DNA from: Lentimicrobiaceae bacterium
Lineage (GTDB): Bacteria; Bacteroidota; Bacteroidia; Bacteroidales; F082
DNA: 58,198 nt
Assembly: GCA_015061295.1 (NCBI GenBank)
Contig: SUWU01000013.1
Coordinates: forward strand, 1 to 58,198
Direction of reading: 5' to 3'
How positions within the stretch are numbered: the first letter of the stretch is position 1; each line of letters begins with the position of its first letter. Under the pieces are notes generated by a model, which was not told the DNA's origin, did not search any database, and saw nothing but the letters and a program-made list of their open reading frames with translations. The translations under genes were made by a program, and so were the position numbers. Below, one piece after another: positions 1-58,198 of this stretch.

Positions 1-63
1 GCGACCTTCCTTAAGCATCGCCATGTATTTGAGCAATGCTTCACGATCATGTTTTTTACGCAT
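1..63 (-). CDS. Probable transposase first ORF, N-terminal fragment
   Basis: Twenty-one codons are visible, starting at ATG 63-61 and open to the left edge. The fragment is rich in Lys and Arg (begins MRKKHDREALL), as expected for the helix-turn-helix start of an IS3-family OrfA, but it is too short for a firm call. The strongest support is the IS-like terminal sequence directly upstream. It could also be an unrelated small gene. Confidence 0.35.
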   Translation of the reverse strand, partial: MRKKHDREALLKYMAMLKEGR

Positions 64-70
64 AATAAAA

Positions 71-101
71 CCCCAAAAGTTTTTTGTCCAAACTTTTGGG
101 G
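71..101. repeat. Perfect 12-base inverted repeat at the IS edge
   Basis: CCCCAAAAGTTT at 71-82 pairs with AAACTTTTGGGG at 90-101 around a 7-base loop. In the minus-strand transcript this hairpin sits 8 bases before the start codon of the presumed transposase ORF. It could block read-through translation from outside the element, a known theme in insertion sequences; that role is inference. Confidence 0.55.
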
Positions 102-112
102 TCACTTCATTG

Positions 113-127
113 TTGATACGTCTCTAC
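113..127. repeat. Dispersed repeat word TTGATACGTCTCTAC
   Basis: The 15-base word is identical to 41285-41299, where it forms one arm of an imperfect palindrome. Here only one arm is present, three bases from the presumed insertion-sequence end at 109 and just after the stop codon of the 130-1443 gene. Confidence 0.5.
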
Positions 128-129
128 TT

Positions 130-1443
130 CTATTCTGAGACTGGGCGAACTGACCGACCGTAGTAGCGATTGTAGTTGTTCATGTACGTATTGACGCTAT
201 TGAAGAAGATGTAGCTCGCGTTGTTGTCGTAGCCGTCGATCGGAGTAGAACTCCAATAGTAGCCGAGCTCTCCGGCGCCGTAGAGCGATGACTCGTAACG
301 GCGACCCGCAGCAGAAAGAAATATACTGTTGCCGTTAGGTCCTGTAACCTTGTAGCCGTTAACGCCGTTCTGTGTCGTCCACTTCCATGTACATCTATCT
401 ACAAGTTCTTGACATTCCGTTTTCGTTGGCAATCTCCAGGAACCTCCCCAATTAGCTCTCGCAGCATCATATTGTGAGTTACCTTTTATATCATACATTT
501 GCTTACCGTATGTCTTACTATTACTTTCTGTATATGAAGATTTAGTGCTTGTCTCTCCCCATGCGTAGTAGTTGCCGTAGTCTTCTGGTTTGTTAGCTCC
601 CACGTTACAAGTAGCCCATTTAACGCTTAAGCCCAAGTCAACGTATTCGTGTCCGTTGATGTTACCATGGGTTTGGGCTTTTTCGGCTTTGTCGGTAACT
701 AACAACACCAAACCTCTCGGACTTTCCTTTGTCATATACTGAGCTCCTGAAAGGTATCCATTAGCCCGCAATAACGAAAGTTCTTCATTGGTCGGTATGC
801 GCCATGTATTATAACCATGCACAGACTGATTGTTAAGCTGGTTTATCACAGTACGTGGTTCACTATCAAAGTTTCCTATCTCCTCTGGAAAGACTTTCAG
901 ATATCCGTAAATAGTTTCAACAGATGTACGCTTGCGCAATGACACCGATGTATTTCCTCCGTTGACAGGAGCACTTGTCGGTGTAACAGGATTTATCGCT
1001 ATCTTGTTCGCTAATTTCTCCGCTATGCTTTTCATCATGTTTCTGTATGATGTCCCTGATGTCCATGTAGCGCCTTCTGTGGCTTGTATCGTACCTGATT
1101 GTACGTTGATAACCCTGACATCAACGTTGTATTGTCCCGCAACTATGTTGACGTCTCCGACTACAACATTTGAAACGTTCAGAATCTGGCCTATCCTAAC
1201 CATCTGTGATTCGGTGAACTTGCCCCTCTGGAAGTTCTGCTCATCTATAGCCTTATCAATCTGTGTCCTCTCAACCAAGGTATATCCTCTCGGCGAGAAA
1301 TAGGTGTTGAAAATAGCAGATAAGCCATCAACATCAGCCTGCGAGACTCCAACACCTGCGTTGAAATCCAATACCGCTATGCGCTGCGAATTTCCAGTAA
1401 CACACAACAGCAGCATAACTAAAATCATTAATGTCCTTTTCAT
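130..1443 (-). CDS. Secreted CsgG-like / Fib_succ_major domain protein
   Basis: The product is 437 residues. A type I signal peptide ends at about residue 19, leaving Gln20. Residues 21-150 resemble the CsgG/LpoB-type fold (begins RIAVLDF, includes LVERTQIDKAI and VVVGDVNI). After a linker, residues about 170-255 look like a short DUF1566-type segment (WRIPTNEELSLL). Residues about 265-437 match the Fibrobacter succinogenes major paralogous domain: EYVDLGLSVKWATCN, YYAWGE, WRLPTK, YWSST and a final RSVRPV. Such proteins are surface or periplasmic in Bacteroidota and have no firm function. It stands alone, with a terminator-like hairpin upstream separating it from the acyl-CoA genes. Confidence 0.8.
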   Translation of the reverse strand: MKRTLMILVMLLLCVTGNSQRIAVLDFNAGVGVSQADVDGLSAIFNTYFSPRGYTLVERTQIDKAIDEQNFQRGKFTESQMVRIGQILNVSNVVVGDVNIVAGQYNVDVRVINVQSGTIQATEGATWTSGTSYRNMMKSIAEKLANKIAINPVTPTSAPVNGGNTSVSLRKRTSVETIYGYLKVFPEEIGNFDSEPRTVINQLNNQSVHGYNTWRIPTNEELSLLRANGYLSGAQYMTKESPRGLVLLVTDKAEKAQTHGNINGHEYVDLGLSVKWATCNVGANKPEDYGNYYAWGETSTKSSYTESNSKTYGKQMYDIKGNSQYDAARANWGGSWRLPTKTECQELVDRCTWKWTTQNGVNGYKVTGPNGNSIFLSAAGRRYESSLYGAGELGYYWSSTPIDGYDNNASYIFFNSVNTYMNNYNRYYGRSVRPVSE

Positions 1444-1497
1444 AACTTTTTAAATTAAATTTTATGTTAATAATTTTTGAATCTTTGCAAACAAAAA

Positions 1498-1536
1498 AAA
1501 GACATACACCTTCAAGTCTATAAGGCGCATGTCTTT
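1498..1536 (-). terminator. Hairpin terminator after the mccB-hydratase operon
   Basis: AAAGACAT at 1498-1505 pairs with ATGTCTTT at 1529-1536, with inner CCTT/AAGG pairing. On the minus strand it is followed by a T-rich run (A run at 1493-1500 on the plus strand). It lies about 275 bases beyond the hydratase stop codon, so it may end that operon's long 3' tail. Confidence 0.6.
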
Positions 1537-1763
1537 CAGTGAAATATTATGTTCTAATGAATTTAAGCCATCGTTAAATTTCGCATAGGGGGGGTAAAAT
1601 ACTGATAACAAATGACTTGTATTTATCAAAAGTCATCTGCATCATTACTTCTAACATCTTAATATGATTAAATAAAAATGTCATCTGCAAGCGTTTATCC
1701 CCTTTAACTTAATGTTGGCAAATGTAAGATTTTTTTTAAACACAGGAAATAAAAAAAAATTAG

Positions 1764-1811
1764 CAGTCAGTGTCAAAGTCAGTGTCAGTGTCATTGTTCA
1801 TTGTACATTGT
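1764..1811. repeat. Low-complexity TGTCAGTG / CATTGTTCATTG tract
   Basis: Short related words are strung together and end exactly at the hydratase stop codon. The same words recur at 33704-33757, 42046-42140 and 43035-43130. Confidence 0.75.
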
Positions 1812-2576
1812 TCATTTCAAAAACTCCCTCATCCTCTCTTGGGCGTCGTCGCTCATTCGTTCCTGCGCTATCAGCTGCGCCGTCATATCAAAGACGCTAC
1901 TATATGGATTGCTTATCCCTCCTACGTTTCTGATGAGATGCTTGCAGTCTCTGATGGCATCGGGCGAGGCTTTCAAGAGATCGTCGATATAAGCATCTAA
2001 TTTCTTATTGATTTCGTCGATGTCGCCAACGAAATTAACGAGCTTATAATCTCTTGCTTCTTGTGCCGTGAACTTTCTTCCCGAGAGCATGAGGTCACGC
2101 GCCGGCGCCTCTCCACATCGTGCCATGACGAAAGGCGATATCGTCGCTGGCGTCAGTCCCAACTTCACCTCACTAAAGGCGAAGACGGTATCTTTCTCCG
2201 CAAGGACGATGTCGGAAGCCGCCGTGATGCCGTTACCGCCTCCTATCACCGCGCCATGGACGAGAGTGATGACTGGCTTGTTACAGAAATATATCTTCTG
2301 GAATAACTTAGATAATCTTTTGGCGTCTTCTAAATTTTGGTTGTAGCCGAAAGACGCTATGTCTTTCATATAGTTGATGTCAGCTCCTGCACAGAACGAC
2401 TTGCCATTGCCGCATATCTCTATCACCCTGATGTCGTCGCGAGCATCTAACCAATCGACGGCTTCTGTGAGTTCTTTTATCATGAGGGCGTTCATCGCGT
2501 TACGAACCTCTGGACGGTTCAAGGCGATACGTGCCACGTTCTTCTCTATCCCTATTTGTAATGTCGTGAAATCCAT
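1812..2576 (-). CDS. Enoyl-CoA hydratase, probable methylglutaconyl-CoA hydratase
   Basis: A crotonase-superfamily protein of 254 residues. The oxyanion-hole segment is CGNGKSFCAGADINYMKDI, and a second motif GAVIGGGNGITAASDIVLAEK is followed by FAFSEVKLGLTPATISPFV, a stretch typical of the leucine-pathway hydratases. The crotonase fold binds acyl-CoA and hydrates the double bond. It starts 9 bases after the stop of the carboxylase beta subunit, so the two are almost surely co-transcribed, and the pair matches consecutive steps of leucine breakdown (methylcrotonyl-CoA to methylglutaconyl-CoA to HMG-CoA). A generic enoyl-CoA hydratase remains possible. Confidence 0.82.
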   Translation of the reverse strand: MDFTTLQIGIEKNVARIALNRPEVRNAMNALMIKELTEAVDWLDARDDIRVIEICGNGKSFCAGADINYMKDIASFGYNQNLEDAKRLSKLFQKIYFCNKPVITLVHGAVIGGGNGITAASDIVLAEKDTVFAFSEVKLGLTPATISPFVMARCGEAPARDLMLSGRKFTAQEARDYKLVNFVGDIDEINKKLDAYIDDLLKASPDAIRDCKHLIRNVGGISNPYSSVFDMTAQLIAQERMSDDAQERMREFLK

Positions 2577-2585
2577 CTTTTTAAA

Positions 2586-4193
2586 TTACATTCTAAACAC
2601 TCCGAACTGTAATGGAGGGAACGGCTGGTTCAACGAGGCTGCTATTCCCATCGCCAATATCTTACGAGTATCGACAGGGTCGATGATGCCATCGTCCCAG
2701 AGGCGTGCGGTGCTGTAAAAGGCCGAGCCTTCGTAGTCGTACTTAGCTAAAATATCTGTCCTTATCTTATTCAGTTCTTCCTTTGAAATCTCCAAGCCTC
2801 TGCTCTTATATTGTTCTTCTTTCACTGTAGTGAGAACACTTGCGGCCTGCTCTCCTCCCATGACAGAAATCTTGGCGTTAGGCCACATGAACAACAATCT
2901 CGGACTATAGGCGCGTCCTGCCATGCCGTAGTTGCCAGCTCCGAAAGAGCCGCCGAAGATGACGGTGAACTTAGGCACGTTGGCGTTGCTGACAGCATGA
3001 ACCATCTTAGCTCCGTCTTTGGCGATACCGCCACATTCATATTGTTTTCCTACCATGAAACCTGTGACATTCTGCAAGAAGACAAGCGGTATGTTACGCT
3101 GACAACACAGCTCTATGAAATGCGTCGCCTTCAGTGCCGACTCGGAGAACAGCACTCCGTAGTTTGCTATGATACCTACTGGAAATCCCATGATATGGGC
3201 GAATCCGCATACTATCGTCGTGGCATAACGAGCCTTGAACTCTTGGAAGCGGCTGCCATCGACGAGACGCGCTATCACCTCTCTCGGATCGACGAGTTGT
3301 CGTAGATCGACGGGTGCGATGCCATATAAATCTTCTGGGTCATACAAAGGCGCTTCTATAGGAAGCAGGTCTAACTTCTGTTTCTCTCTCTTCTCTAAAG
3401 TCTTGAAGATGTTACGACATATCTGCATGGCGTGACTGTCGTTCTCCGCGAGATGGTCGGCAACACCCGACACCGAGGTGTGCATGTCAGCGCCGCCGAG
3501 TTCTTCGGCAGTGACTATCTCCCCGGTAGCGGCTTTCACCAAAGGAGGTCCTGCGAGATATATCGTCCCTTGATTTCTAACGATGATAGTCTCGTCGCTC
3601 ATGGCAGGCACGTAAGCTCCGCCTGCTGTACACATTCCCATCACTATGGCGATTTGCGGTATTCCCATCGCCGACATACGAGCTTGGTTATAGAAGAAAC
3701 GACCGAAGTGATCTCTGTCGGGGAACACCGTGTCTTGTTCTGGCAAGAAGGCTCCGCCACTATCGACCATATAGACGCACGGCAACTTATTCTCCATTGC
3801 GATCTCCTGCGCACGAAGATGTTTCTTCACCGTATATTGCATATAAGTACCGCCTTTTACAGTAGCGTCGTTGGCGACTATCATAGCCTCACGACCTTGT
3901 ATTATTCCTATTCCTGTGACGATACCAGCTGAAGGGAAGTCGTTGTTATAAGTATCATAAGCTGCCATAGGCGACAGCTCCAAAAAAGGAGTGTTTTTAT
4001 CGATAAGCTGATCGATGCGTTCGCGAGCAAGTAACTTATGACGTTTCTTATGCTTCTCGATAGCTACAGCGCCACCGCCTTGCATACTCATCGCCATGCC
4101 TTCACGATAACGAGCCATCAAATCCATATAGGCTTTCTTATTATCTTGAAACTCCTTGCTATTGGGATTTATCTGTGACTTTAGTATTTGCAA
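2586..4193 (-). CDS. mccB: Methylcrotonyl-CoA carboxylase carboxyltransferase (beta) subunit
   Basis: A 535-residue carboxyltransferase of the usual length for methylcrotonyl-CoA carboxylase beta. Recognisable segments are [65 protein letters not shown] with [17 protein letters not shown], and near the C-terminus [19 protein letters not shown]. It moves carboxyl from biotin to the acyl-CoA. The biotin-carboxylase/biotin-carrier subunit is not adjacent or anywhere in the window. Propionyl-CoA or geranyl-CoA carboxylase beta subunits are relatives, but the motif set and the neighbouring hydratase favour methylcrotonyl-CoA. Confidence 0.88.
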
Positions 4194-4217
4194 AATGTTA
4201 TGATTTTTTTATTTCTG

Positions 4218-4225
4218 CAAATATA
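4218..4225 (-). promoter_or_regulatory. TAnnTTTG promoter element for mccB
   Basis: TATATTTG on the minus strand, 25 bases before the start codon, matches the Bacteroidota -7 element. No clear -33 TTTG was seen. Confidence 0.5.
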
Positions 4226-4276
4226 AAAAAATGACTAAAGTCCGAAGACAAAAGAGAAAAGATTTTTTTTAAGCGT

Positions 4277-4906
4277 TCAACTAAAGAAAAGATGCTCCAC
4301 CAAGATCTTTATTCCTAACATTATCAATATCACACCTCCGACTATCTCGGCAGTTTTGCTGTAACGCGAGCCGAATACATTTCCTATCTTAACACCAAAG
4401 AAAGAAAATAAAAATGTCGTTATGCCTATTACGAGAACTGACTTCCAGATATTGACTTTCAGGAAAGCAAACGTCACTCCTACTGCAAGAGCATCGATAC
4501 TCGTGGCAATAGCTAAGATTAACATGGTTTTGAAACTGTTGAACTTTGACGATGACGATGACGATGACGATGGCAATGACGATGACAATGATGACAATGA
4601 CGATGATGATGACGATGACAATGACGATGATGACTCTCCAGCGGCTTCTCTTATCATATTGACTCCTATGATAGTAAGTAATCCGAAGGCTATCCAATGG
4701 TCGATATGTGTTATAAACTGTTCAAACTGAGCTCCGAGCAAATATCCTATCAGTGGCATAAGAGCCTGAAAGAAGCCAAACCAAAGTCCGCACGACAAAG
4801 CCATCTTGAGAGAGAACTTCTTAGTCGATAAGCCTTGACAGATGGAGACTGAGAAAGCATCCATCGATAGAGCGATACTGATAGTTATGAGTGATATTAT
4901 GTCCAT
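4277..4906 (-). CDS. mntP: MntP-like manganese efflux pump with a poly-Ser insertion
   Basis: An inner-membrane protein of 209 residues with about six membrane segments. The family's two Asp-containing repeats are present: SMDAFSVSICQG (Asp16) and TSIDALAVGVTFAF (Asp138). MntP normally has about 185-190 residues; the excess is a run of about 29 residues, nearly all Ser with a few Leu and one Pro (92-120), in the central loop. It is encoded by a GATGAC-type microsatellite. The reading frame stays open, so the protein is probably intact. The start codon lies 9 bases downstream of tRNA-Pro, suggesting transcription from the tRNA promoter. Confidence 0.85.
   Translation of the reverse strand: MDIISLITISIALSMDAFSVSICQGLSTKKFSLKMALSCGLWFGFFQALMPLIGYLLGAQFEQFITHIDHWIAFGLLTIIGVNMIREAAGESSSSLSSSSSSSLSSLSSSLPSSSSSSSSKFNSFKTMLILAIATSIDALAVGVTFAFLKVNIWKSVLVIGITTFLFSFFGVKIGNVFGSRYSKTAEIVGGVILIMLGIKILVEHLFFS
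4547..4633. repeat. GATGAC hexamer microsatellite inside mntP
   Basis: About 14 hexamer-like units (GATGAC, AATGAC, GATGAT) encode Ser92-Ser120 on the minus strand. The same DNA read on the plus strand gives Asp runs, which explains an Asp-rich shadow frame. Confidence 0.9.
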
Positions 4907-4915
4907 GTTCTAAAG

Positions 4916-4989
4916 TCGGGATGACAAGATTCGAACTTGCGGCCTCTTCGTCCCGAACGAAGCGCGCTACCGGACTGCGCTACATCCCG
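4916..4989 (-). tRNA. tRNA-Pro (anticodon CGG)
   Basis: The 74-base cloverleaf has acceptor CGGGATG/CATCCCG, a D arm containing AGTCCGGTAG, anticodon stem CTTCG/CGAAG with loop TTCGGGA (anticodon CGG), and a T loop TTCGAAT. Discriminator base is A and no CCA is encoded. It lies just upstream of mntP. Confidence 0.96.
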
Positions 4990-5001
4990 AAATAACGTGT
5001 G

Positions 5002-5033
5002 CAAAGATACACTTTTTTCCTCAAAACGGCAAA
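5002..5033 (-). promoter_or_regulatory. Promoter of tRNA-Pro
   Basis: Minus-strand -7 element TATCTTTG (5002-5009) with TTTG at 5030-5033 at a 20-base gap, ending 12 bases before the tRNA. The -33 element overlaps the inverted repeat downstream of the aldolase gene. Confidence 0.65.
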
Positions 5034-5081
5034 GGATTAAAGGAAGTAAGTAAACATATAACTTCAACCCTTTAATCCTTT
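5031..5081 (-). terminator. Inverted repeat after the aldolase gene
   Basis: AAAGGATTAAAGG (5031-5043) pairs perfectly with CCTTTAATCCTTT (5069-5081). There is no strong T run after it on the minus strand, so it may be a weak terminator. One arm belongs to a TTTAATCC-type simple repeat. Confidence 0.45.
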
Positions 5082-5095
5082 AACCTTTTAATCTT

Positions 5096-6100
5096 TTATT
5101 TCTCTAATTTATCGTTTGAACCAAGAACGTTGATGATTTTATGTTCATAAAGTTTCTGCATACTATCACGTGCTGGTCCTAAGTATTTACGAGGATCAAA
5201 TTCGCCTGGTTTCTCAGCCAATGTCTTACGTACTGCTGCTGTCATAGCGAGGCGACTATCAGAGTCGATGTTGATTTTACATACTGCCGACTTAGCTGCT
5301 TTACGAAGTTGTTCTTCTGGGATACCGACAGCTGCCACCATTTTACCACCGTATTTGTTGATTGTATCGACATCGTCTTGTGGCACTGATGATGAGCCGT
5401 GAAGTACGATAGGGAATCCAGGGAGTTCTTTCTCTATAGCTGCCAATACGTCGAATGCCAATGGAGGAGGAAGCAGACGTCCTGTCTCAGGATCTAATGT
5501 ACATTGCTCTGGAGTGAATTTATATGCACCATGTGATGTTCCGATAGAGATTGCCAATGAGTCGCAGCCTGTCTTGGTAACGAAATCGACTACTTCTTCA
5601 GGTTTTGTATAATGGCTTTCTTCTGCACTGACTTCGTCTTCAACACCAGCCAAGACTCCGAGTTCGCCTTCTACTGTGACATCAAATTGATGTGCATACT
5701 CAACGACTTTCTTTGTCAAGGCGACATTCTCTTCGTATGGAAGATGTGAGCCATCGATCATGACAGATGAAAAACCCATATCGATACATGACTTACATGT
5801 CTCGAAGCTATCACCATGGTCTAAGTGAAGGACTATCTCTGGCTTCTCGCAGCCTAATTCTTTAGCATAAGCCACAGCACCTTCTGCCATATAACGAAGC
5901 AATGTTTGATTTGCATAGTCGCGAGCGCCTTTTGACACTTGCAAGATGACAGGAGATTTTGTATCGACAGAAGCCTTAATGATAGCTTGGAGTTGTTCCA
6001 TATTATTGAAATTAAATGCTGGGATAGCATAACCTCCTTTAACGGCTTTGGCAAACATCTCACGGGTGTTGACAAGTCCTAATGTTTTGTAATTTATCAT
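5096..6100 (-). CDS. Class II fructose-bisphosphate aldolase
   Basis: A cytoplasmic Zn-dependent aldolase of 334 residues that splits fructose 1,6-bisphosphate into two triose phosphates. Visible active-site segments are HLDHGDSFE (Asp94, His95), GSHLPYEEN, VEGELGVLAGVED, the Zn/phosphate segment SIGTSHGAYKF (His190) and VLHGSSSVP (His234). It is the longer ketose-bisphosphate aldolase type common in Bacteroidota. It is monocistronic, with its own TAnnTTTG element upstream. Confidence 0.93.
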   Translation of the reverse strand: MINYKTLGLVNTREMFAKAVKGGYAIPAFNFNNMEQLQAIIKASVDTKSPVILQVSKGARDYANQTLLRYMAEGAVAYAKELGCEKPEIVLHLDHGDSFETCKSCIDMGFSSVMIDGSHLPYEENVALTKKVVEYAHQFDVTVEGELGVLAGVEDEVSAEESHYTKPEEVVDFVTKTGCDSLAISIGTSHGAYKFTPEQCTLDPETGRLLPPPLAFDVLAAIEKELPGFPIVLHGSSSVPQDDVDTINKYGGKMVAAVGIPEEQLRKAAKSAVCKINIDSDSRLAMTAAVRKTLAEKPGEFDPRKYLGPARDSMQKLYEHKIINVLGSNDKLEK

Positions 6101-6130
6101 ATTATATCTATTTTATTGTTAATATTTCTT

Positions 6131-6170
6131 TGGCTGTCAGCTTTAGCCATTGAATGTTGGCTGCTGGCAT
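6131..6170. repeat. GGCTGTCAGC-type low-complexity tract
   Basis: Imperfect words (TGGCTGTCAGC, TTTAGCCATTG, TTGGCTGCTGGC) between the aldolase and antiporter genes. Similar words occur inside the LD-carboxypeptidase gene at 8188-8232. Confidence 0.55.
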
Positions 6171-6183
6171 TTTTTTAGGTCTG

Positions 6184-6191
6184 CAAAAGTA
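6184..6191 (-). promoter_or_regulatory. TAnnTTTG element for the aldolase gene
   Basis: TACTTTTG on the minus strand, 84 bases before the start codon and directly after the antiporter stop. The repeat tract at 6131-6170 would lie in the 5' leader. Confidence 0.5.
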
Positions 6192-6199
6192 ATAAAAAA

Positions 6200-7708
6200 T
6201 TAATTTCGTTTACTTCGTATTTTTGATATTCTATCCAAGAATGTGAATGTCTTTTGAGCTTCTTCTGTCTCTTCATTCTTTGCGGAGATAAGTAGAAGTT
6301 TATCGCCTTTTTTAAGGAACAGTTTTCCATTAGGCACGATGTACTTATTTCTACGTTCCACTATCATTACGAGGGTTCCTTCTGGCAGCGGATAGTCTTT
6401 AAGATATGCCTCATCTTTAACGACTTGTTGTTGTAAGATAGTGTTGAGTTCTTCAGGAATATCGACGCCGAAGTTTTCTGGGCCGTCGTCTTTTTCGGTA
6501 CTTAGTCGCAGCCAATTAGCTACTTTTGGTATTGTAGTACCTTGTATAATCAGTGATGTAAGAGTGATGAAGAAAACCATATTGAATATAAATTCTCCGC
6601 CTTCCACGCCTTCTACCATGGGATAAGTAGCGAATATGATAGGAGCGGCGCCTCTCAATCCGACCCATGAGATAAACACCTTAGATCTTTTAAATATTCC
6701 TTTGAAGGGAAGAAGGCATAGCCACACCGAGAGAGGACGGCCTATGAAGATAACGAAGAGTCCTACTATCAGAGCTGGCAATGCTATTTTAAACATCTCA
6801 TTAGGATTGACGAGAAGTCCTAAGACAAGGAACATCACTATCTGAACGAGCCACGTCACGCCGTCTAAGAAAGAGCTGATACTCTTCGACTCTGTCATCT
6901 TTGAATTTCCCATCACGATGCCGGCCACATAAACTGCAAGATAGCCATTACCTTTAAGCAAGTTGGTAAATGAGAAGATAAAGAATATGAAACTCAACAT
7001 CAAAATTGGGTACAACGTTTTGTTGGGAAGATCCAATTTATTGATAACCCAGACAAATACCTTGCCGAGAACAAAACCGAATATCAAGCCGAAGCCAAAC
7101 TGAAGGAAGAAATTCACTATTATCCTCCATACCTCAAGGTCTGCAGTCTCGCCTCCCTGTATTATCTGTATCATCACTATGGTGAGCATATAAGCCATCG
7201 GGTCGTTACTACCGCTCTCAAATTCGAGCAGCGGCTGCAGCCTGTTACGTAGTCCCATCTTCTGCGACCTCAGGATGTTAAACACAGAGGCGGAGTCTGT
7301 TGACGACATCGTCGCCGCAAGAAGAAGAGCCAGTGTCAGAGGAATCTGTATCACATGAGAGAAGGCATGCGATATTCCATAGATAAAAAATCCAGTGAAT
7401 ACGGTGGTGAGCAGCACTCCTACTGTCGAGAGCATCACGCCAGCGCCAAGTATCGGCTTGATATCGCTAAACTTTGTATCCATACCACCAGAGAAAAGAA
7501 TGATGGTAAGAGCTACCATGCCTATAATCTGAGCGTATTTGTAGTTGTCGAATCTTATGCCTATGCCATCAGTGCCGAGCAACATACCAACAAGTAAGAA
7601 CACCAACAGGACAGGAACTCCAAACCTATATCCTGTCTTACTTAACACTATACTTATAAACCATATAATGGAACCTACTAAAAGTACATTTTCTGGAGTA
7701 ATAATCAT
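6200..7708 (-). CDS. Potassium/proton antiporter, NhaP2/CvrA type
   Basis: A 502-residue CPA-family antiporter. The first 390 residues form about 12 membrane segments with family motifs LLVGMLLGTDGIGI, LFSGGMDTKF, ATMSSTDSASVFNILR, the FESGSNDPMAYMLT core and WVGLRGAAPIIFAT. The C-terminal 100 residues are cytoplasmic and include an RCK/TrkA-C-like domain (LPEGTLVMIVERRNKYIVP, GDKLLLIS). It probably exchanges K+ or Na+ for protons and is gated through the C-terminal domain. It is monocistronic, and the upstream TATCTTTG fits its own promoter. Confidence 0.88.
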   Translation of the reverse strand: MIITPENVLLVGSIIWFISIVLSKTGYRFGVPVLLVFLLVGMLLGTDGIGIRFDNYKYAQIIGMVALTIILFSGGMDTKFSDIKPILGAGVMLSTVGVLLTTVFTGFFIYGISHAFSHVIQIPLTLALLLAATMSSTDSASVFNILRSQKMGLRNRLQPLLEFESGSNDPMAYMLTIVMIQIIQGGETADLEVWRIIVNFFLQFGFGLIFGFVLGKVFVWVINKLDLPNKTLYPILMLSFIFFIFSFTNLLKGNGYLAVYVAGIVMGNSKMTESKSISSFLDGVTWLVQIVMFLVLGLLVNPNEMFKIALPALIVGLFVIFIGRPLSVWLCLLPFKGIFKRSKVFISWVGLRGAAPIIFATYPMVEGVEGGEFIFNMVFFITLTSLIIQGTTIPKVANWLRLSTEKDDGPENFGVDIPEELNTILQQQVVKDEAYLKDYPLPEGTLVMIVERRNKYIVPNGKLFLKKGDKLLLISAKNEETEEAQKTFTFLDRISKIRSKRN

Positions 7709-7758
7709 GACATCAACACTTTACAAACACACTATATTACATATGATTAACATGTTTG

Positions 7759-7766
7759 CAAAGATA
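7759..7766 (-). promoter_or_regulatory. TAnnTTTG element for the antiporter gene
   Basis: TATCTTTG on the minus strand, giving a leader of about 45-50 bases. Confidence 0.5.
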
Positions 7767-7812
7767 ATGTTTTTTTATGAGAAATAAAAGTGTCTTAGCT
7801 TATAAAATGATT

Positions 7813-8706
7813 TTATTTTTGTCGTATTATGATTTTCTCTCCGACTTCTATTTCTGTCGTTCTACCTAATATCAAAGCTCTGTTGTCGTCGATATGTCCT
7901 GCTGGAAAATTGAATATCACAGGGATGTTTTTATCTTTGACTCTATCGAAGATTATCTCTTCGGCGGGCTGACCGAAACTTATCGTGTTATCGTGCATCT
8001 TCGTCAGCCCGCCGACGATGAGTCCTTTTATTGCATCAAACTTTCCAGCTCTCTCAAACGCCATCATCATCCTGTCAATATGATAGAGATATTCATCCAA
8101 ATCTTCCAAGAACAAAATCTTATCTCTCGTATCAGGGAAGATGTCGGAGCCGAGAAGACTATATAACACAGAGATGTTACCTCCAACGAGTTGGCTTTTG
8201 GCTTTTAGCTGTTGGCTTTCGGCTGTTGTTTCTATCTCATAGATTATACTTTTCCCTGTCAGGGCATCGAAGAGTGAATCTAAAGATTGAGGGGTGTTAT
8301 CTTGAAAATTTATCGGCATAGTAGCATGAAGGCTCTCCACGCCGAGGCTTTGCAGTTTTGCATGAAGCACCGTCACATCGCTGTATCCGACAACCCACTT
8401 AGGTTTCTGCATAAACTTATCGAAGTTGAGTATATCGATGATACGCACCGTACCGTAGCCTCCTCTCACACATATTATAGCATCGATATCGGGAGCGTCT
8501 AAATATCGTTGCATCACTGCTGCTCGCTCCTCGTCGCTACCTGCAAACTGATTATGAGACAAGAAAAGTTGCTCATCATAAACGGGAACAAAACTCTGTT
8601 CTTTTATATATTCCACTGCATAAGCGATATCGCTCTCAGTGACTTTCCTCGCAGGAGCCACCAAAGCGACCTTTGAACCTGATGATAATGACGAAGGTGT
8701 AATCAT
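7813..8706 (-). CDS. LD-carboxypeptidase (peptidase family S66)
   Basis: A 297-residue protein of the LdcA/MccF family, which removes the terminal D-Ala of murein tetrapeptides during cell-wall recycling. The nucleophile is Ser109 in WVVGYSDVT, preceded by the oxyanion segment CVRGGYGTVRI. Glu201 (LFLEDLDEYLYHIDRM) and His271 (FPAGHIDD) complete the triad. Residues 159-173 (ETTAESQQLKAKSQL) are encoded by a low-complexity tract and look like an inserted loop. No signal peptide, so it is cytoplasmic. The promoter element ends only 4 bases from the start codon, so the message may be leaderless. Confidence 0.88.
   Translation of the reverse strand: MITPSSLSSGSKVALVAPARKVTESDIAYAVEYIKEQSFVPVYDEQLFLSHNQFAGSDEERAAVMQRYLDAPDIDAIICVRGGYGTVRIIDILNFDKFMQKPKWVVGYSDVTVLHAKLQSLGVESLHATMPINFQDNTPQSLDSLFDALTGKSIIYEIETTAESQQLKAKSQLVGGNISVLYSLLGSDIFPDTRDKILFLEDLDEYLYHIDRMMMAFERAGKFDAIKGLIVGGLTKMHDNTISFGQPAEEIIFDRVKDKNIPVIFNFPAGHIDDNRALILGRTTEIEVGEKIIIRQK
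8188..8232. repeat. TTGGCTTT-type low-complexity tract inside the LD-carboxypeptidase gene
   Basis: Imperfect tandem words (TTGGCTTTTGGC, TTTTAGCTG, TTGGCTTTCGGCTG) encode residues 159-173, just before a conserved GGN segment. Confidence 0.65.
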
Positions 8707-8710
8707 ACGA

Positions 8711-8718
8711 CAAAGATA
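8711..8718 (-). promoter_or_regulatory. TAnnTTTG element abutting the LD-carboxypeptidase start
   Basis: TATCTTTG on the minus strand ends 4 bases before the ATG (8706-8704). If it is the -7 element, transcription begins at or within a few bases of the start codon. Confidence 0.5.
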
Positions 8719-8825
8719 CTAAAATTTACGATTAACAGTTAACATTAGACATTACTCTGATCATCTAAGTGTTCAAATATCTTAAAAAACTCAAGATTCT
8801 TTATAAATTATGGAATAATAATTGC

Positions 8826-8833
8826 TATTTTTG
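8826..8833 (+). promoter_or_regulatory. TAnnTTTG element for the 8874 outer-membrane gene
   Basis: TATTTTTG, 40 bases before the start codon. No clear -33 TTTG. Confidence 0.5.
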
Positions 8834-8873
8834 AAGTCGAAAAAAAACATCTCATTATCAAAAGTAAATCACT

Positions 8874-11303
8874 ATGAAACGAGCATTATTATTAGTTGCT
8901 ATATTATTCGTGCAGATACACATCTTATTCTCACAGAATAGCATAAGCGGAGTCTTAGTCGATAGCTCCAACAACAATAAGTTGCCTTTTGTAAATGTCG
9001 GATTGATGCGTGCCGTCGATTCGACTTTTGTTTCTGGCACTGCATCTAACGAGTCGGGATATTTCAAGTTAGAACACATCCCTGCTGGCAAGTATGTCTT
9101 CTTAGTCTCATCGATAGGATATGAGTCTATCAAGAAAGACATCGACGTGACTTCCGACATAGACATGGGAGTCGTTATGATGAAGCCAGGCAGCACACGT
9201 TTAGACGACATCGTCATCATAGAGAAGCGTCCTCTGTTCAGCAACGAAGGAGAGAAGACATTATATAATGTGAGCGAAGATCCGAGTGTTCAGACGGGTA
9301 CTGTCTCCGATGCCTTACAGAACGCTCCGGGCGTGGAGGTCGATGTGGAAGGAAATATAACCTTACGCGGGGTGTCGTCGGTGGAGGTATGGATCAACGG
9401 ACAGCCTTCTAACCTTAACGAAGAGAACCTGAAGACTTATTTACAGCAGATGCCAGCTAACGCGCTCGAGAGAATTGAGGTGATAACGAATCCTTCAGCG
9501 CGTTATTCTTCTAACAGCGACGGCGGCATCATCAACATAGTCACCAACTCCAAAATAAAAAAGAACCAATTCCTCAGCTTCGGACTGAGAGCCTCGTCAG
9601 CACCAAACGCCTCGCCATGGGTCTCTTACGTATGGGCTAACGAGAAAATGTCGCTCAACTTTTTCCTCAACGGAAATTATTCTCAATGGAAAAATTACTA
9701 CAACGGATATAGTACTTCTTTTGATAATAATCTCGATACGACGAATTATACATCATACGAGGGCGAAAGTTTCTCCAATAATTTCGGCGGAGGCTTCAAT
9801 ATCAACTTCGACTATAACATCGACACCATGAACACCATAGGCGTCTGGATAGGAGGCTGGCCTCATGCCAATAACAGCGAGAGCTTTCAAGAGACATTCC
9901 GTCATGAATATCTACAAGAAGCCGGAATCTACAACTACACAACAGAAAGCAACGGCGACGGACTGAACCAATTCTATCACGCTGGATTACAATATCTCCA
10001 TAAATTCAATAACGAGGGTCATAACATAAGCCTCAGAATGACAGGAAATATGTCTGATGGATATAGCAACTCTTATAACAAACAAATTTATAAAAACCAC
10101 CCTTTGATGAATGTTGACTATCAACAGCTCAGCAAATACAACGACTTCGGCTACGGTGTTAACTTAGACTATTCGCTACCTTATTCCAAAAACGGCGAGA
10201 TAGGCATCGGTGCCTCATATGAATATAGTCCTGATAATTATTATATCAACTACGACACACTCGCTGATGGATATGTCACCGACATTATGAGAAGTTACGA
10301 CAGAGAAGTAGGCTCCAACGAATATGATGTCTATTTCACGCTTCAACAGAAATGGGGTAACTTCGTATTGAAGCCTGGCGTCAGAATGGAATATGAGAAG
10401 GTATGGAATAATATCAGCGGATACGAAATCAGCGAGCATGAGAAAGACTACCTCAACTGGCGTCCTTCGATACATCTTTCATATAGAACCAAGACTATGC
10501 ACAACTTCAGCCTTAGCTACTCACGACGCATCGCTCCTCCTAGCGCAAGAGACCTCACCGATTATAAATTCTATTCAACAGAATCGTTCTCTACGGGTAA
10601 CCTCGAGCTGCTTCCTACATATACCAACTCCGTTGAGGGAGGCTGGACAAAATATTGGGAGAAGTTCGGCTCACTCGGACTGACAGCTTATTACAGAGAC
10701 TCAAGAAACACTGTTGACAACATCAACGACGTTATGTATGACGATTACTTTGGACGTTATGTTCAATATTCACAACCTGTCAACGTGGGTAAGTCGTCGA
10801 GAACTGGTTTAGAAGCCAACGTCACATACCGTCCAAACGCTATGTTCAATATGCGACTTTATGCCAACGTATATGACTATTATTACGAGACAAAATTCGC
10901 TAAGAATGGCGAACTTGTCAAAGATAATTCTTTGGTTTATAGTGTACGTCTTAATCTTTGGACTAAGTTATGGAAGAAGTTAGAGATCCATGCTTCGGGA
11001 AATTACCGTTCTCCACAGAAGTCGTTATTCGCTGAACGTCAGGCTAACTATTCCATCAACTGTGGCTTGCGAGCTGATTTCTTCAACAGAAAGATGTCGG
11101 TGCATATCAACGTAAACGACATTTTCAACTGGAACAAATGGGACAACAACATCACCAACCCTTATTATCAGTCATATAGCTCGTTCAAATACAATAGCCG
11201 TTCTATCAGTGCAGGTCTCGTCTTCCGTTTCGGTAAAATGGAGTTAGAGAGAAAAGCACAGACAGGAGGTGGTGAGATGCAGAACCCAGCGATGGGGATG
11301 TAG
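8874..11303 (+). CDS. TonB-receptor-like outer-membrane beta-barrel protein
   Basis: An 809-residue protein. The signal peptide is followed by Gln (LFSQNSISG), then a carboxypeptidase-regulatory-like Ig domain (residues about 22-100, GVLVDSSNNNKLPFVNV, GYFKLEHIPAGKYVFLVSSIGY). A plug-like segment covers about 110-225 (SDALQNAPGVEVDVEGNITLRG, PANALERIEVITNPSARYSSNSDGG). The rest is an aromatic-rich barrel ending with SISAGLVFRFGKME. It belongs to the 'outer membrane beta-barrel family' of Bacteroidota, relatives of TonB-dependent receptors. The ligand is unknown. It may be co-transcribed with the cyclase gene 69 bases downstream. Confidence 0.85.
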   Translation: MKRALLLVAILFVQIHILFSQNSISGVLVDSSNNNKLPFVNVGLMRAVDSTFVSGTASNESGYFKLEHIPAGKYVFLVSSIGYESIKKDIDVTSDIDMGVVMMKPGSTRLDDIVIIEKRPLFSNEGEKTLYNVSEDPSVQTGTVSDALQNAPGVEVDVEGNITLRGVSSVEVWINGQPSNLNEENLKTYLQQMPANALERIEVITNPSARYSSNSDGGIINIVTNSKIKKNQFLSFGLRASSAPNASPWVSYVWANEKMSLNFFLNGNYSQWKNYYNGYSTSFDNNLDTTNYTSYEGESFSNNFGGGFNINFDYNIDTMNTIGVWIGGWPHANNSESFQETFRHEYLQEAGIYNYTTESNGDGLNQFYHAGLQYLHKFNNEGHNISLRMTGNMSDGYSNSYNKQIYKNHPLMNVDYQQLSKYNDFGYGVNLDYSLPYSKNGEIGIGASYEYSPDNYYINYDTLADGYVTDIMRSYDREVGSNEYDVYFTLQQKWGNFVLKPGVRMEYEKVWNNISGYEISEHEKDYLNWRPSIHLSYRTKTMHNFSLSYSRRIAPPSARDLTDYKFYSTESFSTGNLELLPTYTNSVEGGWTKYWEKFGSLGLTAYYRDSRNTVDNINDVMYDDYFGRYVQYSQPVNVGKSSRTGLEANVTYRPNAMFNMRLYANVYDYYYETKFAKNGELVKDNSLVYSVRLNLWTKLWKKLEIHASGNYRSPQKSLFAERQANYSINCGLRADFFNRKMSVHINVNDIFNWNKWDNNITNPYYQSYSSFKYNSRSISAGLVFRFGKMELERKAQTGGGEMQNPAMGM

Positions 11304-11362
11304 AATGAACAATTAACAATTAACAATTAACAATTAACAATTAACGATGAACAATTAACGAT
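11304..11362. repeat. AACAATT tandem tract
   Basis: Five to six near-perfect copies of AACAATT (7-8 base period) followed by AACGATG variants fill almost the whole gap between the barrel gene and the glutaminyl cyclase gene. Confidence 0.85.
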
Positions 11363-11372
11363 GTAATAGATT

Positions 11373-12362
11373 ATGCTAAAAAAATTAACTTTCATTTCAT
11401 TAATATTATTATCATTTGCTTCTTGCGAGGAGAATAAGAAGTCGCAAAGTCAGAGTCAAAGTCAAAGTCAGAGTCTGAGTCAGACAGTACCTAACTTTAA
11501 TGCCGACTCGGCTTATCATTATGTGAAACAACAGTTAGACTTTGGGCCAAGAGTGCCAGGTAGCGAGGCTCATGCTCAATGCGTGGAATGGTTCATCGAC
11601 TTCTTCAACGACAAAGCCGATACCGTTTATATACAAGATTTCCGCACTCGTCTTTATAACGGCGATGTCATCGATGGCAAGAATATCATAGCCTCATTTA
11701 ATCCTCAGGCAAAGAAGAGAATATTGCTTGCTGCTCATTACGACTCACGACCTTTTGCCGACCACGACCCCGATGAGAATAATTGGAACACTCCTATCGA
11801 CGGGGCTAATGACGGAGCCAGCGGTGTTGGTGTACTTATGGAGATAGCAAGATTATTAAAAGACAATCCTACGAAAGCTGGCATCGACATCATACTCTTC
11901 GACTTAGAGGACTACGGCGCTCCTGCATACGAGAATATAATGACTAACGACGACTGGGCTCTCGGCTCACAATACTGGGCAAAAAATCCACATATCTATA
12001 ACTATCGTGCTTACTTCGGAATCTTGTTAGACATGGTAGGCGCTCCTAACCCAAGATTTCCTAAAGAATATTATTCACAACAATTTGCTCCTTCGCTAAG
12101 TAACGATGTGTGGAGTGTAGCAAGAGACTTAGGCTACTCCGACTATTTCATCAACGAACTCGGTCACCCTATCAACGACGATCATATCTATGTCAACCTC
12201 ATAGCAAAAATTCCTATGATAGACATCATTCATTTAGAAGATAACGAAGATAGTTCTTTCTATCCTTATTGGCATACCCTGAAAGATAACATCGAACAAA
12301 TCGACTCTAAGACATTAGGAATGGTCGGTGATGTAGTCGTTAATGTGATTTATAAGAATTAA
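11373..12362 (+). CDS. Glutaminyl-peptide cyclotransferase-like lipoprotein (M28 family)
   Basis: A 329-residue lipoprotein, lipobox LLSFASC with Cys18 followed by two Glu. Residues 24-37 are a (Ser-Gln)n spacer encoded by a repeat tract. The catalytic domain is M28/glutaminyl-cyclase-like: LDFGPRVPGSEAH, Zn ligands in AAHYDSRP (His122), GANDGASGV (Asp147), FDLEDYG (Glu179) and a C-terminal YWHTLKDN (His301). It would cyclise N-terminal Gln to pyroglutamate in the periplasm or at the surface. This fits the window, where every type I signal peptide leaves an N-terminal Gln. A plain aminopeptidase is the alternative; the LDFGPRVPGS and ND-G-ASG context favours the cyclase. Confidence 0.85.
   Translation: MLKKLTFISLILLSFASCEENKKSQSQSQSQSQSLSQTVPNFNADSAYHYVKQQLDFGPRVPGSEAHAQCVEWFIDFFNDKADTVYIQDFRTRLYNGDVIDGKNIIASFNPQAKKRILLAAHYDSRPFADHDPDENNWNTPIDGANDGASGVGVLMEIARLLKDNPTKAGIDIILFDLEDYGAPAYENIMTNDDWALGSQYWAKNPHIYNYRAYFGILLDMVGAPNPRFPKEYYSQQFAPSLSNDVWSVARDLGYSDYFINELGHPINDDHIYVNLIAKIPMIDIIHLEDNEDSSFYPYWHTLKDNIEQIDSKTLGMVGDVVVNVIYKN
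11441..11486. repeat. AGTCAA/AGTCAG hexamer tract inside the cyclase gene
   Basis: Hexamer units (CAAAGT, CAGAGT, CTGAGT) encode the Ser-Gln spacer directly after the lipidated Cys. Confidence 0.9.
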
Positions 12363-12796
12363 CTATATTTCACTTTAAAGGTAAAGTATCTCTTTCTTAT
12401 TATAAATATTCGTAATATCCATAATAAGAAGAAACCATTAGAAAAGACTTTATAAACGACATTCCATGGATAGGGAAGTTCAAAGAAAAACTCTGCTATC
12501 CACAAAAGTAAATCAATCTCAAAAAGAATATCCCATAAGATTTCTTTATGGAAGAACTCCATCTCGACAGTCTCATTATCCTTAATAATAATATCTTTAC
12601 TCGACGACAGACTGAACTCCCATCTCCATATAGGAAAGACATATTTCACTGATATGTTATATGCTCCTTGCGGCATCTCTATCTGCACCCTATCTAAACG
12701 TGTGACACCAACGACCTTGCCGTTTATAACTACACAATAAGGTATCGGCATCTTAATGCCAAGTTGCGATTTCCTATGTAATATTAATCTCGACAT
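12359..12796 (-). CDS. Small membrane protein with a PEGA-like N-terminal domain, function unknown
   Basis: A 145-residue protein. Residues about 18-85 look like a compact PEGA-type beta domain (YCVVINGKVVGV, VQIEMPQGAYNISVKY). Residues about 88-130 are hydrophobic (ILWDILFEIDLLLWIAEFFF, GFFLLWILRIFII), giving two probable membrane segments with a basic tail. The stop codon overlaps that of the convergent cyclase gene by three bases. A TATCTTTG element lies 14 bases upstream of the ATG. I do not recognise a function. Confidence 0.7.
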   Translation of the reverse strand: MSRLILHRKSQLGIKMPIPYCVVINGKVVGVTRLDRVQIEMPQGAYNISVKYVFPIWRWEFSLSSSKDIIIKDNETVEMEFFHKEILWDILFEIDLLLWIAEFFFELPYPWNVVYKVFSNGFFLLWILRIFIIRKRYFTFKVKYS

Positions 12797-12809
12797 TATT
12801 ATTTTTTTA

Positions 12810-12817
12810 CAAAGATA
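12810..12817 (-). promoter_or_regulatory. TAnnTTTG element for the PEGA-like gene
   Basis: TATCTTTG on the minus strand, 13 bases from the start codon, implying a very short leader. It lies just downstream of the terminator of the adhesin gene. Confidence 0.5.
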
Positions 12818-12827
12818 TGTAAAAAAA

Positions 12828-12860
12828 ATAGAGATGTCATCTCTTTTTAGACATCTCTAT
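12828..12860 (-). terminator. Rho-independent terminator of the 12881 adhesin gene
   Basis: ATAGAGATGTC (12828-12838) pairs with GACATCTCTAT (12850-12860), followed on the minus strand by a run of eight T. Confidence 0.85.
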
Positions 12861-12880
12861 CTCTTTGAATACAATACATT

Positions 12881-15800
12881 TTATTTCACCACAGTGACAC
12901 GTTGTGTTGTCATGCCATTATCTGTTGTGATACGAACCATATAAACGCCAGATTCATATTGCGACATGTTTATTTCTTCGCTGTCGCTCTTCACTTCATG
13001 GTCATAAACCACCTGACCCATTGTGTTAATGATAGTGATGTGTCTCATGTTATCTGCATTTATTGTGAGATTATCTTTAACAGGATTTGGATATACTGAT
13101 GTCATCTCATCATAATTCTCATCTACCGCGATAGGATCTGTCAAGCATGACATTGCATAATATGAGACATTTGGCAAGCCACCATGAACTACTCTTACAG
13201 AATATTCAGCGCCATCGGAGATATTATCGGTGAATGAAGTAGCCTCAACAGGCTCTGCTGTGATAAGTTCTCCGTCACGATATATCATAGTACCGATGAT
13301 GTCTTTTTCCATTCCAGGATATTCTCCTTCATAGTTAAGGTAGGCGCGGATATTCCATGTAAAGTCATAGCCAGTATCTAAGTACACATCATACCATTGT
13401 ATGCCATCGACAGAGATCCAACGTCCGTTAGGGTCACCTGTGTTAACACCAGCAGGAGCCACATATTGTCCGTTATAATTATAGAATACGATCCAGATAT
13501 TATCATTACCTATAGCGATACTCTTTGTCAGATCAAACTCTATATAATCTTTAGAACCTGAACAGGCATAAGGTTGTGAGTGAACTAAATTGAGAGGAGC
13601 AGAAGTGCCGCCTAAGTAGATAGACAACTCACCATTGTGAGCAGCGAAGTCGAATGTTGAGACTTTCAAGAGTTTCTGTCCTACATATGGAGCCAAGGCT
13701 TCAGACGGGAACATGATAGCCCAATAGAAAGAGCCAGGGTGGAACATACCTCCAGCATCGACATTAGTCATATCATCATATTGCATATAGTTACCATCTG
13801 ACTCATTTTCATTATCCACTTCTGGCAATGTCCATGACAACACATTTTTACCATCTACATTATTAACTTCAAAATCGGTGACAGTCTCAAACTCATCGCA
13901 TTCAGAGTATGTCCATGAATATTTTACAGAAGCACTTGAGCCTGAGCTATAATTAGCTACTACAGTAGCGGTATATACTTTTCCTTCTTCATAAGGATAT
14001 TTGTTAAGGTCAAGTTGATGATATGGAGTTGTGACAGTTCCTTGAGACACTCCGTTAACTTTTATCTCATACGATACCAACTCTCTGCTATCGTTGTTAT
14101 CCCATTTCATCCAGCCTGTTGGAGAAACATAAAGATTTTCAACAGAATATAAGATCTCTGTAAGCAGACACTCTATCTCTGTTGGCTCCCAGATATCATA
14201 AACGACGCCATCGTTATCAGATGCGAAGCCAGCTTTAGACACTGTAAGTCTATACTTTCCTTTACGGAAGTTGTTCCATGTATAGGAGTCGCCTTCGCCA
14301 ATGGTAGCGCTAAAGTTATATTCACTTTCAACCAAGTTTTCAAAATTGATAACTGTACCTGTCACAGGATCCTCACTGTTTGTCTTAGCAGAGACTGTCA
14401 TCGTTGTTGACATATCGTTATCGATACCATTAGACCAGATAATATCAGACTCGTTAGACACAGTTGTGAGTAATATATCATCAACGCCTACACAGAATCC
14501 GTATTTATTTTCATTGATGAAAGCGATATAAGTCTTCTTCATATTATATTCTGTCATATCGATTTCCACCTCTGTCCATGAAGGAACGTCGGTAGCGTTG
14601 GATGACCACACATGTGTCCAAGGACCATCGGGGCTTGATGAGACACCAATTGTAAGAGTACATACATCGCCCCATCTTGGTGTTATATAATGGAATTTCA
14701 ATGAGACATTAGTACATAATGAGAGGTCGTAAGAAGGTGTCACCATATAATATGATGATGTTGATGGAGAGCCTGCGCTGAATGCTGCATATTCACCTTG
14801 ATGAGGGAAATAATTGTAGTTGTTAGAGTTCGTCTTCACGCCCCAGTCTGACACAAAATATTCTGATTGAGGTTCTTGGTAGGTAATCCATCCTTCTGGC
14901 ATGGAACCGCCTTCAAAGTCTTCTTCAAGTATGACTTTCTGAACGCGGTTACCTTCATATACAGAGGCGACACCCCATTTATAAACACCAGCACCTGAGT
15001 TATACCATTCATCATCGGTATATGATGTGGAAGTAAGGTCGCTATCTATAAGTTTAGCATCGTCTAAATGAATATTTTGTCTATAGACATTATAGCCTGT
15101 CAAAGCTCTGTCCATATCCCATTCCACTGTCACAGAGGAGTTATCATGTTTTGTTGCCACAACTTCAGAGACAGGATAATATGTCTCATACATCATAAAG
15201 TCGAAGGTGTTTGTCACGCCATAAACCACATCAGCCTGCAATGATGCAATTTGATAATCATCAGCGGTAGATGCGATAGTGTAATGACCTACGAAGACTT
15301 CACCTGAATAAGTTCCGTTGTTATTCACATTAAAGGTAAAAGAGCGATCTCTATCAAACTCATCAACACCTTTAAATACTACATTACCACCAGAGACAGC
15401 AGAAATACCATCTACCTCAAATATCTTACCTGTGACATCTGCCATACCCGATACATAAACTACTGTCCCTATGCTATGCTCTGATTCATTCTCGCCATAG
15501 ACAGAGACGACAGTGAAGGTATAGCCACCCATATTATATGTGAGATCATCGACAGTATATTCTAATGCTGTAACTACTTCGTCATTTATTCTTGAGCCAT
15601 TGCAATATACGTTATATCCGTCACAAGCATTTACCGCATCCCAATAAAGAGTGACAGGTTCGCCTTCATAAATCTGTTTCGAACTTGCAATCACGATAAA
15701 AGGAGCATCATATGATGTCGAGAATGACCACACGTCACCATTTGTCGTTGCTGTCGCATTACGAGAATTAACTTGCCAATAGTATGCAGTGTTGACAGTG

Positions 15801-17302
15801 AGCTCTCCCATGTCATATTCTGCTTGAAGGTCATTAGTCCAATCGACAGCTACTTGTTGAGGAGGGTTCTGTGTATCTACCAAAAGTTGATATTCTACTG
15901 TATTTGCGCCGAACACCCATGACAATGTAGAGTTATTGACTTTTGTAGCTCCATCGGCTGGGTTAGGATTAAATGCCTTTGATGGTGCAGGAGCATCTTT
16001 CGTCTCGATATACACCATGAAAGGACTTGTTGCTGAAGCCACGAGGTAATATGTTCCTGCTGGAACGAACATATCTGTAATGACAGGAGAGGTCTGAAGT
16101 TGATAGTAGTTATCTGTATCAGGACCGCCTTTACCGTTAAAGTCCTCATGATAAAGGACGACTTTGCCATTATTTCCTGTTGATGTCGCTGTGAGAAGAG
16201 CATCTTCACTGATATTTAATTTATATACTGCATCCACGCCATCTGTACCATCAAAAGGCAATGAATAGTTGTTGCGTAAAGTTGAGTATGTAGGTGTGGC
16301 TAAGTGTGGGGAAACCGCTTCTTCTGCCATCTCCCATACATCAGGAGCTACAGGATTATAAGCAGTAGCACTCATCTCCACGACTTCCGTCTCGTTATTG
16401 TCATAAGTAATTGTAAGCTGACCATTCTTCGCACCTGTTCCTTGTCCATGAGAAACGCCTATCGTCATAGGGAAACCATAAGCCACTTCTGCTGGTGTCT
16501 CTGTATCATGTAAGGTGAAGTAAGAGTTTGATGATTCTATTGAACTGATATTTATTGATGCCACATTAGAAGCAATCTTCACTTCAACAGGACGCATCCA
16601 TGCTCCCGATGGACGTTCTCCGAGATTGATTGGGTCTGGAAATATAGTGATAGGATTGTTAACATCATCTACTATCAAGGAGAACTTCACCTGATTGTTA
16701 TAATAAGGATTGCTACCTTCATAGTTACCATAAATCTCATCTTTCAAGTCAGTAACATTATAATTATATTGTATAGAGTATTTGTTAAGAGATCTTGGCG
16801 ATGAGCCAGTGGAATATGTGTAGAATCTTCCGTCGTCGGCATATGTCTCGAAGAAGTTACTCTTGTCATAAACACAGAGAAGCACATTACCGCCGGTATA
16901 TTCAAAAGGCTCTTGGAAGTTTATTGTAAACCATGCGCCTTCTTCTCCAGGATACGTAACTTGTCCTGAGAAAACAAGAGCATCACTTGAAAGGTTAACC
17001 CAATCTTCGGTATATGTAAATTGTTCCTTATCAGTGTTTATCATGTAAATATCAAAGGTACGTGTCACGTTGGAGGTGTTCGCCATCTTAAAGGCTACAC
17101 TTGTGATTGCACCTGGAGTAGCAGACATTTCTTCCGCTGTAAAGATTTGTTGTGTAACACTGTACTTAAAGGTTTCTTCTGTCGGCAATACAGTGCTACT
17201 TGTCTCGCCAGAACCAATAATTACTGGCAGTTCAATCTGTGCATATGAAGGATAAACTAATCCTATGAGGCACATCATCAAAAAAAAGCTAAGTTTCTTC
17301 AT
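12881..17302 (-). CDS. Large T9SS-secreted adhesin-like protein with FN3 and choice-of-anchor J modules
   Basis: A 1473-residue exported protein with a signal peptide ending SYA before Gln22. Residues about 25-190 are a module shared with the proteins at 17473 and 49137 (TFDIYMINTDKEQF, FEYTGGNVLLCVYD). Fibronectin-type segments follow (FNPNPADGATKVNNSTLSWVF, VTLYWDAVNACDGYNVYCNG). A choice-of-anchor J/cleaved-adhesin domain lies near the middle (VILEEDFEGGSMPEGW, ending GVDDILL). The last 75 residues are a type A T9SS sorting domain (VYPNPVKDNLTI, NTMGQVVYD, MSQYESGVYMVRI). It would be carried across the outer membrane and anchored or released. No protease catalytic domain was found. It is monocistronic. 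Confidence 0.88.
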   Translation of the reverse strand: MKKLSFFLMMCLIGLVYPSYAQIELPVIIGSGETSSTVLPTEETFKYSVTQQIFTAEEMSATPGAITSVAFKMANTSNVTRTFDIYMINTDKEQFTYTEDWVNLSSDALVFSGQVTYPGEEGAWFTINFQEPFEYTGGNVLLCVYDKSNFFETYADDGRFYTYSTGSSPRSLNKYSIQYNYNVTDLKDEIYGNYEGSNPYYNNQVKFSLIVDDVNNPITIFPDPINLGERPSGAWMRPVEVKIASNVASINISSIESSNSYFTLHDTETPAEVAYGFPMTIGVSHGQGTGAKNGQLTITYDNNETEVVEMSATAYNPVAPDVWEMAEEAVSPHLATPTYSTLRNNYSLPFDGTDGVDAVYKLNISEDALLTATSTGNNGKVVLYHEDFNGKGGPDTDNYYQLQTSPVITDMFVPAGTYYLVASATSPFMVYIETKDAPAPSKAFNPNPADGATKVNNSTLSWVFGANTVEYQLLVDTQNPPQQVAVDWTNDLQAEYDMGELTVNTAYYWQVNSRNATATTNGDVWSFSTSYDAPFIVIASSKQIYEGEPVTLYWDAVNACDGYNVYCNGSRINDEVVTALEYTVDDLTYNMGGYTFTVVSVYGENESEHSIGTVVYVSGMADVTGKIFEVDGISAVSGGNVVFKGVDEFDRDRSFTFNVNNNGTYSGEVFVGHYTIASTADDYQIASLQADVVYGVTNTFDFMMYETYYPVSEVVATKHDNSSVTVEWDMDRALTGYNVYRQNIHLDDAKLIDSDLTSTSYTDDEWYNSGAGVYKWGVASVYEGNRVQKVILEEDFEGGSMPEGWITYQEPQSEYFVSDWGVKTNSNNYNYFPHQGEYAAFSAGSPSTSSYYMVTPSYDLSLCTNVSLKFHYITPRWGDVCTLTIGVSSSPDGPWTHVWSSNATDVPSWTEVEIDMTEYNMKKTYIAFINENKYGFCVGVDDILLTTVSNESDIIWSNGIDNDMSTTMTVSAKTNSEDPVTGTVINFENLVESEYNFSATIGEGDSYTWNNFRKGKYRLTVSKAGFASDNDGVVYDIWEPTEIECLLTEILYSVENLYVSPTGWMKWDNNDSRELVSYEIKVNGVSQGTVTTPYHQLDLNKYPYEEGKVYTATVVANYSSGSSASVKYSWTYSECDEFETVTDFEVNNVDGKNVLSWTLPEVDNENESDGNYMQYDDMTNVDAGGMFHPGSFYWAIMFPSEALAPYVGQKLLKVSTFDFAAHNGELSIYLGGTSAPLNLVHSQPYACSGSKDYIEFDLTKSIAIGNDNIWIVFYNYNGQYVAPAGVNTGDPNGRWISVDGIQWYDVYLDTGYDFTWNIRAYLNYEGEYPGMEKDIIGTMIYRDGELITAEPVEATSFTDNISDGAEYSVRVVHGGLPNVSYYAMSCLTDPIAVDENYDEMTSVYPNPVKDNLTINADNMRHITIINTMGQVVYDHEVKSDSEEINMSQYESGVYMVRITTDNGMTTQRVTVVK

Positions 17303-17369
17303 TTTTTTGAATAGATTTGGTTAATAATTTATGATTTTCTTATTTCTAAACTCGTTTTACAAAGATGTG

Positions 17370-17377
17370 CAAAAGTA
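17370..17377 (-). promoter_or_regulatory. TAnnTTTG element for the 12881 adhesin gene
   Basis: TACTTTTG on the minus strand, giving a leader of about 65 bases. Confidence 0.5.
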
Positions 17378-17417
17378 GTTATTTTTTAACTATCGACAAT
17401 GATGAAGTAATAAAAAA

Positions 17418-17449
17418 AAGAGGCTGACTAAAAAAATAGTCAGCCTCTT
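17418..17449 (-). terminator. Rho-independent terminator of the 17473 adhesin gene
   Basis: A perfect 13-base stem (17418-17430 with 17437-17449, core GAGGCTGACT) with an A6 loop, followed on the minus strand by a T run. Confidence 0.9.
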
Positions 17450-17472
17450 AAAAAATCAATCTAATATTCAGA

Positions 17473-20400
17473 TTACTTCACCACAGTGACGCGGCTTGTT
17501 GCCATACCGTTACCTGTTGTGATACGAATAATATAAACGCCTGATTCAAACTGTGACATATTGATTTCTTTGCTGTCGCTCATCACTTCTTGGTCATATA
17601 CCACTTGACCCATCGTATTAACGATAGTGATGCGTTTCATATCTTCAGCTTTGACAATCATATTGTCTTTTGCAGGGTTAGGATAGATCATCATGCTGCT
17701 GACACCGTTTTCAACTATTGATGTGTAATCTACAACAACATAGTTCTTGTTAGGTTGATAGAATGAGTTAGCAGCTTCTGATTCGCATTCATCATCACCG
17801 TCAACATAAGTTGCTGTCACCTTATAGTAATATGTCTCACCAGCTTCAACATCTGTATCGAAGTAAGTACCTTCTGTTGTTGTAGCTATTACTTCAAAAT
17901 CGTTTTCTGATGTTCCGCGGTAAATATTGTAATGTGAGAACTCAGTAGCTCTTGGAGCGAAGACAGGTTTATCTAACATTGATACTTTTATGTCTGAAGG
18001 ATTTACTTCAGGAGTTTCTAAAGTTATCAATTCTCTTGTAACGTTAGCTTCTGTCTCAGCTTCATTTGTCACGAAAGCTCTGAGCATAAATGTCAACTCA
18101 TATTGTGCGCCAAAGGCACCGAGGTCTTGCCATTGCATACCGTTAGCAGAGATCCATCTTGCATTAGGATCGCCACAGTCGGCACTGACAGCTGCTGGGT
18201 GTGACATTCCGCTTTGGAATACTGTAATCCAGAGATTATCTTCACCTGTGATTTCTACGGCTTGAGGAAGTTCTACTTCTTTCCAACCTGCATTACCATC
18301 GAATGAGAAGCTCTTGATAGCGATAGACTCACCTGGATTGAAGAGAGAGCCGTAAGATACGAGGACTGCTGCTTCACCTGTCTCATTACCTAAATCATAA
18401 ACCTTTACCTTTGTGACGCTTGTTCCTATATACTCGCTCAACGATTCTGCTGGGAACATTACAGCCCAATACATGGCACCACCGTTAAGACCTATTGCTG
18501 TGACAGGTGTATTGTCGTCGTAATATAACCACTCTGACATTGGAGGAGCTTGATAAGGCCATGTCAATTGAATACCTGACTCACCATTTTCATTGATGAT
18601 TTCTTCAGCATAGAGATCTTCTGGAGCGATACAGATCATAGGAGCATCTATTGTTACACATTCTGGGCATGACATACCATAGTCGCTATAGACAGCTCTT
18701 ACACAGAAGTCATACTCATCATCGCCAGGGAAGTCAACACGGACACCTCTTAATGAAGGATCTACTTCTGCTATGAGAGCACCATCACAATAGACGTTGA
18801 AACCTATCAACTCGCTTCTCTTAGCTGTTCTTTCGCCTGACACCAACTCAACATCGTCAACACAAATCATATATTGGTCTGTACAGTTGAAGTGACGTAA
18901 TGCGATATATACTTCTTCACCTGCGTATGCGCTGAGGTCAACAGTCTTAAGTTTCCAATCTGTTTGTGGAGTATTAACATCAGGGTCATCATCTTCAATT
19001 GTCTCTTCCCAGATAGTGGTAAAGTCGGCTGCATTAGTGTTGCTTAACATTGATATTGCCACACCGTAATGTTCTTCAGGGAAACCAGGATCTTGTGCAC
19101 ACACTACGAATGTGAGTTGTGAGTTTTCTGTAATAAGATATTTCTCAGGTGTCACCATATAGTTATCTGGGTGGAGACCCCATGCTTCTATACCGCTATA
19201 TGATTGTGACATTGCGCAGAAGAGACCGTCTTTGTAACCGTTATATCCATTTTCTCCTAAGAGAGAGTCGGAAGAACACCAGTTATATCCGTCACCGTCA
19301 GCGTCGATAGTTGTCCAGCCACTCAATTCACCATCGTTGAAACTTGAATAGAATGATGTTTGTGTTTCTTGTTGTTCTTCATCGCCTTCCATTCTCCATT
19401 CTATGATAGCACGTCCTTGATAAGCTCTACCTGTGACTTCTACCACACCTTCATAGTCTTCACATGAAGCAGCTGTCCAGGTGTATTCTGCGCCTTCACT
19501 ATCTAATGTAGTATAGTTAGCTATGACTGTTGTAGTATATGTCTGACCTGCTTCATAATTCTCATGTTGATAGTAAGTATTTTGAACATTCTCTGCTACT
19601 ACTTCGCCATTCAACTTAATAGTGTAGCTTTCCACTGCTCTTGAACTCTTACCGTTGTTAACGAGTCGTGCATCGTCGATATTTACACGATATTGACCTG
19701 TGACATCGAAGTGACGAAACGCGATATATACGTTTTGACCTGCATAGTCACCAAGCTGAAGAGTTCTCTTCTCCCATGTAGTTTGGCCTCTGCTGCCGCT
19801 CTTAGCTGACAATGTCTCTTCCCAGATCATTGTAAAATCTTCAGGAGCTGCGTTAGGTGTTGTTGTAACAGCCACGCCATAGTGTTCTGTAGGATTTTGA
19901 TCATCTTGAGCACATACATAATATGTGAGTTGTGAGTCTTCCACCATGAGATAAGCATTTTCTGTAACGATGTAGTTGTTTGGTGTTATTGCGCCAACTG
20001 TATCCCATGATGCTGATGTGAGACAATATTTACTTTTATTTACTCCGTGACCTGGGAGCATAGAGAGACCGTTGGTGTTACGCCAATTGAAACCGTCGCC
20101 GTCAGCGTCTATCAATCTCCAACCTTCTATGGTACCATTGTCGAAGTCGAAGAAGAACTCACCGCCACCATTGTCGAAGTCATGAGCTTGCCATGTAGCA
20201 AAACCTGTTGAAGATACGTAGAGATTATCTACAGCTGCTGCTATCTCACGAAGTGTACATTCTAACGAAGCCGCATCGAAGATTTCAATAGTCTCTTTTA
20301 TGATGTCAGACTCAAAGCCTTCGAGAGCTACTGTATATTCATAAGTACCTCTACGGAATTTATCCCATGTATATTCTCCGCTTTCATCGACTCTCACTCT

Positions 20401-22386
20401 GTATTCATAACCCATACCCGGTTCTGATGTATTTACAAAATGTACCTTAGCACCTGCAGGGCTGTCACCGCTATTTGTTGTAACCTTGACATTCACTGTG
20501 GTGTACATATCCTTAGCAAAGTCATTAGACCATATCACTTCTGATTCTTCTGTTCCATAGAGAGCAGAGACACCCCATTGGTAGATACCGTAATCTGCTG
20601 TTCCCCAGCTACTGTCTCTATAGGTAGTATCTGTGATATTTGTAGCAAGTGTTTCAACCTCTTCGGTGAGAGTGTTATTTCTATACAAGTTATAACCTGT
20701 TACATTGTCAGCACCTCTGTCGTTTGACAAGACAGCTACTTCGCCTCTTGAGTTCTCTAAGTAACCTCTCATCATCCATGTGAAGTAGAATGTCGTACCC
20801 ATACCCATTTCCTCACTTATATCTGTCATGTGTTTCCATTCGTCTCCAACTGCAAACCAGTCACTGTTAGGATTGCCAGAATAGTTACAAGCTGTTGCCA
20901 TATACCAATCATAACTTTCAAAGATAATCCATAATGGTTGTGTACCATCTATTGCAACAGGGGTGTCTAAAGGTAATTCTACAAATTGATCTATTGTTGA
21001 TATTGTAAATGTCTTACTTGCCACCAATTCTCCTGGAGCATCAGTTCCACCGAAATAGATTTTTGCCAAGACAAAACCTGGATTTTTAGCATAATAAGAG
21101 AGTTTTGTCAGATTATATCCTGCATATTCTTCTGTCGCTGGGAATGAGATACCCCACTGCGTAAGGCCACTCTCTGCATCAGAACTCATTGCTTGTTGGT
21201 AGTTACCATCGTCATAATAGATCCATCCACCAGCAAATTCTTTGGTAGGTGCATACAATGTGATGTTATCAACATAATATGTATCTTCACCTGTGGTGTA
21301 GTCACTAAAGTCTTTCACGAAGCTCCATCTGTAAGTATGTTTACCTTTTGTGATAGGATATTCTTTGTATTCCCATTCTACTTTATCAGTAACGAGAGAT
21401 CTTTCAACGCCGTCAATATAAAAATATCCGTTATCGAAATAATATTCACATGATATTCTATGATAGAAACTCATATAACCATCATTAGGAACATCAACGG
21501 TAATTTCTATTGATGACTTAGAATCTTGTTGGCCTTGGTTAGATGATTTGATAGCGTAAGTACCTTCATAAGCATCTTCTGTGATAACCCAAGGATAGTT
21601 CATATCGTTCACAAAGTCGGCTTGTGAGAGGTCGCCTGTTTCAAAGTTAGCAACAATAGTTTGAGGTACTATTTCATTCCAGCTCCAAACAACATCTACA
21701 TTAGATTGATCGACTTGTGTAGCCATGATGTCATATACAGGCTCGTTACCACCAGCAGCTCCAAAATGAAGCTGTATCTGATTTCTCATAGTATATGTGT
21801 TAGGATAGGTAGGTGGCTCTGCAGGATTAGGTATCCATGATGGCACCGCGCAAGCACAAAGAGCATCTGAGGCTTCCTTATTAAATACAAACCAATGATA
21901 GTAGTAGTCACCAGCAGAATATCCTGTGTTATCAATTAACGTCACTAAGACGTTGCCTCCTGTATATTCAAATGGAGTATCGAAATCGAATTGTGTCCAA
22001 CCGTTTTCAACCAAAGTCACCGTACCTGAATACGAAGGCGCATAATCGACTACCTGGAAACCATTGTTCATATTAGCCAGATCTGTATTCTGCATATAGA
22101 TAGCAAATGAACGGGTAGGTTGAGGTTCTCCTTCAACAGGAACAACTGTGGTCGATCCTTGTGTAACATCATAGAATTTTAATGAAATACCAGTGATTGT
22201 ACCTGCTTCCATTCCAATCTCATCAGAGAAAAACAATTGTTGTGACTGTCCATAACCATTCCATATATCTACAGGAATCATACTGGATGTCTGTGTTCCA
22301 GATCCTATAGTCACTGTTTCTTGTGCTCTCATCGGGTTAACAAACCCTAAGAGACACAGCATAAAAATAAGAAAAGTTCTTTTCAT
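17473..22386 (-). CDS. Giant T9SS-secreted adhesin-like protein with several choice-of-anchor J domains
   Basis: A 1637-residue exported protein with a signal peptide ending MRA before Gln22. The N-terminal module resembles its neighbours (SFAIYMQNTDLANM, FEYTGGNVLVTLIDN). Several jelly-roll-like segments carry cleaved-adhesin features: IVANFETGDLSQADF, FFFDFDNGTIEGWRLIDADGDGFNW and a close copy SFNDGELSGWTTIDADGDGYNW, each ending near VDDVEL or IDDARL. A fibronectin-type segment precedes the type A T9SS C-terminal domain (IYPNPAKDNMIV, INMSQFESGVYIIRI). Its C-terminal domain is very similar to that of the 12881 protein, suggesting tandem duplication and divergence. It is probably a surface adhesin; the ligand is unknown. 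Confidence 0.88.
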   Translation of the reverse strand: MKRTFLIFMLCLLGFVNPMRAQETVTIGSGTQTSSMIPVDIWNGYGQSQQLFFSDEIGMEAGTITGISLKFYDVTQGSTTVVPVEGEPQPTRSFAIYMQNTDLANMNNGFQVVDYAPSYSGTVTLVENGWTQFDFDTPFEYTGGNVLVTLIDNTGYSAGDYYYHWFVFNKEASDALCACAVPSWIPNPAEPPTYPNTYTMRNQIQLHFGAAGGNEPVYDIMATQVDQSNVDVVWSWNEIVPQTIVANFETGDLSQADFVNDMNYPWVITEDAYEGTYAIKSSNQGQQDSKSSIEITVDVPNDGYMSFYHRISCEYYFDNGYFYIDGVERSLVTDKVEWEYKEYPITKGKHTYRWSFVKDFSDYTTGEDTYYVDNITLYAPTKEFAGGWIYYDDGNYQQAMSSDAESGLTQWGISFPATEEYAGYNLTKLSYYAKNPGFVLAKIYFGGTDAPGELVASKTFTISTIDQFVELPLDTPVAIDGTQPLWIIFESYDWYMATACNYSGNPNSDWFAVGDEWKHMTDISEEMGMGTTFYFTWMMRGYLENSRGEVAVLSNDRGADNVTGYNLYRNNTLTEEVETLATNITDTTYRDSSWGTADYGIYQWGVSALYGTEESEVIWSNDFAKDMYTTVNVKVTTNSGDSPAGAKVHFVNTSEPGMGYEYRVRVDESGEYTWDKFRRGTYEYTVALEGFESDIIKETIEIFDAASLECTLREIAAAVDNLYVSSTGFATWQAHDFDNGGGEFFFDFDNGTIEGWRLIDADGDGFNWRNTNGLSMLPGHGVNKSKYCLTSASWDTVGAITPNNYIVTENAYLMVEDSQLTYYVCAQDDQNPTEHYGVAVTTTPNAAPEDFTMIWEETLSAKSGSRGQTTWEKRTLQLGDYAGQNVYIAFRHFDVTGQYRVNIDDARLVNNGKSSRAVESYTIKLNGEVVAENVQNTYYQHENYEAGQTYTTTVIANYTTLDSEGAEYTWTAASCEDYEGVVEVTGRAYQGRAIIEWRMEGDEEQQETQTSFYSSFNDGELSGWTTIDADGDGYNWCSSDSLLGENGYNGYKDGLFCAMSQSYSGIEAWGLHPDNYMVTPEKYLITENSQLTFVVCAQDPGFPEEHYGVAISMLSNTNAADFTTIWEETIEDDDPDVNTPQTDWKLKTVDLSAYAGEEVYIALRHFNCTDQYMICVDDVELVSGERTAKRSELIGFNVYCDGALIAEVDPSLRGVRVDFPGDDEYDFCVRAVYSDYGMSCPECVTIDAPMICIAPEDLYAEEIINENGESGIQLTWPYQAPPMSEWLYYDDNTPVTAIGLNGGAMYWAVMFPAESLSEYIGTSVTKVKVYDLGNETGEAAVLVSYGSLFNPGESIAIKSFSFDGNAGWKEVELPQAVEITGEDNLWITVFQSGMSHPAAVSADCGDPNARWISANGMQWQDLGAFGAQYELTFMLRAFVTNEAETEANVTRELITLETPEVNPSDIKVSMLDKPVFAPRATEFSHYNIYRGTSENDFEVIATTTEGTYFDTDVEAGETYYYKVTATYVDGDDECESEAANSFYQPNKNYVVVDYTSIVENGVSSMMIYPNPAKDNMIVKAEDMKRITIVNTMGQVVYDQEVMSDSKEINMSQFESGVYIIRITTGNGMATSRVTVVK

Positions 22387-22440
22387 ATTGAATAAGTTTA
22401 GTTAGAAATTAATTTAATTTTCCCTATTAATATTTGGGCA

Positions 22441-22448
22441 CAAATATA
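22441..22448 (-). promoter_or_regulatory. TAnnTTTG element for the 17473 adhesin gene
   Basis: TATATTTG on the minus strand, about 55 bases before the start codon. Confidence 0.5.
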
Positions 22449-22546
22449 AAAATTTTGTCGTCATACACAACGACTATTTCACAATATTTTCATAAATTAA
22501 TTTAAAAAAATATCATCAGCTGTTTCAGACTTATAACATAAAAAAA

Positions 22547-23437
22547 TTAAGAATTATCTTTTTTAATGTCGTTACCAGAGAATCTTTTCACAACATCTTT
22601 AGCGTAAGTCTTTGACACCGGAATAGGATCGATACCAGGAAAGTCGAAATCAATATAGAAGCCATCGCTCTCATGACGAAGTATCTTTATCTTCAGAGTA
22701 TTCACAATATAAGTTCTATGGCATCGCATCAGAGGAGTATTAGAAAAATTATCTTGTATAGTCTGAATCTTACATCTGATCATATAACGATTAAGCATTC
22801 CGTTCTTATTATAGTTGACCACAGTATAGTTGTCTTCGGCTTTGATATAATACAGATTATCAAGTTTTATCGACAGTTTCAGAACGCCTTTATTATCAGC
22901 GATATTAATAATATCTACATTTTGTGGTATTGCTTCACCATCTGTAGCTATGTTATTAGTATCGGTAATCATCAAGGTATTATACATATCTTTTATTATC
23001 AGCCATAATGTCGATACAAGATATGGTATTCCTAAAGCCAACAATGTTATAAGGATACTCTTCGTAACTATATGTGTCATAGAGTAGTTAGGTATGTTGA
23101 CATATACCACAGATAATATTGCATAGAATACACCTATTAATATTATCTCTCCGAACAGCCAGAGAGAATATTTTGTATATGTCATTTTCATCTCTCGTTT
23201 ACTAAAGAAATACATCAAAGTACGACTTATTATTAAGAGCAAAGCAGATCCTATAACAAATATAGCAGTAAGTAGATATTTCTCCGATTTTGCCATACCG
23301 AACCACGCAGTGTCGGAATAGGGAGAATAAATCACGAGAAACACCAATGCGTATAGTATGGAGAAAACGAGAGACAAGGTGATATTAGCGGGTTCCAATA
23401 TTGAGTTGAGGAAGTTATTTTTTCTATTCTTTTTCAT
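22547..23437 (-). CDS. Membrane-bound LytTR-type transcriptional regulator
   Basis: A 296-residue protein. Residues about 15-150 contain four hydrophobic segments (ITLSLVFSILYALVFLVIY, YLLTAIFVIGSALLLI, FGEIILIGVFYAILSVVYV, SILITLLALGIPYLVSTLW). The C-terminal 105 residues are a LytTR DNA-binding domain: LYYIKAEDNYTVVNYNKNG, LMRCHRTYIVNTLKI and PVSKTYAKDVV. No kinase or receiver domain is present, so it probably senses something in the membrane directly. It is divergent from the fab/etf operon with 179 bases between, and is the natural candidate to control it; that link is inference. Confidence 0.85.
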   Translation of the reverse strand: MKKNRKNNFLNSILEPANITLSLVFSILYALVFLVIYSPYSDTAWFGMAKSEKYLLTAIFVIGSALLLIISRTLMYFFSKREMKMTYTKYSLWLFGEIILIGVFYAILSVVYVNIPNYSMTHIVTKSILITLLALGIPYLVSTLWLIIKDMYNTLMITDTNNIATDGEAIPQNVDIINIADNKGVLKLSIKLDNLYYIKAEDNYTVVNYNKNGMLNRYMIRCKIQTIQDNFSNTPLMRCHRTYIVNTLKIKILRHESDGFYIDFDFPGIDPIPVSKTYAKDVVKRFSGNDIKKDNS

Positions 23438-23467
23438 CTAATGGGATATATTTTTTTAAAGTCTTTG

Positions 23468-23475
23468 CAAATTTA
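23468..23475 (-). promoter_or_regulatory. TAnnTTTG element for the LytTR regulator
   Basis: TAAATTTG on the minus strand, 30 bases before the start codon. Confidence 0.5.
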
Positions 23476-23504
23476 CAATTTTTTCACCCCATATTAGATA
23501 TTTT

Positions 23505-23556
23505 TGCCACATTTTTTTTCAAAGTATGACTTTGATAGTATGAACTGCCACATTTT
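23505..23556. promoter_or_regulatory. Direct repeats between the LytTR gene and fabH, possible operator
   Basis: TGCCACATTTT occurs at 23505-23515 and 23546-23556, 41 bases apart (about four helical turns). AGTATGA occurs at 23523-23529 and 23537-23543 between them. LytTR proteins are known to bind direct-repeat pairs upstream of target promoters. Assignment to this regulator is inference. Confidence 0.4.
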
Positions 23557-23580
23557 CACCACAAGCATTAACAAGTGTTT

Positions 23581-23588
23581 TAATTTTG
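23581..23588 (+). promoter_or_regulatory. TAnnTTTG element of the fab/etf operon
   Basis: TAATTTTG, 28 bases before the fabH start codon. No good -33 TTTG, which would fit an activator-dependent promoter. Confidence 0.5.
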
Positions 23589-23616
23589 TTGTCGAAAAAA
23601 TCATCATTTTTGAATT

Positions 23617-24564
23617 ATGAAAATTATAGGTACCGGACGTTCTCATCCGTCATTAGTAGTAACAAATGAGATGCTCTCGCAGTTTCTCGACACGAGCGAT
23701 GAATGGATCACATCGAGAACAGGAATTAAAGAAAGACGTATTATATCTTCTGAGAATTTAGAAGATTTGGCGATTGATGCAGCCAAGAAAGCCTTGGCAG
23801 ATGCTAATATGGATGCTAAAGATTTGGATTATATCATATGCACCAATGTCGTCAATGAGTTTGTCTCTCCTGCCATGAGTTGTCTCATACAAGGAGCTAT
23901 CGGAGCCAACTGTCCATGTTTCGACCTCAACGGAGCTTGCGTAGGTTTCATCTACGCCTTAGAGATAGCAGAAGCGTTTTACAAAAGCGGTAAATATAAG
24001 AACATATTAGTAGTCTGTGCTGAAGAGCCATCTCGCATGGTAAATTGGCACGACCGCACTGCCAGTGTACTCTTCGGTGACGGAGCCGCTGCTGCTGTGC
24101 TAACAGAGGGCGACAATATCAAGGCTACTAAAATGTCGGCATCTTGCAGTTGGGACAGACTATATCAAAAACATGAGCTTCAATATTCTCCATATAACAC
24201 AAAACCTAACAGCAATCTTCCTTTGGTGATGCACGGACAAGATGTCTTCATGTTCGCCACACGTGCATGTATAAGAGATATCAGTGCCGTATTAAATCAA
24301 TCGGGATATACTCCAGATCAAGTTGATCATTATCTCATACATCAAGCTAATCTGAGAATCATCAACAACATCAAACAGTATGTAAAACAGCCAGATGAAA
24401 AATTCCCTCTAAACATAGAGAGATATGGTAACACCTCATCGGCGAGTGTTCCTATCCTTCTTGATGAAGTCAACAAAGAAGGTAGATTGAAGAAAGGCGA
24501 TATAATAGTAATGAGTGCTTTTGGAGCTGGTTTTGTCTCTGGAGCTTGTATTTTAGAATGGTAA
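23617..24564 (+). CDS. fabH: 3-oxoacyl-ACP synthase III (KAS III, FabH-type)
   Basis: A 315-residue initiating condensing enzyme of normal FabH length. The catalytic triad is visible: Cys108 in DLNGACVGF, His242 in LIHQANLRI and Asn272 in RYGNTSSASVP. Also present are DEWITSRTGIKERR and the glycine-rich GAFGAGFVSG end. FabH joins an acyl-CoA primer to malonyl-ACP. Here it opens an eight-gene operon. It is probably an additional, specialised copy, since in this phylum the housekeeping fabH commonly lies near plsX; this cannot be checked from the window. Primer specificity is unknown. Confidence 0.88.
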   Translation: MKIIGTGRSHPSLVVTNEMLSQFLDTSDEWITSRTGIKERRIISSENLEDLAIDAAKKALADANMDAKDLDYIICTNVVNEFVSPAMSCLIQGAIGANCPCFDLNGACVGFIYALEIAEAFYKSGKYKNILVVCAEEPSRMVNWHDRTASVLFGDGAAAAVLTEGDNIKATKMSASCSWDRLYQKHELQYSPYNTKPNSNLPLVMHGQDVFMFATRACIRDISAVLNQSGYTPDQVDHYLIHQANLRIINNIKQYVKQPDEKFPLNIERYGNTSSASVPILLDEVNKEGRLKKGDIIVMSAFGAGFVSGACILEW

Positions 24565-24569
24565 CAATT

Positions 24570-25805
24570 ATGGAAAGAAGAGTAGTTATAACAGGAATGG
24601 GTGCCATCACCCCTCTCGGCAACAATGTCGAGACCCTATGGAACAATTTGGTTAACGGAGTCTGCGGTATCGATTACATAACAAGAATCGACACAGAAGA
24701 TCTCCCTGTCAAGATCGCTGCTGAAGTCAAAAATTTCAACCCTGTTGATTACGGTGTTGATCCTGCTTTTGCACGTCGCAACGATTTATTTGCCATCTAT
24801 GCCATGGCTGCTTCGATAGAAGCTATGAAAGATAACGAAGGCTGCTTCGACCCTGAGCGTCTCGGTGTTTATGTAGGCTCAGGCGAAGGCGGTTTCGACA
24901 CCATTTTAAGAGAGATAGTAAAATGGAAAGAACAAGGAGCCAAGTGGGTCTCTCCTATGCTTATTCCGAGTATGATTTCAAATATAGCAGCTGGTAATAT
25001 TGCCATTCGTCATAACGCATGTGGCGTATGTGTGCCTATAGTGACTGCCTGTGCCACAGGAACACACTCCATAGGAGAAGCATATCGCGCCATAAAACAC
25101 GGTTATGCCGATGCCATCATCACTGGAGGCTCCGAAGCCGCAGTCAACCCTATCAGCATTGCAGGCTTTGCCAACTGTAAGGCTCTCACCCGCGCAGAAG
25201 ATCCTAAGCAAGCATCATTGCCATTCGACATACGTCGTGCTGGTTTTGTACTCGGCGAAGGCGCAGGTATAGTACTTCTCGAAGAATATGAACACGCCAA
25301 AGCACGCGGCGCTAAGATATACGCTGAAGTGTGCGGTTATGGCAACACCTGTGATGCCCATCACGTCACAGCGCCACACCCTGAAGGAAAACAAGCAGCA
25401 CGCGCCATAAAGATGGCTTTAGATGAAGCCCAATATAACGACAATGATGTGCTTCATATCAACACACATGGAACAGGAACGCCACTCAACGACAGTTCCG
25501 AGACAGCAGCTATTAAGTTGGCTATAGGCGAGGATAAAGCTCGCAAAGCATATATCAATTCTACCAAATCAATGACAGGACATTTACTCGGTGCTGCAGG
25601 AGGCGTTGAGGTGATAGCAGCAACACTCGCATTATATCACGGCATCGTCCCTCCAACAATAAACCTCAACGAGCCTGACCCTTCATGCGATTTGAATTAT
25701 ACACCTAACACAGCAGTCAAAGCTGACCTTACAATTGCCATTTCACAGTCATTAGGCTTCGGTGGACATAACTCGTGTATAGCTCTTAGAAAAATTAATA
25801 GTTGA
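24570..25805 (+). CDS. fabF: 3-oxoacyl-ACP synthase II (KAS II, FabF-type)
   Basis: A 411-residue elongating condensing enzyme when started at the ATG at 24570, where the family's MERRVVITGMGAITPLG begins. An in-frame ATG at 24558 lies inside the end of fabH and is less likely. The Cys-His-His triad is intact: Cys161 (TACATGTHS), His300 (NTHGTGTPLND) and His338 (MTGHLLGAAGG), with the PFD segment and LGFGGHNS end. It is therefore catalytically competent and not a chain-length-factor-type partner. The start is 5 bases after the fabH stop codon. Confidence 0.9.
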   Translation: MERRVVITGMGAITPLGNNVETLWNNLVNGVCGIDYITRIDTEDLPVKIAAEVKNFNPVDYGVDPAFARRNDLFAIYAMAASIEAMKDNEGCFDPERLGVYVGSGEGGFDTILREIVKWKEQGAKWVSPMLIPSMISNIAAGNIAIRHNACGVCVPIVTACATGTHSIGEAYRAIKHGYADAIITGGSEAAVNPISIAGFANCKALTRAEDPKQASLPFDIRRAGFVLGEGAGIVLLEEYEHAKARGAKIYAEVCGYGNTCDAHHVTAPHPEGKQAARAIKMALDEAQYNDNDVLHINTHGTGTPLNDSSETAAIKLAIGEDKARKAYINSTKSMTGHLLGAAGGVEVIAATLALYHGIVPPTINLNEPDPSCDLNYTPNTAVKADLTIAISQSLGFGGHNSCIALRKINS

Positions 25806-25816
25806 CTTTAATAAAT

Positions 25817-26251
25817 ATGACAAGAGAAGAATTAAAAAATTATTTACCTCATCGTGAGCCTATGTTGCTCATCGATGAGATTGACATCGATGAAAATAAG
25901 GTAGTACATGCTAAATATCATGTCACAGGAGAAGAGTTTTTCTTGAAAGGACATTTTCCTGGACAGCCTACCGTTCCTGGCGTTATCTTATGTGAGATGA
26001 TGGGACAATCATGTTCTCTTCTCATACTCGATGACTTAATCGGTAAGATAACATTATACACAGGCATCGACAACGTCCGTTTCAAGTCGCAAGTCGTTCC
26101 TGGCGATACTATAGAGATTGAATCGACATTGACATCAAAGAGAGCTAATATGTACTTCTGCGAAGCCAAAGCCTCCGTCAATGGAAAACTCTGTGCCAAA
26201 GGCAGTTTATCATTTGCACTAATTGAAGACACAAGAAAAAAAGATGAATAA
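25817..26251 (+). CDS. fabZ: 3-hydroxyacyl-ACP dehydratase (FabZ-type hotdog protein)
   Basis: A 144-residue single-hotdog dehydratase when started at the ATG at 25817; a TTG-started extension would overlap fabF and adds nothing conserved. The FabZ signature is LPHREPMLLID and GHFPGQPTVPGVILCEMMGQ, with catalytic His46 and Glu60 spaced 14 residues as in FabZ. It would dehydrate the hydroxyacyl-ACP made by FabG. The end overlaps the start of etfB by 8 bases, so translation of the lipid enzyme and the flavoprotein is probably coupled. Confidence 0.87.
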   Translation: MTREELKNYLPHREPMLLIDEIDIDENKVVHAKYHVTGEEFFLKGHFPGQPTVPGVILCEMMGQSCSLLILDDLIGKITLYTGIDNVRFKSQVVPGDTIEIESTLTSKRANMYFCEAKASVNGKLCAKGSLSFALIEDTRKKDE

Positions 26252-27071
26252 CAAAGATTTTAGAATAGTAGTGTTGGCGAAGCAAGTTCCCGACACACAT
26301 AATGTAGGCAAAGATGCCATGAAAGAAGACGGCACCATCAACCGTGCTGCTCTTCCTGCCATCTTCAACCCTGATGATTTGAAAGCATTAGAGATGGCAC
26401 TTGCATGCAAAGATGCAATATCTTGCGTCTCTACAGACGTCTCCGTGAAAGTTACCATTGTCACTATGGGACCTTCACGCGCAGCAGAGATAATACGTGA
26501 GTCGATGTTCAGAGGTGCCGACGACGGCATCGTCATCAGCGACAAACGCTTTGCTGGCTCCGACACCTTAGCCACATCATACGCTTTATCGATGGCAGTA
26601 AAAAAACTTGGAAAGATAGATCTTGTCTTTGCAGGACATCAGGCTATCGATGGCGACACTGCACAGGTAGGACCTCAGGTGGCAGAGAAGTTAGAGATGC
26701 CACAACTGACATACGCTGAGGAGCTTATCTCCCTAAACAAAGAGGAAATAGTGATAAAAAGACGTCTCGAAAGAGGTGTTGAGATAGTAAAAGCACAACT
26801 TCCTACTTTGGTGACAGTACACAGCAACGCATACGATTGCCGTCCTCGCAGAGCTGAGCGCGTCATTATGTACAAGAAAGCTCAGATAGAAGAATGGACA
26901 GCCGACGACATCAATCCAGATTTCGAGAGATTAGGAATGAACGGCTCTCCAACAAAAGTAAAATCAATAGAAAATGTTGTTCTTACAAGTAAAGAGAATA
27001 AAATCATAAACAACAACGAAAGTGAAATCAACGAGTTGATGAAAGAACTTATCACAACTCACATCATCTAA
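26244..27071 (+). CDS. etfB: Electron-transfer flavoprotein beta subunit
   Basis: A 275-residue EtfB when started at the ATG at 26244 ([18 protein letters not shown]). Segments [52 protein letters not shown] and [21 protein letters not shown] are very like the EtfB of clostridial butyryl-CoA dehydrogenase complexes as I remember them. Etf moves electrons between an acyl-CoA dehydrogenase and another carrier. The Clostridium-like pattern is compatible with electron bifurcation (NADH oxidised, ferredoxin and enoyl thioester reduced), but cofactor identity cannot be shown from sequence reading alone. Confidence 0.9.
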
Positions 27072-27100
27072 AATTTAAAACATTAAAAAAATCATTTATC

Positions 27101-27337
27101 ATGGAAACAAGAGAAAAAGTTATCGACATCATTGAAAATAAATTAGGTACAGCACGTGAAAATATCGTTGACAGCGCAAGTTTCACCAACGACCTTGGAG
27201 CTGACTCATTAGATACAGTAGAACTCATCATGGAATTTGAGAGAGAGTTCGGCATCAATATTCCTGACAATCAAGCTGAGAAAATCACTACTGTTGGTGA
27301 TGCTATCAAATTCGTTGAAGAATCTCTTAACAAATAA
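27101..27337 (+). CDS. acpP: Acyl carrier protein
   Basis: A 78-residue ACP with phosphopantetheine attachment at Ser36 in [16 protein letters not shown] and the usual acidic helices. It lies between etfB (29-base gap) and etfA (23-base gap), an unusual position that ties the carrier to the flavoprotein. It could be the dedicated carrier for the fab enzymes in this operon or the main cellular ACP. Confidence 0.94.
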
Positions 27338-27360
27338 ATTTTAACCTTAAAACTACAAGT

Positions 27361-28383
27361 ATGAACAACATATTAGTATTCTGTGAGATAACAGAAGAAC
27401 AGCAAATAGCCGAGGTGAGTTTGGAGTTATGTTCTAAAGCTCGCAAACTCGCCGACAGCTTAAGCTATCGTCTTGATGCTATCGTCATAGGAAACGATAT
27501 AAGAAATATCGAAGAACAGCTATATCCTTATGGTGTCGATTCTATCTTTTATTTGAGCGACTTCCGTTTATCATCATATCAAACCATACCCTTCTTCAGT
27601 ATTATCACAAAGCTCATCTCTGAAGAGACACCAGATATAGTATTGTTCGGAGCCACATCGGTAGGACGCGACATCGCTCCTCGCGTAGCGTCTTATCTTC
27701 GCTGTGGCTTGACAGCAGATTGTACCAACCTCGAAATTGGCAGCCATCACGACGCCAAGAATAACAAGACCTACGACAACATCCTTTATCAGATCCGTCC
27801 AGCTTTCGGAGGCAATATCATAGCAACTATCGTTTCTCCAGAGACACGTCCTCAGATGGCCACGGTACGCGAAGGCGTCATGAAAAAAGAGGTATATAAC
27901 AACAATCATAAAGGTAATATCATCACTCTCGACGCAGAAAAATATCTTAACGACAACGACTTCTGCATCGAGATATTAGAACGTCATATCGAAGCTCAGA
28001 AAATTAATATTAAAGGTGCTCCAATCATCGTGGCAGGAGGTTATGGCATAGGTTCTAAAGAGAACTTCGCTCTTCTCCACGAACTCGCTGAAGTCATCGG
28101 CGGTGAAGTAGGCGCTACACGTGCCGCCGTCGATGCTGGCTTCACCGAGAATGAAAGACAAATCGGACAGACCGGTATCACAGTGAGACCTAAACTCTAT
28201 ATAGCCTGCGGTATATCTGGCGCAGTACAACATCGCGCTGGCATGGATCAATCGGCTAAGATAATATCAATCAACACCGACCCTAACGCTCCTATCAACG
28301 CCATCGCCGACTATACCATCATCGGTGATGCTATGGACATCATTCCTAAAATGATTAAGAGTTATAAAGAGAATATGTTGTAA
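27361..28383 (+). CDS. etfA: Electron-transfer flavoprotein alpha subunit
   Basis: A 340-residue EtfA. The N-terminal half is the Etf alpha/beta domain (FGATSVGRDIAPRVASYLRCGLTADC, RPAFGGNIIATI). The C-terminal FAD domain is clear: VAGGYGIGSKENF, GATRAAVDAGF, QIGQTGITVRPKLYIACGISGAVQH and NTDPNAPI. It pairs with EtfB to form the heterodimer. The gene follows acpP closely and is separated from the dehydrogenase by a 68-base low-complexity gap. Confidence 0.92.
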   Translation: MNNILVFCEITEEQQIAEVSLELCSKARKLADSLSYRLDAIVIGNDIRNIEEQLYPYGVDSIFYLSDFRLSSYQTIPFFSIITKLISEETPDIVLFGATSVGRDIAPRVASYLRCGLTADCTNLEIGSHHDAKNNKTYDNILYQIRPAFGGNIIATIVSPETRPQMATVREGVMKKEVYNNNHKGNIITLDAEKYLNDNDFCIEILERHIEAQKINIKGAPIIVAGGYGIGSKENFALLHELAEVIGGEVGATRAAVDAGFTENERQIGQTGITVRPKLYIACGISGAVQHRAGMDQSAKIISINTDPNAPINAIADYTIIGDAMDIIPKMIKSYKENML

Positions 28384-28385
28384 GA

Positions 28386-28440
28386 TAATGTATAATGTAC
28401 AATGAAAATTAACATGTTGACTCGTTGACTTGTTGACTTA
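28386..28440. repeat. Low-complexity tract between etfA and the acyl-CoA dehydrogenase gene
   Basis: Words ATAATGTATAATGTACAATG and GTTGACTCGTTGACTTGTTGACTT occupy the operon's internal gap. Confidence 0.75.
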
Positions 28441-28451
28441 AAAAAAAGACT

Positions 28452-30185
28452 ATGAATTTCTATAATGATAATAAAAGTTTAAAGTTTTATCTGTCGCATC
28501 CTGTGATGGATAAGATTATCAAGTTGAAAGAACGCGATTTCGTGGATAGCGACAACGATATGTTAGCTCCTTCAGACGTAAATGATGCCATAGACAACTA
28601 CGACAGAGTACTTGAAATAGTAGGCGATTTGGCTGCTAATGTGTTAGAAGCTAACGCTGAAGACGTGGATCACGAAGGCCCACAAATCGTTAACAACGAA
28701 ATCATTTATGCCAAGGGAACTAAGAAAAACCACGAGATCTTACGTGATGCTGGTCTCTACGGAATGTCGTTACCTCGTAAATACAAAGGTTTAAATTTCC
28801 CTTATGTACCTTACGTCATGGCTGCTGAAATAGTGTCGCGCGCCGACGCTGGCTTCGCTAATATATGGGGACTTCAAGACTGCGCTGAGACCATCTACGA
28901 GTTTGCTTCAGAAGAGATAAAAGACAAATATCTTCCTCTCATCAATGAAGGCTTCACTTGTTCTATGGCTCTCACCGAGCCAGATGCTGGCTCCGACCTT
29001 CAGTCGGTACGTCTCAAAGCTACCTTCGATGAAGAGAACAACTGCTGGAGACTCAATGGAGTGAAACGCTTCATCACCAACGGCGACGCTGATATTCAAC
29101 TCGTCCTTGCTCGTTCTGAAGAAGGGACAACAGACGGTCGCGGCTTATCATATTTCCTTTACGACAGAAGAGATAACGCTGTCACCGTAAGACGCATCGA
29201 GAACAAACTCGGTATCAAAGGCTCCCCTACCGCAGAACTCGTCTTCAACAACGCCCCTGCCCTACTCATCGGCGAACGACGCATGGGTCTCATCAAATAC
29301 GTGATGTCGCTGATGAATGGCGCTCGTCTCGGAGTCGGAGCTCAATCTGTGGGTCTCGCTGAAGCCGCTTATCACGAAGCATTAAACTACGCTCAACAAC
29401 GTGAACAATTCGGCAAAGCCATCATAAAATTCCCTCAAGTGTATGAAATGCTCAGCAATATGAGAGCTAAGATTGACGCAACAAGAACTCTGTTATATGA
29501 GACATCACGTTTCGTCGATTTATATAAAACATACGACTCGATAAGCAAAGAGAGAGCCCTCACAGCAGAAGAACGTCAAGATATGAAATACTCGCAACGC
29601 TGCGCTGATATGATGACTCCTATGCTTAAACTCTTCGCCAGCGAATACGCCAACCAAATCGCTTACGACTGTATCCAAGTTCATGGCGGCTCTGGCTTCA
29701 TGAAAGAATATAAGTGCGAACGTCTCTACAGAGATGCAAGAATATTAAGCATCTACGAAGGAACATCACAACTACAAGTGGTAGCAGCAATACGCTTTAT
29801 CGGAAACGGCGCATATCTCAAACGCATCGAAGAGTATGAGGCAATGCCTGTATGTGAAGAATTAATGCCATTGCGCCAACGCATCGATAAAATGAAAGAG
29901 AATTATCTCAGGGTTGTCGAATTAGCCGACAAATTCGGCACGTCATCAGAAGTATATGACTTCATGGCACGCCGCATGGTAGAAGCTATGGGATACCTCA
30001 TCATGTGTCATCTCCTCCTGCAAGATAGTAATAGAGTCATAGAGGCAACAGATCAACAAGACAACGAGTTGAAACGACTTTATAACTCTTGTAAAATAAT
30101 GGTCGCCTTAGGTGAAGCTGAAATTACAAAAATTCTTACCTTTGTGGAAAATTTCAAAGAAGAAGATTTGTCGATGTACAATTAA
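28452..30185 (+). CDS. Acyl-CoA dehydrogenase family flavoprotein
   Basis: A 577-residue acyl-CoA dehydrogenase, longer than the usual 380-400 because of N- and C-terminal extensions (residues 1-60 and about 460-577, both helical in appearance). Core signatures are SMALTEPDAGSDL, WRLNGVKRFITNGD, NKLGIKGSPTAELVF, QQREQFGKAI and the C-terminal IQVHGGSGFMKEY. The catalytic Glu is Glu436 in SIYEGTSQLQ. It would oxidise an acyl thioester or, driven by Etf, reduce an enoyl thioester. Its place in a fab operon lacking FabI/FabK/FabL suggests it may serve as the enoyl-ACP or enoyl-CoA reductase. Ordinary beta-oxidation is the alternative. Confidence 0.9.
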   Translation: MNFYNDNKSLKFYLSHPVMDKIIKLKERDFVDSDNDMLAPSDVNDAIDNYDRVLEIVGDLAANVLEANAEDVDHEGPQIVNNEIIYAKGTKKNHEILRDAGLYGMSLPRKYKGLNFPYVPYVMAAEIVSRADAGFANIWGLQDCAETIYEFASEEIKDKYLPLINEGFTCSMALTEPDAGSDLQSVRLKATFDEENNCWRLNGVKRFITNGDADIQLVLARSEEGTTDGRGLSYFLYDRRDNAVTVRRIENKLGIKGSPTAELVFNNAPALLIGERRMGLIKYVMSLMNGARLGVGAQSVGLAEAAYHEALNYAQQREQFGKAIIKFPQVYEMLSNMRAKIDATRTLLYETSRFVDLYKTYDSISKERALTAEERQDMKYSQRCADMMTPMLKLFASEYANQIAYDCIQVHGGSGFMKEYKCERLYRDARILSIYEGTSQLQVVAAIRFIGNGAYLKRIEEYEAMPVCEELMPLRQRIDKMKENYLRVVELADKFGTSSEVYDFMARRMVEAMGYLIMCHLLLQDSNRVIEATDQQDNELKRLYNSCKIMVALGEAEITKILTFVENFKEEDLSMYN

Positions 30186-30222
30186 CTTGGGGACTCATTG
30201 ACTTGAGGACTCAATGACTTAA
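30186..30222. repeat. GGACTCATTGACTTGA tract before fabG
   Basis: Two to three copies of a GACTCA(A/T)TGACTT-type word between the acyl-CoA dehydrogenase and fabG. Confidence 0.7.
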
Positions 30223-30233
30223 AAAATAAAGAC

Positions 30234-30980
30234 ATGAGATTATTATTAGAAAATAAGACCGCTGTCATCACAGGAGCTGCAAGAGGCATCGGTAAGGCTA
30301 TCGCAAAACGTTTTGCAGAAGAAGGTTGTAATATCGCTTTCACCGACTTAAACGAAGAAAGCATCAAAGCTACCGAGGCTGAGCTTCAAGTTCTTGGTGT
30401 TAAAGTCAAAGGCTATATCTCTAACGCAGCCGACTTTAATGATGTTGAAAATACAGTAAAACAGATCCACCAGGATTTTGGAAGTATCGAAGTATTGGTC
30501 AACAACGCTGGTATCACACGCGACACCTTGATGATGCGCATGACCGAGAAACAATGGGACGATGTTATCACCGTTAACTTAAAATCTGCTTTCAACTTCA
30601 TACACGCCGTCGTTCCTATCATGGCACGTCAACGTAACGGAAGTATCATCAACATGGCATCTGTAGTAGGCGTATCAGGTAACGCAGGACAAGCCAACTA
30701 CTCAGCATCTAAAGCTGGCATGATAGGTTTGGCAAAGTCTATAGCTAAGGAGATGGGCTCACGTAACATCAGAGCCAATAGTATAGCTCCTGGATTTATC
30801 ATCACAGAGATGACAAATCAACTTCCTGAAGAAGCTAAGAATGAATGGTTAAAGATGATACCTCTTAAGAGAGGTGGCACTCCAGAAGACGTAGCAGACA
30901 CTGCATTATTCCTTGCAAGCGATTTGTCGAGATACGTCACTGGTCAGACAATACACTGCTGCGGCGGAATGAATTGCTGA
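30234..30980 (+). CDS. fabG: 3-oxoacyl-ACP reductase (FabG-type SDR)
   Basis: A 248-residue classical short-chain dehydrogenase. The cofactor motif TGAARGIGKAI, NNAG at 90-93, Asn115, Ser143 and the YSASK pair (Tyr156, Lys160) are all present, with PGFIITEM typical of FabG. The reductase step would supply hydroxyacyl-ACP to FabZ. It is the last gene of the operon, followed by a strong terminator. A CoA-specific acetoacetyl-CoA reductase is a possible alternative, but ACP context favours FabG. Confidence 0.9.
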   Translation: MRLLLENKTAVITGAARGIGKAIAKRFAEEGCNIAFTDLNEESIKATEAELQVLGVKVKGYISNAADFNDVENTVKQIHQDFGSIEVLVNNAGITRDTLMMRMTEKQWDDVITVNLKSAFNFIHAVVPIMARQRNGSIINMASVVGVSGNAGQANYSASKAGMIGLAKSIAKEMGSRNIRANSIAPGFIITEMTNQLPEEAKNEWLKMIPLKRGGTPEDVADTALFLASDLSRYVTGQTIHCCGGMNC

Positions 30981-31009
30981 CACAGAACTCTGAACGCAGA
31001 ATTCAATAT

Positions 31010-31045
31010 AAAAGGCTAAAGCGGAAATTTCCACTTTAGCCTTTT
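31010..31045 (+). terminator. Terminator of the fab/etf operon
   Basis: AAAAGGCTAAAG (31010-31021) pairs with CTTTAGCCTTTT (31034-31045), and the loop itself pairs (GGAAATTTCC). The stem is symmetric and could also stop the convergent YeiH transcript. Confidence 0.85.
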
Positions 31046-31080
31046 AACTTTTGTCTTTAGACCTTAGACTTTAGCCTTTA
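31046..31080. repeat. CTTTAGAC/CTTTAGCC low-complexity tract
   Basis: Repeated words CTTTTGTCTTTAGACCTTAGACTT fill the gap between the terminator and the YeiH stop codon. Confidence 0.55.
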
Positions 31081-31081
31081 A

Positions 31082-32374
31082 TCAGTTAGCTATAAATCCG
31101 AATATCACTACTGCCACGATAAATGTGAAGATGATATTGAATGTCTGAGCTGTCAAGAAGGCCTTCAACGAGGCTCTATTCTCTTTGTTGAAAATCTCTT
31201 TGAAACGTGTCTCTAAACCGATGCAGACAAATGCTATCGAGAAGAACATTCCTTGGAAATTCTTAGCAATAGCTTTATACTTAACCATATTACCGTCTAT
31301 CTCAACGCCACCATTAAACCATAAACTAAACACAGCCGAAGCGATCACCATTCCTAAAACGAATTTAGGGAAACGATGCCATATCACCGAGCCTTTTGTC
31401 TCCATAACGCTACCTGTGTCACGTACCGACCAGAATAAAGATATTGCGAAAGCAGCTAATCCTAACAAGACATTCTGCGATGCTTTCACGATGACAGCTG
31501 TATCACCTGCCACCTCACCGAGTAAAGCTCCCGATGCAGCAACAGCTGCTGTTGTGTCGATAGTACCTCCCAACCATGCACCAGCTACCTGTTGTGCTGC
31601 AAGCTCATTGTTTGGGAAAATCATAGGAAGTATCCAGTCGCATAACAGAGGCATGATATATAACATAGGTATTGCAACGACCATCACCAATGAGATAACG
31701 TAGCTGAGTTTCTTCTGGTTGCCTCTGATTGTTCCACATGTAGCAATAGCTGCCGACACTCCACAGATACTCACCGAACTCGCTATCATCGTTGACATCT
31801 CATCATCGACTTTGAAAACCTTACGCGAAATCCAGAAAGCAAAATACCAGACACACAGAACTACCAACAAAGCCTGAGCTAAACCATAAGCTCCTGATTT
31901 TACTATCTCACCAAAGATGATAGTAGCACCGAGACAGATAATACCTATCTTAATGTAAAACTCACTTTGTATTGCAGGTTTCATCCATTCAGGAACACCA
32001 AAGACATTGCTGATAATCAAACCTAAAAGCACAGCAAACAATACCGACTCCAATCCATATTCTTTACAGAATGGAATACTTGCTAACAACTGAGCTATCA
32101 TAGTAAGAACAAATATCACTATGAAAGAAACCAAAAGACCTTTGACAGGTCTCTTCATAACGATAGTTGTGATGAGTATTATCAAGAACAAGAAAACGAA
32201 AGTATAGGCTGCATTTATCCAACCGCTCGCAGTAACTAAACTTTTAACATTTAACATCTTGATGTTGTACATAAACTCTGGGAAAATGGCAATAAATGCC
32301 AAGATGACAAATCCCAATAGTACAATGAGCCATTCCTCATTTAAAAATAATGCTTTTAATTTTCTAGTTTTCAT
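31082..32374 (-). CDS. YeiH-family putative sulfate exporter (PSE family)
   Basis: A 430-residue inner-membrane protein with about 11-12 hydrophobic segments. Family-typical stretches are FAVLLGLIISNVFGVPEW, KIGIICLGATIIFGEI, ASSVSICGVSAAIATCGTI, AWLGGTIDTTAAVAASGA and AFVCIGLETRF. YeiH/UPF0324 proteins are annotated as putative sulfate or sulfonate exporters, but the substrate is poorly established. The porin gene lies upstream in the same direction with 123 bases between; a shared transport task is possible but not shown. Confidence 0.82.
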   Translation of the reverse strand: MKTRKLKALFLNEEWLIVLLGFVILAFIAIFPEFMYNIKMLNVKSLVTASGWINAAYTFVFLFLIILITTIVMKRPVKGLLVSFIVIFVLTMIAQLLASIPFCKEYGLESVLFAVLLGLIISNVFGVPEWMKPAIQSEFYIKIGIICLGATIIFGEIVKSGAYGLAQALLVVLCVWYFAFWISRKVFKVDDEMSTMIASSVSICGVSAAIATCGTIRGNQKKLSYVISLVMVVAIPMLYIMPLLCDWILPMIFPNNELAAQQVAGAWLGGTIDTTAAVAASGALLGEVAGDTAVIVKASQNVLLGLAAFAISLFWSVRDTGSVMETKGSVIWHRFPKFVLGMVIASAVFSLWFNGGVEIDGNMVKYKAIAKNFQGMFFSIAFVCIGLETRFKEIFNKENRASLKAFLTAQTFNIIFTFIVAVVIFGFIAN

Positions 32375-32455
32375 ATAGTTATTTAGTATTTATTTTTTCA
32401 ATACTGATTCTCTGTATCTTATATATGTAGGAGCTATCTGGTATCAAAAAATTTA

Positions 32456-32497
32456 GGAGTCAGAATTCACAATTCCTAACTCCTAATTCCTAATTTA
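32456..32497. repeat. TCCTAACTCCTAATTCCTAA tract
   Basis: A 7-8 base period tract immediately downstream of the porin stop codon. Confidence 0.6.
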
Positions 32498-33628
32498 TTA
32501 AAACTTCACTGAAAGTTGCGCTTGCAAGAGATGACCGAAGTTATCGTTAGCAGCCTTATCTTTCATGGTGTAGTTAACCAAAAGACGAAGGTTTTTGTAT
32601 GGCCACCAATCAATACCGACCATATAATAAGTCGAGTTGGTATTTATTTCAGTCATATCTTCTCTGAAGAAATCGTAACGAGCTACAGGACGTATTCTCT
32701 GGACGTTGCCAGATTTCTTACATTTGATGTCGAACCAATAACCTGCTGATACATAAAAACCATCTGATTCAAGGAGATAGATGCCTTCTTCATTAGCCAT
32801 ATCTGTCTTACCGTAAATATATTCCGAACGTATTGTTAATCTATCGTTTTCGTATTTTCCTCCGAAAGTAAGACGATCTCTGTTGGCAAAATTATCTTTA
32901 TGATTAATCGTTAATGTATCATTAATCTTAAATTCATTATCAAGTAAATAATCGCCATTATAATAAGAAGCAGCGAGTTTCAAGCCTTTAACGCCAGGAC
33001 AAATCTCAATGCTACCTGCGATGTCTTTTCCGAGATTAGCATCTTTCTTATTCATACCATTACCGTTGAAAACACCTAATTTATATGTAAGAATTGGTAT
33101 TTCTTTTCCTTCTCTTTCAAAATTGAATAAGTCACCGTATAACATCAAACCTACATCACGACCGCCAGAATATGTAGCAACATGACAGACGTCGCTATAA
33201 CCCGATAACTTACTGATGACTTGTGCGTATTCTATACCTTCTAATGTGAGAGGAGATTGCGGATTCTCAAAGGTAAAAGGAATTTTAAACTGACCAGCTT
33301 GAATATTGAAATATTTAGCCAACTTAACTTTTACGAAACCATCGACCATTTTTGGACTGACTGCAAAATCGCCTTGAAGACGAAATTCCAAATAAGGGTT
33401 GATGTTACCTTTCACATCAAGACGAGCGCGACGTACATTGAAAGTATTTAATTCTGTTAATGTTAAATTGTCATTTTGCAGCTGTCTTTCATAATCATAT
33501 TGGATATTCATCCAACCACTGATTGACAAATAATCGCCAATTAATTTCTTTTTTTCTTGTGCATTGATTGTTGATAATGAACCTAAAAACATCATTATCA
33601 CTAATAAAAGTAAAGATTTCTTTCTCAT
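32498..33628 (-). CDS. OprO/OprP-like porin
   Basis: A 376-residue outer-membrane protein. The signal peptide ends STINA before Gln24. The body shows alternating beta-strand patterns typical of the phosphate-selective porin O/P family: FNVRRARLDVKGNINPYLEFRLQ, GDFAVSP, GQFKIPFTFENPQSPLTLE, ATYSGGRDVGLMLYGDLF and the C-terminal LLQAQLSVKF. Substrate specificity is unclear; in Bacteroidota these often respond to anion or phosphate supply. Confidence 0.85.
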   Translation of the reverse strand: MRKKSLLLLVIMMFLGSLSTINAQEKKKLIGDYLSISGWMNIQYDYERQLQNDNLTLTELNTFNVRRARLDVKGNINPYLEFRLQGDFAVSPKMVDGFVKVKLAKYFNIQAGQFKIPFTFENPQSPLTLEGIEYAQVISKLSGYSDVCHVATYSGGRDVGLMLYGDLFNFEREGKEIPILTYKLGVFNGNGMNKKDANLGKDIAGSIEICPGVKGLKLAASYYNGDYLLDNEFKINDTLTINHKDNFANRDRLTFGGKYENDRLTIRSEYIYGKTDMANEEGIYLLESDGFYVSAGYWFDIKCKKSGNVQRIRPVARYDFFREDMTEINTNSTYYMVGIDWWPYKNLRLLVNYTMKDKAANDNFGHLLQAQLSVKF

Positions 33629-33651
33629 ATCCTATTTTTTAAAAGAACTTG

Positions 33652-33659
33652 CAAATTTA
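33652..33659 (-). promoter_or_regulatory. TAnnTTTG element for the porin gene
   Basis: TAAATTTG on the minus strand, 23 bases before the start codon. Confidence 0.5.
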
Positions 33660-33703
33660 CAAAAAATGGTAAAATAATTTACTAATTAAAAAGAAAAATT
33701 TAT

Positions 33704-33757
33704 GAATTGACACTGACTCAGACTTTGACACTGACTTGGTGACTCAGAGACTATGCG
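33704..33757. repeat. TTGACACTGACTCAGACT tract
   Basis: Words GACACTGAC, GACTCAGAC and GACTTGGTGACTC form a 6-9 base period tract ending at the pth stop codon. Close copies occur at 34342-34417 and 42046-42110. Confidence 0.75.
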
Positions 33758-33759
33758 AC

Positions 33760-34323
33760 TTATTTATTATTAAACTGATTCATCGTAAGGTCAACGCCCT
33801 GAGTTACGAAACTTTTTATAAAGTTAGCTGCTATTTCTAAGCGTGAGTTTACAATATCAATTTCTGAAGGTTTCCATTTGCCAAGGACAAAGTCAATCTG
33901 TTTTCCTTTTGGGAAGTCGTCACCGATACCGAAGCGTAATCGTGGAAATACATTAGTTCCCAAACTTTCTATGATATTAGCGAGACCGTTATGACCTGCA
34001 TCGCTACCTTTTTTTCTCATACGTAAAGTTCCGAGCGGGAGAGCGATTTCATCTAAAACGACGAGCACATTCTCGATAGGAATCTTTTCTTGTTGCATCC
34101 AATATTTCACAGCCTTACCGCTGAGGTTCATATAAGTAGTAGGTTTTATAACCACCATTATACGACCTTTATAACGCAGTTCCGACACTTGAGCAAGACG
34201 CTGCGTACTGAAAGTTCCCTTTAAATCTTCATTGAGATAATCAGCCACTTTAAAGCCGATATTGTGCCTTGTTCCTTCATATTCAGCACCAATGTTTCCG
34301 AGACATGCTATTAGATATTTCAT
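33760..34323 (-). CDS. pth: Peptidyl-tRNA hydrolase
   Basis: A 187-residue bacterial Pth when started at the ATG at 34323 (MKYLIACLGNIG); an upstream in-frame start adds 12 non-conserved residues and crosses a promoter element. Family motifs are LGNIGAEYEGTRHNIGF with the catalytic His, PTTYMNLSGKAV, LDEIALPLGTLRMRKKGSDAGHNGL and RLRFGIG. It releases peptides from stalled peptidyl-tRNA. The neighbour rplY is also translational, a common pairing. Confidence 0.93.
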   Translation of the reverse strand: MKYLIACLGNIGAEYEGTRHNIGFKVADYLNEDLKGTFSTQRLAQVSELRYKGRIMVVIKPTTYMNLSGKAVKYWMQQEKIPIENVLVVLDEIALPLGTLRMRKKGSDAGHNGLANIIESLGTNVFPRLRFGIGDDFPKGKQIDFVLGKWKPSEIDIVNSRLEIAANFIKSFVTQGVDLTMNQFNNK

Positions 34324-34327
34324 GATG

Positions 34328-34335
34328 CAAAGATA
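34328..34335 (-). promoter_or_regulatory. TAnnTTTG element abutting the pth start
   Basis: TATCTTTG on the minus strand, 4 bases before the ATG. It argues for the downstream start and suggests a leaderless or nearly leaderless message. Confidence 0.5.
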
Positions 34336-34341
34336 CGAATT

Positions 34342-34417
34342 AACTTTGAACTTTGACACTGACTTAATTGTACTTAATAAAATTTAGTTCATTTATAAAT
34401 GCAAGTCTGAGTCAGTG
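34342..34417. repeat. Low-complexity tract between pth and rplY
   Basis: GAACTTTGACACTGACTT at 34346-34363 and AAGTCTGAGTCAGTGTTC at 34403-34420 are near inverted copies of the same word family, separated by AT-rich sequence. Confidence 0.55.
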
Positions 34418-34469
34418 TTCTATAAAGCAAAAGAGGGAGCCAGATAGCTCCCTCTTTTGCTTTATAGAA
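34418..34469 (-). terminator. Long perfect hairpin after rplY
   Basis: A 23-base perfect stem (34418-34440 with 34447-34469) with a 6-base loop and core AGAGGGAGC/GCTCCCTCT. T-rich bases lie in the 3' arm but there is no separate T tail on the minus strand. Confidence 0.8.
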
Positions 34470-34475
34470 TAAATA

Positions 34476-35048
34476 TTATTCTTCTGTTTCTTCTTCAGCG
34501 ATAGCTGATTTCTTAGCTTTAACGTCGCAAACGATGTTGTTAGCAGCTACTAATGGAGTAACGTTTTCAATAACAACGTCTTTTACTCTGATAGCTTGGT
34601 TGACATTCAATTCTGAAATGTTTACCATAACGAAAGCTGGAAGATCTTTGATTAAGCCTTTAACTTTAAGGCGTGGGATTCTAACTTTAAGTTTACCACC
34701 ACGCATAACACCTGGTGATGTACCTTCTGTGCGAACTGGAAGAGTTACAGTGATAGGTTTTTCTTCTGTCACTTCCAAGAAGTCAGCGTGAAGAACTTCG
34801 TCGCTGAGTGGGTGATATTGGATATCTTGGAGGATTGTACGATAAACTTGACCATCGATTGTGAAGTCAACGATGTATGTTTCTGGAGTGAAGAGGATAG
34901 TTTTGAAGCTCTTAGCCTCTGTGTAGAAACGTACTTCTCTACCGTTACCGTAAATAACACATGGAACTAAACCTTGTGCGCGTAATTTTTTAGCATCTTT
35001 TTTCCCTACGTTCTCACGAAGAGAACCGCTCAATGATACTGAATTCAT
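34476..35048 (-). CDS. rplY: 50S ribosomal protein L25/Ctc
   Basis: A 190-residue L25 of the long Ctc type: N-terminal 5S-rRNA-binding domain (residues 1-90, KLRAQGLVPCVIYG, DIQYHPLSDEVLHADF) and C-terminal TL5-like beta domain (91-180, LPVRTEGTSPGVMRGGKL), ending in an acidic tail. The gene lies 68 bases downstream of prs in the same direction; prs-rplY-pth order is common in bacteria. Confidence 0.93.
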   Translation of the reverse strand: MNSVSLSGSLRENVGKKDAKKLRAQGLVPCVIYGNGREVRFYTEAKSFKTILFTPETYIVDFTIDGQVYRTILQDIQYHPLSDEVLHADFLEVTEEKPITVTLPVRTEGTSPGVMRGGKLKVRIPRLKVKGLIKDLPAFVMVNISELNVNQAIRVKDVVIENVTPLVAANNIVCDVKAKKSAIAEEETEE

Positions 35049-35116
35049 AATTTAATTTTTAAAAATTTGTTAATAATTTATTTGTTGTTGAGACACAACA
35101 TTTTGCGTCTCATCAA

Positions 35117-36052
35117 TTATTTCTTGAATAAATCGCTCAATGATTCATAGTTTTCAACACGTTTGATGACTTCTGCGAAGAGAGGTGCTGTTGAAAGGAC
35201 GTGAATCTTGCTGCTTGGGTTAGCGATTGGAATAGTGTCAGTAACGACAACTTCATCGAATACTGAGTTTTCTATTCTCTCCATTGCTTCGCCAGACAAT
35301 ATTGGGTGTGTTGCAAAAGCGCGTACGCTACGAGCACCGCTGTCTTTTATCAACTTACCAGCTTTTGTAATTGTACCAGCAGTGTCGATCATGTCGTCGA
35401 TGAGGATAACGTCTTTATCTTTAACATCGCCGATGAGCAACATTTGCTCTATTGCATTTGGTTTTGAACGTTGTTTGTGGCAAATTGAAAATACTGTGTT
35501 CAACATCTTAGCATATGAAGCAGCACGACGAGTACCGCCAGCGTCTGGTGATGCTATCATCAACTCAGGAAGATTGAGGCTTTCGATATAAGGAATGAAA
35601 ATCTTTGAAGCGAAGATGTTATCAACAGGAACGTTGAAGAAACCTTGGATTTGGTCGGCGTGAATATCCATAGTGATGATACGTGTTACGCCTGCTGTTG
35701 TCAATAAGTCAGCCATCAACTTAGCAGCGATACTGATACGAGGACGGTCTTTTCTATCTTGACGTGCGAAGCCGAAATAAGGGATAACGGCGATAATTCT
35801 ACGTGCTGAAGCGCGTTTTGCAGCGTCAACCATCAACAACAACTCCATCATATTTTCTGTTGGTGGGAATGTCGATTGAATCAAAAATACGTCTCTTCCA
35901 CGTAAATTTTCTTCAAAACTTGGTTGGAACTCTCCATCAGAGAAAACCAAAACACTTGATTGACCAAGAGGTTTGCCATAATATTTAGCTATTTCTTCTG
36001 CTAAATAACGTGTGGCTCTACCTGAAAAAATTGATACTAAAGGCTCTTGCAT
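35117..36052 (-). CDS. prs: Ribose-phosphate pyrophosphokinase
   Basis: A 311-residue PRPP synthetase of standard length. Motifs are FSDGEFQPSFEENLRGRDVFLIQSTF, RRIIAVIPYFGFARQDRKDRPRI, the ATP/flap region MDIHADQIQGFFNVPVDN, and the PRPP-binding loop DVILIDDMIDTAGTI. It makes PRPP for nucleotide, His and Trp synthesis. The promoter lies divergent from and interleaved with that of tRNA-Leu. Confidence 0.95.
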   Translation of the reverse strand: MQEPLVSIFSGRATRYLAEEIAKYYGKPLGQSSVLVFSDGEFQPSFEENLRGRDVFLIQSTFPPTENMMELLLMVDAAKRASARRIIAVIPYFGFARQDRKDRPRISIAAKLMADLLTTAGVTRIITMDIHADQIQGFFNVPVDNIFASKIFIPYIESLNLPELMIASPDAGGTRRAASYAKMLNTVFSICHKQRSKPNAIEQMLLIGDVKDKDVILIDDMIDTAGTITKAGKLIKDSGARSVRAFATHPILSGEAMERIENSVFDEVVVTDTIPIANPSSKIHVLSTAPLFAEVIKRVENYESLSDLFKK

Positions 36053-36084
36053 GACGTTTAATTATGTGTATTTGAAATTTTCTG

Positions 36085-36117
36085 CAAAATTATAAAATTT
36101 TTCTTTGCCGTAACAAA
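36085..36117 (-). promoter_or_regulatory. Promoter of prs
   Basis: Minus-strand TAATTTTG at 36085-36092 with TTTG at 36114-36117 (21-base gap), 33 bases upstream of the start codon. Confidence 0.55.
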
Positions 36118-36133
36118 AAAATTATTACTTTTG
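36104..36133 (+). promoter_or_regulatory. Promoter of tRNA-Leu
   Basis: TTTG at 36104-36107 and TACTTTTG at 36126-36133 with an 18-base gap, a textbook Bacteroidota promoter 38 bases before the tRNA. It overlaps the divergent prs promoter. Confidence 0.7.
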
Positions 36134-36171
36134 CACTCGCAAATGAGACGCAATAGTTCGTTGAAATTTAA

Positions 36172-36255
36172 GCCTAGGTGGCGGAATTGGTAGACGCGTC
36201 GGTCTCAAAAACCGATGAGGTAACACTCGTGCCGGTTCGATCCCGGCCCTGGGTA
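36172..36255 (+). tRNA. tRNA-Leu (anticodon CAA)
   Basis: An 84-base class II tRNA: acceptor GCCTAGG/CCTGGGT, D loop GAATTGGTAGA, anticodon stem TCGGT/ACCGA with loop CTCAAAA (anticodon CAA), long variable arm and T loop TTCGATC. No CCA is encoded. The region downstream holds the accessory-looking operon. Confidence 0.96.
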
Positions 36256-36263
36256 CTGCAAAG

Positions 36264-36294
36264 GCAGCTTCGAAGTTCGAGGCTGCTTTTTTTT
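36264..36294 (+). terminator. Terminator of tRNA-Leu
   Basis: GCAGC (36264-36268) pairs with GCTGC (36282-36286), followed by eight T. It ends 7 bases before the stop codon of the convergent phosphoesterase gene. Confidence 0.8.
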
Positions 36295-36300
36295 GTTCCA

Positions 36301-37107
36301 TCACCTAATCTGATAAAATTCCATAATGTCAAGCATCTTGAATAAAACATCATCAATGGAAGCATGGTGACTCTGATGGAAGTGTCCATAACACCAATGT
36401 GTTATTGGATGATTTCGCTCTTTTAGGATATTGTATATTTCATCCATGACCAATCGCTCATTGGTAACATCGTTAATCAGATTTTCGTCATCATACGCAT
36501 AACAGCATAATCCGTTCTTGTTATGCAATTCACAGAATGATGGAGCAGTATGACTCACGACAGCATCAATTGAACATACAACGTTAATACGACATAATAT
36601 TTCCTTGTTTAATGTCGGTGCTTCATTAATCCAATAATAATTCTTTGCCAATGCATCATCATCTACATGTCCTCTATGTTTCTCGACGTATTCCATCCAT
36701 GCTCTCATACGATAATTGCGATCAATGGATATTGCTCCACCTATACAAAGTATAGTTCTATCACATGCTCTAAGTATGGAATAGTCAGGTACAGCCATGA
36801 ATCTTTTGTGCATAAACACATTTCCGTCAAAGTATGCAGGATTGTCATGATTGCCACGGAGAAATACAATCCAGTTGTTGGCTTCGTTCATTCGTTTGGC
36901 ATTACGCTTCACGATGTTTTCGTAATATCCTTTATTCTCAAAGCCAAAGCCGCAATCTCCTGCAACAATAACCAATGTATCCTGCATTTGATACTGTACG
37001 CATACTTTATTTATGAGCAGGTTGAAATCACCATGAATATCTCCCGAAACAACAATGCTCTTTGCTTCTGGAAATTCATACTCGTTTATGCCAAAATCTT
37101 TAATCAT
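36301..37107 (-). CDS. Calcineurin-like metallophosphoesterase
   Basis: A 268-residue protein with a complete metallophosphoesterase metal set: SGDIHGD (Asp23, His25), AGDCGFG (Asp51), RGNHD (Asn86, His87), SHTAP (His186) and YGHFH (His242, His244). It would hydrolyse a phosphoester, possibly a nucleotide or a nucleotidyl-protein bond. It is the third gene of a tight operon, overlapping the nucleotidyltransferase gene by 4 bases. It has no signal peptide. Pairing with a nucleotidyltransferase suggests it may reverse that enzyme's modification or process its product; this is inference. Confidence 0.82.
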   Translation of the reverse strand: MIKDFGINEYEFPEAKSIVVSGDIHGDFNLLINKVCVQYQMQDTLVIVAGDCGFGFENKGYYENIVKRNAKRMNEANNWIVFLRGNHDNPAYFDGNVFMHKRFMAVPDYSILRACDRTILCIGGAISIDRNYRMRAWMEYVEKHRGHVDDDALAKNYYWINEAPTLNKEILCRINVVCSIDAVVSHTAPSFCELHNKNGLCCYAYDDENLINDVTNERLVMDEIYNILKERNHPITHWCYGHFHQSHHASIDDVLFKMLDIMEFYQIR

Positions 37108-37871
37108 ACCATAAATGCTTTATGTAGAAGTTCAAAAAGTTCTTCGACGTTCAGACCGCCTAATCCAGCACTCTTTAAAAAGTCTGAGTTTGGCAAATCT
37201 CCAACCTTCTGAATAAAAACCGACATATCAATTTTCAATTTGTCAGGCAAATTAAAATGAGAATCCATCGGAAGCATTGCGACAAGTCTGAATATATCTT
37301 TCTTATGTTTTTCAACATTTTTATTATCAACAGACTCACCTTTATCTTTCCTTTCTATCATCTCAATATACGCTTTCGCTTTAAGGCATATAAGTGCTTC
37401 CGGATTGGCAATGTGTATGTTTTCAAGATACCTGCTGTGTTCTATGGTGAATAAGTAATAATCATCATCCATTAGTATGGCTGACAAACTCGAAAGGTTT
37501 TCACCCAAACTGATTGGTTCCAAGTGCGCATCTGCAGGGAGATTCAAGATTCCTGTATTTCGTGCAAACAGTTCTATTTGTTTAGGATATGTCTTGTCAT
37601 GAGGATTCGTAAAACGATAATACTCATGCTTGTGTTCGTTTTCACTCTTGTTTCTGTTACTGTAGTTTGCGTGCTTGATGAAATCCCATAAACGTGCGCC
37701 AAAGTCCTGTGTAAGTGCTTCTACCACAAGTATAAGATCAAGGTCTTTTGTCGCTCTTGGGTTCATGTCTAACTCTTCTTCTAAAAGATTGCATGCAGCA
37801 CCTCCAATCAACACATATTTGTCTTTATATTCGCTAAAATATTCTCTCCAGCGGTCAAGTCCTGCTACCAT
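37104..37871 (-). CDS. AbiEii-like nucleotidyltransferase
   Basis: A 255-residue protein whose N-terminus has the nucleotidyltransferase pattern of the AbiEii/DUF1814 superfamily: YVLIGGAACNLLEEE (Gly23-Gly24), then RATKDLDLILVV with the metal pair Asp43 and Asp45. Downstream, KQIELFARNTGILNLP and IANPEALICLKAKAYIEM fit the family's later strands and the Lys-containing helix. AbiEii-type toxins transfer nucleotides to tRNA or proteins. The start overlaps the upstream regulator gene by 7 bases. Assignment to the fold is fairly firm; assignment as a toxin rests on gene order. Confidence 0.75.
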   Translation of the reverse strand: MVAGLDRWREYFSEYKDKYVLIGGAACNLLEEELDMNPRATKDLDLILVVEALTQDFGARLWDFIKHANYSNRNKSENEHKHEYYRFTNPHDKTYPKQIELFARNTGILNLPADAHLEPISLGENLSSLSAILMDDDYYLFTIEHSRYLENIHIANPEALICLKAKAYIEMIERKDKGESVDNKNVEKHKKDIFRLVAMLPMDSHFNLPDKLKIDMSVFIQKVGDLPNSDFLKSAGLGGLNVEELFELLHKAFMV

Positions 37872-38827
37872 GTCATTTCCTCAATTAAAGTGTCACATTC
37901 AATTTGTACTCTCTCATCCTTGCTGTCCTTTAAACTCAAATACAAAGACAAGCGATCTACATATTCATTTTCAGATAAAAGAGAAGGCGAGTACTTCCAA
38001 ACTTCAATTTTTACTTCGCCATATTGTTTGTTGAAAGTACCACTACATTCTTTTGCCGTTGCTTTGCTGATAGCAAAAATTGGATTACCAGGTTCTGCTA
38101 ACATTGTGTAATGTCCCATTGCAGTTTCATTTGCCATCAAAGAATCCTCAGGTCTCATATTCGCATACATTATGCGTTCAATTGGCGATGTCATCAATGG
38201 GAGTGCTTTTTCCCAAAGTTCTTTACCGTCTGCAATAAAATTCACCGACTTTTGCTTTCCTCCCATAAGTTTTATAAGGCCGTTATTTTCTAACCAACGA
38301 AGCGCAACGTTAACTGTCGGATATGCCATAGCTATTATATCTGCTAATTCTGCAGTAGTCAATCCATTAAGACTTCTTACTTGAATATGGTAAAGTAGCA
38401 ATAGCTGAGCAACAGGAGGTATAGTATTAGTCAATATTTTATTAGTCTTTTTCACCTCTCTAAGTACCATCATTAAACTTGGTATAAAAATAATCTTATT
38501 AGGAACAATGAAATTAACTCTTGCGCGTGTAAGTCGAGTTATGTTATATGATTCTATTTCATCCAACACAAACACGACAACATGCCCAAATATATCCATC
38601 ATCTTAGTTTGATGCTTTGCCAGTTGCATAGGGGAACAATCTTCTGATGATTTTGGTATAGCAATAGTAATACGATTGTTAAAAATTTCCATATCACGGA
38701 AATCATAGCTGTTAGCAAGCGCGAACGGAAGTCCTCCAACAACTCCTTTCTCTATTGGGAAGATATTTGTATCATACCCAATCAACTCATTTATATAATC
38801 GGATATGTTCTTGATATTATATTTCAT
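37865..38827 (-). CDS. Winged-helix regulator, possible AbiEi-like antitoxin
   Basis: A 320-residue protein. Residues 1-135 form an uncharacterised alpha/beta region (VVVFVLDEIESYNITRLTRARVNFIVPNKIIFIP). A winged helix-turn-helix covers about 157-190 (GLTTAELADIIAMAYPTVNVALRWLENNGLI). The C-terminal 120 residues (SPIERIMYANM, ETAMGHYTMLAEPGNPIFAISKA) resemble the C-terminal region of AbiEi-type antitoxins as I recall them. It is the first gene of the operon, behind a palindrome-overlapped promoter, which fits autoregulation. No DNA-binding target has been shown. Confidence 0.65.
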   Translation of the reverse strand: MKYNIKNISDYINELIGYDTNIFPIEKGVVGGLPFALANSYDFRDMEIFNNRITIAIPKSSEDCSPMQLAKHQTKMMDIFGHVVVFVLDEIESYNITRLTRARVNFIVPNKIIFIPSLMMVLREVKKTNKILTNTIPPVAQLLLLYHIQVRSLNGLTTAELADIIAMAYPTVNVALRWLENNGLIKLMGGKQKSVNFIADGKELWEKALPLMTSPIERIMYANMRPEDSLMANETAMGHYTMLAEPGNPIFAISKATAKECSGTFNKQYGEVKIEVWKYSPSLLSENEYVDRLSLYLSLKDSKDERVQIECDTLIEEMTW

Positions 38828-38837
38828 TTTGCTAATT

Positions 38838-38853
38838 ATATTATACGTAATAT
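38838..38853. promoter_or_regulatory. Palindrome at the transcription start of the three-gene operon
   Basis: ATATTA (38838-38843) and TAATAT (38848-38853) flank TACG. The site lies just downstream of the -7 element, where a repressor would block initiation. The AT-rich composition makes chance occurrence possible. Confidence 0.4.
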
Positions 38854-38859
38854 TATGTG

Positions 38860-38891
38860 CAAAAGTATATATAATATATTAAAAATCCAAA
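38860..38891 (-). promoter_or_regulatory. Promoter of the regulator/nucleotidyltransferase/phosphoesterase operon
   Basis: Minus-strand TACTTTTG at 38860-38867 and TTTG at 38888-38891 with a 20-base gap, 33 bases upstream of the first start codon. Confidence 0.6.
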
Positions 38892-39038
38892 GGTTTTATA
38901 AAAAAAACTTAAAAATTATAACACATAACTTATGGAAGTGTTTCCCGACATTCTTAATGATTTTATTTCATAGTAGATATTTTTTGTATTTCCACGAAAC
39001 AATGTCCCATAGAGTGTTGTTCGTTTGGATTTTATTTA

Positions 39039-39292
39039 TAAATTTGCGGTGCTATTGGAAGATAGCAGACATATTGAAAGTGTTTTCGCAGTCCTGAATA
39101 GAAAATGTGGAAGTTTTCAGAAGTAAAGGAATACGAACAGCACTCACTCCTTGTATAGCTATGTGGCTATGCACTATCTGTGCATACACCTCATACTGTT
39201 CAAGTGTGGGGCATTGTATCGTTTATTTTACTTCAGGTATTCCACAACCTTCTATTCAATAAACGTGAAGCAACTCCACACTTTCTTTTTTT
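39039..39292 (+). ncRNA. Possible structured non-coding RNA
   Basis: A TAAATTTG element at 39039-39046 (with TTG at 39017-39019) is followed by hairpins at 39050-39067 (TGCTAT/ATAGCA), 39094-39120 (CTGA with GAAAA paired to TTTTC and TCAG) and 39168-39186 (TATGCAC/GTGCATA). The last competes with an overlapping ATAGC/GCTAT stem at 39155-39170. AAGTGTGG (39202-39209) can pair with CCACACTT (39276-39283) directly before T8. No known RNA family is recognised. Confidence 0.3.
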
Positions 39293-39515
39293 TATAAACC
39301 TACATTTTGGAGTTGGATGTTGTAAAAAAGGAAGGAGGACATGAGAAAAACATAGAAATAGGCATCATTCTTTAAATACATGAAATGTAAGATTCATGAC
39401 AGTTATCTTCATAGATAATTGTTTGACGAAATTAAATCCCAATTATGAGATAGTGGTTCTCTCATGATTGAGAAATGTAACCGAATAAATAGAGCCACCC
39501 TAAAAATTATACAAT

Positions 39516-39983
39516 ATGAAAGCAACAAAAATTATCATTATGATTCTTATAGCATGTACATTGTCTTCATGCATGACAACAAGAACAAGTATTAATAAAT
39601 ACAAAGAAACGCCTGGACAGACATATAAGTATTCCAAAGGGAAACAGATGTATCTATTTTGGGGATTAGTTCCAATTGGACGCACTTCAGTGGCAACCCC
39701 TACAAACGAACCTTGCCAAGTACAAACATCATTTCGCGTCGTTGATGCGTTATTATCTTCAGTAACTGGTGGTATTTTCTCAATGCAAACCATTAAAGTC
39801 ATTGCAAAACATAATGACACAAATCAAGATTACTTTAAGGCTGGCGATGTGGTTACATACGAACTACTTACAGGTAAGTATGCTAAAGGCACCATTGATT
39901 CTATAATTGACAATGAAAGGTGTATTGTCAAAACAGAAGATGGCAAACTTATAAAGGTTAAGTTTAAGAACCTTTCAAAATAA
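39516..39983 (+). CDS. Bor-like lipoprotein with a C-terminal beta extension
   Basis: A 155-residue lipoprotein with lipobox ACTLSSC (Cys19). Residues about 35-90 resemble the Bor/Iss family (QMYLFWGLVPIGRTSV, CQVQTSFRVVDALLSSVTGGIFSMQTIKVIA). Residues about 100-155 (YFKAGDVVTYELLTGKYAKGTIDSIIDNERCIVKTEDGKLIKVKFKNL) look like a small SH3/Tudor-like beta domain not found in classical Bor. Bor proteins are prophage-borne outer-membrane lipoproteins linked to serum resistance in Escherichia coli. Function here is unknown, and the position next to an accessory operon fits horizontal transfer. Confidence 0.7.
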   Translation: MKATKIIIMILIACTLSSCMTTRTSINKYKETPGQTYKYSKGKQMYLFWGLVPIGRTSVATPTNEPCQVQTSFRVVDALLSSVTGGIFSMQTIKVIAKHNDTNQDYFKAGDVVTYELLTGKYAKGTIDSIIDNERCIVKTEDGKLIKVKFKNLSK

Positions 39984-40068
39984 ATATCCTATAAAAAAGT
40001 TTAAAAGGGACGTCTGACAAGTTTATTTAACCCTCAGAGATGCATTTCTCTGACAGCTACCTGAATAA

Positions 40069-40109
40069 AAAGAGCCTTTCTAACAAGTAGTGGATAGGCT
40101 CTTTGTTTT
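40069..40109 (+). terminator. Terminator after the Bor-like gene
   Basis: AAAGAGCCT (40069-40077) pairs with AGGCTCTTT (40096-40104), then GTTTTT. Confidence 0.8.
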
Positions 40110-40146
40110 TAGTATTATTACTTTTATCTATATTCATGTTTTTTTC

Positions 40147-40154
40147 TAACTTTG
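40147..40154 (+). promoter_or_regulatory. TAnnTTTG element for rlmN
   Basis: TAACTTTG, about 60 bases before the start codon. Confidence 0.5.
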
Positions 40155-40215
40155 CAAATTGAAGAAACAACATTAGTATTTACTTCTTCTTGTTAAACGT
40201 TTATTATCTTACATC

Positions 40216-41232
40216 ATGAAATCATTACTCGGTTTATCTTTATCAGAAATACAGGAGATCGTCAATCAACATGGATTGCCGAAGTTTACAGCTAAACAGC
40301 TCACCGAATGGCTCTATAAAAAACATTGCGGCAGCTTCGATGAGATGACAAACCTCTCCAAAGCGACACGTCAGCTTTTGTCAGAAAATTATACGACAGG
40401 CTACAGAGACTTCGCCAATGTCCAAGAGTCGAAAGACGGAACGAAGAAATATCTCTTCCCTGGCGGCGATAACTTCATCGAGTCGGCTTACATTCCTGAT
40501 AAAGACCGCGCTACATTATGCGTCTCATCGCAGGTCGGATGCAAGATGAACTGTCTCTTCTGTCAGACAGGCAAACAAGGATTTCAAGAGAATCTCCCAG
40601 CAAGCGACATCTTAAATCAAATTCTCAACCTCCCTGAATACGAAAAACTCACCAACTTCGTCTTCATGGGAATGGGCGAACCGATGAACAACTATGACAA
40701 CCTCATGCGTACTCTCGACGTGATGACTTCCGACTGGGGTCTCGCCATGAGTCCGACTCGCATCACTGTCTCGACAGTAGGCGTGATACCTTATATGAAA
40801 CGTTTCCTTGAAGAATCGAAATGTAACCTCGCCGTCAGTCTTCACTCTCCTTTCCACGATGAGAGAATGAAGATCATGCCTGTGGAAAAGGCTTATCCTA
40901 TTCGCGAAGTGATACATGCGATACGTCAGCACGACTGGAGCGGACAACGTCGCGTCTTCTTTGAATATATCGTCTTCAAAGGTTTGAACGATACTTCCGA
41001 TCATATCAAAGAACTCGCTAAGCAACTTGGCAGCCTCCGTTGCAGAGTAAACCTCATTCGTTTTCACAACATCCCTGGCGTCAACTTGCAAAGCCCGACT
41101 AATGAAGACATGATACGTTTCCGTGACCGCCTCAACGACAAAGGCATCATCGCAACGATAAGAGCCTCACGCGGACAAGACATCGACGCCGCCTGCGGAT
41201 TGCTCTCGACGAAAGAAATGAATAATTTATAA
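40216..41232 (+). CDS. rlmN: 23S rRNA (adenine-C2503)-methyltransferase RlmN
   Basis: A 338-residue radical-SAM methyltransferase that methylates 23S A2503 and tRNA A37. The cluster cysteines are Cys109, Cys113 and Cys116 (QVGCKMNCLFCQTG). FMGMGEPMNNYDN, ISTVG-like TVSTVGVIPYMKRF, LAVSLHSP and the C-terminal IRASRGQDIDAACGLL with the methyl-carrying Cys are present. Length and motifs match RlmN and lack Cfr-specific hallmarks that I can judge by eye. Confidence 0.93.
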   Translation: MKSLLGLSLSEIQEIVNQHGLPKFTAKQLTEWLYKKHCGSFDEMTNLSKATRQLLSENYTTGYRDFANVQESKDGTKKYLFPGGDNFIESAYIPDKDRATLCVSSQVGCKMNCLFCQTGKQGFQENLPASDILNQILNLPEYEKLTNFVFMGMGEPMNNYDNLMRTLDVMTSDWGLAMSPTRITVSTVGVIPYMKRFLEESKCNLAVSLHSPFHDERMKIMPVEKAYPIREVIHAIRQHDWSGQRRVFFEYIVFKGLNDTSDHIKELAKQLGSLRCRVNLIRFHNIPGVNLQSPTNEDMIRFRDRLNDKGIIATIRASRGQDIDAACGLLSTKEMNNL

Positions 41233-41250
41233 TGACATGGCGATTCATTA

Positions 41251-41299
41251 GACGCATCAATGTGTGTTCATGTTGAAAGTATCATTGATACGTCTCTAC
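41251..41299. repeat. Imperfect palindrome ending in TTGATACGTCTCTAC
   Basis: GACGCATCAATG (41251-41262) pairs with CATTGATACGTC (41283-41294), one mismatch, around a 20-base loop. The right arm plus TCTAC is identical over 15 bases to 113-127. It lies just after the rlmN stop codon and looks like a dispersed REP-type element. Confidence 0.6.
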
Positions 41300-41333
41300 C
41301 CGTTGTCTCATTGACTTATAGACTCATAGACTT
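41300..41333. repeat. GTCTCATTGACTTATAGACTCATAGACTT tract
   Basis: A TGACTTATAGACTCATAGACT-type tract between the palindrome and ubiE, same word family as 44440-44510. Confidence 0.65.
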
Positions 41334-41341
41334 AAATAGGT

Positions 41342-42049
41342 ATGGCAGAAAAGAATTTCGTGCGTTCGATGTTCGATAACATCGCCCCGACTTACGACAA
41401 ATTAAATCATATACTTTCACTCAATATTGATAAAATATGGAGGAAGAAAGCCGTAAAAAGAATTTGCAAACACCTTAAAGACTCAGATTCTCAAGTTTTA
41501 GACGTGGCCTGCGGAACTGCCGACTCTACAATCGCCTTAGCAAAAGCAGGCGTTCCTCGCGTGATAGGAGTCGATATTTCTGAGGGAATGCTTAAAGTGG
41601 GTGAAAAGAAAATCGACAAGCTAAATTTAAATTCCGTCATATCTTTAAAAGTAGAAGACTGCGAAAATCTTAGCTTCGACGACAACTGTTTCGATGCTGC
41701 TTTCATCGCATTCGGAATAAGGAATTTTGAAGATAAAAAGAAAAGTCTCAATGAATTAAGACACGTCTTGAAGGACAATGGTCACCTATTAATATTAGAG
41801 CTTTCCGTTCCTCAAAATAAAATCTTACTTTCATTATATAAATTATACTTCCTTCACATATTGCCTTTCATCGGAAAGAAAATATCTGGCGATAATAAAG
41901 CCTACACATATCTGCCTCAATCTGTTATGAACTTCCCTAAACCTAAAGATTTTTTACAAACGATGGAAGAATGCGGCTTTAAAGATGTTCGTCAAAAAGC
42001 ACTGACATTCGGATTGTGCAGAATGTATGAAGGGAAATTTGAACTTTGA
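41342..42049 (+). CDS. ubiE: Demethylmenaquinone methyltransferase (UbiE/MenG)
   Basis: A 235-residue class I SAM methyltransferase. Features are VRSMFDNIAPTYDKLNHILSLNID at the N-terminus, the SAM loop VLDVACGTADSTI, GVDISEGML, FIAFGIRNFEDK and the family end SGDNKAYTYLPQSVMNFP. It carries out the last menaquinone methylation. It lies upstream of menA in the same direction, so the two probably form a menaquinone unit despite a 99-base repeat-filled gap. Confidence 0.92.
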   Translation: MAEKNFVRSMFDNIAPTYDKLNHILSLNIDKIWRKKAVKRICKHLKDSDSQVLDVACGTADSTIALAKAGVPRVIGVDISEGMLKVGEKKIDKLNLNSVISLKVEDCENLSFDDNCFDAAFIAFGIRNFEDKKKSLNELRHVLKDNGHLLILELSVPQNKILLSLYKLYFLHILPFIGKKISGDNKAYTYLPQSVMNFPKPKDFLQTMEECGFKDVRQKALTFGLCRMYEGKFEL

Positions 42050-42140
42050 CTATGACACTGACGCTGACTATGACACTGACTATGACACCGACTATGACAC
42101 CGACTATGATAATTAACTATAAATTATTAACTATAAATTA
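42046..42140. repeat. GACTATGACACTGAC / AACTATAAATT tract
   Basis: Six to seven copies of a 12-base-period word (CTATGACACTGA variants, later CTATGACACCGA) overlap the ubiE stop codon and are followed by two copies of TTAACTATAAATTA. Confidence 0.85.
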
Positions 42141-42148
42141 TAAAAATT

Positions 42149-43033
42149 ATGTTAAAAAATATTAAAAAATGGTTTTTTGCCATCAGACCGTATTCTTTCT
42201 TTGTATCAATGTCAACTGTGATAATGTCTGCTGCTATAGCTTTCAGTGAAGATCACGTAAAATGGTTACCTGCAGCATTATGTTTGATATTCGCGGTCTT
42301 AGCGCAAACGACATCAAATTTAGTCAACGACTATGCTGATTTCAAGACTGGCTGCGATAATGAAGATAGTCTCGGTAATGATAGAAAATTAGTCAGCGGT
42401 GAGATTACGCCAAAAGCGATGCGTACTGCAATATTTATATCAGCAGCTTTATGTCTGTTAGTAGGATTACCTTTAATATATTGGGGAGGCTGGATACTAT
42501 TACCTTTCGGATTATTGATAATAGCAGCCGCCTTTTGTTACTCAATGGGACCAATACCATTATCTTACAACGCATTAGGCGACATAGCAGTAATATTATT
42601 CTTCGGAATTATCCCTGTAAGTTTTACTTATTTTATTTTAACAAAAGAAATAAATTGGGAAATAATAGCTGCAGGTTTCGCGATGGGGCTCGTTGTTGAT
42701 GAACTACTTATCGTAAACAACATTCGCGACGAAGAAGAAGATAAGTTATTCAATAAAACTACGACAGTTGGAATATTCGGAAGCAAGTTCATGAAAACCG
42801 TCTTCTTATTAAACCCCTTGATTGCTTGCGGATTAGGATTTTATTTCATGAAAGACATCTGTAACTATAAAGTATGGGCTATCGCCATAATTCCATTAGT
42901 CATATACTCCCTGATTCTTTTCAGAAATTTAAATAAATACAAAGGAAAACAATTAAACGAGTTGTTAGGAAAGGCATCAATGGAATCAATGATTTTCGCA
43001 ATAACAGTAATTTTCGCAATAATAATTCAATAA
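42149..43033 (+). CDS. menA: 1,4-dihydroxy-2-naphthoate polyprenyltransferase
   Basis: A 294-residue UbiA-family membrane prenyltransferase with about eight to nine membrane segments. The two Asp-rich prenyl-diphosphate motifs are NDYADFKTGCDNEDSLG and NNIRDEEEDKLFNK. It joins the polyprenyl tail to dihydroxynaphthoate in menaquinone synthesis, directly before the UbiE step. Motif context NDYADF and IRDEEED fits MenA better than UbiA or heme O synthase. Confidence 0.92.
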   Translation: MLKNIKKWFFAIRPYSFFVSMSTVIMSAAIAFSEDHVKWLPAALCLIFAVLAQTTSNLVNDYADFKTGCDNEDSLGNDRKLVSGEITPKAMRTAIFISAALCLLVGLPLIYWGGWILLPFGLLIIAAAFCYSMGPIPLSYNALGDIAVILFFGIIPVSFTYFILTKEINWEIIAAGFAMGLVVDELLIVNNIRDEEEDKLFNKTTTVGIFGSKFMKTVFLLNPLIACGLGFYFMKDICNYKVWAIAIIPLVIYSLILFRNLNKYKGKQLNELLGKASMESMIFAITVIFAIIIQ

Positions 43034-43034
43034 G

Positions 43035-43130
43035 TCATTACTCATTCTTCATTGTCCATTGTCCATTGTTCATTGTTCATTGTTCATTGTACATTGTTCA
43101 TTGTACATTGTTCATTGTAAATTGTACATT
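43035..43130. repeat. CATTGTTCATTGTACATTG tract
   Basis: About ten CATTGT(C/T/A)-type 8-11 base units fill the whole gap between the convergent menA and LuxR-type genes, with no classical terminator seen. Confidence 0.85.
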
Positions 43131-43131
43131 C

Positions 43132-43728
43132 TTAATTAATCTCCGACTCTTCAACGAGATTATTCAGCAAGGCATAGACTGTAAGACCTGCAACAGATTT
43201 GATACCTGTTTTCTTAACGATATTCTTTCGATGAGTTATCACAGTGTGAACAGAGATGCTGAGTAAATCCGATATTTCTTTGTTTGTCATTCCTTTAGCA
43301 ACAGAGACTAAAACATCAATCTCACGATTAGATAGTTCTATATTCTCTTGAGATGTCGTCTCATCACTATTATTCAATAAATTAATTAACTTATTAACGA
43401 CTTTCTGTTTATTATCGCTAAGTTCTACAATTTCCTTAAAATACCTTAAGATATTCTTATCAATATAAGTTGTAACGAGAGCAACACAATGTATGTTAGG
43501 ATAATTCTGAGATAGGTTCTTAAAAAAGTTATTTAAAGCATAATATCCTATCATAATTGGATTGATTATCAGAATATCAGGATTATGTATTACCATTTTA
43601 TCCTGTAGGTCTTCCATATTATCAACAACAGCAGACACAGTAAATTGGTTCATTCCTTCAAAGAAAGACGACAGTCCACTACTTATCAATGGCGAGGTCT
43701 CAACAATAAGTATCTTATTATTTTTCAT
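43132..43728 (-). CDS. LuxR/NarL-type regulator with a degenerate receiver domain
   Basis: A 198-residue protein with response-regulator layout: receiver-like domain (residues 4-115) and a C-terminal LuxR helix-turn-helix (about 130-190, LSNREIDVLVSVAKGMTNKEISDLLSISVHTVITHRKNI). The receiver lacks key residues: the usual acidic pair is Glu10-Thr11 and the phospho-acceptor Asp is replaced by Asn56 (PDILIINPIM). It is therefore probably not controlled by classical phosphorylation. It lies 3 bases downstream of the hemerythrin gene, so the pair may sense oxygen, nitric oxide or iron state. Confidence 0.85.
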   Translation of the reverse strand: MKNNKILIVETSPLISSGLSSFFEGMNQFTVSAVVDNMEDLQDKMVIHNPDILIINPIMIGYYALNNFFKNLSQNYPNIHCVALVTTYIDKNILRYFKEIVELSDNKQKVVNKLINLLNNSDETTSQENIELSNREIDVLVSVAKGMTNKEISDLLSISVHTVITHRKNIVKKTGIKSVAGLTVYALLNNLVEESEIN

Positions 43729-43731
43729 GAC

Positions 43732-44421
43732 TTAAGCCTCCATCATTTCGACAAATGGAACCAAAATACGCTCCTCAACCAAAGTATGACTTCTCAAATC
43801 TGATGTAACCTCCATGATGTCAAGAGAAATCTCAATTCTCTCCTTAGGAAAGATATTCGCAGGAAGATATTTGATAAGAATATTCATCAAATCGTTGAGT
43901 TTATCTTCTATATTACTATGATTAGATTTAAACTCAGAAATAGAGAAATTAGGACTTAGAGTCTTATTGCACAACGATTTAATATAAGGGAAAACGACAT
44001 CTTCTTCGTATTTAAAATGACTTTCTACTTCATCTTTATACTCATTGAAGAAACGATTTATCGTGTTGCAGAACTTCGCGGGACAATCCTCAACGATTCT
44101 CCTCAGATGTAATTCTATGTGTGGCAATCTTTCCTCTAAGTAATACTTATGCGATTCTGAGAGATACGATAATATTGTATAAGCATCCACAGATCTAATA
44201 TCATCTTGTGAAGGAATGAAGTCAGAGTTAGAATACAAGTTACATATTAGCAAGAAGAATGATGGAGAGACCTTAGCTTTGTCACACACCTCTTTCACGC
44301 TATGATCGCCAAAGCCGAGTTCTATTCCAAAACGAGAAAGTGTTAATAATAATTTAGGATTAGAGATGACGACTTCCGCCATCTTAGAGTTTTCTGAAAA
44401 AGTATCTTTATAGTAATTCAT
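43732..44421 (-). CDS. Hemerythrin-domain protein (RIC/ScdA-like)
   Basis: A 229-residue protein. Residues about 10-60 resemble the ScdA N-terminal domain (VVISNPKLLLTLSRFGIELGFGDHSVKEVC), without its paired Cys. A four-helix hemerythrin domain follows, with iron-ligand candidates SESHKYYLEERLPHIELH, ESHFKYEEDVVFPYI, SNHSNIEDKL and RSHTLVEERILVPF. Related proteins repair di-iron centres after nitrosative or oxidative damage, or sense oxygen. It is the first gene of a two-gene operon with the LuxR-type regulator. Confidence 0.85.
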   Translation of the reverse strand: MNYYKDTFSENSKMAEVVISNPKLLLTLSRFGIELGFGDHSVKEVCDKAKVSPSFFLLICNLYSNSDFIPSQDDIRSVDAYTILSYLSESHKYYLEERLPHIELHLRRIVEDCPAKFCNTINRFFNEYKDEVESHFKYEEDVVFPYIKSLCNKTLSPNFSISEFKSNHSNIEDKLNDLMNILIKYLPANIFPKERIEISLDIMEVTSDLRSHTLVEERILVPFVEMMEA

Positions 44422-44439
44422 AATATATATTTAAAAAAA

Positions 44440-44510
44440 GAGTCAAAAAGACTACAAGCTAAGTATTTCACTTATAGACTTATTGACTCTCTGTCTTATA
44501 GTCTTTATAT
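44440..44510. repeat. AGAGTCAAAAAGACT / CTTATAGACTTATTGACT tract
   Basis: Short GACT/AGTC words between tRNA-Thr and the hemerythrin gene, including an AGAGTC/GACTCT inverted pair. Confidence 0.55.
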
Positions 44511-44513
44511 TTG

Positions 44514-44586
<73 letters not shown>

Positions 44587-44597
44587 TTCATCGACTG

Positions 44598-44605
44598 CAA
44601 AGATA
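44598..44605 (-). promoter_or_regulatory. TAnnTTTG element for tRNA-Thr
   Basis: TATCTTTG on the minus strand, 11 bases before the tRNA 5' end. Confidence 0.6.
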
Positions 44606-44629
44606 CATTTTTTTTCGTTTCTTCAGACA

Positions 44630-46369
44630 TTATTTCTGAGGAAGTTGGAAAGTATCTTTCAATGTCACTGTTCTGTTAAAGACGAGATATTCGGCTGTGC
44701 TGTCTTTATCGGCTGTGAAGTATCCTATTCTCTGGAATTGGAAGTGGTCGAGAGGTTTAGCATCGGCAAGGAACTTTTCGACGTAACATTCTTTTCTTAT
44801 TTCTAAAGAGTTAGGATTTATCACTTGTTTCATAGCCTCGAGAGCCGAGCATTGTTGCTCTTCCTGAATAGTAGCTATGGCGTCGCGAGGATTCTCATTC
44901 AACCACAATCTATCATACAATCTCACTTCAGCTTGAATGCAATGATTACAACTCACCCAGTGCAAGGTGCCTTTCACTTTACGGTTAGCACCTGCCATGC
45001 CACTCTTAGTATCAGGATCATATTCAGCATAAACTTCGACGACATTACCGTTTTCGTCTTTCTTACAACCCGTACATTTAACAATATAAGCATTCTTCAA
45101 ACGAACCTCGTTACCAGGAGTCATGCGGAAATATTTCTTAGGTGCATCTTCCATAAAGTCCTCACGTTCTATCCACAACTCACGGCTGAAAGTGATGTTG
45201 TGAGTTCCTGAGTTCTCATCTTCTGGATTATTAATCGCCTCCATCTCTTCACATTGACCTTCAGGATAGTTAGTAATCACTAACTTCACAGGATTGATAA
45301 CAGCAGAAACACGAGTTGCTCGAGCATTGAGATCTTCACGAATAGTGCTTTCTAAAAGAGCAAAATCATTAACAGCTTCATAAGTAGTATAACCAATCTT
45401 ATCGATAAGACGACGTATTGATTCTGGAGTATAGCCACGACGACGGAATCCGCATATAGTAGGCATTCGAGGATCGTCCCAGCCATTGACGAGACCTTCT
45501 TTCACTAATATCAGAAGGTTACGTTTGCTTAACAATGTATAATTGAAATTCAGTTTGTTAAATTCATATTGACGAGGACGATGGTCATCCAAGTCTTTTT
45601 GCTCTTTAAGTTCATCGATGAAATAATCGTACAAAGGACGATGTACCACAAATTCGAGTGTACATAATGAATGTGTTACACCTTCAAAATAATCGCTTTC
45701 ACCATGAGCAAAGTCATACATAGGATACACATTCCATTTATTTCCAGTGCGATGATGAGGAGTCTTCACCACGCGATAGATGATAGGGTCGCGGAAGTGC
45801 ATATTAGGATTAGCCATGTCTATCTTAGCACGAAGCACCATCTTACCTTCTTCTATCTCACCACTATTCATCTTTTGGAAAAGTTCCAACGACTCTTCAA
45901 CAGGACGATTACGATAAGGACTTTCTGTTCCTGCTGTAGTAGGTGTCCCTTTCTGAGCTGCTATGACATCAGCACTTTGCTCATCGATATAAGCCTTACC
46001 TTCTTTTATAAGACGAACGGCGAAATCCCAGAGCTGCTGAAAATAATCAGAAGCGTAATACTCGTTAGCCCACTGAAAACCTAACCATTGAATATCTTCC
46101 TTGATAGCATCTACATATTCAACATCTTCTTTAGTAGGATTTGTATCATCAAAACGGAGGTTACAGACACCGTTATATTTCTCTGCTATTCCGAAGTCGA
46201 GGCATATCGCTTTAGCGTGACCTATATGAAGATAGCCATTAGGCTCAGGAGGGAAACGCGTCTGAACACGACCATCATTCTTACCATTTTGCAGATCTTC
46301 AACTACTTTCGCTTTGATGAAATTCAACGACTTTTTTTCTTCTTTTTCAATTTCTTTGAAATCACTCAT
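44630..46369 (-). CDS. glnS: Glutaminyl-tRNA synthetase
   Basis: A 579-residue class I synthetase. Signatures are TRFPPEPNGYLHIGHAKAI (HIGH at 48-51), RFDDTNPTKED, the GlnRS-type TLEFVVHRPLYDYFIDEL region, and the KMSKS-equivalent NYTLLSKRNLLILV. The C-terminal anticodon-binding beta barrels are present. The GlnRS motif DDTNP and TLEF distinguish it from GluRS. It implies direct glutaminylation. It is monocistronic with its own promoter element and is divergent from the M64 peptidase gene. Confidence 0.95.
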   Translation of the reverse strand: MSDFKEIEKEEKKSLNFIKAKVVEDLQNGKNDGRVQTRFPPEPNGYLHIGHAKAICLDFGIAEKYNGVCNLRFDDTNPTKEDVEYVDAIKEDIQWLGFQWANEYYASDYFQQLWDFAVRLIKEGKAYIDEQSADVIAAQKGTPTTAGTESPYRNRPVEESLELFQKMNSGEIEEGKMVLRAKIDMANPNMHFRDPIIYRVVKTPHHRTGNKWNVYPMYDFAHGESDYFEGVTHSLCTLEFVVHRPLYDYFIDELKEQKDLDDHRPRQYEFNKLNFNYTLLSKRNLLILVKEGLVNGWDDPRMPTICGFRRRGYTPESIRRLIDKIGYTTYEAVNDFALLESTIREDLNARATRVSAVINPVKLVITNYPEGQCEEMEAINNPEDENSGTHNITFSRELWIEREDFMEDAPKKYFRMTPGNEVRLKNAYIVKCTGCKKDENGNVVEVYAEYDPDTKSGMAGANRKVKGTLHWVSCNHCIQAEVRLYDRLWLNENPRDAIATIQEEQQCSALEAMKQVINPNSLEIRKECYVEKFLADAKPLDHFQFQRIGYFTADKDSTAEYLVFNRTVTLKDTFQLPQK

Positions 46370-46387
46370 GTCTTATAAATTTGATTG

Positions 46388-46395
46388 CAAAAATA
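46388..46395 (-). promoter_or_regulatory. TAnnTTTG element for glnS
   Basis: TATTTTTG on the minus strand, 18 bases before the start codon. Confidence 0.5.
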
Positions 46396-46430
46396 ATATA
46401 AAAATTCGTCGATACAAATGACAATATACA

Positions 46431-46438
46431 TATATTTG
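46431..46438 (+). promoter_or_regulatory. TAnnTTTG element for the M64 peptidase gene
   Basis: TATATTTG, 21 bases before the start codon and divergent from the glnS promoter. Confidence 0.55.
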
Positions 46439-46459
46439 CAATAACAAAATCATTATATC

Positions 46460-47746
46460 ATGAAAAGGAATATCAATAAGTTGTGCATTCTCATCGCTTT
46501 CTTAATGTCATTTTGCAACATCTCAAAAGCACAATATGACGTTTACTTTACAGATCAACAATTAAGAATAGATTATTATATCTTTGGAAACAGCGACTCA
46601 TGCCATTATGCTTTGGATAAGTATGTAGTGGAGCCTAAGTGGGGAGGCACTCGTTCCAACCTCATCGACAGTCTTAACTACGGCGATTATCTTTTCGAGG
46701 TTATGTTACACGATTCTGATGTCGTCATATATTCAAGAGGATATTGCAACTTATTTGGAGAGTGGCAAACTACCGCTGAAGCTGAGAGCGTTACACGTGG
46801 TTTTAATGAGTCTGTCATCATGCCATATCCAAAAGAAATCGTCGATGTGGTGTTTTATCTCAAGGATTATGACGGAAATCTCATCGAAAAAATGCGCCTC
46901 GTCGTTGACCCCGACAACTACTTCATTCAAGATGCGCAGAAACTACCTCATTCTATATTAAACGTGCATGGCGATTATGCTCCTGAAAAAGCTGTCGATA
47001 TTGTCATACTACCCGATGGATACACAGCAGAGGAGATGGGTAAGTTTGTGAAAGACTGTGAGTTCTTCAGAGAGAGTCTATTCTCTTATGAGCCTTACAT
47101 CACATATAAAGACAAGTTCAACATCAGAGCTGTGATGGCTCCTTCTAAAGATTCTGGTGTGAGCATTCCTGGTGAAGACATCTGGAAAAATACTGCTGTC
47201 AATTGCTCATTCTACACCTTTGACTCGGAGCGTTACTGTATGTCTTATGACAACCAATCTATTAGAAATCTCGCTGGCATGGTGCCTTACGATCAGATTT
47301 ATATCTTAGTCAATAGTTCAAAATATGGTGGAGGTGGAATATATAATTTCTACTGCGTCAGTTCTACTGACGACCATTTCTCTTCCGATGTTATAATACA
47401 CGAGTTTGGACATGGCTTCGCTGGACTTGGCGATGAGTATTACGAAGACGACACCTCATACGAAGGTTTCTACAACCTTAACATAGAGCCATGGGAGCCT
47501 AATCTCACGACATTAGTAGATTTCGAGTCGAAGTGGAAAGATATGATGAAGAGCAAGACTCCTATACCAACACCTATGGACAAGAAATATGCTGATGAGA
47601 TAGGTGTCTTTGAAGGAGGCGGCTACGAAGCTAAAGGCGTGTATCGTCCTAAGAAAGATTGTCTCATGAAGACTTTCGCTGGCGACACATTCTGTGAAGT
47701 ATGCCAGAGAGCTATAGAAAGAATGATATTATACTATACGGAGTAA
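46460..47746 (+). CDS. Secreted M64-family (IgA peptidase-like) metallopeptidase
   Basis: A 428-residue exported protein; the signal peptide ends ISKA before Gln25. The N-terminal 150 residues form the M64 beta domain (VDVVFYLKDYDGNLI). The catalytic domain starts DIVILPDGYTAEEMGKFV, and the Zn site is HEFGHGFAGLGDEYY. A late Cys-bearing segment (DCLMKTFAGDTFCEVCQRAIER) is also typical. M64 includes the IgA1 peptidase of Clostridium ramosum, but most members have unknown substrates. There is no T9SS tail, so it is probably periplasmic or released by another route. Confidence 0.88.
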   Translation: MKRNINKLCILIAFLMSFCNISKAQYDVYFTDQQLRIDYYIFGNSDSCHYALDKYVVEPKWGGTRSNLIDSLNYGDYLFEVMLHDSDVVIYSRGYCNLFGEWQTTAEAESVTRGFNESVIMPYPKEIVDVVFYLKDYDGNLIEKMRLVVDPDNYFIQDAQKLPHSILNVHGDYAPEKAVDIVILPDGYTAEEMGKFVKDCEFFRESLFSYEPYITYKDKFNIRAVMAPSKDSGVSIPGEDIWKNTAVNCSFYTFDSERYCMSYDNQSIRNLAGMVPYDQIYILVNSSKYGGGGIYNFYCVSSTDDHFSSDVIIHEFGHGFAGLGDEYYEDDTSYEGFYNLNIEPWEPNLTTLVDFESKWKDMMKSKTPIPTPMDKKYADEIGVFEGGGYEAKGVYRPKKDCLMKTFAGDTFCEVCQRAIERMILYYTE

Positions 47747-47753
47747 TATATCA

Positions 47754-48956
47754 TCAATCTATCTTCAACACCAAGCCTTTAAGATAAGCTCCTTCAGGAT
47801 GATAAATGTTGACAGGATGATCTTCTGGCTGATCTAACTGATATATTATCTGTGCCTTACGTCCTGCTTCTATGGCAGCTGCCATTACTATGCTTTGAAA
47901 CTGGGCCTTATCGACAGCCTGAGAACAACTGAAGGTAAATAAGAGTCCTCCTTTTTTAATTTTCGTCATCGCCTCATAATTGATGAATTTGTAGCCCTGA
48001 AGACCTCGGTGTAGCGACTTATGATTTTTGGCGAATGCTGGAGGATCGAGTATTATCAAGTCAAACTCGTCTTTTGACATATTCTGAAGATATAACTTAG
48101 CGTCTTCTGCAACACTCGGGTTTTCATTTATATCAAAGCCATTAAGGGCGATATTCTTCTCACATGCTGATATAGCTTTCTTCGAGCAATCGATAGAAAC
48201 AACCTTGTGAGCTCCACCATGAAGCGCTGCGACAGAGAAACCACCTGTGTAACAGAAAGTATTCAAGACATTCTTTCCTTTTGCAAGTTGTCGTACCAAC
48301 TCACGATTGTTACGCTGATCTAAGAAGAAACCTGTCTTCTGACCTTCTTCCCAATCGATGAGATATTTGGAATCATTTTCAAGGACAAAGTCATCTGATT
48401 TTTCACCAACAAGATAACCATCATCGACAGCATCTTTACCCATACGTTGCATCGCCTCAGAACTTTTATTATAGACAGAATCGATTCTCAGTCCATCGAT
48501 TTTTAAAAGTGAGTTGGCAATATTCTTTACATTTAACGCCATGCCTTCTGTCTGAGCTTGAACAACAGCAGTCTTACCATAAATGTCTATTATAAGTCCT
48601 GGAAGATTATCACCTTCTGAATGAACGAGACGATAACAATTAGTATGTTCATTATCGACCAAGCCCATCATCTTACGTAGTTCAAAGGCTTTATTAAGAC
48701 GTTCTTTCCAGAAGTCATCATCTATCTTTATATTCTCGAAAGCAAGGATTTTAACTGCTATATTTCCTGCTTCTGCGAAGCCTGTTCCTAAGATGTCATT
48801 CTTATAATCGACAACTGTTACAATATCACCAGCTTGAAGATTAGGAGCAGCAGTTTCGATAGCGCCAGAGAAAATCCATGGGTGATAACGTCTTACGGCT
48901 TCGTCTTTGCCTCTACGAAGTTTTATGATTGGGTATAAAGGTGATGATGGATTCAT
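47754..48956 (-). CDS. RlmI-type class I SAM-dependent rRNA methyltransferase
   Basis: A 400-residue protein when started at the ATG at 48956. A TTG-started extension is rejected because that TTG lies inside the TATCTTTG promoter element. The N-terminal PUA domain (RRGKDEAVRRYHPWIFSGAIE, AGDIVTVVD) is followed by an EEHEE-like region and a methyltransferase core: FFLDQRNNRELV, VLNTFCYTGGFSVAAL, and DLIILDPPAFAKNHKSLHRGLQGY. It closely resembles the 23S rRNA C1962 methyltransferase RlmI. It ends 7 bases from the convergent peptidase gene. Confidence 0.88.
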   Translation of the reverse strand: MNPSSPLYPIIKLRRGKDEAVRRYHPWIFSGAIETAAPNLQAGDIVTVVDYKNDILGTGFAEAGNIAVKILAFENIKIDDDFWKERLNKAFELRKMMGLVDNEHTNCYRLVHSEGDNLPGLIIDIYGKTAVVQAQTEGMALNVKNIANSLLKIDGLRIDSVYNKSSEAMQRMGKDAVDDGYLVGEKSDDFVLENDSKYLIDWEEGQKTGFFLDQRNNRELVRQLAKGKNVLNTFCYTGGFSVAALHGGAHKVVSIDCSKKAISACEKNIALNGFDINENPSVAEDAKLYLQNMSKDEFDLIILDPPAFAKNHKSLHRGLQGYKFINYEAMTKIKKGGLLFTFSCSQAVDKAQFQSIVMAAAIEAGRKAQIIYQLDQPEDHPVNIYHPEGAYLKGLVLKID

Positions 48957-48971
48957 GATATAAATTTTGCG

Positions 48972-48979
48972 CAAAGATA
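48972..48979 (-). promoter_or_regulatory. TAnnTTTG element for the RlmI-type gene
   Basis: TATCTTTG on the minus strand, 15 bases before the ATG at 48956; it decides the start. Confidence 0.55.
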
Positions 48980-49028
48980 ATTTATTTTGCTATTTTAACA
49001 TAATAGTAATTTTTCTATGATTAATAAT

Positions 49029-49058
49029 TTTGATTTTAAATAAAATATTGTATATTTG
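49029..49058 (+). promoter_or_regulatory. Promoter of the 49137 T9SS gene
   Basis: TTTG at 49029-49032 and TATATTTG at 49051-49058 with an 18-base gap; leader of about 75 bases. Confidence 0.7.
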
Positions 49059-49136
49059 CCTATTCTGACAGATTATATTTAATACAACTATAATATAATA
49101 ATTATCAATTAATTACTAACTTTAAATTCAAATAGT

Positions 49137-51740
49137 ATGAAAAAGTTTTTACTTTTAGCTATGATGTGCATACTCGGTTTATTTACCGTTAGAGCACAAC
49201 AAACAATTGTTGTTGGTGAAGATGGAACAACAATGTTAGAGACTTTACCAATAAATACATTTTGGATGTATTCTATCTCACAACAGATTTACACTGGTGC
49301 TGAGATGAATAACACTGTAGGTGACATTACCAAGATAGCATTCCATCAAATTAGTCCTTCGACTTACACACGTAACTTGTCAATCTACATGTTAAACACA
49401 GACAAGGAAGTCTTTGAAAATAGCCAAGATTGGGTTCCTGTGACAAGCTCTGAACTTGTGTTCCAAGGTGAACTCACAACTCCTGGAGAAGATCAATGGT
49501 TTGAAATAGAACTTCAAACACCATTTGCTTATACAGGTGGTAATTTCATTCTCTGTGTTGCTGACAATACAGGTACCTATATTGACAACACTTACTTCTA
49601 TGGTTATGAAACAGGTGCAGTGATGAGAACATTATGCAATGCAAGAGATAATCAAATTTATGATATAGCAAATTTGAGTAGTGAATATGGCAATCTCAAA
49701 AACCAACTTAACAAGGTTGAATTCACAATCGTTTCAGAACCTGGTTTGTCGGTAAGTCCTAAAGATGGTATCAACCTTGGCACAATCCAATTAGGCAACT
49801 ATTGGCCAGAAAAAGCAGAAGCATCTGTTAACGTATCAGTAAGCGCAATAGAAAGAACAGTAACATCTATCACATGCGACAACGACTTCTTTACAATTCC
49901 TGCCGACTTAGACCTTACAGTATCTCCTATCAAGTTTACTGTTGGTTATGACAAAGAAGCTGCAGCTGGCACATACAATGGTACACTTACAGTGACAGCA
50001 GCTGAAGGCGATGTAGTAGAAGTTCCTATGACAGCTGTTGTTTATGATCCAGTAGAACCAGACGTATTTGAACTCGCAAGAGAAATCACTTTCACAAACG
50101 ATGCTTATTCAGATACTCCTGACTTCGCTACATTACACGATGACTATTTATTACCAAATGAAGGCGAAAACGGCTTAGCTCCAGATGCAGTATATAGCTT
50201 TACATTAGAGAACGAAAAAGTTATCAAAACTAATGTTGAAGGCGAAGGCGGTTTCTACGCAATATACAGAGCCGACAGCATTGGCGAAGGTAAAGGTCCT
50301 CATGCTAACAACAACTACAAAGGTGTAGAAACAGTTCTTTCAACAACATTTGAATATGATTTTGAAGATGGCAGCATGGACGACTTTACAATCCAAGATC
50401 TCGATGAAAATACAGATTACTGCTGGTATGTTGAAAATGGCAAGTTGATTTCTAAATCATTCGATAGCTGGGGAGAATATGGAACTGACACATGGGGTAC
50501 TATGAATCAAGCTGATGAAAGAGTCATCACAAAAGAGTATTATACTATCACTCCTTATACAGTATTGACTTTTGACATACAAAGAGAAGGCGGCTCATGG
50601 CAATATCTGACTATTGAAGTAACACAAGATGGAGAGAACTTTACAGCATTAGGAACCGTACAAGCAGATCCTGACTGGGTTGACGATCCTGCAAATCAAT
50701 CAATGTTCCCTGAACTCTTCGACGAGAATGGCAACTACATCACCTTCAGAAGAGTTGACATCGGTGCTAATTTCATTGCAGCAGGTCTTGAATATGGTGA
50801 CTATCAGATAGCAATACATGCTACTAACTCAGGTTGTCCAGAAATTAGCGTTGACAACTTAGCATTAACAGAAAGAGCTGGTGTTTATGAAGCAGGTGAC
50901 TACTACATGGTAGCAGCAGCTAAAGAAGCTTTCTCAGTAGAAATGGTATTGGAAAATCATAATGACAGTGGCGAAGAGGAAGAAGGCATAGCAGCTCCAA
51001 CAAACTTGGTTGCAACAGCATTAAGTGATGTTCAAATCGAGTTAAGCTGGGATGCTGTTGAAGGTGCTGTTGAATATGGTGTATATATTGAAGGAGAATT
51101 CATTGATAAGACAACATATTTAGGCGCTGTGGTTAATGGCTTTGAAGCTAACACTACATTCTGCTTCACTGTAACAGCATTCGATGCAGAAGGTAACGAG
51201 TCTGCTCATTCAAATGAAGCATGTGTTACAACATTAGACGCTCCAACAGATGTTCCAGCAACACCTACAAACCTCGCAATAGAAATCTTGAGCGATACAG
51301 AACTCAGATTGACATGGGATGCAGTTGACGGTGCAACATCATACAATGTATATGCTTACGGACAATTACTTGGTGATGTCATAAATAACGCTGTAAAACT
51401 CACAGAATTAGATCCTACTATGGAATACTGCTTCACAGTATCAGCAGTGAACTCAGTGGGTGAATCAGCTCAATCAGACGAAGAATGTGCATTAGACGTT
51501 GAAGAATTAACAGCTACATTCAACATCTATCCTAACCCTGTCAACGATGTTCTCTTCATCGAAAACGGCAACAACATCGAAGAAGTAAGTATCTACACTA
51601 TCACAGGTGTCATGGTCTATAACGAACAATGTGTAAGCAACAACGTTCAAGTTAATGTTTCTGAATTAGAAGGTGGTGTTTATATCATCAAAGTCAGAAC
51701 AGAAAACAATGAAGTTATCAACCGTTTCGTTAAGAAATAA
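49137..51740 (+). CDS. T9SS-secreted protein with choice-of-anchor J and two FN3 domains
   Basis: An 867-residue exported protein; the signal peptide ends TVRA before Gln21. Residues about 22-200 are the module shared with the 12881 and 17473 proteins (LSIYMLNTDKEVFE, FAYTGGNFILCVADN). A cleaved-adhesin/choice-of-anchor J segment covers about 400-590 (TTFEYDFEDGSMDDFTIQD, ISVDNLALTER). Two fibronectin type III domains follow (about 620-700 and 708-790, IELSWDAVEGAVEYGVY, LRLTWDAVDGATSYNVY). The C-terminus is a type A T9SS sorting domain (FNIYPNPVNDVLFI, YTITGVMVYNE, LEGGVYIIKV). It is likely a surface-exposed adhesin-like protein. Confidence 0.88.
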   Translation: MKKFLLLAMMCILGLFTVRAQQTIVVGEDGTTMLETLPINTFWMYSISQQIYTGAEMNNTVGDITKIAFHQISPSTYTRNLSIYMLNTDKEVFENSQDWVPVTSSELVFQGELTTPGEDQWFEIELQTPFAYTGGNFILCVADNTGTYIDNTYFYGYETGAVMRTLCNARDNQIYDIANLSSEYGNLKNQLNKVEFTIVSEPGLSVSPKDGINLGTIQLGNYWPEKAEASVNVSVSAIERTVTSITCDNDFFTIPADLDLTVSPIKFTVGYDKEAAAGTYNGTLTVTAAEGDVVEVPMTAVVYDPVEPDVFELAREITFTNDAYSDTPDFATLHDDYLLPNEGENGLAPDAVYSFTLENEKVIKTNVEGEGGFYAIYRADSIGEGKGPHANNNYKGVETVLSTTFEYDFEDGSMDDFTIQDLDENTDYCWYVENGKLISKSFDSWGEYGTDTWGTMNQADERVITKEYYTITPYTVLTFDIQREGGSWQYLTIEVTQDGENFTALGTVQADPDWVDDPANQSMFPELFDENGNYITFRRVDIGANFIAAGLEYGDYQIAIHATNSGCPEISVDNLALTERAGVYEAGDYYMVAAAKEAFSVEMVLENHNDSGEEEEGIAAPTNLVATALSDVQIELSWDAVEGAVEYGVYIEGEFIDKTTYLGAVVNGFEANTTFCFTVTAFDAEGNESAHSNEACVTTLDAPTDVPATPTNLAIEILSDTELRLTWDAVDGATSYNVYAYGQLLGDVINNAVKLTELDPTMEYCFTVSAVNSVGESAQSDEECALDVEELTATFNIYPNPVNDVLFIENGNNIEEVSIYTITGVMVYNEQCVSNNVQVNVSELEGGVYIIKVRTENNEVINRFVKK

Positions 51741-51760
51741 TTAAAGATAGATTCTTAACA

Positions 51761-51794
51761 AAAAAAATCCGTCAGGCAACTGACGGATTTTTTT
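51761..51794. terminator. Bidirectional terminator between the T9SS gene and groEL
   Basis: A 15-base stem (51761-51775 with 51780-51794, core ATCCGTCAG/CTGACGGAT), GCAA tetraloop and A/T tails on both sides; it serves both convergent genes. Confidence 0.92.
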
Positions 51795-51814
51795 GTTACA
51801 CTTTAGTTTTAGAA

Positions 51815-53461
<1,647 letters not shown>

Positions 53462-53509
53462 TTAAAATTTTTAAATATGAAATAAAAAAAATAATAATGA
53501 GAGTTAAAA

Positions 53510-53788
53510 TCAGATGATTGCGATAACATCATTTTCTCTCATTATCATATAATCTTTTCCTTCTAAGTGGAACTCTGTGCCGGCGTATTTGCCATAAATA
53601 ACTACGTCGCCAACTTTCAATGTCATAGGATTGTCTTTTGTACCAGGACCAACTGCCACTACAACACCTTTTTGTGGTTTTTCTTTTGCTGTGTCAGGAA
53701 TAATAATTCCGCTTGCTGTCTTTTGTTCTGCGAGAGCTGGTTCGATAACGACTCTGTCTGCCAATGGTTTAATTGATAATTGTGCCAT
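53510..53788 (-). CDS. groS: Co-chaperonin GroES
   Basis: A 92-residue GroES when started at the ATG at 53788 ([17 protein letters not shown]). An upstream in-frame start would add 22 non-conserved residues across the promoter region. The family's mobile loop ([19 protein letters not shown]) and [15 protein letters not shown] are present. It caps GroEL; the groES-groEL pair has a 60-base gap. No CIRCE operator was found, but a near-palindrome lies upstream. Confidence 0.96.
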
Positions 53789-53842
53789 AATTTTTACTTT
53801 TATATTTATGTGATTTTTATTTTCCAGCCTGCCTCTTGTCAA

Positions 53843-53859
53843 AATGTTTGCCAAACGTT
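53843..53859. promoter_or_regulatory. Near-palindrome upstream of groES
   Basis: AATGTTTG-C-CAAACGTT (8-base arms, one mismatch) lies 55 bases upstream of the groES start codon, where a heat-shock operator could sit. It does not match CIRCE. Confidence 0.35.
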
Positions 53860-53870
53860 AAAGCAAAAAA

Positions 53871-53901
53871 AAATGTCAGAAAGAGTGACATTCTGACATT
53901 T
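53871..53901 (-). terminator. Terminator of the pheT-secG operon
   Basis: AAATGTCAGAA (53871-53881) pairs with TTCTGACATTT (53891-53901), followed on the minus strand by a T run (A run 53865-53873). Confidence 0.85.
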
Positions 53902-53925
53902 TTTTAATTTTATCGTGACTGTTTT

Positions 53926-54252
53926 TTATTCAGCATCTGCAGCTGGCATTTGATAATCTGAAGGTGCCATTGTGTTTTCTATTTGCTGACGCATCTCTGT
54001 GTCAACGCTTGAACCTGCTCCAACACCACCTTTTGGAAGTGCTATACTTGAAACAAGACATAACACAACTAAAATGATTGCCAAGGTCCATGTAGCTTTC
54101 TCTAAGAAATCGGTAGTCTTACGAACACCTAAGATTTGATTTGAAGATGATAAGTTAGATACCAATCCTCCGCCTTTTGAATTCTGAACTAAAACAACCA
54201 ACATCATCAAAGCACTGACGATAAGGATGAATACTGAAATTGCTACGTACAT
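53926..54252 (-). CDS. secG: Preprotein translocase subunit SecG
   Basis: A 108-residue membrane protein with two membrane segments (residues 3-22 and about 56-75) and the SecG motif VVLVQNSKGGGL followed by FLEKATW. The Ala/Pro-rich acidic tail is common in Bacteroidota. It belongs to the SecYEG channel and is the last gene of the operon that starts with pheT or further upstream. Confidence 0.92.
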   Translation of the reverse strand: MYVAISVFILIVSALMMLVVLVQNSKGGGLVSNLSSSNQILGVRKTTDFLEKATWTLAIILVVLCLVSSIALPKGGVGAGSSVDTEMRQQIENTMAPSDYQMPAADAE

Positions 54253-54264
54253 TTTGTTAATTAT

Positions 54265-55071
54265 TTAATTGTTAAACTTATTTTTTGCTTCTTCAATTAA
54301 TTTTGCAAAGTAAACACTTTTTTCTGGATTTTTCAAACTTAATTTTTGATATACTGAAATTGCTTTTTCAATATATCCTTGATTAAGATAAATCGTTGCT
54401 AATGTTTCACTTATGATATTCTCTTGGTCGATTACACTTGTCTGTGCGACAACCATAGGGTCGTAAAATTCTTTCTTAGGTCGCGAAATTTGAGGATTTT
54501 CTGCAATAAATTTATCGATAATTTCAGTTTTTGATAATGCTTTCTTTTCTTTCTTATCCTCTTCCTTCTCACGCTCTAATTCTATAATCCTCTGCTCGAT
54601 GAGACTCTTTAACTCGTCTAACGACTTACGCTTCTCTTCTAATAACGCCATCTCCTTCGACAATTCTTCCTTCGACTTATTCAAATCGACTTCTGGAATT
54701 ACTATCGTTTCTAATGACTTTTGTCTGTTGTCAGTAGTCTGTTCGCTGAACTCATCAGGCAAATCACAATGCTCGACTTTTGTCTTTGTCGCTTTTGCCT
54801 CTGCCATAAGACGTCGCAATGCGTTTCTGTCGGGCACCATAGCCGCTGCAAGTCGTAACTGCTTTGCTGACCTCTTGTCATTGTTAAGATCTAAACCTAC
54901 CGATAAAAGAACCTGTGCTATAGTAAAATATGGATATTGCTCAACAGCAGATGACAATAATTCAATGTCATTGTCGTCCATCTTATGCGGACTCGACATT
55001 ATCTCACTGAATCTTTGCATTTCTGTGTCTTTGCGTCTCTGTACCTCTAATATCACATTTTCTTTATTCAT
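54265..55071 (-). CDS. Conserved TPR/coiled-coil protein of the lptE-secG operon, function unknown
   Basis: A 268-residue cytoplasmic protein. Residues about 33-90 are helical (LSSAVEQYPYFTIAQVLLSVGL), residues about 125-175 form a strongly charged coiled coil (KSKEELSKEMALLEEKRKSLDELKS region), and residues about 215-265 resemble a TPR pair (ISETLATIYLNQGYIEKAISVYQKL). It sits where Bacteroidota genomes usually have a hypothetical gene between lptE and secG. Its first 17 residues are partly encoded by a CTGTGTCTTTGCGTCTCT repeat; Met18 is an alternative start. Confidence 0.75.
   Translation of the reverse strand: MNKENVILEVQRRKDTEMQRFSEIMSSPHKMDDNDIELLSSAVEQYPYFTIAQVLLSVGLDLNNDKRSAKQLRLAAAMVPDRNALRRLMAEAKATKTKVEHCDLPDEFSEQTTDNRQKSLETIVIPEVDLNKSKEELSKEMALLEEKRKSLDELKSLIEQRIIELEREKEEDKKEKKALSKTEIIDKFIAENPQISRPKKEFYDPMVVAQTSVIDQENIISETLATIYLNQGYIEKAISVYQKLSLKNPEKSVYFAKLIEEAKNKFNN
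55017..55050. repeat. GTGTCTTTGCGTCTCT tract in the start of the TPR gene
   Basis: TTCTGTGTCTTTGCGTCTCT-type words encode residues about 8-18 (EVQRRKDTEMQ) and match the tract in lptE. Confidence 0.65.
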
Positions 55072-55074
55072 ATA

Positions 55075-55671
55075 TTACCAGTTCACAACGGCTTTGTTAA
55101 AAATATCCTGACATAAGTCTTCAACTATCTGCTCAACCAAAACGTCTTGAACCATGTTCAAATCTTGTTCGCTTGGATAATCCTGATATTGAGAGAAGTT
55201 CTGCTCAAAGTTTTTAGACTCGTCATATCTGTTTGTAAATCGTACATTTACCGTCACTGTCAGTCTGTTCATCGCAGCGGTCTGATTACCTGTGATGGCG
55301 ATAGGAGAGGTGCTGTAACCCGTAATCTCTCCTTCAAAAGCGAGGTCGCCATTTTCTGCCACTGACTGTAATGTTGTCTGATTTACAAACATATCGTTCA
55401 AGGCGTTTGTCAAAGTATTGCTCAACAAGGGATTAACGAGCTGTGCATTGTTAGGGAAATATTGTACCGAGATGGTCTTTGCCTCAGCAGGAATGGAAGC
55501 TCCTGAGAACGAATATATCCCGCAGCTGTTTAAGAAAAGACAACAAGACAACAAGACAACGAGACAACGAGTTATAAGTCGCCAAGTCACTAAGTCACCG
55601 AGTCGCCAAGTATTTTTGCGTCTCTGTGTCTCTATGTCTCTATGTCTCTGTGTCTTTAAATTCTCCATCAC
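55075..55671 (-). CDS. lptE: LPS-assembly lipoprotein LptE-like, signal region built from repeats
   Basis: A 198-residue protein as read from the ATG at 55671. The mature part begins CGIYSFSGASIPAEAKTISVQYFPNNA, typical of Bacteroidota LptE, with lipobox LFLNSC (Cys50). LptE plugs LptD during LPS export. The 49-residue leader is unusually long and its DNA (55531-55659) is a low-complexity tract; the hydrophobic core RCLVVLLSCCLFLNS comes from TTGTCTTG-type words. A GTG at 55590 would give a 22-residue signal peptide. The ATG overlaps the sigma-54 activator stop by 4 bases. Confidence 0.82.
   Translation of the reverse strand: MMENLKTQRHRDIETQRRKNTWRLGDLVTWRLITRCLVVLLSCCLFLNSCGIYSFSGASIPAEAKTISVQYFPNNAQLVNPLLSNTLTNALNDMFVNQTTLQSVAENGDLAFEGEITGYSTSPIAITGNQTAAMNRLTVTVNVRFTNRYDESKNFEQNFSQYQDYPSEQDLNMVQDVLVEQIVEDLCQDIFNKAVVNW
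55531..55659. repeat. Composite low-complexity tract forming the lptE leader
   Basis: On the minus strand GACATAGAGACACAGAGACG-type words are followed by CTTGGCGACTCGGTGACTT-type words and then GTTGTCTCGTTGTCTTGTTGTCTT. All three sub-families recur elsewhere in the window. Together they encode residues about 5-47 of LptE. Confidence 0.85.
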
Positions 55672-56951
55672 AGTTTGATTTGATATTCGTTAATCTTTCT
55701 ATACAATGTTCTCTCGCTGATGCCTAATTCTTTGGCAGCGTCTTTTCTCTTACCTTTATGCTTCTCTAAAGCCTTGCAAATGAAGTCTTTTTCTGTCTGC
55801 TCTAATGACAAGGTAGGAGGCGTGTCATATTTATTCGCTGCTGACAGCTCAGGCTCGCAAGTCGTATTAGAAGTAGCGGAGTCAGTGTCTTTACTATAAT
55901 CGTCGTCCTGAACATAAACAAAGCTATCTTCTGGTTCTTCCATCGGAGAAATTACCGTAGCGTTGATAGGCGTGATATTCGACGGCTCAGGAAGATGCTG
56001 TATATTACCGCTATTTCTTTGTTCCGACAGTTCCTTAACGGTTCTGCGAAGCTCCATAATGTCGTTCTTCATGTCGAACAACACCTTATATAATATGTCG
56101 CGTTCCGAGAGCGGGTCTTCGTCTTTACCTCCTTTATATAATGTAGGTAACGAAGTGACATTATTATTCGGGAGATAGTTTTTCAAAATATCGGGCGTTA
56201 TGATTCTCTCTTCTTCGATGATAGAAATCTGTTCGGTGATATTTTTCAGCTGTCGTATGTTACCGTCCCAACGATAATTCTCCATCATGACGACGGCTTC
56301 TGGTGTGAGCTGCACTGCTGGCATACGATATTTCTCTGCGAAGTCGGCAGCGAATTTTCTGAATAACAGTTTGATGTCTTCCTTACGCTCGCGTAATGCA
56401 GGTATACGAATTGGCACAGTATTGAGTCGATAATATAAATCTTCTCTGAACTTGCCTTTTTCTATTGCTAACGGAATATTGAGGTTGGTAGCTGCTACTA
56501 TCCTCACATCGGTCTTCTGTACTTTCGAGGAGCCGACTTTGATGAATTCGCCGTTTTCCAAGACTCTCAGCAGTCGTGCCTGTGTCGCTAAAGGAAGTTC
56601 ACCCACTTCATCAAGGAAGATAGTGCCGCCGTCGGCTACTTCAAAATATCCTTTGCGGGTGTCGATGGCTCCTGTGAAAGAGCCTTTCTCATGACCAAAC
56701 AACTCGGAGTCGATGGTGCCTTCTGGAATGGCGCCGCAGTTGATGGCAAAATAGTTCTTATGTTTCCTCGAACTATTCTGATGTATGATTTGCGGGATAA
56801 CATCTTTACCGGTACCGCTCTCTCCGTTAATCAATACGGTGAGGTCGGTGCCAGCAACTTGAACCGCAATCTCAATAGCTCTATTGAGATCGCGGCTGTT
56901 GCCTATTATCTTGAATCGTTGTTTTATTGATTGGATGTCTTGATTGTCCAT
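55668..56951 (-). CDS. Sigma-54-dependent activator (AAA+ / Fis type)
   Basis: A 427-residue bacterial enhancer-binding protein without a receiver domain. The AAA+ domain starts at about residue 15: Walker A GESGTGKD (43-50), the sigma-54 contact loop GSFTGA (90-95), Walker B TIFLDE (110-115), ATNLNIPL and FREDLYYRLN with the Arg finger region. A variable linker spans about 290-380, and a Fis-type helix-turn-helix ends the protein (RKDAAKELGISERTLYRKINEY). With no sensor domain it may be constitutively active or controlled by partners. It overlaps lptE by 4 bases and pheT by one. Confidence 0.92.
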   Translation of the reverse strand: MDNQDIQSIKQRFKIIGNSRDLNRAIEIAVQVAGTDLTVLINGESGTGKDVIPQIIHQNSSRKHKNYFAINCGAIPEGTIDSELFGHEKGSFTGAIDTRKGYFEVADGGTIFLDEVGELPLATQARLLRVLENGEFIKVGSSKVQKTDVRIVAATNLNIPLAIEKGKFREDLYYRLNTVPIRIPALRERKEDIKLLFRKFAADFAEKYRMPAVQLTPEAVVMMENYRWDGNIRQLKNITEQISIIEEERIITPDILKNYLPNNNVTSLPTLYKGGKDEDPLSERDILYKVLFDMKNDIMELRRTVKELSEQRNSGNIQHLPEPSNITPINATVISPMEEPEDSFVYVQDDDYSKDTDSATSNTTCEPELSAANKYDTPPTLSLEQTEKDFICKALEKHKGKRKDAAKELGISERTLYRKINEYQIKL

Positions 56952-58198
56952 TATCGTAATGTTGCTTTTAGTTGTTGTTCTATCGCAGATTGTATCTTAG
57001 CCATAGTCTTCTCGATGACTTTGTCGGTCAATGTCTTTTGTGTATCCATCAAGATGAAACTTAAAGCATATTGCTTCTTGCCTTCTGGAATCTTGTCGCC
57101 AGTATAAATATCGAAGAGACTTACCGAAGTTAAAATCTTATTCTCTGCTGTGAAAGCAACATTTTTCACTTGCTCAAAGTTCACGTTCTTGTCGAGAATT
57201 AATGCTAAGTCGCGACGTACTGCTGGGAATTTTGGCAATGGCTCGTAACGAACAGCCTTAGCTTCTTTGTTGGCTTTCAAAAGATTATCCCAATTCATCG
57301 TAGCATGATATACTTCTCTCTTCAAATCGAACAGCTTCAAAGTCTTCTGATTTATCTTACCGAGAGTACATAACTCCATGCCGTTCAAACTATAAACCAA
57401 AGAATATTCGTAATGTTTTACGCAGCCTTCGCTTGTCTCTAATTTCTCAACATCAATATTGAGTTTATGTAAGATGCCTAAGACATATTTTTTAAGTTCA
57501 TAGAAATCAACGTTCTGTGGTTTGTTGCTCCACAATTCTTCCTTATCTTTTCCTGTGATGAACAGGTCTAAGTTATAGATTTCAGAATATGGTGACAAGG
57601 AAACGCCTTCTTGTTTTTTGCTTTCATCATAGAAATATGTGTTACCGAACTCGAAGAACTTGATGTCGAAAATCTTATGGTTGTGGTTGTTTTCTATGCT
57701 CTTCAACCCGCCGAAAAGCAACGACTGACGAAGTACGTTCAAGTCGGAGCTGAGAGGATTTAAAATCTTGACGTTTCTATTTTCGTCGAAACTGTCCATC
57801 TCTTTGGTGTAAGCCTCTTTAGTTAAAGAGTTGTTCATGATTTCATAGAAACCATTAGAAGCCAACATGATAGAGATGTTTCTCTTCAACTTCTCAGGAT
57901 CTGGTTTTGCCACGACGTTCAAAGTAGCGTTAATCTTTTCTGGAATAGCGATATTATCGTAACCGTAAATACGTAATATTTCTTCAACTAAGTCGGCAGG
58001 ACGATAGACATCGACTTTACATGTTGGGACATCAACAGTTACAGATTCGTCTGTCAATTCCACTACTTTACAATCTAAGTTTTTGAGGATATTTACAGCG
58101 ATGTCTTTTTCTATTTCCTGACCTGCTATCTTATTGAGGTAAGCGAATTTAAGCTCTACGCGCACAGGAGTGAAGTCGCCGTTGATGACGTCTTTTAC
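56951..58198 (-). CDS. pheT: Phenylalanyl-tRNA synthetase beta subunit, C-terminal part
   Basis: The reading frame is open to the right edge, so the 5' part of the gene lies outside. The visible 415 residues contain the B5 domain (VTVDVPTCKVDVYRPADLVEEILRIYGYDNI), the catalytic-like core (LNVLRQSLLFGGLKSIENN, FFEFGNTYFYDE) and the C-terminal FDX-ACB tRNA-binding domain (EPLPKFPAVRRDLALILDKNV). It pairs with PheS to charge tRNA-Phe. The stop codon overlaps the start of the sigma-54 activator gene by one base, placing pheT at or near the head of the lptE-secG operon. Confidence 0.95.
   Translation of the reverse strand, partial: VKDVINGDFTPVRVELKFAYLNKIAGQEIEKDIAVNILKNLDCKVVELTDESVTVDVPTCKVDVYRPADLVEEILRIYGYDNIAIPEKINATLNVVAKPDPEKLKRNISIMLASNGFYEIMNNSLTKEAYTKEMDSFDENRNVKILNPLSSDLNVLRQSLLFGGLKSIENNHNHKIFDIKFFEFGNTYFYDESKKQEGVSLSPYSEIYNLDLFITGKDKEELWSNKPQNVDFYELKKYVLGILHKLNIDVEKLETSEGCVKHYEYSLVYSLNGMELCTLGKINQKTLKLFDLKREVYHATMNWDNLLKANKEAKAVRYEPLPKFPAVRRDLALILDKNVNFEQVKNVAFTAENKILTSVSLFDIYTGDKIPEGKKQYALSFILMDTQKTLTDKVIEKTMAKIQSAIEQQLKATLR

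Follow-up and report, generated by a model that had tools for sequence, protein, structure and literature searches.

Which enzyme carries out the enoyl reduction in a fatty-acid elongation operon that encodes an electron transfer flavoprotein (ETF) and an acyl-CoA dehydrogenase (ACAD) among its fab genes? The operon lies in a 58,198-nucleotide stretch of contig from a Lentimicrobiaceae bacterium, the whole of which is the window analysed here. Eight genes in the order fabH-fabF-fabZ-etfB-acpP-etfA-ACAD-fabG occupy positions 23617-30980, all on the + strand and with intergenic gaps of -8 to 68 bases (fabF starting at ATG 24570 and etfB at ATG 26244), confirming the tightly spaced, one-direction operon described in the initial annotation. 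The single strong terminator described there was also recovered, as a 38-base hairpin found by folding at 31009..31046 on the + strand (-26.6 kcal/mol; z -7.2; 0 of 200 shuffles equally good), which closes the operon; a simple terminator scan detected nothing at 31009-31046. This terminator is probably common to the operon and the convergent gene at 31082-32374.

Fab and AcpP scores were judged against curated NCBIfam cut-offs and Pfam domains against gathering scores, with FabF and EtfB scored without their first residue in both searches. FabH (23617..24564, + strand; beta-ketoacyl-ACP synthase III, 315 aa) scores 340 bits with NF006829 (cut-off, 249) and carries the motifs CVGF, HQAN and NTSSA. 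FabF (24570..25805, + strand; beta-ketoacyl-ACP synthase II, 411 aa), which was also placed by a FabF tree, scores 552 bits with TIGR03150 (cut-off, 493.75) and carries ACATG, HGTGT and TGHLL. The 3-hydroxyacyl-ACP dehydratase FabZ (25817..26251, + strand; 144 aa), with HREPML and GHFPG..VILCE, exceeds the cut-off of NF000582 (124.6 versus 113 bits) and is under that of TIGR01750 (115.5 versus 155.15), while the acyl carrier protein AcpP (27101..27337, + strand; 78 aa), with GADSL, scores 102 bits with TIGR00517 (cut-off, 70.45). FabG (30234..30980, + strand; 3-oxoacyl-ACP reductase, 248 aa), with NMASV and YSASKAG, exceeds the cut-off of TIGR01830 (333 versus 297.75 bits) and is under that of NF004197 (308 versus 332). 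On the assignment of catalytic residues within the Fab, ACP and ACAD motifs that we assume here, all of these motifs are intact, as had been claimed for FabH, FabF, FabZ and FabG, and the FabH, FabF, FabZ, FabG and ACP of a type II fatty-acid synthase (FAS) are present with their catalytic motifs.

The other three genes encode EtfB (26244..27071, + strand), EtfA (27361..28383, + strand; 340 aa) and an ACAD family protein (28452..30185, + strand; 577 aa) that we propose as the enoyl-thioester reductase. All three were identified by Pfam domains above gathering scores, and none of the NCBIfam models for ETFs or ACADs was matched at its cut-off. The ACAD, placed also by its tree, has the motif IYEGT with the presumed catalytic Glu, which is found in 108 of 108 ACAD rows, 104 of them different; its domains differ from those of FabK, and TIGR03151 is not among the families that it matches. 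The closest matches of EtfB and EtfA are CarDE, the C. difficile EtfAB and similar ETFs, the nearest solved relatives being 6FAH, 5OL2, 7KOE, 7QH2 and 4KPU. EtfB scores 137-181 bits against these ETFs versus 61 bits against the human ETF, and DGDTAQVGP is present in 91 of 91 EtfB rows examined. At the level of sequence, EtfAB thus resembles bifurcating ETFs and falls in their NADH-linked group. An ACAD with a bifurcating-type EtfAB is also found in clostridial Bcd/EtfAB, CarCDE (caffeyl-CoA reductase) and AcrABC (acryloyl-CoA reductase), a group that holds the closest solved EtfAB relatives. These systems, however, have CoA substrates and are not known to lie within a fab operon with acpP, and the operon ACAD is ~200 aa longer. 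The AcrABC models missed their cut-offs here (239.8 of 640 bits for the AcrC model, NF042972; 312.4 of 600 for NF042970; 206.3 of 475 for NF042971).

Searches for a known enoyl-ACP reductase, as proposed in the initial annotation, found neither FabI nor FabK in the operon, in the organism's own genome or in 4 of 4 same-genus genomes (99% completeness). FabI scores split cleanly, at least 103 bits versus at most 84, and none of five short-chain dehydrogenase (SDR) matches in the own genome is FabI-like. A second set of fatty-acid genes, also to be looked for, was present as acpP-fabF-rnc. Elongation might instead rely on an enoyl reductase that escaped recognition (a divergent SDR, FabV, a FabMG-like protein or another), with the etfB-etfA-ACAD trio as an accessory. 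The search for FabV (PF12241) gave 0 matches in 47 and no control matched either, so that it lacks a positive control, and the own genome does contain a 261-aa SDR. For this SDR, however, no FabI or FabL model is among the best 25 NCBIfam matches, and no fab gene lies within the surrounding 3.7 kb. Fifteen of 198 genomes of the order lack FabI, FabK and ACAD at the thresholds used; hence, there must be further reductases or genes that were missed. On balance we regard an unrecognised reductase as an unlikely explanation for this operon.

The eight-gene order is found again at 10 of the 80 related loci examined, conserved at ~65-90% protein identity, which rules out chance. It was also found in the own genome, in G041 and in G014, the last of which has coordinates identical to those of the L043 genome and is no separate case. 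The expectation that the order extends beyond close relatives is borne out in part: the exact order is kept down to ~65% identity, but it is absent from 2 of 5 same-genus genomes (G028 and G051), in which the fab operon lacks the trio, and a trio with an ACAD of a distant clade lies on the same contig at a distance of ~32 kb. The FabF proteins of the orthologous operons form a clade of 18 rows (support, 98/88), separate from the canonical FabF copy. In two of these operons, belonging to two other families (L196 in G205 and L218 in G106), FabK lies between fabH and fabF; other orthologous loci showed no reductase in the operon. In a quick tree, the clade of operon ACADs has as its sister (SH-aLRT 99) the ACAD of a second FAS locus, L016, with the order acpP-fabF-fabH-etfB-etfA-ACAD and a canonical-type FabF; FabI or FabK was not found in the L016 genome, for which completeness is not given.

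In a family sample of 60 genomes, ACAD was present in 5 of 5 same-genus genomes versus 1 of 55 others, and a FabK-like gene (E no higher than 1e-60) in 0 of 5 versus 50 of 55 (p 4.6e-5 for the FabK-like contrast, kinship ignored). No genome of the 60-genome family survey or of a 198-genome survey of the order reached the curated FabK cut-off; hence, FabK here means in part FabK-like. The FabK-like genes of sister genera and of G110 score ~280-335 bits in the family, under the 453.1 cut-off, and at all 18 such loci examined a different ACAD is found nearby. FabK and FabI were searched for in the genomes of 39 of the 80 loci, including all 10 with the operon, and 2 of these 10 (G060 and G061) retain a FabK-like gene, at loci (L175 and L176) that are not near that different ACAD. 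The nearest solved relative of one FabK-like protein is 4IQL, which is P. gingivalis FabK according to passages of PMC9260719, and we therefore retain these genes as possible reductases.

The trio could alternatively be an ordinary CoA-level system whose coregulation with the fatty-acid genes is incidental: either a dehydrogenase of the butyryl-CoA type plus its own ETF, or a general-purpose ETF that also serves the own genome's other ACAD. Usual ACAD substrates are CoA esters. The trio is not peculiar to a fab context, as most of the 80 loci have it with no fab genes alongside, and ACAD is present in 108 of 198 genomes of the order, unlinked to the absence of FabI or FabK (90 of 165 genomes with FabI/FabK and 18 of 33 without; odds ratio 1.0). 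As there is no order-wide association, the trio is not a general substitute, and our claim is limited to lineages with a FAS-linked trio. A second ACAD of the own genome, on contig C59 beside biotin-carboxylase, PTA_PTB and acetokinase-family genes (a carboxylase-ptb-buk-like arrangement), would likewise depend on an ETF. In their best aligned pieces, the Bacteroidales trios share 42-76% (EtfB), 56-81% (EtfA) and 60-90% (ACAD), and those trios are mostly stand-alone and sometimes beside fabI, whereas the trio studied here is split around acpP. That setting within a fab operon, the second FAS locus at L016 and the occurrence of FabK in the corresponding operon in other families argue against a purely CoA-level role, which we consider improbable. 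Among 81 genomes of the order having both genes, fabI and ACAD lie no more than 4 kb apart on the same strand in 10 (coordinates judged by eye; neighbourhood inspected for 9 of the 10 pairs), a further point in favour of an enoyl-reductase role. Net charge was rejected as a sign of ACP binding: the 13 operon ACADs, at -15 to -18, are more negative than the remaining 95 (mean -13.9, sd 3.2), so that nothing points to a surface of overall positive charge for ACP binding.

Taken together, EtfAB and the ACAD are probably, though by no means securely, the enoyl-thioester reductase of a type II elongation operon, replacing FabK/FabI. NADH would reduce the EtfB flavin, electrons would pass by way of the EtfA flavin to the FAD of the dehydrogenase, and the ACAD would convert the trans-2-enoyl-ACP made by FabZ to acyl-ACP, which would re-enter the cycle through FabF; the direction of reduction, the ACP-bound substrate and the NADH donor are what we infer. 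Judging from the sequence kinship of EtfAB, bifurcation may send some of the electrons to ferredoxin. More tentatively, a bifurcating EtfAB/acyl-ACP dehydrogenase might form a new class of enoyl-ACP reductase in which every round of elongation would save energy and reduce ferredoxin as well.

The initial annotation had offered a second option, in which the ACAD works oxidatively and puts a double bond in an ACP-bound chain, giving an unsaturated or modified lipid. ACADs in beta-oxidation are oxidative. The RedW/PigA prolyl-PCP dehydrogenases and MbtN have the ACAD fold, act on carrier-protein thioesters and are oxidative, in natural-product pathways; the operon ACAD scores 124.5, 125.1 and 29 bits with the RedW/PigA/MbtN models, all under cut-off. 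H. pylori FabX is a redox flavoprotein whose substrates are ACP-bound fatty-acid chains; passages of PMC8626469 describe it as a characterised, oxidative, oxygen-linked acyl-ACP dehydrogenase of unsaturated fatty-acid synthesis with a FabK-family fold and a 4Fe-4S cluster. However, the FabI or FabK that would supply saturated acyl-ACP was not found in these genomes, and the closest kin of EtfAB are NADH-linked ETFs, the human respiratory ETF being a distant relative. With FabK in orthologous operons and the L016 locus, this makes enoyl reduction the better supported of the two options, despite the order-wide odds ratio, and an oxidative role appears very doubtful.

The suggestion that the operon makes a specialised lipid is weakened by its FabG, the only fatty-acid-FabG-like protein among the five SDR matches of the own genome; the next FabG-like SDR is named flexirubin FlxB. 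Since no better fatty-acid FabG candidate turned up elsewhere in the genome, the operon's role is probably in housekeeping lipid synthesis.

Enoyl-ACP reductases are classic targets of antibacterials. FabK would share with the operon ACAD the use of flavin for enoyl-ACP reduction, but, as passages of PMC9260719 and PMC8626469 indicate, it is an FMN protein with a TIM-barrel fold that uses NAD(P)H directly; it has no ETF and no ACAD fold. The 2022 review (PMC9260719) covers FabI, FabV, FabL, the metagenomic FabL2, FabI2 and FabMG, and FabK; in its main text, acyl-CoA dehydrogenase, electron transfer and ETF gave no match. Titles and abstract beginnings in the open-licence PMC literature, preprints excluded, yielded no precedent for an ETF/ACAD enoyl-ACP reductase. 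The gene content described here, set against the two related operons with FabK, suggests an undescribed way for the last step of fatty-acid synthesis. An ETF-driven class, if true, would be a further solution to the enoyl reduction step and would be expected to escape FabI inhibitors; if bifurcating, it would link how anaerobes make lipids to how they conserve energy.

Divergent from fabH, at 22547..23437 on the - strand, lies a gene for a 296-aa regulator with a LytTR DNA-binding domain (Pfam LytTR, 49.5 bits). A LytTR match was also obtained in L218 (tblastn), and, by eye, LytTR-regulator-like open reading frames are divergent from fabH in L012, L034, L167, L172, L174 and L196 and adjoin fabG in L168 and L170. 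The LytTR regulator is thus a recurring neighbour of fabH operons.

The eight genes fabH, fabF, fabZ, etfB, acpP, etfA, an acyl-CoA dehydrogenase gene (ACAD; 577 aa) and fabG, all on the forward strand (positions 23617-30980), form a genuine operon, as the initial annotation had held: gene calls and family matches agree, all catalytic motifs sought by sequence inspection are present, spacing is tight and a strong hairpin (31009-31046) ends the run. Two sequence matches to TAnnTTTG, the Bacteroidota -7 box, lie upstream at 23499 and 23581, and a gene for a regulator with a LytTR domain (22547-23437) is divergent to fabH. As such a regulator adjoins fabH operons in several families, including those of the FabK type, it is a candidate regulator of fatty-acid synthesis. 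The genome (2.10 Mb; 93.7% complete; the window is its contig C33) has its closest loci in Bacteroidales MAGs, several of ruminant hindgut origin, related loci coming from yak cecum (L012), roe deer colon (L013) and water buffalo rectum (L015).

Our results suggest, with somewhat better than even confidence, that ACAD with EtfAB serves as the enoyl-thioester reductase of this synthase, which is the best-supported reading of the gene content. A PF13561 search of the genome found five SDRs, none FabI-like: the operon FabG; a protein encoded beside an aromatic amino acid lyase gene and scoring above the cut-offs of the flexirubin FlxB model (404.7 versus 340 bits) and of some FabG models; a 261-aa protein with no assigned role; and two best matched by a general SDR model. 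FabI was not found in four of four same-genus genomes (99% complete), nor FabK in any of the five, this one included (lowest E values, 5.8e-6 overall and 3.9e-5 here). Among 10 genomes with the operon, none had FabI and two (G060 and G061) had a FabK-like gene. A FabV profile search matched 0 of 47, its controls likewise giving no match. The initial annotation had alternatively proposed a specialised-lipid operon. A separate acpP-fabF-rnc locus does exist; nevertheless, the operon FabG looks like the housekeeping one (in G028, 236 bits versus 110 for the next SDR), which argues against that proposal. Loci L179 and L004 (contig C30 of this genome) hold a flexirubin- or aryl-polyene-like cluster with ketosynthases, an aromatic amino acid lyase, a FlxB-type SDR and an ACP match.

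Conservation of the gene order is real but incomplete. With ACAD as bait, 10 of 80 genome loci had the complete order, at approximately 90% identity (L012-L015) or 65% (L034, L037, L038, L039, L042 and L043), and one (L016) had acpP-fabF-fabH-etfB-etfA-ACAD. In the other 69, ACAD was accompanied by etfA, etfB or both, or in a few cases stood by itself; a fabG match was also present in six of these and a fabH match in one, but none had the fab operon. Locus L022, on a contig titled Methanobrevibacter, has a Bacteroidales-type etfB-etfA-ACAD trio nested among Bacteroidales in the tree and is probably a binning error. Within the genus, the full order recurs in G041 and G014 (the latter being the genome of L043, hence not independent), whereas the operon of G028 and G051 is fabH-fabF-fabZ-acpP-fabG, free of etf and ACAD genes, and their trio lies at a distance of ~32 kb along that contig. 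The simplest history would be that the five-gene operon is older and that acpP came to be flanked by etfB upstream and etfA-ACAD downstream.

In two orthologous operons elsewhere, FabK occupies the reductase slot: G205 (L196) and G106 (L218) have fabH-FabK-fabF-fabZ with a divergent LytTR-like gene. The G106 protein scores 432.6 bits against TIGR03151, under the cut-off of 453.1, and its closest solved structure is 7L00, named FabK. G077 and G083 (L173 and L174) have fabH-fabF-fabZ with no reductase in the operon. In a FabF tree, whose root is unreliable because of two long aryl-polyene rows, the operon-type FabF of all these loci separates from canonical FabF (18 rows; support, 98/88), with the Etf-type operons grouped (95/90). 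The L016 FabF is of the canonical type (59% identity to the canonical copy versus 49% to the operon copy), while its ACAD is sister to the 13 ACADs of the operons in a quick tree (branch supports of 99 and 96); one ACAD clade has thus been joined to two different fatty-acid synthesis loci. FabK-like genes of sister genera and G110 (L207-L217, L219 and L221-L226) had an ACAD close by in 18 of 18 loci, with 26-30% identity to the operon ACAD and often divergent EtfB/EtfA matches, which makes a second case of ACAD/ETF genes paired with a FabK-family gene.

Operon EtfB and EtfA are closest to CarD/CarE, C. difficile EtfAB, 7KOE, LctBC and 4KPU, all of them known to bifurcate or confurcate electrons, with human ETF far behind. 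DGDTAQVGP occurs in all 91 EtfB rows (89 different sequences) and IYEGT, base Glu included, in all 108 ACAD rows (104 different sequences). This kinship and conservation fit an electron path from NADH through EtfB, EtfA and ACAD to the enoyl thioester. A complex that both bifurcates and acts on ACP thioesters seems less likely than not. The thioester may be ACP-bound; the top solved relatives of the ACAD are ordinary acyl-CoA dehydrogenases (best, 179 bits), the prolyl-ACP dehydrogenase 4IRN ranks lower (115 bits), and net charge of ACAD gave no support for ACP binding. We found no described counterpart in searches of open-licence papers (preprints excluded).

A general role as substitute would predict ACAD wherever FabI and FabK are absent. 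Across 198 genomes of the order (thresholds: FabK-like, E ≤1e-60; FabI, E ≤1e-26; ACAD, E ≤1e-100), FabK-like genes occurred in 103, FabI in 137, ACAD in 108 and none of these in 15. ACAD was unassociated with reductase absence (18/33 genomes lacking FabI and FabK; 90/165 with one or both); hence, the trio is not a general substitute, and the reductase reading is confined to lineages in which it is linked to fatty-acid synthesis. In the family sample, ACAD was present in 5/5 same-genus versus 1/55 other genomes and FabK-like genes in 0/5 versus 50/55, a sharp contrast, yet one involving a single genus and possibly reflecting a small number of events. In neither survey did a FabK match attain the curated cut-off. 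The trio is linked to fatty-acid genes more widely: of the 81 order genomes having both fabI and ACAD, 10 carry the two genes on one strand and no more than 4 kb apart (coordinates compared by eye; neighbourhoods inspected in nine). Four loci (L187, L188, L190 and L195) repeat the order recN-like, fabI, etfB, etfA, ACAD, followed in the first three by a clpC-like gene (recN and clpC named by eye from sequence); in L190, an opposite-strand ORF separates fabI from etfB. Elsewhere in the genome, contig C59 (L178) carries genes for a biotin carboxylase, a 380-aa ACAD and PTA_PTB and acetokinase-family proteins, and positions 1812-4193 of the window encode a carboxyltransferase and an enoyl-CoA hydratase; together these perhaps serve leucine breakdown, a pathway needing an ETF.
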